DNA from: Neelides folsomi
Lineage: Eukaryota > Arthropoda > Collembola > Neelipleona > Neelidae
DNA length: 64,000 nt
Reading direction: 5' to 3'
NCBI GenBank assembly: GCA_034687125.1
Contig: JAQGBZ010000069.1
Coordinates: 164,659 to 228,658 of the forward strand
This document shows, piece by piece, positions 1 through 64,000 of the stretch. Within the stretch, counting starts at the first letter, position 1. Each line of letters begins with the position of its first letter. Made by a program: the position numbers and the translations under genes. Under the pieces are notes generated by a model that saw nothing but the letters and a program-made list of their open reading frames with translations, was not told where the DNA came from and made no database searches.

Positions 1-1193
1 AGATGAAATTTTGCATGGTATCCTTTCCCTGATCTTAAATAGCAAAAAATGAAAAATTTAGTAGGTAAAATATATTTTAATTAAATTCATTAAGAAAGTC
101 ACATTTAGGTATATTTGGTTACTTACATCTCAAGACAGCAAACAGATAAAAATATTAGTCCCGTTTTAATATTCATTTTTCAATAAAGTTCTTAATACAT
201 CAGATGTAAATGTTGCACTGAAAAATGAGAAAACTGGTGAAGCCTTCTTACAATAATAAAGTCTAATGAATGTAATCAGTAATTGACTCACATTTAATAT
301 ATATGTTTATTTAAAGTTTATAAATAGGATTAAAGTTAATCTCTGGTGTGATTATAAATTACCATTTTGATACTTGTGGGAAAATGTAATTATGTTATAA
401 AATATATTATTATTCATATGTAGGTATACCTTATTTAAATATTAGATTAAAAAATAAAGCTGTATGTATTTACAAGATTAATTTTGCAATCCCTATTTAT
501 CCGGAGTATTTAGTAATCAGTAATGTTATAATTTATAGTTTATAGTTAATGTTCTATTATTGTGCTTTTCTAACGTTGTAAATACACAATTTTTTTACTT
601 TAAAATATTTTTTGTTGATAAAATGTGATCTAACATATCAAATCAAGCGATACTTACAAAGCAAATAATGAAATTATTTAACCCCTAGCCTTGGGTTGAA
701 AAGTGTCATTTAAAAAGATAAATAAGAAGGATTGGGCTAAAAAGAGAATTCTAATCTTAAATTTTCCCGAGTACAATGTTCACTTTTCTATATAAACGAA
801 CAAAGACATTATTATAGATAGAAAGTACATAAAAAATTAAAAATAAGGGCAGTGGATCGAAGATTTGACGTACTTACTATATACTACACAGATTCCAATG
901 CCTAAATCAGAATATTTAATTGTTATCTTTAAAGTTAAAATAAAGTACGACTCAACTATAAACCCAATAAACCCATAATATAAGAATAAATATAATGATG
1001 AATAATATGTTTTGTATGAAGTTCAATCAATTATAACAGTTTTTCGTGACTACTACAATTTATTTAAAGATCGCCAATAGACATTTAGTAATTAAGTTTA
1101 TGTTAGCCCTTTGATCAAATCCCCGATTTTTATGGCAAAAGTATAAAGTCGAATTATTGAGCTGTTTAACTTAAGTACAATTATACTGATAAT
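1..1193. other. AT-rich non-coding stretch
   Basis: No coding exon with plausible splice sites or recognisable protein is seen on either strand. The stretch precedes (on the plus strand) the 3' end of the minus-strand cyclophilin gene, so its right part may hold that gene's 3' UTR. Confidence 0.5.
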
Positions 1194-1869
1194 TTACAAT
1201 AAACCACAAGCTCTGATTCCAGCACGTTGAATTGGTCTGTTGTTCCCATCCGTTTGTGTGGCTTCAATTGCTTTCACAACTTCCATCCCGTCAATTACCT
1301 TTTTATAAAACAATTTAATAATGCTTTGGGTGTTACGCTATTTTGATATTTCAATTTTAATAAATTTACCTTTCCAAAAACAACATGAGCTCCATCGAGC
1401 CATGCAGTTGTGACAGTGGTGATGAAAAATTGACATCCGTTTGTGTTTGGTCCTGCATTAGCCATGCTCAAATATCCTGGAGCCAAATGCCTCAATACAA
1501 AGTTTTCATCCTCGAAAGTTGGGCCATAAATGCTAATGCTTCCTCGTCCGTCTTCGTAAACAACATCACCACCTAATGATCCCAAATAAAAAACCTCAGT
1601 CGTAAAAATGATTAGATTGAATAAATTCTAACTGTTAAACTATATGAACATTTTTTGTTTACCTTGAATCATAAAATTGGAGATGACTCGATGAAAGAGA
1701 TTTCCAGAATATCTATAATTCGTTCCATTGATTCCTTTGTCGCAAATTGTAACAAAATTTTCTACAGTTCTTGGAACAACGTCTCCGAACATTCCAATGT
1801 AAACTCGTCCAACTTCATCATTTCCAATTGTTAAGTCCATAAACACAGTGTTCGTCACTTTCGCTTCAA
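1194..1869 (-). CDS. Cyclophilin-type peptidyl-prolyl cis-trans isomerase, likely ER/secreted type; 5' exon not found
   Basis: Catalyses cis-trans isomerisation of prolyl bonds during protein folding. Three exons are read on the minus strand: 1663-1869, 1370-1572 and 1194-1298, with GT/AG junctions and a stop after ...RACGLL. The catalytic residues of the family are visible: FHRV followed by FMIQGG, then [14 protein letters not shown], then [12 protein letters not shown]. The first visible exon opens inside the frame ([13 protein letters not shown]) after a splice acceptor, so an upstream exon, expected to carry the start and probably a signal peptide as in cyclophilin B, is missing. None is obvious between this exon and the NPC2-like gene, so it may lie beyond that gene. 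Family assignment is firm; the ER location is inferred from the N-terminal context only. Confidence 0.9.
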
Positions 1870-2034
1870 CTATCAGAAATAAGTATTTATATATAGTATG
1901 TATATATATTAATAATAGTGATAATGATACATATTAGGTATGTAAATATATAAATATGATATGCATGTCAAGTTTAAAAGTAAAGTTGGTATGTTTATTG
2001 GTTTAATGGTATACAAAAAATTCTATCTTAATTA

Positions 2035-2850
2035 TCATTGTTTAAGAGCTTTACGGATATTGACTCGGAAATTCGCACAAACTTCAATATAACCAGAAGG
2101 ATCATCAAAAAGCTCAATTTTAAGAAGTACATTTTGCTACAATAAAAAATATCCATTAAAACAACTTGGAATAAAATTTAAAAATATAAAACAAAGAATC
2201 ATCATAATTTTCATTATCATTGATTTACGTGAAGGAAAGAGTCTTGGAAAACAATTTGAACATCAGGAAGCTGATAGGAAGTTCCTTCAACAATTGAACC
2301 CTCAATAAGAGAGTTAATAATTTCAACTTCTGTTCCAGAATCCATAATTGCCGTTGCGACGACCCTCAAGGTTTCGCTTGTTTTTCCTAATTATTAAAAA
2401 TTGTTTATAATATTGTATACATAATATAATCTATATTCACGATTTATGAATTTATGTTATATCTTTATACTATACCAGCAGTGAATAAGACATCTACTGA
2501 CATGGTTTCTCTTGGCTGCCAACTGCATGGTGATCTCGCGCATTGGGTGGCATAAACAGTCAGCAATGTTCCAGTCTCACCTTCATTTATATTAACAAAT
2601 TAAATAACATTTTTGAAAGAGTAAATTAATAAGACTTACTTAGATATTCTACATAATACGTAAATTACTAAAATTATACAGATACAATAGAAATACCTGG
2701 AGTTCCACAATCGTTAGCATTTGAAACAAATGGATGGATGTTTTTAACATTGGAGCCGATTTCTATTTCTTTTACTGCCAATCCTCCTATCGCAGAAGAA
2801 ATTGAAAGAAACACAAAGAGAAAAGCAAGTGCAAGCTGTGAGAAACCCAT
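2035..2850 (-). CDS. NPC2-like secreted ML-domain (MD-2-related lipid-recognition) protein
   Basis: Four exons on the minus strand (2697-2850, 2476-2580, 2229-2386, 2035-2136) join in frame to 172 aa. The start codon opens a clear signal peptide (MGFSQLALAFLFVFLSISSA). The mature part shows the NPC2/ML cysteine layout: DCG near residue 47, then QC..SPC, then a late C in the VCANFRV strand near the end. ML proteins are small beta-sandwich carriers for sterols and other lipids; arthropods often have expanded families used in sterol handling, immunity or chemosensation. The individual ligand cannot be read from the sequence. Length is slightly above the usual ~150 aa. The neighbouring cyclophilin is on the same strand; a functional link is not implied. 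Confidence 0.85.
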
Positions 2851-3680
2851 CTTTACTCAATATAATAAATTGGATTTGTGAAGTAATTTCGGATGCTTTT
2901 CACTTCATAATCTCAAGATTTTAATTCGAGGATTATTTGATTTTGTTCCAAAGAAAATAATATTTTATCATGAAACTCTTCTCACTAATCACATTATTAC
3001 CGTCATAACTATAATCAAACAATGAAGATAATAAATGATTGATTTGTCGCTCCAAAATAGTCTTATAGCCGTATTGTATCATTGAATTATTCTATAAGTC
3101 CCTAGTTAATGCATGAAACTAATCTTTAATAAAACTACGATATGCATACATATTTATGGTATATCAGAAAATTTTTCTATCAAATTAATGAATTAAATGA
3201 TAAAGCGAAGTTTATGTGTTTACCGATATATTTATATAAAAATTACATCAATGATCAATAAGCTGTTTGTTAAATGAAACAATTTGTGTATACATTTTTA
3301 GGGATTTAATTTTCTGTTTTAATACAATTATTTATATACATCTACTTTTAAGATTATGAAGAACACTCAAATCAAATTAAAATTCTTTTAATCTTTTTAA
3401 GTTTTGTCGTTTTTTTAAACAAGTGACAAAAGTGAATTAATGGGTATAATAACGTGATATAATAATATCAAAAACTTGAAAATTTGTCATTTAAAAGCTG
3501 TTTCCCATTATATTTGTACATATTTGTTGTATTGTGCATTGTATGTATGTATATTGCTAATATGTTTATATTTTTTGCTTTTTATACAATTACTAGTACT
3601 TTAGCTATTGAACAAAATCTAATAAATGGTCCTTAAAAATCTTTAATTGGGATTACTGAAGTTTTCAAATCCTTTTGGTG
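2851..3680. other. Intergenic, no gene seen
   Basis: AT-rich spacer upstream of the NPC2-like start and downstream of the FHA gene. It could hide the missing first exon of the cyclophilin, but no convincing signal-peptide exon with a donor site was found. Confidence 0.4.
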
Positions 3681-5884
3681 TCATTGAGAATTTAACCATA
3701 TTGCTTGAGGTTTGGGCTCAATGTTGACCATTTTCTCAGATTTCTTCATTTCCCTTTGAGCAATTTCCTGAAGTTTTTCCTTGCGTATTCTCTTTGGGAG
3801 TTTTAAGTCCTGGACGATTCTGATCAAAGGAGATTTGACGATTGCTGATCTCCTCTAGTTCAAATGAAAGCGACAATGATCTTTTGACCTTGGTCACAAT
3901 TGGTGCAGGGTTGATGATCTTCATCTGTTTTAATTGTGAAGCAGTTTGAATCCTTTTCCTCGCTCGTTTAACTTTCTCGCCAATCTCTTCACTGCCTGGC
4001 GGAATAGAAGTTTCTACCTTGGAACAACATCAGGAGATTCAATTTCCATCGGTTCGCTTGCAACATTTCCTCGTTCCTCTTCATTCGGCTTAGTAACATC
4101 ACGTTTAACCTTCTTATACTGACGCTTACGCTTAGGAGCCAAAATTTCGCCATCATCGTCGCTTTCATGTTTTAGCTCTAAAATATTTAAATGAATTTTA
4201 TAAATGATTCTAAAATACCCAATTTAATAAATATTTGTACAAAAATAATATAGATAATATATTGAATAATTAATATATTATTATGCGTTTGTTCGCGTAA
4301 ACATTTTAATCATTACTTTTAGCCGCCTCTTTAATAGATTCCGCAAGCTCGACTCTGTATTTATCTGGAAATATATACTCTTTCCCATCTTTAGGCTTCC
4401 TATTGCACCGCCTCAAGTAGGTAGTAATCATTTGCCCACATTCCGTATCTTCACTTGCAATGAAATTTTTGCTTCAGGAGTTAACTCCAGGTTATTCTTT
4501 TTGGATAAGGTAAGAGGGCGTCTGAATTCAGAAACCGATTCAGACTTGTCGAGTTTTCCAAAATTGAGAGTTGCAAGAATTTTGACTGCACAATTATAAA
4601 TCTCAATTCTCAATTCTCTAAGAAATTTGTCCGTGAAAATTTTCATCTTGAAGTGTTTCTTCTTGGTGTTCGAATTTTCATGTTTTTTAACTTTTGATGA
4701 TTTCTTGTTTTCTTTTTCCTTTCGATTTTCGTCTGGCTTTTCTTCTGGCTTTGTGAACTCGTGAGTCACTTCGTCAGGGATCTTTTCTTTAATGGCGTTG
4801 CCATCATCATCGCTAGTAAGATCAATGAGCGGAGGCTGAGCTGGCTGAGGAAGTACGGTGGGATTCAATATGGGCAAAGTCGAACCTTCATGACCAAAAA
4901 CAATCTTGTCGTTGTCATTGAGAATCGTAATCTCGTTGATTTTTTCACCATTGACAAAGGTTCCATTTTTGCTCTAAAATAAAATTAATTTTTATTAAAT
5001 ACTTTAAATAATATCAATAATATAATTATTATCTATTGACCCATTTCTCGATAATCTTATGCTTATAGTTTTTAATGTTAGTTATTTTCCTTTTAATACA
5101 ATTTAAAAATGTTCAGAATCTAATATCATATAATATTATACATTTAATTGTTAATTACTTTAAAATCTTCGACGGTAAGACAGTCTGTTATTTATTTCAC
5201 TGCATTTAAAAATACAATGCCTTAACGAAACTCATCTGACATTGGCCCCAAACTCCAAGAGCCTTCGAATTTTACTTCGAGTTATCGTGTACTGAAAATA
5301 AAGTTTAATTTTTAATTAAGTTACATTACACGAGTAAAGTAAAATGAATATTAATAATTATAATAAGTAACATGATCAAATACTACAATGTGTTAAAAAG
5401 AACCTTAGATCCAAGAATCTTTTTAATAGTTGGAGACTCGAAGTTACTTCGAGTCGGATTATGAGGAACCAGCTTCCATCTTACAAGATCACCACCTTGA
5501 TTGGGAACTTTATCTCCCCGATTCGAAGAATTGCCACCGTCCATTGATCCAATTGGCACAAAGGGATGCCGAGGAGAATTATTAAGAATTGATCATCGAC
5601 AACGGAACCGATTCCTAGGTTTCAGGCAATTGTCCGAACAAGTCAATCTGGGTTTCTGAATTTAAAATGATAAAGTCCTACAAATTCTAACTTTGTAGAC
5701 TGTTGAGACTTACCTACTATTTTATTGTAAATAGGTATAATATTAAGTGATCAAAATAATGTTTATTAAATAGTAAAGTATTATATGATGTATTAGGTAG
5801 GTAATACAAAAATAGAAACATACCATCAGCATAAGTACTGAAATCTTCCATAACGTCCTTAAGTTTCCCTCAGGTTTACTGGAT
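3681..5884 (-). pseudogene. FHA-domain protein gene with several frame breaks (probable pseudogene or rapidly decaying gene)
   Basis: Exon-like blocks on the minus strand at 5824-5884 (start codon at 5851), 5404-5655, 5241-5291, 5159-5184, 4317-4973 and 3681-4177. A phosphothreonine-binding FHA domain is recognisable from W-L (RWKLVP), YTITRSK, LTVEDFKSKNGTFVNGEK and DNDKIVFG; FHA proteins with this layout (MDC1, nibrin and others) act in DNA-damage signalling. The rest is charged and Lys/Glu-rich (KRKRQYKKVKRD). The open frame is interrupted: a shift after LFGQLPET in block 2, a phase mismatch across the FHA core where the usual S-R-x-H motif is absent, a shift near 4450, and two shifts between 3780 and 4030. 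Neighbouring long genes have none, so decay is more likely than assembly error. The orthologue is not identified. Confidence 0.55.
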
Positions 5885-6663
5885 CTGAAATAAAACAAAT
5901 GAAAATTAATTTTTTTGTATTTGACATCTACAAATTCGTTAAGTCCCGACTGGTGGATTTTCATAATATTTTTAAATCACTTCCAGATCGGTCCCTCACG
6001 AATACAAAAAGTCAGGGTATTTTTTCTTAGTGAAAGTGAGTAAACTTTGTTTAAGTGAGTTTTAATTGAATAAAGAGGAATTATTGTATACTTGAGGCTA
6101 CATCTCAAACTGAGAATATCTCTATTTGCATTATTCGCACTCAAATTGCAATTTCATTTATAAATTCAAAACTTCAAAATTCCCTTGTTCCCTTGTTATT
6201 CCCTTTTAAATTTCCCTTGTTAGAAGTTTCACATTGATCCCTATGAAGGATCGAAATGAAGATGAAGACGAAAAGTCGGCCAGACTTTACTTGCCGGGAA
6301 AACTCCATGCTGCTCCATGTAACCCCTATGTTGATACATTATTCGCGTTATTTAGGTTAGGTTAGGTTTTGAATTAGAGGATAGTCTCTCGGCAAAAGCT
6401 ATTACCTTTACTGCGAGATGGCCGGACCTAAAATTAAATAATGATCCCCTTACTTTTATAATAATCATTAATTCTTACTTACCTGTTACACCTTTTGAAA
6501 AGTTAGATAAAAATAACAATACCTCGACCGAGCAGCTCTGAAAGAAACAATTAAGATATTTTACTATCGTAAAATTTATAAATTAAATATGTAAATTCAA
6601 ATAATATGGACAAAAAAATAAATTCTTTTACAAAGACAAAGACCCAGGTTACATTAAACTTAT
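5885..6663. other. Intergenic, no supported gene
   Basis: Contains a short (TTAGG)n-like run near 6352-6367 and a plus-strand open stretch from an ATG at 6243 that has no recognisable product. Nothing firm is annotated. Confidence 0.4.
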
Positions 6664-6904
6664 TCCCGAAATCAACCTAGCCGTGCACTTCTGGGCTTTA
6701 GCGTCATATCAAGATTTGAATGTCTCATATTGCCTCAAGCAATATGAACGTAGGTATGTTATTTACATGACATCGAAATTATCTTTAAAGTTCAGAAAAA
6801 AATTATAGAGAAAATGTTCAAAACGATATAAAGGGCAATTAGAGAAATTCAAATATTGATATGACGCTAAAGTCCCGAAGTGCACGGCTAGTTTGGTTTT
6901 GGGA
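6664..6904. repeat. Long inverted repeat (hairpin/MITE-like element)
   Basis: The arm at about 6677-6721 reads ctagccgtgcacttc... and its near-perfect reverse complement lies at 6847-6891, with weaker pairing extending to about 6664 and 6904. The core arms are about 45 bp with a ~125 bp spacer. This is the structure of a non-autonomous terminal-inverted-repeat element or of a hairpin RNA locus. No target duplication was identified. Confidence 0.7.
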
Positions 6905-7013
6905 GTACGCTTATTGAAGAATTTATTGAATAATGAGAAATCGCTGACTCGCTGAGATAAAGTTTAAAGAATTGTTAAGTTTGAGAATTAACATTAGACG
7001 AATCTTGTCCAGT

Positions 7014-7189
7014 GCAGTTGGGTCTTCGAGGTCACCAATCCGGGGATGGGCGAATTGGAACACAAAATGAATTTGATCTCCTTACATGGCAAAGATGTAA
7101 ATTGTCGTCACATTCCCCAAACATGCTCTCAAACAAACTGCTCCGTCGAAGAGATTAAATGGAAATTACAGTCTCTAAATGTATGTATT
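7014..7189 (+). CDS. Possible orphan coding exon of unknown function
   Basis: A plus-strand block between a CAG acceptor and a consensus donor (GTATGT) reads as cysteine-containing protein (SWVFEVTNPGMGELEHK, then NCRHIPQTCSQTNCS). Base composition is clearly less AT-rich than the flanks, which suggests coding constraint. No partner exon, start or stop could be tied to it and the family is not recognised. It could be a relic or an exon of an unannotated gene. Confidence 0.25.
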
Positions 7190-7542
7190 AATAAGTCTGC
7201 CGTTTGATGGTGTTATTTGAAGATTAAAACTGTTAAAAGTTACAATTATAATATACAGTAAAATAATTATTACCTAAAAAGATTTTTTGATTTCTCCATA
7301 CACATACTATAATACATCGATTATTATTTTTTATTCTCAATTTTTCATAAAATTAAATGTTGATTTATGCATTTAAGACCATCAAGACAGTAATTTGATA
7401 TTTTATTGTCATTATTGTTTATTTAACAGTCCCATTTACTAATATAAAAATTCAAAATGGATTTGGAAAGTAATTTTTATAAATTGGGAGAATCAGTATT
7501 GGACATTTGTAATATTTAACTGTGAAAAAACAAAAAATTGGT
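7190..7542. other. Non-coding spacer before the tRNA gene
   Basis: AT-rich sequence with no exon-like block seen; on the minus strand this is the 3' flank of the tRNA gene. Confidence 0.4.
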
Positions 7543-7615
7543 AACTCCTGGGGGGACTCGAACCCCCAATCTTCGGTTTAGGAGACCGACGCCTTATCCA
7601 TTAGGCCACAGGAGC
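7543..7615 (-). tRNA. tRNA-Arg (anticodon CCT)
   Basis: The minus strand folds into a complete 73-nt cloverleaf: acceptor GCTCCTG/CAGGAGT, D arm GCCT...AGGC with AATGGATA loop, anticodon stem TCGGT/ACCGA with loop CTCCTAA (anticodon CCT, codon AGG), 5-nt variable region, T arm GGGGG TTCGAGT CCCCC. The body closely matches arthropod tRNA-Arg(CCT) as known. Two small oddities: the first acceptor pair is G-U and the base at the discriminator position reads U. No intron. Confidence 0.95.
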
Positions 7616-8034
7616 ATATTAACTGATCCAAGGTTAATAAAAGCACCCTTCAGTCTAAACCCCTTTTCTACACCAAATCGTTAATTTCTCACTCATAATT
7701 TCAATTTCCTAATAAAGATTAATATTCTGTTTAAAAGTCCAATTAAATTGATTAAATACAAGACCATCCTGATTCTCATTAACGTGTCTTTAGCACTATG
7801 AAAGAGTGATATCTTGTTTCTCATTCCACTATTACTACACGTTCACTTTTTCTCATTGTCAGTAGGTAAGATATAACATTATTATCATTTCATTATCATT
7901 TTATAATCGAGATTATAGATGTACAGTAAAAAGAATTATAAATATGATTAACTACGTATTTTATATAAATGAGGAAATAACATTCTTGTGCATATGTATA
8001 TTAACTCCAAAGGTATCTAACATTATTTACCTAC
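7616..8034. other. Intergenic, nothing recognised
   Basis: AT-rich spacer between the tRNA and the receptor-like pseudogene; the part close to 7616 would contain the tRNA 5' flank. Confidence 0.4.
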
Positions 8035-9209
8035 CTAATACTGTTGGAGAGATTTCCTTCGGATGATTTCAAGTCCAGCCATGGCCTCTTCGGTCACTGA
8101 TGCCACTATTGGCACGAAGAATGTAGGCGTCAAGAATGAGCCACACAGTCGTTCCAATCCAATCCCATGGGCGATAAAAGTATGCGTTGTTGTACACTTC
8201 CTCTTCATTGGCAAGTCCTTTGGTCAAAGTGAACCAAACCAAGTATATCTCAATAATAACACAAAATATCTGTAAATAGAAATTCAAACATTTAATTAAT
8301 ATACTAATTGTCTTTGGCCCATTAATTACCTGTATTATAAAAAAATATTTATTATGCCAATGAAATAAATTACTTGAGATCCCAAAAATATGTCCAAAGT
8401 GACTCCAAATATTCTATCTGTTCCTTAGATTAAGTCCATGATCATGCAATGATCTTTAAACATGTTTGCATAAATGTGCTTTCCGCTTGATGTCTTTATG
8501 AGTTTATTCCCCATCATGACGGTTGCATAGGCTCGGGCATTCCAATGAGACAGCAAATTGATGAGATAATGGCAATGAAGCATGTAAAGGAAAGCGAACA
8601 CTTTTGACCAAACGAACAAAATAATGAGGAATCGGTCACGGCCTATTAAAATATAAGAACATTTTTTAATTATTAAAAGTTTTATAGAATTAAGAATTTC
8701 CATCTTTTATTAAAACTGATCAACTGGTTAATATTGTTAGGTTTGTGTCCAGAAAAGAAATATTAGAAATTAGTAAAAAATTAATTTGAAATACTATACT
8801 AAACGAATATCCTTATTATCGCCAAAATTTTGTATTATGTCATCTTACAATGCGAATAAAATTGAATTGAATTGATTAATTATCTTAACTCGATAGAACG
8901 AATGAAGATCATTCAGTTTTGTGAAATCTTCCTTGTCTAAGAGAAGATAAGGATCAAATCCCGACCAGACCAATATTGAAAAAACAGTTGGAAATGAAGT
9001 TGCAGTTGGTCCAATTGAAGCTGCAGAGAGACAAGTAAACACAAACGCCAGTGAAAACAAGGACCTTTGAAGAGGAATACGACCGATTCTTCCAATTGAT
9101 CCTTTTCGAGTTCCTGAACTCTCTTGGAGTATTCATTGTAACCGATCAAATCTTCTTCAATGAACATTTCATCTCCTTGCTTAGATTCCAATCCGTCTTC
9201 CGACACCAT
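8035..9209 (-). pseudogene. Gustatory/odorant-receptor-like (7tm_7-type) gene, disrupted
   Basis: Three exon blocks on the minus strand: 8890-9209, 8374-8642 and 8035-8269. Translation gives several hydrophobic membrane segments (LFSLAFVFTCLSA; ILFVWSKVFAFLYML; IFCVIIEIYLVWFTL) and features typical of arthropod gustatory receptors: a D-x-x-FG segment before a late transmembrane helix (GTDRIFGVTLDIFLGSQ) and a C-terminal stretch ending EAMAGLEIIRRKS. The frame is broken at least three times: a shift in the first exon after ELEKDQL, an in-frame TAA after MIMDL in exon 2, and a shift near ILDAY in exon 3. The canonical TYhhhhhQF motif was not found. Assignment to the chemoreceptor superfamily is an inference from layout, not a clear match. 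Confidence 0.5.
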
Positions 9210-10259
9210 TATTTCGCAATTTATTTTTAATCGTAATTTTGTAATTCACAACAGCAATTTTTAAAAAATTATCAATTTTTCATCTTAACATTTCTGAAAA
9301 AAATTCCTTGGTGAACTTTTTACTTAGGAACGCTCAAAAATAGATTCTAATCCATCGCCATATACCATACCATAATCATATGTCATTGACCCATTATATT
9401 TACTTTGATATGCAGAGCTTTTCCTTTCGTTATATAATAATCATAAATCATTGATTGATTATATATTGATTATAACTCCTAAGCAAAACTAGGCATAAAA
9501 ATTGACATTTGTTTTAATTACTTCTTATAAAATAGAGTACATAAGTGCACTTTGTAGTGAAGTGTTATTGCTAGTATTAGTAGATATTACTAGCAATAGC
9601 AACGTATCTAGAATAATAATGGATTAGGTTGGGTCATTGGCGCTTTTATAAACATTACACCATATAAAATATATATTAAAAATGTGCACTTATTTGTGAA
9701 ATATATTCAATTCGTAGAGAGGGATGTCAACACACCTGTTTTCTATTATCATGTATAAAGAAAAACGACTTCGTTAGTAAAATACCAAACCAATACTACT
9801 TCTTTGTCTAAGCAAAGTTTTAGTCAAGTTTGAGGTTGACGCTCTGGAGCAATTAAGATTTTTATAAAAACTACTCCTTGAGGCTTCATTGAACTTGTTA
9901 TATCACTCGAACTATTTAACGAAATTGATATTATGTACATATAACCCATCTTGTAAACCATTATAATAATCTCAGGTATATGAGTATATAAATAAAAAAG
10001 TTGTAAAGCTACTTTCAGTTTCGCTTATTCTTGCAAAAGTTTAAGTGAACTTTAAAACACACTTTACTTTTGTTAGGCAGTGTTTTGCGAATCTTCTTCA
10101 CCTGCAGACACTTATGTTGTTGGAAAATTAAGTGATATTTATTTTATTAAAACTATTATCATATCTCCCGATTTTTATAATTATTGAAGTTTGTGTTTAA
10201 ATCAGATTAATTAATTTATTATTTTTAGAAAACAAACTTTTATTTGCAAATAATATAAA
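9210..10259. other. Intergenic, no gene seen
   Basis: About 1 kb of AT-rich sequence between divergently oriented units; promoter sequences for the secreted protein gene starting at 10260 would lie here. No exon was recognised. Confidence 0.4.
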
Positions 10260-11967
10260 ATGAAGAAAATATGTGGAAATTTATTTGCTAGTTTTTTAAT
10301 TGTTCAATATTGCTACACAATGCCTGCAAATGAAATGAATTCAGAAATGCAACTTTCAACTGGATCTCTCGATGGTGACATTGACATGAACTTCAACCCA
10401 GGAGTAAATACATAAATACAAAATAGCTCTTTTAAGCCAAGATTAAATTGATTGAAAAATTTAAAATTTAACTTTGTGCTTTGTCTAATGTTAGTAAAAG
10501 TTATATTTTATTTAGCGTTTTATGGTGGATCCTGAACTGAACGATAGAGGAATGTCTCAAGAAGAATCTTCAGAAGAAAGTCACACAAAAGAGGGAAGTC
10601 GCGGTCCACATATTCCAATTCACAGCTTAGAAACCTTTGTGGCCAATTCCGGAGACGATGATGCCTATTTTATTGCAAAGGAGTCCGAGTCAATCGAAAA
10701 GGGAATAAAATACAGTATGAGGAACGAAAGTGCAAATAATGCAATTACGGATCCAGTAAGGAACAAAGTATATTTATTTAAAATAATCTTATAATTCTTA
10801 TGTTAAACCTGCATATGAATTTGGTACAGACTGTATCAGTTTTTTAAATAAATTGTTCTCATATTGTATATTTGTTTTTCTTAAAATTTAAGGATTCCAT
10901 TTCAAGCAAATTGGAAAATCTTGAAAAGTTAATTGAGGATTCTACTCTTATCTTAAGTCGGAATTTAAGTACGATGATTGCCAACTCTGAAGCCAGATTA
11001 TTCGATTTACTAGTAAAATAATTATATAAATTTTTATAAAATTAATTGATTGTTTAGAATGTGTTTCTTTTGTAAATAGAAAACAGATACTTTGTCAGAA
11101 ACGACTCTTGGTTGGAATGAAGCGTCTAAGAATTTCAGCGAATACACTGGCACGCTTGTGTACTACGACAATGAAGTGATGATTTATTACGATTTCTCCA
11201 TTAGACGTGCGGGTCCTTCCGTTCCCTCTTGGCCTTTTAAGCTCCTCAGCGATATTTGGCATTATGCGAAAAAGACTTTTGGGCCAATTGGAAGACCAGA
11301 CGACTCGGGCCGTCTCACAGCACTTTTCACATATGACTTTACTCATCCAACATGTCTTTCAAGATCAAGTTTTGCTGGACGGTCAAGTTTAAGAAATTAT
11401 CTCGTTTGTCCGCTTGAAGATGATTGGATTATTGGTTCATACAACACGAAATTGAACCCAATTAATCACATCGGGAAAATCCTGGCAAGTTCTGCACAGG
11501 GGATGGATGGATCTCCTTGGTTTAATCTTGGAGGATGGATAGGATTTGCTCAAATATTCCATTATGATGTTTTGCTAGCTCTTGGGAAAGAAAGGGAAGC
11601 TGCAATTTATGCAGAGAATTCAAAAAGAACGTATGTCCAACCCGTTGAAGGAGATATTGTGAGACTTGATAAATTTTGGTTCAGAGATTGGTATTTCCCG
11701 ATTTATACTCAATTCGGGGGAACGAAAGTTCTCAACACTTTCCTCGAATTAGTAAAGATACATTTCCCCAAAGATCCTCAAGATCCAACTAAATATGAAA
11801 GGAATATGACAAAAGGAGAATTCATTCATTTTTGGAGTGGTGCGGCCAATGCGTACTTGAAAGGGCATTTGAGGAAATTGCTAAGATATTGGACAGACCA
11901 TGATGAAGAGGAATTGAGAAATGCGACAATTACATTTAAAAATATTGTTTACGGGAAAAAAGTTTAA
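10260..11967 (+). CDS. Secreted protein with a bacterial-type zincin-like domain lacking the HExxH motif
   Basis: Four exons: 10260-10403, 10516-10755 (or to 10767), 10893-11012, 11080-11967; the sum is in frame, about 463 aa. N-terminal signal peptide, then a Glu/Ser/Asp-rich low-complexity linker, a short helical exon and a ~290-aa C-terminal domain. From memory, that domain resembles secreted proteins of Actinobacteria and some other microbes that carry HEIGH...GSPAFG...WFRDWFYPIY...GEFVHFWSGAAG. Here the equivalents are DGSPWFNLGGW, FWFRDWYFPIYTQFGG and GEFIHFWSGAANAYLK, but the metal-binding helix reads NHIGKILAS, so the catalytic Glu and second His are absent. It is therefore probably non-enzymatic. 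The match could not be searched. Introns and composition show it is resident in the animal genome. Confidence 0.7.
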
Positions 11968-12071
11968 AAGTATTTTGTGATCATTTCATGATTTTAAATA
12001 TTGTTTAACTTATTTTAATTAAATGATGTAAAATATAAAATGAATAAAAAATGAAATTTTATTTATATTTT

Positions 12072-12798
12072 TCAAGGGCCACCAGGTCCACCGAAAGGTC
12101 CACCAGGTCCACCAAATCCACCACCGTATTTCCAATACAAATATCTAAAAAAAATTAACAATCAGATATACTATAGTATAATATACAAAATCATATTACA
12201 GATATTTATAATGGGAATGGGGGTATTTTCATATACATAGGTAATTAGTTAATTAGATAAACGAATATGGAGTAATATGCATACTATACTGTATTATGTA
12301 TACTGTACTCGTACATTATTATATTTTTATTCTTCCTATTTTAATAGCATGTTTATTTATAATTAGTTGACTTACTTTGCCAAAAGAAACTTTCCCTTTC
12401 TTGTGCCTTTGTTCATATGAGCGTTGAGATCATCTGTTGCATTTGCAGCCATGGCTAAATAGAATTTATGGAGATCCATTCCCCCATCAGGGCTTTTGAG
12501 TTCTGGAGGAATGAGAAATGGAGAAGGCGTCATTTTCCCGGACTCCAATAAAGGAGTCATTTTCCCGGATTCCAATAAGGAAGTCGAATTAGGCTTGGCA
12601 TCTTCCAATGAAGAAATAGAGATGACCTGAAAGGAACAAAAACATACAAATTAAATTTTTGTATTAAATCTTAATGCTTTGAAAGTAAATGACAATAAAG
12701 TACATAATATTTAATAAATACATAATATACTTATATGTTAAACTATTAACACTTACTACAACCAAAAGGATTTGAGCTCCTAATAAAAATTTGTGCAT
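12072..12798 (-). CDS. Small secreted precursor with decapeptide repeat and Gly/Pro-rich tail
   Basis: Three exons on the minus strand (12757-12798, 12376-12626, 12072-12144) join exactly in frame to 121 aa. The start opens a hydrophobic signal peptide (MHKFLLGAQILLVVVISIS). The mature part has a tandem repeat of LLESGKMTP (twice, around residues 30-50), a basic stretch GTRKGK that could be a processing site, and a C-terminal tail of GGP/GGPF repeats. No family is recognised. It could be a peptide-hormone-like precursor, an antimicrobial-type glycine-rich protein or a cuticle/silk-type component. The Gly/Pro tail is in a separate exon. Confidence 0.6.
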
Positions 12799-13604
12799 GT
12801 TTATCTTATAAGAACTTTAAACTTCCAAAATAAAAAACTTATTTACAAATACTGATATTTTGAAATTATGGTTCACAATTGCTCCAAGATTTTGAATGTG
12901 AGGATCTTTCGTTTGTGGTCCCTTATATACTCCTTAAGGTTCGAGCGAAAGCTTTTAAATAAATGCATAATAAATAGTACCTGCAAGGTAAATTGTAAGT
13001 TGATGGTACCTGCAAGGTTAATACGATCATTTACAGAGAAAGTGTAAACACATTTAAAAGTCTTTAACAATATCCCTCGTTTTATTCTTAATTAATTCCA
13101 ATTCACAATGTCGATACAAAATGAATTTCATTTCTACGCATTTTAAAATTAAATAGACTAGAATAGGTATATAACATATATCATATACATACGTAAAGGA
13201 TATAAGTAGAAATTCTTCATTTAAAATTCTTTATACTGCAAATGATTTATTTTGTCACATTATAAACTTAAGATGGGAAAGTATGAAATAATATGCTATT
13301 ATTTATTCTAACATAAATATGATATCGTGAATTGTAATTTTTATACATTACAGTGCTAATCTCAACTCAATTATATAAATATGATATACCTGTATGTATG
13401 GTACATATTGATAATCTTTATTTGAGTGATTGAGATGCAATTGTTTAATTTTCATTATTGTACTATAATCAGTACTCTTATCAAGCATTATCTCACAATG
13501 TCAAATTAGTATTTCAGTTCAAAAGGAATGCTTTAAAGTAATATTTTTCATTCATTTTAAAGTCATTAAAGTATTTCCAACAAAAAAGGAAAAAAATCAC
13601 TAAA
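12799..13604. other. Divergent intergenic region
   Basis: Lies between the minus-strand small precursor and plus-strand aminopeptidase A, so it should carry both promoters. It contains two copies of a short motif, gtacctgcaagg, near 12980 and 13010. No coding exon is seen. Confidence 0.4.
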
Positions 13605-16600
13605 ATGAAAGAATTCCATATTTTAATATTATCACTAGCCCTATTGCTGGTCAATGCATCTCCACCGCTATTTTATGAAGAGCCAGAAAATTATTTCACA
13701 TCGGCCGTTCCAAGATTTAACCGCGCCAAAAATTCGAATTTCCGTTTACCAAATTCAGTTATCCCTATTCATTACGATGTTTCTTTAATCCCTATTTTAG
13801 ATGAATCAGAAAATAGTTTCACTTGTCCTGGCGAATTAACGATTCTTGTAAACTGCACAGAAAGCACAAGCTTAATTGTGCTCCATTCACTTGCAATTGA
13901 CATTGATTTTGTTTCAACTGAGGTAATAAGTATATCTATATTTGACAACTACATATTTTATATATTCGCTTGATTTATTATTAAAATATCACAATAGGTA
14001 GTAGATTATATAAGTAATTTTATGAATGTGAATTTTTATGAATTAATGAATTATTATTTACAGATTACAGCTGTGTCTGATGAAACCATTATTCCCGTAA
14101 CAGATCAAAAATACAATGGAGAAAATGAGTCATTTGAAATTGTACTTGAACAAAATTTAGTTGCAGGGCAAGAATATAAAATCTATCTGAAATTCGTGTC
14201 AGAAGTCAACGGTATCCATCTTGGACTCTACAGAAGTAGTTATGTGCACACTGATGGAAATACAAGGTTTAAGATTATAATTTTGCATTACTTCTTTTAA
14301 TCCATGCTGGTTTCCTTCAATGCTCTTAATATTACTAAAAATGTGCTGTAGTATTTCTTCATTAAAGACCTATCAGCATGTTATTTTTTCATTATTCTAG
14401 ATGGCTTGCAGCTACTCAACTCCAAGACAAACATGCAAGAAGAGTTTTCCCCAATTTTGATGAACCAGCAATGAAAGCAACATTCACAATCAGCTTGGGA
14501 AGAAACGAACGACACACAACTCTTTGTAATATGGAAAAGAAAGGAAATCCAGAACCAATGTAAGCATTACTCATCCAATTATTCGATAATCAAATAATTC
14601 ATTGACATTATTCACAATCTGACATTTTATCAAGTGTCCTAAATTCCTGTAACTTAACTGACTTAACACGATTTGTTATAAAACCAATTAATTAAGCTTA
14701 TTGTATGTACTTTGAATGTAAGTTTAACGATTATCGTCTATGCATTTGTAATCAATTTTACAATATATTCGATCAGCACTTAATGCTAATTTCACTCATA
14801 CAATCAAAATACACGTGGATAATTGGCATTTTATTTTCAAATTCAAGTGAAGGACGAGATGGATGGTTTTGGGATCATTATGAAGAAACTCCTATCATGT
14901 CCTCCTATCTCCTCGCTATTATTGTGTCTGATTTTGATTATGTGGAAGCAAAAATTGACTACTACGGAAAACCCGTCATTGTATGATAAAACATTATCTT
15001 TGAACTTTTTACAAAGAAATTATACATAACAAGTTACTCGATCAAACATGAAATAGCGTATTATAAAATTATAATACTAAAACTGTATATATCTAATAAT
15101 TAATAAATTGCAGAGTTGGGCCACACCCCAACAGATCAGCGAAGGAGCTGGGGATTATTCCACCGACTTATCTGTCCGGAATCTTCAATACTTTGATCAA
15201 CATTTGGATCTTCTGTATCCATTAAAAAAATTAGATTCAATTTCAGTCCCTGACTTCCTCTACGGAGCAATGGAAAATTGGGGTCTTGTCCTCTACAGAG
15301 AAACAGCTCTTTTGGTTTATCCAGGAATCTCAACAGAGCTGGAAAGAAAAAGAGTCACTTATGTCATTTCTCATGAACTTGCTCACTTTTGGTTTGGAAA
15401 TATCGTCACTTGCGGATGGTGGAATCATATTTGGCTCAACGAAGGATTCGCAAATCATTACGAATATTTAGCTATGGCTGAACTCGTGCCCGAATATCCC
15501 ATCGTGGCTTTAATTACAGACTCGGTCCATACAGCTCTCAGATTCGATTCCGGACCCAATTCTGTTGCTGTTGTGTCGGACGAATCCGCACCATCGACTA
15601 TCATTTATGACAAAGGAGCTGCCCTGATCCATATGATGAAGGGAATGATTAGTGAAACCACTTTCTTAACAGCCATAAGAAAATATCTTAAAGACAAGTA
15701 AGTTTAACACTAACAATAAGGTTTCAGTATACCAATACAAATATTGTAATTATTGCACCAAAAGTTGAAACTGTTGTTTATTCATGTAATATTATCCCAT
15801 CTTCAAATCTTGAATTAATGTTTAAATGTTTATTAAGCTCTTATGGGAATACATACCAAGACCAATTATTTGAAGAATTGACAACTCAAGCTCACGCTGA
15901 TCAAAAACTGAACGAGACTTTGGACATGAAAGAAATCATGGACACATGGACACTACAGGCTGGTTATCCATTAGTAAGATGTGGACGAGCATCACACGAC
16001 AGAATTTTTGTTTCACAGGTTGCTAATACTCATTTCCCTCTCTTCCTATAATTGATAATTTTATAGTCTTATTCTTTAGTGATAAAATAATTTAAATACT
16101 TAATTTAAAATAGGAAAAATACTCTCACATGCCAAAAGCTACAAGAGATTTAAACCCGTCAGAAATGTGGTGGGTCCCAATTTCGTATGCTACAAAAGGA
16201 GACCCAAACTTTTCAGAAGACAATCAATTACCTAAAGTATGGATTCCTAAGAATGTTGCAATGAAAATCATTGAAGTTGAAAATGCTGACGAATGGATTA
16301 TTCTCAATACTGGACATAGAGGTTTACTTAACATTTACATTTTTTCTTAACTTTTAAAGATCTTAAAGTTAACCAATTCTTTACATCTACTTTATTAGGA
16401 TTTTATCGAGTCTTATACGATCAACATTTCACCAATTTAATTGTCGAACAACTCGATTCTGACCATAAAGTTATTGACTCATTGAGCAGAGGACAATTGT
16501 TGCACGATTGTTTCAGTTTTGCTTTTGCAAGTAATTAGCCAAAAAAATATTTATATATAATGTGTACATAATATTATATGTAGATAAAGAGTGAAATCAT

Positions 16601-18149
16601 AATAGCAACGTTGCAAATTAATATTACCTATCTGTATTTTACCATTAACCTCTTTGAATCTATCGGTTGAATATAATTTGAAATATTATAGAATACACTA
16701 CGGTTTCATATGCCATGCAATTTACAAAGTATTTAACTCAAGAAGACGAATGGGTTTCTTGGATCCCAATGTTAATTAATTTAAGAACTTCATATAACAT
16801 GTTGAGCGGCCACGCTGGATTCAGCGCGTTCAAAGTAATGAAAAGTTTTTGAAATCAATTGCTTTGTGTCATAGTTTGATTTTGTGTAATGTTTCGTAGG
16901 AATATTTCATGCCAAGACTTGGAGGTGCATTGGATCTCATAGGATTTGAACAAACGCCGGATTCAAAGGGCCACAATGCAATTTTAAGAAGTCAACTCCT
17001 TGACATGGCTTGTGGATTAGGTTTACCCAAATGTTACGAATATGCAAATAAACTTCATGATGAATGGGAAAGCCCAACTGAAAATCCGTATGCCTATTAC
17101 GAATAATTAATTATATTTTTTAAAACATTTTAAAACATTTAAAGATCCAAAATTAATATTTGGATTTTCAAAAAACTTTTTCAGAATTCCGGTTGACATT
17201 CGACAAGTGATGTATTGTGCAATCACGGCAGGAGTTACAGATGGGCACGTTTTTGCCTTGAACAAATATCAAACTGAAACAAATGCAGTACAGAAAGGCT
17301 TTTGGAGAAATGCGCTTTCATGTTCAACTGATGAAGGGATCCTTAGAGAGTGAGCTAACACAATAACAATAACACTAACAAAAATATTTAAATCGAACAT
17401 CATTTTAAATACATTTGATTATTAATTGATATTTATTTGATTTTCTTTAAATTGTAAATGCCTACTCTTTGTTTTTTAAGTTTAATGACTAAAGCCATTG
17501 AGCCATCGACAATTGCGAAAGCTGATGCGATTGAACTTCTTCGCCGAATTACACTCAACTCTGCTGCAAGATCAGATATGCTTGCCTTTATGAAAGATAA
17601 CATCGACACTTTAATTTCTTAGTAAGAATCACAATCATAATTGTAACCATTCTTGCATATTTTTAAGCAACATATTCCTAAACATTACCAATATTGCCAA
17701 TGCGTAGATAATTGTTAAATAGTAGGCACTTAATTATTCGGAACTTATTTCATACAGTTTTGAAGGAGGATCAGGAATTTCGAACATTATCGCAGCATAT
17801 GCTCAAGTATGCAGCAGTCAAGATCAACATGACGAGGTTTGAAAAATAAGACAATAAATTAACTTTAAAAAATTAGAAAATGGATGATGTGCATCAACAT
17901 TTTTATGCATTCAAAAACTATAATTATATTAACATATCTGGATTACCCAAAAACTAAATTATAAATATTTTTGTTTTCTCAAAAAAACAGATTGAAGCAT
18001 TCTTTAATGAAAATGAAGCAAAACTTTCTGATGTTGCTGGAAGTATAAGAAGTTCTCTCGTTGCCATTCGACTTAATATTGAATGGATGGATCACTTTGG
18101 TTTGGAAATGATCGAATGGATGGAAAATTATCTTGAAACACACCAATAA
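13605..18149 (+). CDS. Secreted M1 zinc aminopeptidase A (aminopeptidase N family)
   Basis: Removes N-terminal residues from peptides in the extracellular space or gut lumen. Fourteen exons (13605-13922, 14064-14266, 14401-14559, 14848-14980, 15114-15697, 15838-16018, 16114-16321, 16399-16530, 16692-16834, 16900-17087, 17185-17349, 17481-17621, 17758-17836, 17991-18149) sum in frame to 930 aa. Signal peptide MKEFHILILSLALLLVNA; substrate motif GAMENWG; zinc site HELAH with the second Glu 18 residues on (WLNEGF); catalytic Tyr in IIYDKGA; ERAP1-like C-terminal helical domain. The C-terminus (WMENYLETHQ) has no hydrophobic GPI tail and there is no N-terminal anchor, so a soluble secreted enzyme is inferred. 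One large exon (15114-15697) carries the whole active site, unlike paralogues B and C. Convergent with polymerase eta. Confidence 0.95.
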
Positions 18150-18467
18150 CAAAATAATTAACTCTTGTAATGCTTTCATAATTTTCTAAACAAAGGATTT
18201 AATTCAATTGTTTATTAATAAATAAAAAACTAATTTATTTGCTTTTAACTAAAAAGTTATTTGATACTACCAGCCTACATACATAAAAATACTCTTAATT
18301 GTGCATAAAATTAAAATATGAAAATAAATATTATGTCGATGTGTAAGTGTACAATATTTGAATTTATTACAAACGCAGTGTAGTGTAATTATCACAGAAA
18401 ATGTTTTACAGTTACATTCATGATTATAAATTACAATTTAAGTTTACGTATCTTATCACGGACCAAT
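18150..18467. other. Convergent 3' intergenic spacer
   Basis: Short spacer between the stops of aminopeptidase A (plus) and polymerase eta (minus). An AATAAATAAAA run near 18217 could serve as poly(A) signal for aminopeptidase A. Confidence 0.5.
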
Positions 18468-21285
18468 TCAAGATTTTGAAAAATAAGAATCGAGAGTTTT
18501 CATTTTCCCTTTCTTCTCATTCCCACCTTTGGAGTTCTTTGAGGGTCTTCCCCTTTTAAAAGGTCTTTTTACCGGAGATGTGGAAGCTTCTTTCTTTCTT
18601 TCGTCTTCTCTTTTCATTTTAGAGCTTGAAACAACTTCGTGGGTTTCCTTATTGTATTGTAAAGGTGACTGTCCGTTAATTTCTCTCTGCAAATCTCTTG
18701 CGTAATGAAAGTCCTTGTGCGTATCAATTTTCCATGTAGGAACCAACCGTCCACATCTATCACATTCAATTGAAAAACTTTGAGCGGGTTTCTTCGGGGA
18801 TGCCTTTTTCTTCACAGGGCTCCGAACCATCGTAAAACTAAACAAATTAGATTTTAATTCATTATTCGAATCAACTGAATTCGTATCTCCAATGAACTCC
18901 AATTTCAATTCATTTGATACTTGATTTTTGGAACAAGAAGGAACTTCATCTGAGGTTTTAACAACGTCGTTATCACATTTAGAATTATTTAAATGAGCCG
19001 AATCGGATTTATCGTTAACTTTTAAACTAAAATTACTTTTTGGCACAGTTGAATTTTCATCGTCTTTTTCAACATTTGTAGAATTTGCGAGAGCAATTGG
19101 AATATTTTTGAGTTTGTGTTGAGATAAAATGACTTCGTTAAATTCATCATCAATTGGACAGGATTCTTCTGAATAATATTCCCAACATTCCTCATCTTTT
19201 AAACTTTTAGATGAAGGACCATTGGAAGTTGAAGGTTTGGGGTTAGAAACTGAAATTGGATGCTTTGGGTCAGAATTACTTGTTGAACTTGAAGGTTTTA
19301 GATCGGAATTGCTTATTGTACTAGAAGATTTGGATGTGAAGAATTCATTGATCTTTTTGTAATTCGAGAGATCTGGTTCGTCTTCAAATTTAGACACACC
19401 GAGGCCCATCGATATAATGGGAATCACTTTGCTAAAATAAAAAGAACAATTTTCATTTTTAAATATTACCCAATAAATGAATAAAATAATAATGAGTCTT
19501 GAATTACAAATAAACATAAATTGTTGAATTTAAAGAAAAATGTTATCAAACTTACCCATAAGTTGAATAAAGCTTTTTTACAACTGTGTATACGTCAAAT
19601 GCCATTCGCTCAGGTGAACAATTAGGATAAAGAGCACAAGTTCTTGACACATGTCCTTGGCCTTCAAATTGAACTTGAAGAGTTAAAGATTTCGGTCTTC
19701 GATTATTCTAAATTAACATCATTCAATCATAGTTAATATATAAAAGGAATTTAATAAAAATGTAAAAATATTATTTGAAATAATTCGATGATAATATTTA
19801 GGAATTCCATTTAAATATATAATTGTAAATAAGATAAATAGCTGTAGTAGTTCACCATTTCATGATCTTTGTTAATCCTTTCAACAATTTCACCACAAAA
19901 TTGTAGGATCCAAAATCTCACCTATAGAATAATTAAAATAAATCAGTTGATTATAAAATGATAATATCATCTAAATATTAAAAAGGTAAAATATACTAAA
20001 TGGAACATTAATTGTGACTTACTTCTTCTTTATTTTTTAAAGCATCTGGACCCAAGAAATTCTTTCCGCAACCAATCGACTTTGCTAATGACCTGGCTGT
20101 GACTTCTTCATCATCAAATCCTCTCGCAAGTGCATAAAGCCATTTTCTAAATTGAATCAGAGTTTAATTAGTAATTCGTTAGTGTTAATAAAACTCATCA
20201 TCATTACTATTTAATAATTAATTACAACTTACGCAGTTTTTGACCCAAAGGTTTCAGAAAGTTTTTTCTCATTTAAATTTGCAAGATCTCCCATTGTCTC
20301 ACATCCGAGTTTCTCGACTACGTGATCACCAAGTTTTCCGCCGAGATTTCTCACTTTTTTCACTTTAAGCTGCTGGAAAGTTTCATGGATGGCTGAGTGC
20401 GGAAATACAGTTTGTTTATTTGGTTTATTAATTCCACATGCAAGTTTAGCTAGAACTTTGTTATGAGCAATTCCAGCTGAGCATTTGAATCCCGTTGAAT
20501 TTTCAATTGCTTTTCTCATTTCTCCAACAATTTCAGCTCCAATGGCCAATTTTAAATTTTCTAATAAAGTGAACTCCGACAATTTTATACATTCAAGATA
20601 ATCTTCAGAGGATTCTGATCCAAGAAAATAATTATTCTCGAAGAATTCCATTCGCAAATCTTTCAGAGCTTGAATGTTCTCTGAGCGATCTGAACCAATT
20701 CTCAATTCAACAGCTTCGGTTAAATCCACATAAGCTTCGTCAACCGATGCTCTTTCAACAATGACATTAGGAAATTTCTTTAATGTTGCGATCACTTCAC
20801 TTCCCCCGTTCCGATATCTGACAATTATAAAAAATACGTTAGACATCTGAATATTATAAATTCACAATATTCCATTATTATAACACACATTATTTCTTAA
20901 GAATAATTACAAAGTTTTATGCAAATGTAATTACTTTGTAAGGTCAGCTTTTCCTCGAGCTTCTGGAACACGCACAAGAATAATTGAAGGACAAACTGCT
21001 TGAGCTTCGTCACCCCGCATATTACGATTAACACCTTCAGCTCGTGCTTCATAATTCACAGCTATGATCCTATTTACATTAAAGGAAAAATGCTAAAAGT
21101 TAATATTTGTATGTTTTTATATTTTTAATAAAGCTCAATTACCCTCCACCCTTGTATGCCTTATATTGGACAACTGCGGCAGGTTTTCCTTTAATTTCTG
21201 GATTGTCTCTCTCTTCAACTTGGACGTAGAAACAATCCATGTCAATAAGTGAAATCACACGATTCAAACTCCCTAATAGACTCAT
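18468..21285 (-). CDS. POLH: DNA polymerase eta (Y-family translesion polymerase)
   Basis: Bypasses UV photoproducts and other lesions at stalled forks. Seven exons (21143-21285, 20935-21069, 20233-20817, 20023-20146, 19856-19921, 19556-19707, 18468-19431) sum in frame to 722 aa. Catalytic residues: the first Asp in SLIDMDCFYVQVE near the N-terminus, YEARAEGV in the fingers, and the Asp-Glu pair in ERASVDEAYVDLTEA. Thumb HhH segment AGIAHNKVLAKLACG...NKPNKQT, little-finger region NNRRPKSLTLQVQF. The last exon is a long Ser/Pro-rich linker ending in a ubiquitin-binding zinc finger (IECDRCGRLV...H...H) and a C-terminal PIP-like box (MKTLDSYF) for PCNA. The UBZ and PIP organisation matches metazoan pol eta rather than iota or kappa. 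No disruptions seen. Confidence 0.95.
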
Positions 21286-22793
21286 GTTTCTTTCAGTGAA
21301 ATAAATTAATAACTTTTGATAGACTTATAAATCTTTTAATTATTATTTGTTACAATTACAAATATTATTATACTCAAAGCAAGACTCAATTCAATGTCAA
21401 TTAGTCACTTGTACAAAAACAACTTGATTAATGAATTAATGATCATCAATGATAAAATATTAATGATCAAATGATTATGTTAATATTAATGTTAAAGAAA
21501 GTTAAATGTTTTTTCATGTTCATTTTAACCAAATAAATATATAAAACTCCCTCAAGTTGAAGATTTGGGAGTTCAGTTTTTAGACAGCGGTATAATCTTC
21601 ATAATTTCCGAAAATTTTAGAAGATATGTTCCAATCTCTAAAGATCGACCAAGTTGGTGATTTAATTCTATTTTATCCAAATAAACCGATATCGATTGAT
21701 TTAGTTCCGATGAATAAACCTCAATCTTCTTACTTTTGAAAAAGTTAAATTAATTTTAAGTTGCCAAAAAGAGGACTTTTTTGATGATTTCGAACTTTTT
21801 TCTTCTAATAAAATATAGTAAATGAAATCTTTGAATATAATTATTTTTAATAATATTCTACCCCATATTTTGACCTATCAATTCAATAAATTTTGAAATC
21901 TCCCTATTTTTCAAAGAGTTAATTGAGGTTAAAGTTAACTAATCAAGACAATATTTCTCTCAATGGTCATTCATTCAACAAATTCTAAATTCTGATACTC
22001 ATCCTTCTCTTTCATAAAATCATAAATAACGTTTGATATAGGTATTGAAATTTCTATAAATGGTGTAGAACAGAGATATATATCAAAATTCATACATTAT
22101 TTAAATGATTATATTTAAATACGATTTATAAAGCCATTCGCACATAAAAATATCTGCAGATAAAAGCAGAAGCCATTCTTGCCATCTTGATAATTTAAAA
22201 TTTTAATTAATCTATATATTACAAAGAGGAAATAAGAAATATTAATTAAGAATTATAGAGGATGTAAGAACGCAATCATGCTAATAAACTTTCTTGTGGT
22301 GAATCGATCACATATCTAATCAATTTGGGAACTGGGAACTGGTAAATCGGAAGTAAAGGGAAACCTGTTTACTTCCGTAATACCTTCATGTGTGTGACAT
22401 TTGAGTTTTGGAATTCTTACCACATTTTTCGCAACGATTCAATTTAATCTTTCATCTGGGAAAAATATTCCATTTCTCTTACGGTTTCCGAGAAATGAAC
22501 TCATTAACTCTTCTACTTCCAGTTTCCCCAAACCAGGAAATCTCTTCGGACTCTGCAGAACGCCCTTGAATTGAAAGAACAGCCTTGAATAACTTATTGC
22601 ATGTGATATGAAATCGCTAAATTGACATTGCCTTTATTCATAATTCTTATTTTACTTCCACTTTAGCATTCAGAAGTCAAGTAATTTGATATCGTAAGAC
22701 GAATATGCCCCAAAACTTCTACACTTGTGCAAATTGAGCTTATATAAATGTATCAACGTTCCAAAATTCATCATTCGAATTCAAAAACTCAGC
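21286..22793. other. Divergent intergenic region
   Basis: About 1.5 kb between the polymerase eta start (minus) and the DUF4291 gene (plus), expected to hold both promoters. No exon-like block with recognisable protein was seen. Confidence 0.4.
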
Positions 22794-23833
22794 ATGGAAC
22801 ATTTGCTCCAAAAGCTCCCATTCTCCATTAGGAATTATGACGAAGTGAGTAATACGTGGCCAAGGATTGGCAATCACATTTTAGCGACGTACGATAACAA
22901 TACGATTATTTTATATCAATCTGTTCGCGAGTCAGTTGCGCTCGCTGCAGTATCAGCTCAGTCTTTCAAAAATAAATTGTACAAGGTAATTAAAAAATCT
23001 CAATGATTGCTTTCAGTATAATGTTTATAAATAATAATGTATATTTTATAAATAAGGTTGAATGGTGTTTACGCCCATCGTTTCTGTCTGGTGTTTTCTA
23101 CTCTGAATGGGGACAAAAGAAAAATCACGATCATCTTCTGGCTATTACAGTCTCAAGAGAAGGATTTGAAGAAATGTTAAGATGCGCAATCAAATATACA
23201 GCATTTCCAGAAAAACGACATAAAGTTCAAGATGCGAGATTTGAATGGGGCCCTGATGTTGATATCTATGGATCTTTTTTGAAGCGGAGTGAATTGAGTC
23301 TAAATATCAAAGGAAAAGTAAGCGAATAAAATAACCAGTAGAGAAATATAGAATTTTTTTTATTATTTAAATATGTATGGTATATTATATAGAAGATATT
23401 TGAAATGAGATTTACTTGGTATAATACCAATTGGTACGAGTATTCGTATATACCTAATTGTAATTATCTACTCACTTTGTGCAAATGTGTTTGATAGGTT
23501 CTGGAATCATTTCATCGTTACTGGGTTAGAGAAGTACATGACGTGACAGCGTTTGTAAGTGGGCAAAGGAGGATGCTTTATGAAAATCGGCCAGACCTCG
23601 TATGTGTCCCAGATGAAAACTTTTACTTCCTTCTTGACGAAGCCATGAGTACATGTGTGAAACTAACGACAGAGTCTTATTTGGAAGATGTAACGCGACC
23701 ATTCAAAGAAGCTGATGAACATTTTCTCAATGATGATGTGGATGGCGAATGTGAGGAAAACATGGTGTGTGAAACTGATAGAAGAAAGAAATCCGAACAA
23801 GAATTTGAATTTCCATCCTTCAAAATGTCATAG
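22794..23833 (+). CDS. DUF4291 family protein
   Basis: Three exons (22794-22985, 23057-23317, 23498-23833) join in phase 0 to 262 aa. The start at 22794 gives MEHLLQKL, followed by the family's opening strand (HILATYDNNTIILYQSVR). Conserved family features as known from bacteria and fungi are present in order: RPSFLSGVFYSEWGQK, LAITVSREGFEEML, FEWGPDVDIYG and a late VHDVTAFV. The biochemical function of DUF4291 is unknown. The final ~50 residues are acidic/basic low complexity and may be lineage-specific. It has two introns and AT-rich composition like its neighbours. DUF4291 is mainly a bacterial and fungal family as far as known, so horizontal acquisition is possible. Downstream lies a retroelement remnant. 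Confidence 0.85.
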
Positions 23834-24193
23834 GCAATCACAAAAATTTCATGCATAGAATCTATCATACATATTCAAAAATGTATTGTAAATTGCTTTT
23901 ATGGTCAGCCCTATGATAAAATTGTGTTCTTATCCTTCATAAAATGTCGTCATGAATTCCATTAATTGAATGTATTTTAAAATTTTCATACAATTGTTAT
24001 ATTTAAGAATGTAATTGAAATTAAATAGACATGCTAATTATCTAAAATATAAATGGTAGAATAATTAATGAATGAAAATGAAAATAAAACATCCCAATCC
24101 TTAACCCTCATTATGATTATAAAACATTACATACATACCTACCTACCTATGTTCATTACTACATACGTAATTTATAATATACCTAATGTATCG
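23834..24193. other. 3' flank of the DUF4291 gene
   Basis: AT-rich spacer with a short acatacctacctacctatg microsatellite near 24133-24152 and no gene. Confidence 0.4.
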
Positions 24194-25405
24194 TGTAATG
24201 TGGTATTCTCCTAAAGATTATTTAATAATTAATTTAATTACTTATCTGACAAATCAAATCTAGTTTTTAATCTTACAATTAATCTGGAAGGTTAGTATCA
24301 TGAAGGATTTCTAATCGTCAACTTCTGATAATTGTGATGGAAGAGCAGAGTAGATTAGGATTAGGAGTTTCCTTAATCTAAATCTACTCGATATGCATCC
24401 CCACGCACTATTGAGAGAAGTAATCGGAGATGCAGTAAAGTTTGAAATATTGGTGGTGCAAAATACAGAGTTTTATTAAGTCTTGGAAGGTCCTGTAATC
24501 AGCGCTTTCTTTTTTTTTCTTGTGTGGGAGGAGTTGTGATTCCGATTAGTCAATTTTTGTTTGATGAATAAATTGCTCTTTGCCAATTACCTTTCTTTGT
24601 TCTGAATAGAAAAACTTGTCCTTCCTTAGGGACTAATTCTTCTTCTATATTTACCGTCTTTAACTGGGCCTTGGGGTACTTCACCCTTTCTGTGGTTGTG
24701 GACTTGTGTTCAATGTTATACATTTTGTCCTGTCGCTGTCACCTTTCGTTTTCCTATTTTACGAATTTATCAGCATGATCCAACTTGTCTAAGAATATGT
24801 CACTTTCTCTCCATATACAATTCATAAGAATCTCGACGACGTCATGGTCGAGACCATCATACAGCATTTCGCCTGTTTCTTCATCTGTTGGTTTATTGCT
24901 TAGCATGCATATATATATATATGTATGATTATCGCTATGTACCACCTTTTATTGGATGGAAAGTATTCGCGTCTTGTTTTCTTGATTTGCTTCAGGATTT
25001 CATCATCGCTCGGCTCTTCGTCTTCCCCGAAGAAAAATTCCATTTCTTCTTAAAGTTTTGTCCAATGGAGGCCAGATTTGTCTTCAAGAGTAACAATTTC
25101 CTCTTGGGTTTCTGGTGCAATGTATAGGATAATTAATCCAACTTGCTTTAAGACCAGGCTGATTTATTAATTCATTCATTTATATATTATAGTAAGTTTA
25201 TTGTGTAATGGGTATTCGCCCAAATATTGTTTAATAAATAATTTATTTATTTGACATATTAACTCAAGTTTTTAATTTAGTCTGGAAGGTTAGTATCATG
25301 AAGGATTTCTAATCGAATTTTCACTCACTTCTGATACTTGTGACGGAAGAGTAGATTACAATTGGGAGTTCCCCTAATCCAAATCTACGTGATATGCTTA
25401 CTACA
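24194..25405 (-). mobile_element. Short LTR-retroelement remnant (non-autonomous)
   Basis: Two diverged direct repeats of roughly 210 bp bound the unit: about 24194-24407 and 25204-25405. Both begin tgtaatg and share a tggaaggttagtatcatgaa block plus atttctaatcg and a downstream ctgata-ttgtga-ggaagag block. Between them lie about 800 bp in which the minus strand shows short degraded coding traces; one, near 24540-24720, resembles the basic C-terminal part of retroelement polyproteins (EGQVFLFRTKKGNWQRA). No integrase, reverse transcriptase or protease core is seen. It is best read as a decayed or non-autonomous LTR element. The repeats differ at many sites, so it is old. Confidence 0.6.
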
Positions 25406-25481
25406 GTGCGGGCCATAAGTGACTTTCTTTTTTAAATAAACAATCATATAAAAAAGAAAGCAACTTATGACCCACCCTGTA
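25402..25481. mobile_element. Palindromic mariner-like MITE, copy 1
   Basis: An 80-bp almost perfect palindrome flanked by TA: one arm runs tacagtgcgggccataagt..., the other ends ...acttatgacccaccctgta, with a short central tcttttttaaataaacaat section. A second copy lies at 56447-56525. TA flanks and mini size suggest a Tc1/mariner-type miniature element. It directly abuts the right repeat of the LTR remnant. Confidence 0.7.
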
Positions 25482-25766
25482 TATCTATATGAAATTTTCA
25501 TAAAAATATTATAATATACGAGCAGGTACAATATGTTTGCTTTAATTTTAAGCAATTATTTATTAATTAGTTTAAAAAATCTTTCAATAATGCATAAATA
25601 CAAAAGACTAGATTTTCTATTAGATTTTAGAGTAATGTTGAGTTAACAATCAATAATTAAAACAAGTGATTTTTATAAAGGATAATCGAATGTAATCAAA
25701 AATTGAATTACAAATTTTAGAAACATAATTGCACAAGTTTTCTAATTTAGAGTAGTACTCTATATT

Positions 25767-27412
25767 TTAATCAATTTTAACTTTTAGATCGTAAGCCGCT
25801 TCAAAGCCTGCTATATAATCAACGCAATATTTATTGAGGGATACTAAAAAACTCATTTGAATAAATTCATCTTTCAGTTTTTTCTTTTCAGTTTTTGCTC
25901 CGTTAATTAATTTTTTTTGAACTTTATACATATATTTCAATTTGGACAATTCTTTTTTTAATTGGTTTGATTCTGCTTTTAATGACTTTTTTGTTTTATA
26001 CAGCGAGTCATATTGTATCAACAGTTTAAAAAGTTTTTCATAAATTTCCTTCTCTTTTTCATCTTTGGCTTCTTCTGTCAGCTCCAGTATGTCTTTTATT
26101 TCGATATTACGAACGGAATTCAAATTGATAAATTTCTCAAGCTCTTTTAATTTGACTGAAGTTCTATTTAACAACTTTGACATTTCAAGTTCTTTTAATC
26201 TCTCTTTTCCTTTAATTTCATACAATTGAGAATAATTCGTTACATATTCATTAAACTGCATTTTAAGCTTTAAATTTTCATATAAAGACAGTTTCTCTTG
26301 ATTTTGTTTAATGTAATGTTTAGCAAAGCTTTGAATCTCATCCCTGTAATGCAAGAATGATTTTAAATTTAAGATTTCTTCTGTCTTTCTCTCGGAATAA
26401 GATGTGAGTTGCAATGATTGGGTTTGAAGATCTTCGAGATCACATTGAGACAATTCAAGCTCATCTTCCAAGTCTTCGACTTCTTTCTCAAGAGCCACAC
26501 GTTCAGCCTTTTCCTTTTCTAACTCTTTCGACAGATTTTCTATTAAGAATTGGTCATAAAGGAAATCTTCGTCTTCAGTCTCATCTTTCTCATAGTATTC
26601 GACGTTGAGGTCCAAATTGAATTGGACGCGCTTTTTGATTTTCTTTTTATGGGGTCGCTAAATTAAACAATTAAGGAATTATTTATTGTTTAAAGTATTT
26701 TAAAATAAATATTGATTTTTTGTAAATACATACAAAGGAACATATATATCTGTACATACTTTTTTACATTCTTCTTCTTTGGTTAACATATCTAAACACT
26801 TGTTATTGTTCAACTGGTATTCTTTGGAATCTATAATTAAATAAAAGTGCGTATTGAATTTAAGTTACATTATTTGTGAAATCTACTATTTCACAACAAG
26901 GCATTTAGTTTAGTTTTATAACGGGTACTTTATAATTGTTAATCGAAAAATTGAAAGAATTCATAATAAGTCTAACCATATTGTTCATTTATAAAAGAAT
27001 GTTTTGATTCTGGTTCAAAGTTGGCTCTCACGCCCAAGAGGAATTCCATTTCAAATTCCGAGTCTTCGTCTTTGCATGGCCCTGAGTTCGGAAGGAAATC
27101 CCCATGCGGTTCAAATAAGCCGGATGGCGGTGAAACCCCGGCCGAAATCTACGAATTTCACAACACAATCAAAACACAGTCTTTGTTATAAAAATAATCC
27201 AAGCCCCAAATTTCATTCTATAAATAAATAATTTCCCCTCCTACATCTTTTATACATAATACTTACAAAAGATTATATTCACTTTTGTTTTATTTTGTTT
27301 ACATGATAGAGATTTATGTATTTAAATAATATCAACAAATTAACGTTTTAATATGAATATCAAAGTCAGTCAATACACTTTATGAACTTTTAAAAAATAT
27401 TCAACTTACCAT
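25767..27412 (-). CDS. Coiled-coil protein with RVxF (PP1-docking-like) motif, family unknown
   Basis: Four coding exons on the minus strand: a start-codon-only exon (27410-27412, ATG directly followed by GTAAGT), then 26977-27148, 26760-26830 and 25767-26657; the lengths sum in frame to 378 aa. The N-terminal ~80 residues are Pro/Gly-poor and acidic; around residue 90 there is a basic patch followed by KKRVQFNLDLN, a good match to the RVxF protein phosphatase 1 docking motif. From about residue 115 to the end the chain is Leu/Lys/Glu-rich with heptad-like spacing, typical of a long coiled coil. No homologue is recognised. The ATG-only exon is inferred from the splice signals and could instead be part of the 5' UTR with another start. 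Confidence 0.6.
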
Positions 27413-28718
27413 TGTCTTATTGATTGGATAAATCTTGAGAGATAGATAAAGGAACCAACTAATGTCAGTAATCTTTTAAATATTGATTGATTGATTGATT
27501 GATTATATTTATTCAACTTTTGAAAAAAATAATTATAAAGAAAATGGCGAACAAAGGGTGAAAATTCAATGAGCAAGAAGTTGTGAAACAAAGTTTTGTT
27601 TGAGAGAGAGAAAGCGAAGGAATTCTTGGCACCTCCAACCGTCGACCTCAAACGCTGTAATCAAAATGAGTTGCAAAGCGAGGAAACTCTTCACAAGAAT
27701 TCCCCGACGAGTCTCTAGAATCTAAAACCGACGAGTGTCTTTGATCCAATTTCAAGATGCTTTTATCCGTGTTCTTTATTTTTCCCATCGCTTCATTATA
27801 TAAATACATATGAAATACATTTATATTTTTAAATTATACTATGAAATAACCCATCAAATTACCCTTTCATCGCTACTTTTAAATTGATTAATAAACTAGG
27901 GATATTTATAAATAATATCCATTTATATTCAGATTAAGGATGTAAAAATGTACTAAAGTATTTAAAGTATTTTACCAGTATTTTACCAGTATAAACCAGA
28001 ATAATACAAACTCTATGCAATCCAAGTTTTGAGTTTTAGCAGAGTTTTTAATTGATAAATTAATTGTGATTATCATGCATCAATGGCAATGGCATAAATG
28101 TACGGTTGGAACTTTCACTTACTTAAACCATGAAAGTCTGCTTGATAAATATGAAAATTTATACAGGAGACAAATTACGTTGGCGTTATGTTGAATTTAT
28201 TATAGGACAACTAGGATTATTTTTAATTTAGAATTAACATGCTTAATACTATAGCCGGATTTTGATGTAACGAAGGATTATAAGAAATTCGCGCGCAGAT
28301 GTCATGAATGAAGCAATGTTTGTAAGGAGATGAGAAGTTTTTAAAGAACATTAATCCTCCCAAGGATATTTCTGTATTCGGATCCTCGGATATATTGTGG
28401 ACCGAGGGACTTGTAATAAAACAATTGGAGCGCCGTCTCAAATCCCCGTCTTCCCAAAAAGTCTTTGTGATCTTTGAATTCCTTTCACCCACCCTCACCC
28501 GACTCTCCCTTCTTAAATTCTATCCTCGAACCCTCGAGCCCTCATTCTGCAGCTTTCGATTGTAAGCAACCGTTCTCTCCGTTTGACTTTTATTTATATT
28601 ATTTCCATTTGAGAATTTGAAGTAAAAAATATATCTAGCTGAATACCCCAAAATAAATTAATTTTAAAAGCTAATTAATAATTCATAAATTAATATTAAC
28701 ATTGTTTTGAATTTTAGG
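27413..28718. promoter_or_regulatory. Upstream region of the myosin heavy chain gene
   Basis: A divergent intergenic region of about 1.3 kb between the coiled-coil gene and myosin. A TTGA/GATT microsatellite lies at 27482-27504. Near the right end a non-coding 5' exon is likely: a GC-richer block ending at ...ttcgatt with donor GTAAGC (28562) and an acceptor ttttag at 28713-28718, leaving a 34-nt leader before the start codon at 28753. No individual muscle enhancer site can be claimed. Confidence 0.4.
27482..27504. repeat. ATTG tetranucleotide microsatellite
   Basis: About five and a half perfect copies of attg in the upstream region of the coiled-coil gene. Confidence 0.9.
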
Positions 28719-28752
28719 AACTCAAGGGCTGCCTAGTTGCTGAACCGTCAGG

Positions 28753-31700
28753 ATGGTCATCGAGCAGAAGTTCAAAGCGGGGGAGGAACCCGACCCCACC
28801 GAGTACCTCTATGTCTCCATGGAGCAGAAGAGAATAGATCAAACGAAGCCTTATGATCCCAAGAAGGCCTGTTGGGTCCCGGACGATAAAGAGGCATATG
28901 TCCAAGGAGAAATTAAGTCCGTGAGCGGCGACAACACCGTCGTCGGCTTACCATCTCATGAGGTCCAATAACAATGTTAAACAATGACCCAGAGTGTTGG
29001 AGTCTTTAAATTAGAAAAAAGGTTGAAATTGAAATTGGCTCATTTTTGGTGTTTAGGAGAAAACGTTTAAGACGTCGCTGGTCGGGCAGGTGAATCCACC
29101 CAAGTACGAGAAAGCCGAAGACATGAGCAATCTCACGTACCTTAACGACGCTTCGGTCCTTCACAATCTCCGGCAGCGATATTACGCCAAGCTGATCTAC
29201 GTGAGTTTTCCCATAATTGGAAATGGGAGAGAGAATGGGAAAGAATGCGTGGTGGCATCGTGCCAGGCTACTCATTACATTTTACATTACATCAACTACC
29301 CGAGGAGGTTTGAGCCTCAGGAGGGAAATACGAGCCGGACTATTTTTATTCGAGGCCCGACGGAATGAGCCCAGGCATTCTTGGACTTTCACTTCACACA
29401 ACCATCACATCTTCCATTTCATTAAACATTCACACAATAATACTCTCAATTAAATATTGAGTTCATATATATTTTAATTAGTATACAATTTGTATATTTG
29501 ATTTTGATTTTAAATATTTAATCAAATTAGCTCAATACTCTTAATTAGCTATAGAATACAGCTATAGTTGATTATATTCAAATGACCTATTAAACACATA
29601 CGAAGCTTGAAATGCTCAGTTGCTCCTACAAATAAACATAATGAAAAGACTCCTTCAAAATGGCACATTAACTGAATGAATGAAAATACTGTTGGGAATT
29701 ATGAAAGATGAATGAATTAATGAATAGGGTTGTTTTAAAGAAATGAACTTGAGAAAATGTTGTTTATAAATAATGTTTAATTTGATTTAGACCTATTCGG
29801 GTCTTTTCTGTATTGCTGTGAACCCATACAAACGTTACCCGATCTACACGCAAAGGGCGATGAACATCTATGCTGGCAAGAGGAGGAACGAAGTCCCACC
29901 TCACATTTTCGCCATTGCTGAAGGAGCTTACCAAAACATGTGTCAAGATGGGGAAAATCAATCTATCCTCATTACGTAATTACTCACTTTCAAAAATGAC
30001 CTTTAAATTAAAACCTTCACCAATTGGAAAACAATAAACCATGGCCAAGATTAATTAACATATTCAAATGATTAATCAAGATGATATTATGTTCTTTATC
30101 CAAAGTGGAGAATCCGGAGCTGGAAAGACAGAAAACACGAAGAAAGTCATTGCGTACTTTGCCTCTGTCGGTGCTTCATCAAAGAAAGTGGAAGCGGCGG
30201 CTAAAAAGGTTAAACCTTAATTTAAACATTCATTTATTAATTTTTCCAAATGTTTAACTTAAATTGAATTACAGCAATCTCTTGAAGACCAAATTGTCCA
30301 AACGAATCCTGTACTTGAGGCTTTCGGAAACGCAAAGACAACCCGTAACGATAACTCCTCTCGTTTCGTAAGAACCAATATTTGTTGTCCTAAATTATTG
30401 AAATTATAGTAATTAGCATGAATTTAATTATGAATTGATACTATTGTATAGGGTAAATTCATCCGTATTCACTTTGGGCCAAGTGGAAAGTTGGCCGGAG
30501 CTGATATTGAAACCTGTAATTAAAATCTAATTAATTAATAATAATTTATATATCTAAACCTTATGAACTTTACTCAATCTAAATTATTTTTCTACTAGAT
30601 TTGCTCGAAAAGGCTCGTGTCATCTCTCAGCAACCCCTTGAGCGATCTTACCATATCTTCTACCAATTGATGAGTGGAAAGGTTCCTGGAATCAAGGGTA
30701 ATATCATTTCCAGAAAATGACAAATAATTGTTAAATTTAAAAATTAATGTTCAAATATAAAATTGTTTAGAAATGTGCCTCTTGGGAAATGATATTTATG
30801 AATATCATTACGTCTCTCAGGGTAAAATCACCGTCCCCGGTATCGATGACGGAGAAGAGTCGGTGCTTGCTCATGTAAGGAAAGCTCATTTAAACTTGAT
30901 TAATTAAGCCAATTGGAATTGAACTGACATAGATTAATTTGATAATAGTAAGTAATGATTTGCTAATTGGTGTAAATAGGAAGCTTTCGAAATTCTTGGA
31001 TTTTCATCTGAACAACGTGAAAACATCTACAAGATCACCGCTTCTGTAATGCACATGGGAGAAATGAAGTTCAAGCAGAAGGGACGAGAAGAGCAGGCCG
31101 AGCCTGATGGTCTTGTTGAGGGAGAACGGGCCGGAAAGCTTCTCGGAATCAACGGCGAAGATCTTTACAAGAACATTACAAAGCCCAGGATCAAGGTCGG
31201 AACTGAATTCGTCACCAAGGGTCAAAACAAGGACCAATGTTGCTACACTGTTGGTGCCATGGGTAAAGCCATGTTCGACAGACTTTTCAAGTTCTTGGTC
31301 AAGATGTGTAACGATACTCTTGACACGAAGCAAAAGCGATCGACCTTTGCCGGTGTGCTGGATATTGCCGGATTCGAGATCTTCGACTACAACGGATTCG
31401 AACAGCTTTGCATTAACTTCACCAACGAGAAGCTCCAACAGTTCTTCAACCATCACATGTTCGTTCTTGAGCAGGAAGAGTACAAGACCGAGGGACTCGA
31501 CTGGATCTTTGAGGATTTCGGAATGGACTTGCAAGCTTGCATTGAGCTTATGGAGAAGCCTATGGGTATCATGGCCATTCTTGAGGAGCAGTCTATGTTC
31601 CCCAAAGCCACCGATCAGTCATTTGCTGACATGTTGAAGACAAACCATCTTGGAAAATCGAACATCTTCATTAAGCCAAAGCCGCCAAAGCCAGGCAACC

Positions 31701-34700
31701 CGGAAGCTCATTTCTCCCTCGTCCATTATGCTGGAACCGTAAGAACATTTTATAATTTATTTTTTAATTAGAGTAAATAAATCCCATTGAAAAATTCCAT
31801 TTAAATATGTATTTATAATATATATCAAACAATGAATAAATCTTAGGTGCCGTACAGCATTACTGGATGGCTCGAGAAGAATAAGGATCCCCTCAATGAC
31901 ACCGTTGTGGATCAATTCAAGAAGGGATCCAACGCTCTCCTTTGCGATATCTTTGCTGATCATCCTGGACAGTCTGCTCCTCCTGAGCCACAGAGTGCTA
32001 AAGGTTAAAGACACAATCCTATAATCATGTCAAGACATTCTTATATTTATTATGAACTTTTTCAAATATTATAATATTAATGATATGAAGGTGATTTTAT
32101 TAGATAATTAATTGATAAAAGATGGGTAGTGTTTATAACAAGTGAAGGTTGAGTGAAAGTCAAAATGATCAAAATCTAACTCGAATGGGTTGTAGGTGGT
32201 AAGAAGAAGGGTTCTGGCTTCGCCACCGTCTCCTCATCTTACAGGGTTACTATTTAAAATCAACTGAAAATATCCCCTTTGATCAAACACACACATCTCT
32301 CAATTTCATGAACTTGTTTCATACTGAAACAAGGAAATTCCCTTCAAACAGACTTACCCTTCGTTGTTTCTCCGTTGTTTGTCACCTGGCCATTCCCTTT
32401 AATGTTAATGGGAATCATTAACACCCAACGATGATCTTTTTACAAGATGATCCTCTTACTCTTTACCTGTTTAATGTATTAGTACACAAGAAAAACAAGA
32501 TAAATGTGTGAGCAAAGAGTGAATTGAACGCCGAAGAAATACGGCGGGATTTTTCAAATAAAGAAAAAGGGAAATCACTTGAAAGTGATCTCTTTTCAAT
32601 AAAGATAATATAATACATACCTACCTATGTAATGTTACATATATTCCTTCGATTATATGCTTTTAAATGTACCATACATAATATCTATTACGGACTTTCC
32701 TCGTGTTCGATTTTTAAAACCCTGGTTGGAGAAAATCATTCCTTTACATTAGCATGGTTTGCCTCCTTTTGGCAATTGTTTTGAATGAAATTCTAATAAT
32801 GATTTTATTGATATTTAGGAACAATTGAACAACTTGATGACTACCTTGAAGGCAACTCATCCTCATTTCATCCGTTGTATCATCCCCAACGAGGTGAAGA
32901 CACCAGGTAAGATCAACACAAAGTTATCTTATTTCATATTAACGTATTTCATATTAACGTTCTTATTCTTCTTATAAAACATAATTGAAAAACTGCTGAA
33001 TCTTTCACATAGGTCTCATTGACGCTGGGCTCGTAATGCATCAGTTGACATGTAATGGTGTACTTGAGGGTATTCGTATTTGCCGAAAGGGTTTCCCTAA
33101 CAGGATGTTGTACCCTGACTTCAAGCACAGGTATGTTCTTACTATAATATATAATTAATTCCTAGTTCAACTTATTGTTAGGGAAAATGATTTTTATGAA
33201 TAAAATTCTTTTAAGGTACTTGGTCCTTGCGTCCGCTCAAATGCAAGCTGAGAAGGACGACAAGAAAATGGCCATTGCCTGCTTCAACAACGTTGCTCTT
33301 GACAAGGAGAAGTACCGTGTTGGTCACACAAAGGTATTCTTCCGTGCCGGAGTTCTCGGTGAACTTGAAGAGATCCGTGACGAGCGCGTGTCGAAGCTCA
33401 TCATCTGGCTCCAGTCTTCAATCCGCAATTTCTTGACCCGAAAGGAATTCAAGAGACTTCAAGAGCAACGTATTGCTCTTCAAGTCATCCAACGCAACAT
33501 CCGTGGATACATGAAGCTCCGAACCTGGGCTTGGTTCTCACTCTTGCAGAAGATCAAGCCTCTTCTTGGAGCTTCCAAAATTGGAGACGAATTGAAGAAA
33601 CTTCAGGAGAAAGCCGACGAAGCCGCCGCTGCCTTCAAGAAGGAAGAAGATCTTAGAAAATCTCTTGAGGAAAAGAACGAACAACTTCTTCAACAACAAA
33701 AGGAGCTTGAAGCTCAACTTGAGAAGGAAGCCGGATCCATGAAGGACTTCAACGAGCGACTCTCAAAGCTCAACTCTCAACGCGAAGATCTCGAATCAGA
33801 GTTGAACGAAGCTCAGAGGAAATTGACGCAAGAGGAAGAAGCTCGCCAGAGATTGATTCCCGAGAACAAGAAGCTTGAACAGGAATTGCAATCCTGCAAG
33901 AGGGACTTTGAAGACTTGGAATTGGAGTTGAACAAAACTGAGAACGACGTGAAAACGAAGGACCACACGATCCGAACTTTGAACGACGAAATCACGAGTC
34001 AAGATGCGATGATCAACAAGTTGAACAAGGAGAAGAAAACTTTCCAAGAGTCCGGAGGAAAATTGAGCGAAGACTTGCAAGCTGAGGAAAACAAAGTGAA
34101 CCACTTGAACAAAGTGAAAGCCAAATTGGAACAAACGATGGAGGAACTCGAAGACACGCTCGAACGAGAGAAGAAATTGAGAGCTGAGATCGAAAAGGGA
34201 AAGAGGAAGGTCGAGGGAGACTTGAAATTGACCCAAGAGGCCGTCGGAGATTTGGAGCGAAACCGTAAAGAATTGGAAGGAAGTCTCCAAAGAAAGGACA
34301 AAGAGATCTCAATGCTCAGCATTAAATTAGAAGAAGAACAAGGAGGAGTTTCGAAAATGAATCGAGCTATTAAGGAAGTTCAAGCCAGAATTGAAGAGCT
34401 TGAGGAAGAACTTGAAGCCGAACGTCAAGGGAGGTAAATTCATAATTAAATTAAAAATTATGATTTTAAATTATATTATTTAAAAATTGTGGATTTATAG
34501 AGCCAAGGCCGAGAAACAAAAGTCAGATCTCGAGCGTGACATTCGCGACATTGGTGAGCGTCTCGAAGAAGCCGGCGGTGCGACGTCAGCTCAAATCGAA
34601 TTGAACAAGAAGCGTGAAGCTGAGACCTCGAAGTTGAGGCGAGATTTGGAAGAAGCCAACATTCAACATGAAGCGAGCATGGCTAGCATGCGACAGAAGA

Positions 34701-37571
34701 ACAACCAAGCTATTGCTGAAATGGCTGAGCAAATCGACGCCCTTCATAAGCTTAAGGCAAAGGCTGAGAAAGAACGTGCTGGGCTCAGCGCTGAATTGAA
34801 CGACATTCGGGCCGCCATGGATCATTTGGCCAATGAGAAAGCCTCTGAAGAGAAGGTAGTGAAGGGACTCCAAGGGCAAGTTGGCGAACTTCAAGGAAGA
34901 ATTGAGGAAGTCGAGAGATCCCTCGGAGACCTCGAAAACTCCAAGAGGAAAATTGGTCTTGAGAACTCCGACCTTTCCCGACAACTCGAGGAAACAAATT
35001 CCCAGATCTCCCAACTCAACAAACTTAAGGTTTCCCTCTCCGCTCAGCTCGATGAAGCCAAGGTACAAATACAGTGTTAAGATATTATCGAATTATAAAT
35101 ATGAAAATTATAAACTTATTTGAATAGATTTTTAATAATTGATAATGAAATGGTATTTTTTATTTTGATAGCGTGCAGCTGACGAGGAAGCTCGAGAACG
35201 TTCGAACATCCTCGGCAAGTTCCGCAACGTTGAGCGAGACCTTGACAATCTCCGTGAACAACTCGGTGAAGAAGGAGAGCGAAAATCCGAACTTCACCGT
35301 CAACTCCAAAAGACCAATGGAGAAGCTCAGTTCTGGAGAAACAAATGGGAATCAGAAGGACTCGCCAAGGCTGAAGAGCTCGAGGAAACCAAGAGGAAGC
35401 TCCAGGTTTGAAAAATCTGCAAATTCAAATAAACTACATTCCAAATTTTCAAACATTGTACATTTTATTTTTTTATTTAATTAGGTTCGGTTGACCGAAG
35501 CTGAAGAAACGATCGAGAGCTTGAACAGGAAACTTCTTGGTCTTGAGAAGACGAAACAGAAACTCTCCGGAGATCTCGAAGAAGCGCAAGCAGAATGCGA
35601 CCGTGCGAGACAAATGGCCGCTGCTATCGAGAAGCGCCAGAAGGCTTTCGACAAGGTAAAATCATTATAAATTTCTTATTATTTTTACAAAAAAAATCAT
35701 CAGGTGTATTGAAAATTTGCTTAGGATTTATTATTTAATTATCTGAACTTAATTTAATTAACTTTGAAACCTCAATTAGGTTGTCGGAGATTACAAGAGC
35801 AAGGTTGATAGCTTAGCTTCTGAATTGGATGCCACACAACGAGACTGCCGCAACTACTCAACTGAACTCTTCAGAATTAAGAGCCTTTCTGATGAGCTCA
35901 ATGAGCAATTGGACGGAGTTCGCCGCGAGAACAAGAACCTTGGAGATGAAGTCAAGGACCTCATGGACCAAATTGGAGAGGGCGGTCGATCAGTTCACGA
36001 AGTTTCCAAGGCGAGAAAGAGGCTCCAAGACGAGAAGGACGAGCTTCAAGCCGCTCTTGAAGAAGCTGAATCTGCTCTTGAACAAGAAGAAAACAAGGCA
36101 AATCTTTTTAAATTTCAACTTACTCCCATATACGATACATGAAACTATGAAGTGTATTATGTACTATAGAGGTATATGGAGAATTTTTATAATTATTATT
36201 TTATATTTAATTTAGGTTCTGAGAGGACAGCTTGAACTTACTCAAGTCCGTCAAGAGATTGAGCGTCGTATTCAAGAGAAGGAAGAAGAGTTTGAAAACA
36301 CTCGTCGTTGCCACGCTAGAGAACTTGAATCCATGCAGGCGTCTCTTGAGGCCGAATGCAAGTCCAAGGCTGAGGCTCTCCGTATGAAGAAGAAGCTCGA
36401 GAATGACACATCTGAGCTCGAACTCGCCCTCGATCACTCGAACAAGGCCAACGCCGAGGCCCAGAGAACTCTTGCCAATTACAAGCAACAGATGAAGTCA
36501 CTTCAACAAGAACTCGAGGATGAACACAGAGCTACTGATGAGATCCGTGAAGCTTTGGAGTTGTCTGAGCGCCGCAGCAACGCTTTGACAGCCGAACTTG
36601 AAGAGTCCAGAGCTCTTCTTGAATCTGCCGACCGAGCGAGGAGGAATGCAGAGTCTGAGCTTGGAGCCGCCCACGACGACATCAACTCTCTTACGGCTCA
36701 AGCCGCTTCTCTTTCTGCGAATAAGAGGAAGCTTGAGGGTAAGTGCAATCCATTTTTAACACTTAAAATATTTAGTATTTATAATGATCAAGATAAGGTC
36801 ATTTCAGATATAACAAACTAAATGAATTAATTTTAATAGGAGAGCTCTCAACACTTCACGCTGATTTGGAAGAGATCTTGAACGAAGCGAGAGGAAGTGA
36901 AGAGAAGGCGAAGAAAGCAATGGTCGACGCTGCGCGATTGGCCGATGAACTCAGAGCTGAGCAAGAACACGCATCAGGACAAGAGAAGGCCAGGAAGGCT
37001 CTTGAGATGCAAATGAAGGAGATCCAAGGAAGATTGGAAACTGTTGAAGGATCCGCCATCCGCGAAGGAAAGAAGGCCATTGCCAAGCTCGAAGAACGAG
37101 CTCGTCACTTGGAAGCCGAACTCGACTCTGAAACCCGCCGTCATGCTGATGGACAGAAGAACATGAGGAAGACCGAGAGGAGCATTCGGGAACTCACCAC
37201 TCAAGCGGACGAAGAGAAGAAAAACCACGAGAGAATGCAAGATTTGGTTGACAAGCTCCAACAGAAAATCAAAACTTACAAGAGACAGATTGAAGAGGCG
37301 GTAATTTTTAATTTTAATTTTAAATAAATTGTAATTCTTTTTAAATTACAATATACTTCAAAATAGTGATATTACAGTAATTACATGATGATAATTGGTA
37401 TTAATTTTATCTCAATTTGGGGTTTTATAGGAAGAGATCGCTGCATTGAATTTGGCCAAATACAGGAAAGTGCAACAAGACTTGGAAGAAGCAGAGGAAC
37501 GATCCAACATGGCTGAGCAATCTCTGAGCAGAATGCGCGCCAGGACCGCTGGCTCTCCCTCGAGAGTTTGA
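28753..37571 (+). CDS. Mhc: Muscle myosin heavy chain (sarcomeric myosin II)
   Basis: Actin-activated ATPase motor of thick filaments. Twenty-one coding exons (28753-28962, 29057-29200, 29791-29975, 30106-30208, 30275-30367, 30452-30515, 30599-30697, 30771-30874, 30980-31738, 31847-32003, 32196-32245, 32819-32906, 33013-33130, 33216-34433, 34501-35062, 35172-35405, 35485-35655, 35780-36097, 36216-36738, 36840-37300, 37431-37571) sum in frame to 1933 aa. Visible: SH3-like N-terminus, P-loop GESGAGKT, switch I NDNSSRF, switch [17 protein letters not shown], relay [16 protein letters not shown], loop 2 [14 protein letters not shown]1/SH2 region [16 protein letters not shown], converter, IQ segment and the full coiled-coil rod ending RTAGSPSRV. 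Each position that is a cassette of alternative exons in insect Mhc occurs once here. The intron after 36097 starts with GC. Confidence 0.97.
36098..36215 (+). other. GC-AG intron in the myosin gene
   Basis: The only junction that keeps the rod frame (EENK to VLRGQLEL) is AACAAG followed by GCAAAT, ending at tttag. The flanking AAG fits the strong-exon-side consensus usual for GC donors. Confidence 0.85.
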
Positions 37572-38161
37572 ATAAATTAAACAAGGATTTTCATCGGGCC
37601 AGTCTATCGCCTTCTTTGCACAACGTTTTGTAATACATAATTTAATAATGATTACAATTATTACTTTTATATAAAAATTGTGTTATATGGTCACTTTTAG
37701 AATCTGTTCAAATAATTTCTTATGATGATTTCAGGACGGTCAGCAACGAGAATTTATGCCCATTATTTTCCACCAATGAAAGCTCCTGGTCCGAGAGAAG
37801 TCTTTGTATGTACATGAATGTTTCTTCCCTCTAATAAACTATTATTCAAGTTTCGATCTTTTACTTTCGTATCAATCATATCATCTCATAAAAATAAATA
37901 ATCTACATCATTGTATGAGAATCTTCTAATCATGAAAAATACTTATATTTTAAGTTTTAGAAAATTAATAATTAAATTATTTAATATCAATCATAAGTCA
38001 ACCATAATTCTTTTATCAACAATATCATTACTATAATAATCAAGATGATAGTATGCAGGTTGAGAATAAACATCTGACGATTCAAATGCGAAAATTTTTT
38101 TAATTTAGGAAAGTTCATTTGAGGTATTTACAGAGATTCTATTATATTCATAGTTTAAAAG
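37572..38161. other. Myosin 3' region
   Basis: Contains the 3' UTR of the myosin gene. A GC-richer block at 37735-37806 between an acceptor (tttcag) and a donor (GTATGT) resembles a coding exon in one frame (RSATRIYAHYFPPMKAPG) and could be a remnant or alternative C-terminal exon, but no good donor links it to the last coding exon. Confidence 0.3.
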
Positions 38162-38645
38162 TTAGCGGCCAAGTGGTTCTCCAGGAACAAACTACAAAAA
38201 ATTAAATTGGGTCTTACACATTATTAAAAAACATTGCAAATGTCAAATGAGTGTTTTTATCCGTTTTAGGAGGAAAAGTTAGAAATGTTGTACTTATTTT
38301 AAATCAAGAGTTTTGTTACCTCTCCACCACCCACACTTCCATTATCCCTTTCACCATCGTCGTTTCCACCTCCATTAAACAAATTGGAAAAGAATTGAGC
38401 TGGATAGCTCAGCAAATTTTGAAATCCCTGAACAAATCCCTACAAAAGAATTACACAACGTAAAATATCAAATAATTAAATTGTTTTACAAATTCATTAT
38501 AAATATGAAAATATCTGTACATAGAGTTAATACTGTTTCTCACATTTCCAAAATTTGTTATGGACTCAAACTGCGGTGACGGTTTACTCACAACCGCCGA
38601 TATTAAAATAGATAAAATAATAGTAAATAAAATTAATTTGGACAT
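38162..38645 (-). CDS. Small secreted precursor ending in a possible amidation signal
   Basis: Three exons on the minus strand (38544-38645, 38320-38439, 38162-38191) have lengths of 34, 40 and 10 codons and join in phase 0 to 83 aa. Signal peptide MSKLILFTIILSILISAVVS, then an aromatic stretch (FVQGFQNLLSYPAQFFSN), a Gly/Asp/Asn linker (NGGGNDDGERDNG) and a C-terminus GEFVPGEPLGR. A terminal Gly-Arg is the classic arrangement for exposing a Gly that is converted to a C-terminal amide in neuropeptides. It lies convergent to the myosin gene. No known peptide family is recognised; a cuticle or antimicrobial peptide is also possible. Confidence 0.6.
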
Positions 38646-40774
38646 TTTTGTACTTTTTACCACGCTAACTGAGAGAACTGGCGAAGAAGAGTGTGGCGGG
38701 TTGTTATTTATATATTCACATCTTCCCCTGAACAAGCAATGCGAGATGAAGAAATATTTATTTATTATTGGCCATTATTGAACGGAACTTCCATTTCTTC
38801 ATCTCAAGTGGGAATGAGCAAACAATGGGAAAATATACAAACAGGGACTCAGTAATTATTTTATATGAATGAAGAGAGCAGGAGGGAATTAACCTGCTAA
38901 TTGAAATGATGAGGAGACGCTGTGTTTAAATTTTATGATCAATGCCGCTCCTTAAATCCCCTGACCATGTGAAGCTCGAATCTTTCAAACTTTATGTCAA
39001 CAGTTGTGAAACTTCAAAGAGGCATCGTACTTTCATATAACAATACCTAAGGGATGTTGGGTCATTTGGCTATAATTAATACCTTATTCTTTTTAAGTTT
39101 CATTCATAAATACAGGAATAATACATACAAAATTTAATGCACCTGGGTCGGCTTGCAATATAAAGTGAAAGGAAAGGTTTAATGAAGATCTGTGTTTAAC
39201 TTATTTATTAAATTAAGCTTCATAAAATCATAAATAAATACACGTACTATACTTAAATTGTTTGTCAAACGTAACTGCGTTTTGTTAGATAGTGGAATGA
39301 GAACAACTTTCTCTTCATGTTAACCGGCTATGCTAACCAATACCTTCATAAACAGATAAACCAAAATATTTATTTTCATTCTTACTTGTTTAGAATTTAA
39401 AATAATAATTAACATCAGTCCTGCTAACTAGTATCTGTATATAACACATAAATATTAAAGATGTACTATATTTATTTATTTAAGTTAATCACCTTAAACG
39501 TGCCCGATTTTGACCAATTCATAATCTTATCTACTCTAGTTACACCTACACAGGTATACATTTGAGCTGATTAATAAAACTTACCTGTAGAAATAACATT
39601 CAAATTATGTTAGAATAAACAATTCAATCAAAGCATTTTATATTTGTAGAATAATCGTTTAAAAGTTCGGTCAAGATCACACAGAATGAGATTCTTCTGA
39701 TTGTCAAATACCTACATTATAAATACTATAAAGAGCATGTACATTGTACATAGGCTCTAACTCATAAATAGAAATCTGTAAGGATATTTTGAGTAGAGGG
39801 ATTTATTCCCTCAAAATATAAAATACTTTAATATTTATTTAATTTACTATATTAAGTATATTAAGTATATGCTGATGCTGATATGTTTATCTTTAGTTGA
39901 TTGTTTCTCTCACTCTCACTCTAATCACACATTCGAATTCCAACATGATTATGATTTATGATTATGATACATCTTCACATAATTATCTTTATTTAATAAT
40001 TATTCAATAAATATCATAAAACAATATTCATGTATATTTTATATTTCTGATATCTTTGTATGCATTGTATGAACAAAAACCTATGTATGTATGTAAATAA
40101 TTAATTGCTTTAAAATAGTGTAAATTGTTCAAAATAAAATGTTCGCAATACATATATTACAAAAATATATTGTAATACCTATGTATTGTAGGTATATTTC
40201 ATACTAGGTATATAAAAATATATTCTTATACAATACATTGTACATTGTAGTAGCGTGAAGTTGTTTTGTAAATTATTGTGCATGAATTGAAATTTGAAGT
40301 AAACTTCGCCAGTATCATCAAAATGGGAATCATAAAGAAATAAAATAACGACGTGATGAACCTTTCCTTTTAATTGGCATTGGGATTGGGGTTTATGTCG
40401 AATTCAAACTTTGGCGATACATAGCGGACTGGTACAACAATAAAATGTAATCAGTGCGATAAAATTTGAACAAAGCAAGCTTCAATTAAAGACCAACCTT
40501 GGTTTTATGCATGTGGCTTTAAAGTATTTGCAATTAAATCCATTATTACTAAAGGACTTTATGCTCTAAATGATTATGAAAAATGAATCAATCCTAGAAA
40601 TTAATACGTGTGCGTACTTGAAAGATAAGCAAAAGCTCCCTATTACAAACACCATATATGTATTCTTTTCAGGTGGATTAATGATATTAATTCATTTACT
40701 AGAGGATCGGAAACACTGACGTGTTTCTGCTTTTCTTAAATTTTTCTAATAATTTATTGTGTTAAACCAAAAGA
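38646..40774. other. Gene-free AT-rich region upstream of aminopeptidase B
   Basis: About 2.1 kb with no supported exon on either strand. Several short self-complementary tataggtatat-like runs (around 40180-40210) occur but no element boundary could be set. Confidence 0.4.
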
Positions 40775-43700
40775 ATGTTTTGCCTTCAGATTCTTTTGGC
40801 CTTTGTTTTGGTTGTTCATGCAATTCCTCCACTTCAAGATGATCGACCACGAGGAATTCTCTCAAAATTGGGAGTCGAAAATCAAGAAATGAAATCAACT
40901 CAAATTTCCCCTCGAGAACGTTTGCCAATTACTTGTCTTCCGACGCATTACGAGATATTTTCAAGAATTGTTCTTGACCAAGGAGATCCAGATCATGAAC
41001 AATTTAGCGCTTCGGGTAATTATTCAAAATTATTACATTAAAAGGCTTCATCTTTGAATCTACCTAATACGAATGATTTTAAACGTTTTTAAAGGGTCTG
41101 TCACAATCCATGTAACATGTCAAGAAGCATCAAACGTAATTGTCTTGCATACAAATGGACCAATATCTTCAAATTTTAAAGTAGGAATATTTACCTTTAA
41201 CTCAAATATTTCTAAAAACTTTTTAATCTCAATATAATATGAATTTATATGTAGATAGTTGTAGAAGGCGACGAAGAGGAGTTGCCCAATACAATTGAAT
41301 ATGATACAGAAAAGCATTTTATGATCATCACATTCGAAAACAATTTGGTTGTGGGAGAAAATTACTCAATTAGCATGGACTTTACTACAGAAATAAGGAG
41401 TAATTTAGATATGACTGGTCTTTACTACGGATTTTACGATAACCCTGATAGTGGAGTGAGAGAGTAATTCAATATTTAATAATTTCTTTCTTTACTCATA
41501 ATAATTATTAAAGCTATACATGGTTAGTGTTAAATTGTATTTTTAATATTTAGGTATCATGCAACAACACAATTTGAACCAACCTATGCTCGACAAGTGT
41601 GTATAAAATAATTATAATCTTTCTTATTCTCTCAAGGAAAATGACTCTTTTGTTGAATTTACCAATTCTTTCTTACTAGTGGTTTCCTTGCTTTGATGAA
41701 CCTCATCTTAAAGCAACATTTGATTTAAAATTGGAAAGGATGGAAAAATATAATTCGATTGCAAATACTGAAATTATTGCTACATCCGAACCTGTGTAAG
41801 CTGTCTTCTCACTTCTCACTAATCTACAATTTAATATTAATAATGACTAAATTTTATATTTGAAGTGATGGATGGATAACAGATACTTTTGCCACAACAC
41901 CAAAGATGCCAACTTATCTTCTTGCCATTTTAGTTTCAAATTTCAAAAACTCAACTGATAATGATAATTTTGGGAAACCAGTTAGTGTAAGTAAACAAAT
42001 GCCAATATGAACGACTTTCAATTAAATCAACAATTTGCAATATATTAGTATTGAGAAATTTAAAAGATATTTATGTTATTATGTTTAATACTTTTAGACA
42101 TACGCTGCTCCTAATTTCATAGATAGAGGAGATGGAGAATATGCCGCTGAACACGCTGCAAAGATTATAAAATTCTTCGAAGATTTTTATGTCGAACCTT
42201 ATCCAATTGTTAGTTTGTAGATATTATGCTTAAATACCTAATACCTACTGCATATTATGTACTGTATAAATATGTAGTTTAAGTATTTCTTTAACATTAC
42301 TTGTATACTCACATCATTTTTCTTTTATAGTCAAAAATGGATTCGACTGCATTGCCACATTTTAGTGCAGGTACTTATTTATTTATATATATATATTATC
42401 ATACATATTATATTTATTGTATTAAAATATATCGATATGATATGTTTTTAAATATTTTTAACCGATTCATTTTCAATTACTTTTTAAATCGAATTAAATC
42501 AAAATTTTCCCTTAACTTTCAGGAGCAATGGAGAATTGGGGTAATGGTCCTTTGTTTAACTATCAATTTGATTAAAAACTTCAAATATTTTTTAATTTTT
42601 TCTAATTCTTTTGTTTTCACGTTTTAGGTCTTAACCATTACAGGTAATACATTTTATCATGTACATATTATTGCATCGTTTTATGCTTGCAATTATTTAC
42701 CTATAGGTGTATTATTTAAGCTTAAATTTTTCTATTCAATATTAAACAGAGAGGCGCTACTTTTATACAACAAAGATGAATCAACAGAAGGAAATCGATA
42801 CTCGATAACATCAGTCCTTGCCCATGAGCTTGGTATGAGCTTAATATAGAGTAGATCTGTATATTTTCAGTATATCCATTTAATTTTATTAGCACGCTAA
42901 AATAACTTATATTTTGATATTATTTTTAGCTCATCAATGGTTCGGAAACTTGGTAGGACACTTATTCAAGCTGTATTAATTGAATTCCTTTCATTGTCAG
43001 ATGAGTTTGAATTATTTTGTGTAATGTGTCAATAGGTAACATGCCGATGGTGGTCGCATATTTGGCTCAACGAAGGCTTCGCAACATTCCTTAGCTATCA
43101 GGGTTTGACTTTTAATGATTATACGAACATCAATTATTTACATATAATTTCATTCAAAAATATATCAATGCAAACAATCATATAATCTTCAGGTGTAAAG
43201 AACGTAACGCCGGAGTTTGAGGCAGAAAAGATTATTGTAAACGACGCATCTCAAAATGCAATGAGATTTGATGCCACCCAACGATCACACCCCATGGTTA
43301 TGCCGGAAACACTTTTGCCGCATGAAATTATGGCAATGTTCAATACCATTGCTTATGACAAAGGAGCATCTATAATTAGAATGATGGAAGGATTCTTAGG
43401 AGAAAGAACTCTTCAATTAGGACTTCAAAAATATCTAAAAGCGATGTAATTTAATCAAATTTAAATCAACATTATGTCTTATTTTTTTTTAATCTTTTTA
43501 CATATTTAGGGAGTATGACGCAGCCCTACAGGATGATTTATTCTACCATTTGCAATTGCAAGCTAATGACGATGGTGTAGATCTTCAAGACTTGACTGTC
43601 AAAGACATTATGGACACATGGTTAAATACATACATATTTTTATAAGATAATATTAAGCAAAATGGCTCATAATCTTTAGAAGATAAAATTATTTGTACTA

Positions 43701-46520
43701 TTATATTCATAAGATTTAATATAAATTAGTATCTAGAATAAGAGATACATTATATTTCATACTTTATTTCATGATATTAGGACTTTACAAAAGGGATTTC
43801 CTTTAGTGAGAGTGAGCACAGCACATACTGGAGATCATGTTTTTATTTCACAAGTAAAGTACTTATTCAATTAATAATAATTAGCAAATAATACTAATTT
43901 TCAACTATTACATAATTACCAACATTTATGTACATAATTATATTGAATGATAACGAGCAGTATTAGTTATTAAAATGAACTTTAAACTACCAGGAAAGAT
44001 TTGAAGACTATACGAGAAGAAGTGTGAGAGAATTAAATCCAAATGAACTCTGGACAATTCCAATCTCAGTTGCCACACAGGATTCTCCAGACTTCACAAT
44101 TCATTCCCCTTCGTTTTGGCTTAAAAAGAATATTGCTCTAACCACCCAGACATTCAATACGTCCCAATGGATTATTCTTAATAAGGATGCAACCGGTTAA
44201 AAACTAGCTAATTATAACATTATAATACTAGCAAATGAATTATTATTAATATTACATTTCATTCATTCAATTAATACTTTTCAAATTCAGGTTATTTCCG
44301 AGTACTTTATGATGGTCCTTTGAACCAACTTATCGTAAATCAAATGGCCGAGGATCCATCAGTGATTAGTGCTTTAACAAGAAGTCAGATACTTGACGAT
44401 ACCTTCAATTGTGCATGGCAAAGTAAATGAAATTCTGAGCAAAATCATATAAATATGAATAAAATTAATTATAAATAGTATCAGTATTTAAGTATGTTAC
44501 ATACAGTAATGTCACGAATTGAAAATATTTAAATAACAAAATATGATAAATAAAAACAGGATATACGGGTATTGAAAAAGCTCTTGCTCTGACTGTAATG
44601 CTCGGAAAAGAAACAGAATTTGTCGTTTGGGATACTTTCTTTTTAACCATGAGAAAGGCCTTTACAATGTTCAGCAATACAGGATTCCATTACTTAAGGG
44701 TATTTATAAATAAAACATGATTAATTTCTCAAACTCATGAATATTTGCTACAAAATATTTACCAAATTAAAAAAATATTTAAGAATGATTTTTAATTATT
44801 TAGGACCATTACCTGAATATTATTGAAAATGCATTAAGGGCCATTAATCATGAAGAACAAGATGGAGAAAAAGGAAACATTTTATTTTTGCGTTCTCAGC
44901 TCTTAGACTGGGCTTGTTCAATGGATTCTCAAATCTGTAAAGATCATGCGAATAATCTTTTTGATAAATGGGAAACTAATAATGAAATGTACATAATTTA
45001 CTTTAATAACATACCTAGCCAATTTTAATATTTTTATAGAATGATTATATTTACAAAATAATTTGTAGATAAATACTTTAAATTATAGTAAACTTTCTAA
45101 TTTTTTAGAATTCCAATTAATCAACAAGCTGTGATGTATTGTGCTGTTGTTGCTGCAGGAGGATTCGACGCTCATGACTTTGTTTACAGTAAATATGTTG
45201 CTCAATCTCATGCTGCTCATAAAACTAGACTTTTGAATGCTCTTGCATGTTCTAACGAAATTTCACTTCTTAATAAGTGTGTAAAACTAAAAATTTACCA
45301 TTTTTTCACAGTTTTCATTTTAATCAAATGAAATTCTTTGATAATGATAATTCCTATGTTAGAATGATGGAAGATGCATTAGATGACACCATATTTCCAC
45401 CCGCTATGGTTACAACTATTATTCAAAGAGTTGCAATGAATTCAATCGGAAGAGCTTCAACATTTAGGTTCATCCGATCAAGAATCACCGAACTTCACAC
45501 TTTTAACCCGGACATTATTCCAAATGTAATTTCAACTCTTGCTGGATATTGGAACACCCAACTGGAACTTGATGACGTAAAACATTTTATTTTCACTAGT
45601 ATTTTATTAAATAATTATAAGGTATATGTATTTTTGTATTTTATGGCTATTTGAAATTTATAAAACAGGTAGAGGGTAGTACTCAAATGTCAGCTCTTAT
45701 CAAAGAATAGGAGTTTGCAAAAATAAGATTTATAGAAATAAGGCTAACTCAAATACCTTCTAGCCTTCTACTAATAGGTTCATGTAATGTAGGATTTTTA
45801 CTTAGAGCTATTATAGATTATAGCATACTGTCGACTTATAAAAAGTAAAGCCAATGGATTTCTCATAAATTTAATTATATAAGTCGACAGTAGGAACATA
45901 CAATAACATTAAAAAAAATTTATTTATGCTTTTAATACTATATTTCCGGATGTAATGTTGAATCAAATAAGTACCGATTGTTGAGAAAATATTAAAACAA
46001 GTACCAAATTGGGTACAATAAAATTTTGCTCATAGTATTTGATTTAATTTTAAAAGCTACCGTTAACAGACCCATGAAAGATTAAAAATGAGATTCGAAG
46101 GGAATAATAAAATAATGTCCAAATGTATATAAAGGAAGGGCCCTTGTCGCACATCATAGGGTTTAGTATTTTTGAATCGTATACAGTACAGATGTGAATA
46201 TTATACCTATACATACACATACCTAAAAATGTGAATTCCAATTTAGAGTACGAGTACGATAGATGTATAGTATAATACTTAATACATATTATACCATTTC
46301 TAATTTTTAGTTAAAATAACTATCGCTACTTGAGGTTCAATGTGCGAAACTTAGTTGAAGTATGTATTTCTAGCTCCTTTCCTGTATTGAGACTATGAGG
46401 GATATTCTTCCAGAAAATATCATAAACAGATTACTAACCTCGGTGAGTGCAGTCGAAGAAAACATTTATTGGATGGAAGAATTCTATGCCCCAATGAAAA
46501 CATGGTTTGAAAATAATTGA
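40775..46520 (+). CDS. Secreted M1 zinc aminopeptidase B
   Basis: Twenty-three exons sum in frame to 932 aa: 40775-41015, 41095-41180, 41255-41463, 41554-41596, 41680-41795, 41866-41986, 42098-42208, 42331-42370, 42523-42540, 42628-42643, 42750-42832, 42930-42952, 43036-43102, 43193-43445, 43510-43620, 43781-43853, 43994-44195, 44291-44422, 44560-44699, 44804-44988, 45109-45276, 45363-45576, 46374-46520. Three micro-exons (16-23 nt) fall around the active site. Signal peptide MFCLQILLAFVLVVHA; GAMENWG; HELAHQWFGNL with the zinc-ligand Glu in WLNEGF; catalytic Tyr in IAYDKGAS. The chain ends WFENN without a hydrophobic tail, so it is probably soluble. Tandem with paralogue C. The last intron (45577-46373) carries a small hairpin element. 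Confidence 0.95.
45826..45892. repeat. Short hairpin repeat in aminopeptidase B intron
   Basis: Perfect 15-bp inverted arms (tactgtcgacttata and its complement) are separated by 37 nt. It is likely a tiny MITE fragment or chance palindrome. Confidence 0.5.
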
Positions 46521-46933
46521 TTCTTTATTATTAACTTTGAGAAGATTTTTAAATGAATAGAGAATAATACTCTTTATACAAAATGTAAATTATTGAATAA
46601 AAAATATTATAAAAAGTTTGATGGCTTATTCATTTAATTATAATTGATAATTGATAATCAATAAATGTTTATTAATATGATAAAATTCTTTCGCAAATGC
46701 AGACAAAAGCATTTTATTGAAAACAATGAATATCTACAGATTATGAACCATGTATTGGAAGTATAATGTTTATCATTAATTGTTTAAAATTTAAACACAA
46801 TTATCAGTATAATTGACATTCTAAACGATCTTTAATAAACCCATTAGGTATGTAGATTACTTAATATAATATTTACTAGGTATACATAATTTAATTTCCA
46901 TTATATGATATAAAGTATTGATACTTTAGTGTG
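46521..46933. other. Spacer between aminopeptidase B and the MULE
   Basis: AT-rich; includes the probable 3' UTR of aminopeptidase B (aataaa near 46598). The left target duplication of the MULE occupies its last nine bases. Confidence 0.5.
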
Positions 46934-47704
46934 GGGAGTCTAATTATATATCGTGAATTCATACCCCTTATACACCATATCTCGTAATTGTTACATCGTA
47001 AAATTCATATTTCTTTGGTATCATATCTCGTATAGGCCAATTCTCGTATATAATATATATCGTAAATAATATATCTCTTTAGTAATTTACTCGTAAATTT
47101 ATTTCACGTCTAGTATTATATCTCGTAAAATATATGAAGAACACTGAACAAGTGAAGAACGCACTTGCAATTTTCGATTTCTGATGGTTCTGGTGCATGA
47201 TTGGGAAAATCATTAACTAGCAGGACTTCGTTTTCTTCTAATGATGCACTTGTATTTGATGTTTTAAAACGTCCCATACATGACTTATTGTATTGCACAC
47301 ACTTCCACTGAATTATTCCACTAATTATCATCTTTTATGTATAGTATATGAAGCCTTCGTGTACAAGCTGTTTTGCACTTTTTTGCCAACAAACTTTAAA
47401 GGCATTGTAAAGAATAAATTTAATGCTTTCTATGGAATGAATTATAAAAGACTAAAGAGCTGAACAGTAAGAAAATTGGGCTGTTTTATTTTTACCTTTT
47501 GTTTTGAACTTTGTGGCCTTTTACCTTTTAATTATCAACAGCATTCATATTATGTAGGTATTCATATTATTAAAGTAGTAAATGTATAAGATGTATTTGA
47601 GATATGGATCTACGAAATTAATATAATTTTTACGATACGAGATTTAAGAACATCGAGATATGATGTATAAGGGGTATGAATTCACGATATATGATAATGT
47701 ACCC
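46934..47704. mobile_element. Mutator-like (MULE) DNA transposon fragment with FLYWCH zinc-finger relic
   Basis: A 771-bp unit bounded by inverted repeats of about 50 bp that start ggg and share the block atatcgtgaattcatacccctta. It is flanked on both sides by the same nine bases, tttagtgtg (46925-46933 and 47705-47713), a target duplication of the size typical for Mutator-like elements. Subterminal copies of an atatctcgta motif recur inside the left arm and inverted in the right. The minus strand at about 47116-47395 encodes, across one frame shift, a FLYWCH-type zinc finger (FVGKKVQNSLYTKASYT; WKCVQYNKSCMGRFKTSN; NDFPNHAPEPSEIE), a domain commonly carried by MULE-type elements in animals. 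No transposase catalytic core remains, so it is a non-autonomous deletion derivative. Confidence 0.85.
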
Positions 47705-47917
47705 TTTAGTGTGAATTGTTAGCATTCAATGCCATTTTATCAAAATTATTTATCATACTCTTTTTAGATAAAATAGCGGCATAAATAGCTTTTAATAGCT
47801 GATAATAGTTTTTTTAATTCACCTTTTCTCAAGTAGTGTTCAATCCAAGTATTTATTATAGCTAACTAAGAACAAGACACAAATATACATCTGTATTTAA
47901 CTATTTAATTTGTTGAG

Positions 47918-50900
47918 ATGCATTTGGGAAAATTTCTTTTCCCCCTTCTCTCTTTCGTATGTTTCAGCAGTGGAACTCCACCATTACAAATAGAGAAAGA
48001 AAGAGGATTTCTATCAATTCGTCCTCAAAATGAAAAAGAGGATCTTTCTGCCTTTGATATCAGCCCTCGATATCGACTCCCGAATTCAATCATTCCAAAG
48101 CATTATGATGTTCAGCTCAAACCCGTTTTAGACGAAATTGAAAATGAAGAAAGATTTACTGCTCCGGGTAAATTGTCATTATGTTATTGAAATTCAATCA
48201 GGATTGAATATAATATGAAATTATTCCGATTGTTTTGTATAAAGGACATGTCAGTATTGACATTGAGTGCCTTACGAATACAATGGAGATCATTTTGCAA
48301 AGGAATGGACCAATAATAAATAATGATTCTGTTCGGGTAATCATTTGAAGAATTTACTATATAAATTAATATTTCAGAAACAGATAAAACAGATATTTAC
48401 TATTCCTGAGCTTTTTAAAACTACCATTCATATTTATAAACAGAGACTAATTATAATCTAGGTATGTCGTTTGAATGTGCATAATATGTATTTTAGGTAA
48501 CTCATACAAGTGGAGAAGAGATCGTTATAAAAGGTTTTTCCCTTGACTTGGAACTCCATTTTTTTAGAATCCTTTTATCAGAGGAATTACAAGAAGGAGA
48601 ATTTTATAATATTCAGATGGAATTTAAAGCTCCAATCGTAACAGATCCGGATCAAGCCCTTTGGGATGGTCTTTATCGAGGACATTATATCGATCCTATT
48701 AGCGGAGATACAAAGTAAATAATATAATGCATAACATAAATATTATACGATCGTATTATACATTAAATGTGCTAATGAATACATAAATAAGTACATATTT
48801 TCCATTTGGATATTTCAAGAAATTATTTAACAATTCTTTAAAGACTTTAAAGTTAACGTGTCTAGTACTATTTATAAGGTATACAATGTATTGAAACTCA
48901 TTAAAGAAGATTACTTAATGTTAAATAGATATTTAATGGCTTCGCATTTTCAACCTCATCGAGCCCGAAAGGTTTGTTAAATATTAATACTGCAATTCTT
49001 CAAAGTGAATGTAAAATCATTTAGTATTGGTTGAAGCTCCCAATTTTAATTCATATTATTGCTTAATGTCAAAAAGATCTAAATTTTAATAGGCTTTTCC
49101 ATGCTTTGATGAACCTCATTTGAAAACAACATTTGACATCAAAATTTTAAGACGTGAAAATTACACTTCTAATGCGAACACTCATCTTATAAGTTCTTCT
49201 CCACCGTATGATTCTACGATTTTTATACATTACAATACAAAATATACTTATTGTTGGTACATAAATATTTTATTACTTATCTTATATACCCCTATACAAT
49301 TCCCGTGATTTGTAATATAATTGTTTAGGGATGAAAACGGGTGGATTACAGACACATTTGACAGGACTGTTTTAATGCCTGTGTACCTTATTGCATTTCT
49401 TGTTTCTGACTTTAAAAATTCTACAGATGAGGAGACATTTGGAAAACCAGTTAGCGTAAGTAATGAAAAAAGAATTATTGATGAGATTGATGACATTTGA
49501 GTTTGAATATTCCACAATAGACTCTCGCCGCACCTCATTTAATTGATCGAGGTGATGGTGATTATGCCGCTAAACACGCTGCCATGCTTCTTAAACATTT
49601 TCAAGAATCTTACCTTCAAGAATATCCTTTAGTAATTATTTTTTTAAACTTAATATTGTTAGCTTATCTCAAACTATCAATCAATCTTTTGTTAGACTAT
49701 TTTATATTTAATACTAATAGTTCTATTTTATAATATTTATGACCATTTATTTATATACCATTTCTTTTTTCATTCTGATAAAAGAGCAAAATGGATTCTT
49801 CAGCTTTACCTCAATTTCGTCCAGGAGCAATGGAAAATTATGGTATTAATAATTAATAACTGCAAAATAATGACAGAAATATATCAATTTTTGATCATGA
49901 AACAAATTACAAAACTAACGTTGTCAATCTTCTCAAAAAATGTTTTTATTAAAATTTTAGGATTGAATCACTACAGGTCAGTAAAAATAATATTTCAAAT
50001 AAAATTTATTTTATTCAAATGAGAACTAAAAGTAAGTCCGTTTTATTAAATAATTAATTTATTCATTAAAAGAGAAAATTATTTACTGTACAACAAAGAA
50101 GAAACTTTGGAAAGCAGCAGATTCACTGTGACATCAATTTTAGCTCACGAATTGGGTAATGCTTATATTTATAAAGATACAATAAATGTATGTAGAGTAT
50201 ACGTCCATAGGTCTTAAATTTAAAAAAATCTAACTTTTTAACTAAAAATTCATATTAACATCAATGTTAACTATTAACTAGATGCACAGTATTTGTTAAA
50301 TTGCCTCACCAATTTCATTTTTTATTTGACATTTAAATAACTTTCATCTTTGGTTTATTTCAGCTCACCAATGGTTTGGAAATTTGGTACGTATCAAACT
50401 CTCTTTTCCACACTGTTCTCACATTTTCCCTTGATGTTCCGCATTAATGAGAAATGAGAACCCAGGCTTAATAATAAACGCTCAACCTATAATACACCTG
50501 TACATATCTTACTACATATAAATACATAAGTTATGGTATTGTTTTACATAGGTGACCTGCGGTTGGTGGTCTGATCTTTGGCTCAATGAAGGATTCGCCA
50601 CATTTGTGAGCTATTTAGGTAAATGAATATGTTACGATATAAAGATATAACTTACAATAGGAAACATTCAGATAGAATCGTTAGGATCTTGTTAACTGAA
50701 CCCACATGTTATTAGGGAAGGAAAAACATAAAATCCCAATAATAATACAGAAATATAATATTATTATTTTGGTACACACAGTATACAGTTAAAGTAATAT
50801 TGGTAATAATAATATATTACATATAAAATATTCCATCCTAACTTGGGGGATATGATGAATTTATTCAGAATAAAGTTTTACTATTTTAAAGGCGTTAAAG

Positions 50901-53392
50901 CCGTAGCTCCGGAATTCGAAGCAGAGATCATCATTATGAACGATGCATTCCAATATTCAATGCAATTTGACGCGGAAGATTCAGCTCCGTCTGTAACAAT
51001 GCCAGATGTGTTGACACCGGTGGAAGTGAGCAGCATGTTTAATAGGCAAAGTTATGAGAAAGGAGCTTCTCTCATAAGAATGATGGAGGCCTTCTTAGGA
51101 GAAGCTACGTTTCAGAAAGGCCTTCAAAGATACCTCGAAGCTATGTAAGTAAATATACAATTACAAAGTTTTCCTCTCTCCTTTTACCCTTTACGTGACA
51201 AAGCGAACTTTTTAAATTTGTTACAAAGTTAATTGGATTTATTTAATATGCGATTTTTAATTACAAACTATGTGCATGATTACTTTTAATAATGGAGCCA
51301 AGTTGAATAATACAGAGTTTCATAGGAAGTACAATGCTGCGTTTCAAGATGATTTATTTCACCATCTCAATCTTCAAGCTCAAGAAGATGGAGTTTTGGA
51401 AGGAATGACAATCAAAGAAATAATGGACACGTGGTTAGTTTTAAAAAATAGAATTATTTTTCCCTTTTCCGTTTCTTTTGACGTTGTTAGATCTGTTTTA
51501 AATCGATTTTCAGGACCCTTCAAAAAGGTTTTCCATTGATCCGTATCAGTAGAGGAAGTTCCATGAACGAGATTTATATTACACAAGAAAAATTCACAAA
51601 TTATGTCCCAAGGAGAGAACGCGCATTGAATCCAAACGAATTGTGGAATGTTCCAATAGCAATTGCAACTCAACAGACTCCCACATTTGCCAATCACACC
51701 CCAAAAATATGGTTGAATAAAACCGTAGCTTTGAAAAGTGCCGAACAAGATATAAGCGGATGGATATTTGTAAATCCTGATGCCACAGGTATTGGAATAA
51801 TAAAAATAAAATACCAATAAAACATACCACTATAATAGGTATAAAGGTTTTATGTTACTTTGCCTTTGGATCCTAGGGTATTATCGAGTTCTTTATGATG
51901 CCCATCTCACAGACCTTTTGTTGAAACAATTAAAAGAAGATCCGAGCATTATTAGCGAAATCAGTCGAAGCCAACTATTAGATGATTATTTCAATTCAGC
52001 ATGGCAAAGTATGTAATTTTATCATATTGAAATTAGTTTGTAGTATTAAATAATCTAATTATTGTGTGTTTATACTTCGAAATTTAATTAACATTCACAC
52101 ATTATTTGAATTGTTATAAATAAAGGAATTTCATGATTAATTAATTATTATTAGGATATATTCAAATTGAAACTGCACTTGATTTAACTGTTCTTCTGGA
52201 AAGCGAAATTACGATTGTAGTTTGGGACACATTCTTTACAAATATGAGAAAATCATTTACTATGTTTAGTAACAAAGGATTCATATATTTAAGAGTATGT
52301 ATTCTATTAAACATTAACAAGAATTTTGCAATTTCAATTACTATCCACTATTTGCTCCAATATTCAATGTTAATTATTTGATTTTAATCCTTTTTGCTTA
52401 ATAATATTTATGTAGAACCATTTCATGGGAATAATTGAAAATGCTTTGAATGCCATTGGTGTGGAGGAGAAAGTTGACGATAAGGGAAGTATTTTGCTGT
52501 TAAGGTCTCAACTTTTAGATTGGGTTTGTGCATTTGATTCTCCTATATGCAAAAATTATACCAATTCACTCTTCGATCAATGGGAATCGGATCCGACAAC
52601 AAACCCGTGAGTCATTTTTAATCTGTCGGTCACTCATTAATTGTGCATTTGGTGAAATATAGAATTCCACTTAATCAGCAAGCTGTGATATACTGCGCTG
52701 GAGTCGCAGCTCGAGGATTCCAAACTTACGATTTCATTTTTAACCTTTATAAAACTGAAACTGTCATAGGACAGAAATCACGACTGTTAAATTCTCTTGC
52801 ATGTTCAAATGAAATAAGTCTCCTTGCCCAGTATGCGTCATTTTATCATCATTAAATTTTTTTCGTTCATTTTTTAGTCTTATAATTAAAATTAAATATG
52901 AATTTTAATAAATTCAGAATGCTTGAAGATGCTTTGGATGAGAATAATGGATTCCCGAGAGTTGACGCAATTACTGCGATTCAAAGAGTCGGAATGAATT
53001 CTATCGGCCGTGCTTTAACTTTAAGATATCTAAGAAACAATATTACGAAACTTCACGATATTGATAATAATTTAATTCCAAGTGTTATTTCAACATTAAC
53101 TTCCTATTGGAATACACCACAAGAAAAAACTGATGTAAGCTATGAAATTGATAATAGAATATTCTTAATGTTAAGGTTTAAGGAGTGACCTTTATTGAAA
53201 ACTTTCCATAAATTACCAAATTATACATTTTTTGTGTTTTAGCTTGAGACATTTATTGCCGAAGCGGAAACCGCTGAACTTCCAGAAGAAATACTTTCAA
53301 GACTAAGAAATTCAATTGGAATGGTTGATGCAAACATTTTATGGATGGACGAATTCTTTGAACCAATGAAATTATGGTTCGAAAAAAACTGA
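47918..53392 (+). CDS. Secreted M1 zinc aminopeptidase C
   Basis: Twenty-one exons sum in frame to 944 aa: 47918-48167, 48245-48336, 48497-48714, 48929-48971, 49093-49205, 49329-49455, 49521-49631, 49785-49842, 49961-49976, 50073-50155, 50364-50386, 50552-50618, 50892-51144, 51326-51433, 51514-51788, 51877-52008, 52155-52294, 52416-52606, 52663-52830, 52918-53134, 53243-53392. Signal peptide MHLGKFLFPLLSFVCFSSG; exopeptidase motif GAMENYG (Tyr where A and B have Trp); HELAHQWFGNL and WLNEGF zinc site; catalytic Tyr in QSYEKGAS. The C-terminus WFEKN has no GPI tail. It shares most intron positions with B, but two introns present in B (inside the GAMEN segment and after the MDTW segment) are differently placed or absent. 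A tandem duplicate of B, intact. Confidence 0.95.
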
Positions 53393-54237
53393 CCATGAGC
53401 ATTGACAATCAATGAATAAAAGAGCATCAATTATTAGATCCTAGGATTGTTTTTTAATTTCACTTTAATTTAAGTACAGATACAATAAGTCATGCTTGAT
53501 TTCTTTTATACATATTATGTATTTACAAACTTACTAAAGGCATATTAAAATTTTTCACATTCATAAATATAAATCATATTCTATAACTCTGCATGCGTAA
53601 TGCATACATATGTACATAATGATGATTAAGATTATAAGTATAAGTGAAGAAGAGTTCCAAGAAACGTTATTGCTTATTTTGACTCGTTAGACAGGAATTT
53701 TTAAAAAAAAAGGCATTAGGGAATTCAAGTGGAGATGGAAAGAATGTAGGTATAGATTCGATTCAATGGTGATTATATAATTCGTGAATAAATCACAAAT
53801 CTCTCTTTTCATTCAGAAAGGCACAGACTTATTGCGTATGTAGAGGGATATATTCTATTGTAAATTGTAACATACAGATCATAAATCTGTGTTATGTAAT
53901 ATTGTAAGGATTTATAAAATTAGGTGCGAACGCGTAGGCGTGCATACAGATTTTGATAGGTAAATACTTGTACTATATATTTTTGTCCAATTTTTGAATA
54001 ATAAATTAAAATCGTTTTAAATATGTATTACATATGTATGTATATAATATTATTCGAGTATTATGTATAATAATTTCTAGAAAGATAAAAAGTAATCCGA
54101 ATCTTGCTAAGATATCTCTACATTTGCCGATATAGAGTATTTATAGAATGTACCATATACCTATTCGTGCTTATAATTATAATAAATTTTTACGATAATA
54201 CAGTACTAGATTAGGACCATAGGTATGAAGTACAATA
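53393..54237. other. Convergent intergenic region
   Basis: Lies between aminopeptidase C (plus) and the phenoloxidase 3' end (minus). No exon is seen. The left end includes a likely aataaa poly(A) signal (53414). Confidence 0.45.
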
Positions 54238-57200
54238 TTATTCATGATAATAATCTTCTTCAGTTTCTGAATCATTATCTAAACCGTCCCAGGACTCGTG
54301 AGAAGAATCCCCTTCTCCATCATCTCTTCCAGCTCTCCACCCAGGGTAATGGTTATGTTGATATTGATGTTGTCGTCCGTTATCTCCCCGTTGACCTGGA
54401 CGAGGAACTTTATTTCCATTTGATGGCTTCGGTTTAATGATTGGAAAACTCGGTTCTTGCGGCTTCATAGCACTTTCCCCAACAGGCTTCGTCTCCATAA
54501 CTGTCTTATCTTCTGTCACAGTATTTCCATCACCAAGATCAATGGTCGTAATATTGGTGGGAGCTCCGTCAGGCCTTATTTTGATTATATTTCTATGAAT
54601 AATCTTTACTACCACTGTTCTCCCATTACTATTACAAGGCATGAAATTCTCTATTTGTTCAATTGGTCTCCCTTGTGGGTTTGTCATGTCTACAGGACCA
54701 CGACGAGTCATGCGATCAAAAGGATAACCCATTGGTTTTGCGTCTGGATACAATTCATCCAAAATCCCACAGAAGCTCATAGCTTCTTTGCATTGGCTTC
54801 TAGCGCCACTACGCCTCACTTTGTCATTTGCAGCGTTGGAAATGAGGAGGAAAAGGTCAAAGTCCATTCCACTCGATGATCCTCTAGGCACTAGAAGATG
54901 TTGGGGCCACCCACAGCCACAGATTGATTGTGCAGCCGTTGGAGTCATTAAGTCTTGTTCCAACTTTCGGAAACTCTGCAGCCACGGAATGGTCACAGAT
55001 GAATCTTCAGATTTGCGAACAATAGATTGTGACCCTGGAGCCACTATGTTTCGTATAAAAAGAATAAAAACCATTTTTAATATTTCTCATCTAACCAAAT
55101 CTATGTTGTTATAATTTTCAAAATAATTTCAAATATACTTATTCTTATCTAAGAGTAAATACCTGTGTACTACAATATAATATAAATACGTACTTACAAT
55201 TCTACTGTAAAGTATAATATAATTCTAGGCGTCATATAACACAATACATATAGGGAAGTAAGTATTTACTCTATATTGGGAGAGGTGTAATACAAGATGT
55301 TTATGGTACACAGTCTACAGGTCTACTCAGGGGATATTATATAGGTAGTGTGATGATTAAAATACGTAAATAGTTGTAGGCCTAGCAAGTATGTAGTACA
55401 AAGGTAGGTAATTACGTATATTTGGTAATCCAAATAGTCAATTCAATCTTATTACATTGGCTAGAGAATTTATCCATCTCGAAAAACAAGAGTCGTTGCT
55501 GCGACAAGGTGAATTGTACACCCTGCTCGTTAAACCGGGGAGCCATGAAGATCCGGAAAGTCCCTTCAACTGTGGAACTCGTCGTATTGTTAACCTTAAA
55601 CAAGAACAACGAACAAAAATATAACATTGATGCACATAGAGATGGAAAAACATTTTATTCGAACTTTCTACAATTTATTTTAACTTTGAGTACCTAAATG
55701 CAGTATAGATATACCATTCTAACTTTGAGAAGGTAATGTGCAAAACTTTAGATACTTTTCTCGATATATCTTTCACACATTCTACGTATTTATTATTATA
55801 TGAACTTATATGAAATGAACATAAAGTAAATTTATAGCTTGAAAAAGAAAGTTTCGGCCCGTCTCGACTCTCGATCTATTTATTAGTAAAATTCAAATGA
55901 ATTTCCAATTAATTTCCCAAATGAGGTTTAATTAATTCCAACAAATTAAATATGACAAGTCTCAAAAATTTGACGATATTAATTACTAATATTATCCAAT
56001 CTACTAGTAAATTTTGTTTGGAATATTCCTGATAGATGATATCTGTTACATGTGCACAACTCAACCATATAATTATTAACTTAAAAATGAAATCAAAACT
56101 TTCCCAAGCTAAAGTAATCTTTCCTGAAGCACTACCAACTGAAAAAGGTTTGAATAAAGTAAAATAAGCGCTAGAAGATTACATAGATGTTGGTAAATTA
56201 GGCATTATAATTAGAAAGTATTAATAGGAAAAGTTACCTATAATAGTTAAGTAAACTGCTAACTAGTGAATAGGTAGTTAGCCTTAAATGTAAACAAATA
56301 AATAAAAGCTCAACTTACTGTAATCCGATACTCGAAAGAATCATGATCCAAATGCGTTATTCTTGCCCAAATGGAACCTAAAATCATCAATGAGTATACC
56401 ACATTATCATGTATTATAATTGTATTTTGTTATACGAGTATTGACATACGGGGTGTGTCAAAAGTTGCTTTCTTTTTAAATGAACATTCACATGAAAAAG
56501 AAAGCAACATTTGACGCACGCCGTACATGCAAACATAAATACCTACAATATAAGAGCACATAGGGTATATAAAGATATATAAAAAATATATAGATTTCCC
56601 CATGTTTTCATTATTCCTTATGTACTTTTATATTTATATATTTATCAAATGGTAGAAGATAGAGAATTCTATGCACTAGATCAGTATAGTATGTATTTAA
56701 ACATACTATGTACTGTATAATCTGATTTTAATTTAATAAGTTTCAACATAGCATATGTGATATATGGGATTAATTGAGTTAATTTGAAAAAGTTCGAAAC
56801 CCATGTTATCTGTCGTTCTGAAGAAATCAAGACCTCTGGAAAGATCCACGTCGCTTCTCATCCAATTAGTAATAAGGTTGTTTGGTCTAAGTAAAACACC
56901 CTTAGTATCCGGTTGCATTGATTGAACAGAAAAGCTTTCTATTTGAATTCCTTGAAAAAGCAATGGATGCTGACCCTTTAAATAAATAAAAATTGTAAGA
57001 CACAACATAAAATCCCAGAAAGAAAATTAAATACGCAAGGTACATTTTATTAGGAGGATTATCTCGATTCCAAATGTAACGAAGTAATAAATAGTAAATA
57101 ATAGGTAAACTGTGGAAATACATAATGCTTTAAAATCGGTATTACAAATACTTGCATACATAAACAGGTACTCTATATTATGCTGTGATCTTATGTTGCA

Positions 57201-60200
57201 AGTTGGAATAATATCCCTACTAATACATTTAAATAATATCTGTACACACCTACAAATATACAGATATAAGTAGGTTTAAAAAAGTAATACACATGTAATA
57301 TGGTACATACGAGATTAAATCTCGTACATTGTTTTTGTACTTGTACATTGCCGTACATTGTCTTTTTTGCCATAAGTCAAAGCTATGTGAAAATATTTTC
57401 AATTCTTTTCAATTTAATGATATGATTTAGGGGGGACGTTTTATTACTTTTGAACAGAGTAAAAATATTCAGATGAAAAGAAAAAGATGAAAGAGAAAGC
57501 AGAGATAAGCAGAAATTAAGAATTTGTATGTGTACCGTGCTGAGCTCATATGGTGGAAGAGTCATCTTATGAGTGTCAAAAATATCATCAATATGTTTGT
57601 GCCAACGATAAAAAACAGGATCTCGCATTGCGGTGGCAGGATCCCCCATAACTCCCGATGCTTCCTATAATTACGCTTTTGTTTTAATAAATACTATTGT
57701 GTAATTATTTAATATTAGATAGTTAGTACACACATATCATATTATGTATACATGCATTCATAGGAAAATAAAAGAATAAAATTACGCGATGTTTAAATAA
57801 CGGATCGTGAGAAAATGCAATAAGAACATGACCCCAGTTGTGAAATCCAAATGATCCATAAGTGACCTGATTTGGGGATAACATTGAATTCTCAATCATG
57901 TCCCCAAGTATGTCAATGCCCGTGTCATCTGGCAATGTCGTGAGTACAAATCTTTCCTGCAAAGACAATATAAGATATGGTGGATGAGAATTTAATATTA
58001 AAATGAAATATTTTTGCAATTTCAAAAAATTCTTTTGAAGATTGTCCGTTATAACTTATAACATACCTACATATCATGTAAGTACAATACTTAAATGTTC
58101 CTCAAATTGATTGCTAACTCTTCCTGTTCTCTTTTAATTTAAAGTTAATTTTAGTAAAGAAATAAAAAAAGATTTCAATTCGTCATTTTGACTTACATTG
58201 TAGTAAGATTTTGTCTCAATGGCAGTCAGAACTCGATCTCGCCATTTCTTCATATCTTGAATTGCAATAACAAATGCCATTGCTTCCGTATCATTAGACC
58301 TATCGACATCCTAAAATCAATGATCGATTAAAATAAAATAGCTAAAATAATCATTTGAATAAATTTAAAATATATTACAATCATTTCCAGGCTTTCTACG
58401 AATTATATTTACATATAAATGATTTTACCGAGAGTTTAGTATTCTGTTGACGCGATCCCCAATTTCTTCCTGACGACGCTGTGGTCAATTTTGAGAAATA
58501 ACCCTCAACAATGGGGTCGTCAAAATTCAAAGTTTTGGTCCTCGGAAGGCCATTAGAAAGACGTTCGGCCTCATAACGTGCTATCATGGAATGATGCATA
58601 TAATAGAAAAGTTCCCCCTTTCGATTCCGACTATTTGGTCCAGACCTTGGAGCATCGTCTGTATAAATTAAATGCCAGTGCCAATGATGGGAATTCATTC
58701 CCATATCTTCTCGAAAGTAGGCAAGTTTATTTTCAGGGTTTGTAGAAAAGCCTGTAGATTCTGGAACCAGAATCATTCCCTAAACGGAAAACAAGGAAAA
58801 TTTCATTTCAAACAGATCATTAATATTCCTCCTCAAAGTCTTTATTTTCAAGAGAATGATTCATTATACTTACCACATGGCACTGTCGTTAATTATGCCA
58901 TGACTAAATGATCTCATATTAACAATAGAGTCTTAAACCGTCTTTACAATTCTTTCAAAGATTATAACTAAAGATTATAATATGCCTAAAATAATACCCA
59001 CTATAGAATTACCCACTATAGAATTTATGTACTGTGTATGAACTACAGAACCACTGTATATACGAAGGGTATGGTAGGCATGAAAGTATTATAGGCTTTA
59101 TGGGCGGTATCTGTATATATATGGCTAATTTATGTAAATAAATAATATAAAAAAGTTCGATTTACTCGTGATTTTTCAGGAAGCGCGGATTGTTTTTCTG
59201 CGGCTTTGATGAATGCAGAACCAAGAAATAGATCAGGCAAGATTTCGTATATCGGAGGGAGTTTGAATCCTCTCATGTCCCGTCGTTGAATTACAGCCGT
59301 TGCAAGGGCATAAACGAATAAAGAAGGGTTCATATTTTGACTATCCCGACATACACAAGCCATGTTCAGTAAATCATCAACAGACCTTTGACCTTAGAAT
59401 TATATTATATGAAATTATACTATGTTAAATCCTTTTCCAAGGGCTCTTGGGAGAATGGAGTTCTTAATGACCAAGTAAAGTAATTATGTTAGTTAATTAG
59501 GTAGGTATATATTATGTAGTATATAATATATTTTATAGATAATTAATAGATTATACATTATATATTTTGATTAATTGAAAATAACATTGCAAATACCCAT
59601 GAATAAGTCGGTGAGCTCGTGAAGTGCACCACGATGGCTCGGGAGAAAGTAAGAGAAAATGGCAGATTTGGGGCAAGTTTGGCCAAATCTTGTTAAATTG
59701 GGAGGTTGACTGGGTTGAGCGATAGGAACGAACGGACCCAATGAAGGGAATGAGTTTCGAAAGTCATCTCGAATTTGTTTAGCAGCATTCTGTTCTGCTT
59801 GGCTCTAAAATTATTAATTTTACATTCATTAATAAAATAATTACAAAACTTACAATTGCCTCTAAATACATACTCTGTATTAGTATTTATTTTCTTAGAA
59901 TTTGGAATTTTCCCAGGTTGTATAATAAAATGTAAAATTGGTGTTAGAATTCAATTATTAGCTTTGAATTATTGAAAAGATATTTTCATCTAGTTATTAA
60001 TTTAGAAAACAATTTCGCAATTTTCCATTTGGTGTAAGAGGGAAATTTATAAAACCAGAGAAAGAGTCACGAAAGATGAATTAAGCTCGTTAGTAAGAAA
60101 GTTTAGTGAAATTTCATACCAAGTTGCTCATCGGAATATTAAAGAAGGTCATCGTGGACCCGGTGCCCTTTGGTCCAAGATAAAGTGGCTCAGTAATTCT

Positions 60201-60242
60201 CTCAAAGAGATACATAAATCTTCTTTGAGTCTCCACGTTCAT
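54238..60242 (-). CDS. PPO: Prophenoloxidase with a long C-terminal extension
   Basis: Type-3 copper oxidase that hydroxylates monophenols and oxidises diphenols in melanisation and cuticle sclerotisation. Eleven exons (60120-60242, 59597-59804, 59166-59392, 58429-58779, 58197-58310, 57786-57956, 57536-57664, 56801-56975, 56319-56377, 55456-55594, 54238-55043) sum in frame to 833 aa. No signal peptide, as usual. Activation-type Arg-Phe in NLTRFGQ; CuA ligands in FREDMGMNSHHWHWHL and FYYMHH; CuB ligands in FHNWGH and FYRWHKHID; C-terminal domain landmarks RIFMAPRF, MDKF, SSVTIPW, CGCGWPQHLLVPRG, YPFDR. The fold ends near IIHRN; a further ~115 residues follow, rich in Pro, Gln, His, Asp and Glu (ending SETEEDYYHE), beyond the usual ~690 aa length. 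The tail is in the same exon as the domain end. Confidence 0.95.
56447..56525. mobile_element. Palindromic mariner-like MITE, copy 2
   Basis: A 79-bp palindrome inside phenoloxidase intron 8 with the same core as the copy at 25402: arm tacggggtgtgtcaaaagttg..., complement ...caacatttgacgcacgccgta, flanked by TA. The stem is nearly perfect with a ~10-nt loop. Confidence 0.7.
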
Positions 60243-60861
60243 CTTGAAGTATCTTTTACAAGTGTTTCAATCCACTTACTATGATTTAATAAAAGTGAAA
60301 CTTCCGACCTGATCTCCTGCTCTTTAGCCTTCACACTCTGATATGTCGGACCGAAAGCCTGAGCAGTTTTGAAGTAAGTCGCTAAAAGCTTCCTTTTATC
60401 AACTTTTATTGAATATCCTTATTTTCCCAAGAAAAGCTAAGAATACAGTATTATCATCACCGCATTCATCCTCATGAGCCCTAAGCCCTTGATCATACGA
60501 CACCCATTTATTAAATATACGCGCACCTATCTCAAACATGTACTAGGTACTAAATACACTGCATTTTTAATATAAATAAAGGTATATTGTAAAATGTATA
60601 AAATCTTTATTTATATTTAGAATATAAACTCTATAATTTTGTTAGGTAGTTGTTGATTCATTTTAAGTAAGTACATAATTAATTATAGGTATAACTTGTA
60701 TGTTTAATAGTTATGTAGTAATGTATAAAAGTTATTATGTATAAGTATGATTAAAGTAAATCAGATGGATAAAGGAAAGTATAAAAAAATCCCAATTTTA
60801 CCGATAAACCCCATCCGGTAACAAGTTGAATAAAAGATACATTATCTACTGTTTATTACTT
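60243..60861. promoter_or_regulatory. Upstream region of the phenoloxidase gene
   Basis: Holds the presumed promoter and 5' UTR of the minus-strand phenoloxidase. No individual element can be named; no exon is seen. Confidence 0.35.
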
Positions 60862-61184
60862 GGGTATACCAAGGTATTGTCCCCGTAGCATAAGTATTCT
60901 ATACCTTTTTTTAAATCTAACTCTTTAAAGTTGAAAATAATAACATCTCAGAGATTTTCTATACAATTATCATACAAAATGACCAAATTAATTGCAGATT
61001 TCTATTCAAAGAGTTAAAAAGGACTGATAATGTCTCCCTTGGTCACGTAACATGTTTTTATTTTTACCTATAATTATTCATAGGATTTGCATGAAATTTA
61101 TTAGGATTTGTTATTTTGAGAAAACTTAAAAAAAGGTATAGAAAACTTATGCTACGGGGACAATACCAACCTTGAGCATACCCA
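60862..61184. mobile_element. MITE with about 50-bp terminal inverted repeats
   Basis: The left arm (about 60862-60915) and the reverse complement of the right arm (about 61124-61184) share ggtattgtccccgtagcata followed by agt-ttctataccttttttt, separated by roughly 210 bp of AT-rich non-coding sequence. It is typical of a non-autonomous DNA transposon; the superfamily is not assigned. Confidence 0.75.
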
Positions 61185-62047
61185 ATCCCCTCATTTTAAG
61201 AAAAATAAATGAAATCAATAAAATAATTGTAATTAGATATACAGGTAAATTTTATTCGATATTTATGGATGTTTTCTTTTAAGTACACTGTATAGTATAC
61301 TAATAATTTTAACATTAACTAATTGTAAATTTTAAGCAAATAAATAAGTATAATAGAAAGTAATAATATCTTAATAAGTAATATTAACTTCCAAAACCAA
61401 GAATACCTACCTATGACAAAATGCTTAATTTTTTCAATTTGTTAACTACTTAATATTATAAGATTATAACTGATTGAGCCATGGAGTAGCATTATAAAGG
61501 TTGGATGTTTGAATGAGAATATTATTCTCTCTTTGGAATATGTATGCGATATTAATTTAATATTTTGAAGTATTTATATTTATTATTTAGGTAGTTAAAT
61601 ACGGTGATATGTGACTTGCTAATAAAATGTTACGAATTTAAAAGAACCATCATCTTTCTTTATTTAACATAATTATTACCTAAAATATAACAAGGTAAAT
61701 ATGTTCTATACAATAGATAGTAGTTCTAATAAATAGATCTTTATGGAAACATGGTAAAAAATCGAATGAAAAACAGTTCAAATCAACTTATGCCTCTTGG
61801 GCTGTAATATGCAAAAAAGTGAAACACATAATATTGTTCTTAATATAATATGGCAATTTTGTTACTAAGCGTTTGCAAAATCTTGTGCAAATTCATAATA
61901 TATGTTTCATATCATTCGATTTTTCATTATCAGATTTTTCATTAATTATTGTTTTATTTGGAAGAAACTAGGGTAAATTTAAAAAAGGCCATATCAACTT
62001 ATGCGGAGGGGATAATGTGCATATTTTTGTAATATTATATGTATAAA
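61185..62047. other. AT-rich non-coding region
   Basis: No exon is recognised. Near 61785 and 62000 the phrase tcaacttatgc recurs with similar surroundings, suggesting degraded repeat copies. Confidence 0.4.
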
Positions 62048-62309
62048 TATCAGATCATACCAAATTATGTGTCTTATTGGTCTTATGCAAGATTCAAATT
62101 TACATTGGTAACATAGGGAAAATAATCAATTAATTTTTTGAACTATTCAAATAAAATCAAAAATTATCATTTTCGATTTATGCTTTGACTAATTCCCTAG
62201 TTATTTCTGTTTAGTTAAATAAATTTTTGAATTTTTTTGCTTTTCCATAAACACAATAAGACACATAATTGTCTTATTGTGTTTATGGAGAATTTGGTAT
62301 GATCTGATA
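62048..62309. repeat. Nested inverted repeats
   Basis: An outer perfect 19-bp pair (tatcagatcataccaaatt at 62048-62066 and its complement at 62291-62309) encloses an inner perfect 18-bp hairpin with an 8-nt loop (62245-62262 and 62271-62288). It is probably a MITE pair or insertion of one hairpin in another. Confidence 0.65.
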
Positions 62310-62792
62310 TGTACAAATAGGTATAACTGCTTACTACAAAACTAACATTAAGATAATGCAATATTATACCTGTAAAAACCGTCCTGTCAAATAACATAAT
62401 TATTAATGCTCATGAACATTATGTTATTTATTTCAAGGAGCGTCATTAACCCTTTAAAAAGATATATTCTTCGTTCACGATAGCATTCACCATAAGTAGA
62501 TATGAATCGTTTCATTAATTTGTCACATATCTACTGTACATATTAAAAAACCATAGGACTAGGCTTTTTCGAAATTTAAAATTTATAGCTAGATACATAT
62601 TGTGTAGGTACATATTGTAGGTACATACTTATATGTATGTAGATATTCCTTTCGTTTTAAAAAAATATTTTTTGAGATCATGATTGTGTTGACTATAAAT
62701 GGGCATTAATTGAGGATGTGAAGTGTTGAAAATTGTGTCGCAGGAATAATTTAATCCAATTTTGACACTTATACCATGTTAACATTAAACCT
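62310..62792. other. 3' flank of the kinase gene
   Basis: AT-rich sequence downstream of the receptor tyrosine kinase stop codon; contains its 3' UTR if transcribed. Nothing else is seen. Confidence 0.4.
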
Positions 62793-63003
62793 TTAGTTAT
62801 CCCGAGTCTCTGAAGAAAGAGAAAAGATTTGCGTGAAATCCTCCTTTGTGTCGGTGAAATAATTTGATGGGATATCCGGTTGGAGCGTTAAATATAAGCT
62901 GGGATCGTTCCCATCCATCATTCGATCTATGTAGAATCGAAGTTCTGTGAAATTGGGACGAGATGATGGATCAGACCGCCAGCATTTCTTCATTAAAGCG
63001 TAT
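62793..63003 (-). CDS. Receptor tyrosine kinase, last coding exon (gene continues beyond the window)
   Basis: One exon on the minus strand preceded by an acceptor (tgtatag) and ending at TAA. It encodes the end of a tyrosine kinase C-lobe: the invariant CW....RP motif (KKCWRSDPSSRPNFTELRF) followed by the last helix and a ~35-residue Ser/Asp/Thr-rich tail (containing SLYLTL, a possible phosphotyrosine docking site). The segment fits FGFR/VEGFR-like and related receptor kinases; the subfamily cannot be fixed from this exon. Upstream exons are not found up to position 64000, so the preceding intron is at least 1 kb. Confidence 0.85.
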
Positions 63004-63885
63004 CTATACACAAAGGAATAATACGATATGAATATATTATGTTCTATATGTACATATAATGATATATAATACATAGTATATTATATGAATGGAAAATGAA
63101 AATACATAAAGTAGGAGTAAATAAGTCCTACAGTATACGATACATTACTTATATAATATACATAGTTATAAAATATTTATACAACATTATGTACATACTG
63201 TCTAGTTTAGAAATGCTTTTGACTTTTTTCCCAAAGGATTCAAATTTATCAAATCGTATTTTAGCATACTGATTTTCATTATTTCAAAAAGTACTTTGTC
63301 TAACCTCCTTTCATTGGCCAATAACATAATAATAAATAATTACTGTTTTACCACTAATAGTTTGAGGAAATTAGGATAAATATAAAATATAATATCATAT
63401 AATGAACATTTTCCTCGTAAAATTCCTTCGCTGGTATTTATTTTAGCAATGAGGAAAGTACAATAGTATGTTATAAGTACATACCTAGATCACATCATAA
63501 TGTATATCTAATATTTACCCATTTATTAATTGCAAGAATTGTGATTAATATGATTTAACGATGTACTGTAACTTGGGGAAATGTAAACACGTGAATAGGA
63601 CACATTTTAAACTGCGACGAAGAATTAATTAAATATCTTATTATTACTTCTTTAGAATTAATAACCGAGACAAAACCTAAAGCCATATATTTTGACTACG
63701 ATATATCAAAATATGATACATATGTTACCGATAATAAGAGTCCTTTTAGACTCTTATTGCAAACAATGCAAACAATAATATATGTACATTCTATTAGGAA
63801 AACCTTTTATCTAAATTTTTTTAATGAAAAAGACGTCAAATGGAAAATAGTGTACCATACATAATGTTACTATAAATAATAGAGT
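63004..63885. other. Intron of the receptor tyrosine kinase gene (presumed)
   Basis: AT-rich; no exon is recognised. It is treated as intron because the kinase exon begins at a splice acceptor and no further exon is visible before the window end. Confidence 0.45.
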
Positions 63886-64000
63886 ACCGTAAAAGTTCGA
63901 TTAGACGCCTAGGCGTTTATTTAAAAAGGCCCTTCGCTGACCGGGCGTTTATTCGAACAGGGGCGTTTATTCGAACAAGGCGTTTATTTAAAAGTCGAAG
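63886..64000. repeat. GC-richer repeat with ggcgtttatt units, cut by the window end
   Basis: Four spaced copies of ggcgtttatt, two of them in the longer form gggcgtttattcgaaca in direct tandem, preceded by a small palindrome (acgcctaggcgt). Composition differs sharply from the flanks. It is probably one end of a repeat element. Confidence 0.65.

Follow-up and report, generated by a model that had tools for sequence, protein, structure and literature searches.

A predicted pseudo-peptidase of an arthropod genome, with a probable origin in an unnamed family of bacterial gluzincins

A four-exon gene in an arthropod genome ends in a domain that resembles secreted bacterial zinc peptidases and reads NHIGK where those proteins carry an HExxH motif, which raises the question of where this domain came from and what it does in its present host. 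The original prediction saw here a domain of secreted actinobacterial type, domesticated in an arthropod and no longer catalytic. Our analysis shows this main idea to be largely right and the donor label to be too narrow. We refer to the whole stretch of 64,000 nucleotides that was analysed as the window (C69:164659-228658); the assembly searched comprises 75,104,828 bases in 840 contigs.

The gene and its genomic neighbourhood

The gene lies on the + strand, from an ATG at 10260 to a stop codon at 11965-11967, and encodes 463 amino acids in a single open frame across four exons. These are separated by three GT..AG introns of 112, 137 and 67 bases, each falling between codons. The predicted introns are present, the coordinates given previously are exact, and the quoted strings of the WFRDWYFPIY type all occur in the translation.

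10260..10403, + strand: exon 1, 48 codons, with the start codon and a hydrophobic, signal-peptide-like N-terminus (MKKICGNLFASFLIVQYCYT); GT donor at 10404
10516..10755, + strand: exon 2, 80 codons, acidic and polar linker without a Pfam family
10893..11012, + strand: exon 3, 40 codons, short segment preceding the domain, probably helical (by eye)
11080..11967, + strand: exon 4, 295 codons plus stop, the entire gluzincin-like domain

The N-terminal 168 residues, in a query that also held 11 residues of the domain, matched no Pfam family at E up to 1. The acidic linker that had been predicted is present in exon 2, and the signal peptide was called by eye only; judging from this N-terminus, the protein is probably secreted. 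A further small, secreted-looking protein is encoded at 12060-12800 on the - strand, featuring a repeated LLESGKMTP segment and a Gly/Pro-rich end (by eye).

The same window encodes a muscle myosin, closest among solved structures to Mhc_X1 (7kog), followed by 3jbh and isoform U (8u95); we take these structures to be from a water bug, a tarantula and a fly, respectively. It also holds a gene of the hemocyanin/phenoloxidase family and an M1 aminopeptidase. The myosin and hemocyanin/phenoloxidase-family genes confirm the proposed arthropod host. Third-position GC of the last exon is 0.342, and it ranges from 0.276 to 0.544 in seven neighbouring coding stretches. Aminopeptidase N-like genes stand in a row on the + strand (13542-16048 and 40766-53185), assigned by eye except for 15081-15698, which matches Peptidase_M1 (PF01433). 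They belong to the same fold class as the domain studied here, and no sequence relation between them was seen.

Elsewhere in the assembly, C468:37385-38233 (L085:1375-3057, - strand) and C468:23073-23864 mark open frames of 560 and 553 amino acids with a squalene/phytoene synthase domain. The former has about 235 extra N-terminal residues without a Pfam match. The best ORF matches SQS_PSY only and gives no sign of the carotenoid fusion gene by which a spider mite might be recognised, so the host is called simply an arthropod here. Squalene synthase is not known from arthropods, and these frames may represent another acquired gene.

Bacterial relatives and the predicted fold

When the 295-residue domain was compared with 72,556 plasmid records by tblastn, three records matched. 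The match covering most of the domain (91%, 8e-29) is in Streptomyces sp. NBC_00334, as expected from the proposed similarity to bacteria. This protein (WP_328661737.1), annotated for fibronectin type III, is 32% identical to the window domain, and a second arthropod copy, on contig C215, matches it at 2e-46. The reverse search, with a Chitinophaga domain against the arthropod's own genome, recovers the window gene at 6.5e-29. The similarity to this bacterial family, which is extracellular and gluzincin-like, thus extends over the whole domain and is far beyond chance. Two plasmids carry shorter pieces, N-terminal in Fischerella (L014:2983-3354) and C-terminal in Streptomyces (L013:3001-3207), which are perhaps decayed copies.

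The collections searched comprised bacterial and archaeal genomes, plasmids and viral contigs. A pattern-based scan of the bacterial and archaeal genomes, which is hence not a census, returned 46 loci; by record title, 40 are from Bacteroidota, including Chitinophaga, Pedobacter, Mucilaginibacter and Flavobacteriaceae, three from Actinomycetota (L015, L016 and L059), and three are MAG contigs labelled Planctomycetota, Thalassovita and Clostridiales. The relatives are therefore bacterial and secreted-looking, with HE(I/V)xH at the place of NHIGK, as had been proposed, but they are not specifically actinobacterial. None of the 61 stretches in viral contigs that fit the pattern encodes a relative. 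In samples taken evenly out of larger groups, the domain occurs in 1 of 396 genomes from the phylum of a Streptomyces and in 3 of 395 from that of a Chitinophaga, the centre genome itself being among the matches in each.

Sixty bacterial ORFs were found, and 50 were kept for the alignment and tree, one of them (L012) from the plasmid collection. The ten dropped ORFs are fragments or merged matches (L013, L014, L036_1752, L057, two of L058, L059 and three of L060); HExxH is present in L036_1752, one of L058 and one of L060, and absent from the stretch seen in the other seven. Structure alignments used 26 and 27 chosen sequences, and the Pfam module scan used 10 chosen ORFs. Eight of these ten members, scanned whole, have F5/8C or CBM_6 over the cut-off; F5/8C is below it in L043, and L022 has neither module. 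Scores over the cut-off were also found for fn3 (L015, L016, L036), and a secretion sorting tail is present in L022, L028 and L036. In several relatives (L028, L054, L022) the domain is joined to different modules (CBM_6, beta/gamma-crystallin, fasciclin, F5/8C), suggesting that domain shuffling around the peptidase is frequent in bacteria. Because carbohydrate-binding-type modules and sorting tails accompany the bacterial members, the ancestral role may have been to cut proteins or glycoproteins outside the cell.

The domain has no family over the cut-off in Pfam or NCBIfam, either for the window sequence or for 26 bacterial members. For the window domain, we found no Pfam family at E up to 10, no NCBIfam family and no sequence relative in the PDB (best E 0.78, unrelated); a profile of bacterial members retrieved only two unrelated PDB chains (E 0.45 and 0.5). 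Two single matches among the 26 bacterial members, to NCBIfam SprA (0.0031) and Pfam M90 (0.075), were taken as chance; for Peptidase M90 (PF06167), the Streptomyces plasmid member scores 13.6 bits against a cut-off of 26.2, and the window domain has no match. Titles and abstract openings mention no such domain family, and the strings HEIGHIVEG, HEVGHIVEG, WGDSKWAE, GEFVHFWSG, HEIAHIVEG and HEVAHIVEG are absent from the literature searched, outside which lie most subscription journals and all bioRxiv preprints.

An AlphaFold2 model of the window domain reached a pLDDT of 85.2; it was built on an alignment of bacterial relatives, and its fold is thus not independent of those. The predicted fold is the same as that of the bacterial family, and VIA-align matched it to M1 and M30 peptidases, so that the proposed overlay on zincin folds proved positive. 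By this model, the unnamed family belongs among the gluzincin peptidases. The gluzincin catalytic-domain fold is common to M1, M30 and others and hence not M1-specific; Pfam M1 (PF01433) matches neither the window domain (E up to 10) nor the 26 bacterial members (E up to 1).

Loss of the zinc site among five arthropod copies

The window gene is one of at least five copies on four contigs, a lower bound since the genome search scores only the best candidates. The four paralogues, of which one has an intact motif, go beyond the single gene noted earlier: one on C215, two in tandem on C237 (L003 and L004) and one on C334 (L005). Identities between the window domain and these four are 32, 24, 21 and 25%. 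One intron interrupts the C215 domain, and each of the other four domains is encoded by a single intronless frame. The features bearing on the zinc site and on a cysteine pair in the window copy are as follows.

11353..11355, + strand: Cys 92 (domain numbering), which opens a Cys pair also present in L003 and L004
11407..11409, + strand: Cys 110 (domain numbering), which completes this pair; putative disulfide with Cys 92
11464..11478, + strand: NHIGK, aligned with the HExxH of bacterial relatives; residues for zinc binding and catalysis lost (alignments)
11530..11538, + strand: GGW (within LGGW), where Asp-Ser-Lys is otherwise invariant; the Asp, the presumed third zinc ligand, is missing
11815..11832, + strand: GEFIHF, a conserved helix of the family, with Glu and His retained

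A full HExxH stands at the place of the window NHIGK in 41 of the 50 aligned bacterial rows. All 41 of these rows have Asp at position 25 (counting the first His as 1), that is, 20 residues past the second His, which is the spacing of thermolysin's third ligand. The pattern HE[VI]xH with Asp 20 residues after the second His is not found in the window protein (NHIGK ... LGGW). In an ungapped alignment it differs at all three motif residues; with a one-residue gap, the first His of HExxH could survive. The site is gone under either alignment, and the window copy is thus not a member of the intact peptidase set, though it is a homologue. The predicted loss of the zinc motif is confirmed, with NHIGK for HExxH and GGW for Asp-Ser-Lys. 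Having lost its catalytic residues while keeping the fold and an open frame, the protein is a predicted pseudoenzyme; it should hold no catalytic zinc and cut no peptide bonds, and without a zinc site it should bind rather than cut.

The surroundings of the site have changed as well. Among 59 columns that are at least 95% invariant in the 41 intact bacterial rows, the window protein keeps 5 of 20 near the motif and 29 of the 39 that lie farther away (Fisher p 0.0006), the near zone reaching from 45 before to 40 after the motif, a border picked after the alignment had been seen. The corresponding near and far counts are 14 and 31 for C215, 12 and 25 for L003, 9 and 19 for L004, and 4 and 26 for L005. 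The three motif columns are lost by definition in the near-zone count; when they are excluded, the window copy keeps 5 of 17 (p 0.0026) and L005 4 of 17 (p 0.0039), and C215, L003 and L004 display no contrast. By these counts, the window copy and L005 show the pattern of a constrained scaffold with an abandoned active site, and L003 and L004 have diverged throughout.

The C215 copy retains HEISH and the Asp, and the motif place reads NEMSQ, HGMSK and KYMFQ in the other three paralogues. The C215 gene has a signal-like start, followed by a ricin-type lectin (RicinB_lectin_2 2.6e-12, Ricin_B_lectin 3.4e-8, both over the Pfam cut-off) and then the domain; from this architecture, its product looks like a lectin-guided form of the ancestral extracellular cleavage. 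No ricin family was found in the 10 bacterial members scanned with Pfam, and a single-sequence phmmer search with the C215 lectin, a weak test, matched none of the 60 ORFs of the family (E up to 1) and none of 1,203 locus ORFs (E up to 0.01). The N-terminal parts of the C237 copies (L003:2436-3188 and L004:2392-2763, - strand) differ from those of the window and C215 copies, and, as far as scanned, contain no Pfam family over the cut-off. The window copy and both C237 copies have a Cys pair 18-19 residues apart. A pair 15-22 residues apart occurs in none of the 50 bacterial rows, 10 of which have Cys in the second column; this distribution suggests that the three copies share an ancestor that already carried a putative disulfide.

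Origin and present role

The reading that best explains these observations, with a probability of about 0.68, is that a bacterial-derived gluzincin domain was gained horizontally and copied, and that the window copy lost its zinc site and took on a binding role. The C-terminal domain would descend from a bacterial family of extracellular gluzincin-type zinc peptidases that entered the arthropod lineage, probably via horizontal transfer, expanded there into five or more copies, and acquired introns and new N-terminal parts. The C215 copy, with its HEISH...D site and lectin, would be a probably active, glycan-targeted peptidase. The window copy would have kept the fold and lost the zinc site together with many surrounding residues, its scaffold, stabilised by the new disulfide, holding a peptide or glycoprotein or pairing with an active paralogue outside the cell without cleavage. 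A more speculative extension, with the odds clearly against it, is a small secreted system in which a lectin-guided active peptidase works beside at least four dead, partly disulfide-locked sisters, which would bind its targets and serve as decoys, inhibitors or partners.

Phylogeny constrains the route only in part. In a maximum-likelihood tree of 55 rows without an outgroup, one branch (85/89, not starred) has four arthropod copies on the same side, and L005 sits on a long branch beside a clade of motif-less bacterial rows (81/73). A tree holding all five arthropod copies together is equally good (log-likelihood 0.20 higher, p 0.51), so the comparison neither rejects nor shows a single arthropod clade. 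The arthropod copies are highly diverged with long branches, which speaks against a recent entry; because of these branches, donor and date cannot be named. The phylogeny proposed originally thus yielded neither a donor nor a single clade of arthropod copies. The tree requires three or more changes of motif state. We favour horizontal gain, a likely step, then expansion with shared or repeated motif loss; for some copies, the loss might have preceded the transfer, as 9 of the 50 bacterial rows lack the motif.

These nine rows (L027, L031, L043, L050-L053, L055 and L056) could indicate that the window copy stems from a bacterial side group that was already motif-less. L027, L031 and L043, on Bacteroidota-type contigs, encode intact and motif-less copies side by side, and two motif-less rows read SEIGK or SQIGK, resembling NHIGK. 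However, the nine form a supported clade (99/98) that excludes the window row and is adjoined only by the long-branched L005, and they lack the Cys pair that the window copy has in common with L003 and L004, so that such a descent of the window copy appears unlikely. The domain might instead have been long present in eukaryotes or early animals, the arthropod copies being vertical remnants and any exchange with bacteria ancient. The low identity among the paralogues and their long branches would fit such a history, to which we give a modest chance; the relatives found are bacterial and patchy (not decisive, as the collections were bacterial/archaeal genome, plasmid and viral), and the mostly intronless state of the arthropod domains likewise speaks against it without being decisive.

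The window protein could also still be an enzyme with an altered metal site or another chemistry, for example through the GEFIHF Glu and His, given that the domain still has Glu 247, His 250 and Asp 163 at places invariant in bacterial rows. Yet at most one of the three HExxH residues is left, the Asp ligand is absent, and further invariant residues near the site are gone; moreover, this Glu and this His persist in 8 and 9, respectively, of the 9 motif-less bacterial rows, which fits a structural role. We regard retained catalysis as quite improbable. Bacterial contamination or a pseudogene, which an intronless, bacterial-like domain might bring to mind, is barely credible for a gene that neighbours myosin, M1 aminopeptidase and hemocyanin-family genes in a contig of 228,658 bases, with third-position GC inside the range of its neighbours and a frame open over four exons.

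Compared with known systems, the window domain is homologous to, and has the same predicted fold as, its relatives in Streptomyces sp. NBC_00334, Chitinophaga, Pedobacter and Flavobacteriaceae. Unlike them, it lacks HExxH and Asp and any F5/8C, FN3 or CBM module; its Cys pair, its introns and its acidic linker set it apart as well. M1 aminopeptidases (IRAP, APN, LTA4H) and chains in TFIID entries, which we take to be TAF2, are only 5-12% identical to it in the listed fold alignments. TAF2 itself is not known to be catalytic. The bacterial family has HExxH-19-Asp, unlike the HExxH-18-Glu spacing of M1. The M30 peptidase lugdulysin and AM0627, whose PDB title mentions a PSGL-1-like glycopeptide, have no sequence-level match to the domain among PDB sequences, and they differ from the window protein in that its site is dead.

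The motif-less bacterial paralogues have lost HExxH from the same domain, as in the window; they differ in forming their own clade without the Cys pair, and, of four that were scanned, three have F5/8C over the cut-off and L043 has it below. Two further contigs each carry an intact and a motif-less copy at distances of about 8 and 28 kb (L029 with L057 and L032 with L056). The domains of L027, a MAG labelled Planctomycetota, group with Zunongwangia L031 inside the Flavobacteriaceae group of the tree, so that it may have been mislabelled as a bin. This arthropod genome, in which one copy is intact and four are motif-less, would provide a direct case of a bacterial-derived peptidase becoming a binding protein, in which live and dead copies can be compared within a single genome. 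Its live and dead copies parallel those Bacteroidota that encode both side by side; if this parallel holds, non-cutting copies have a selected role in this domain family.
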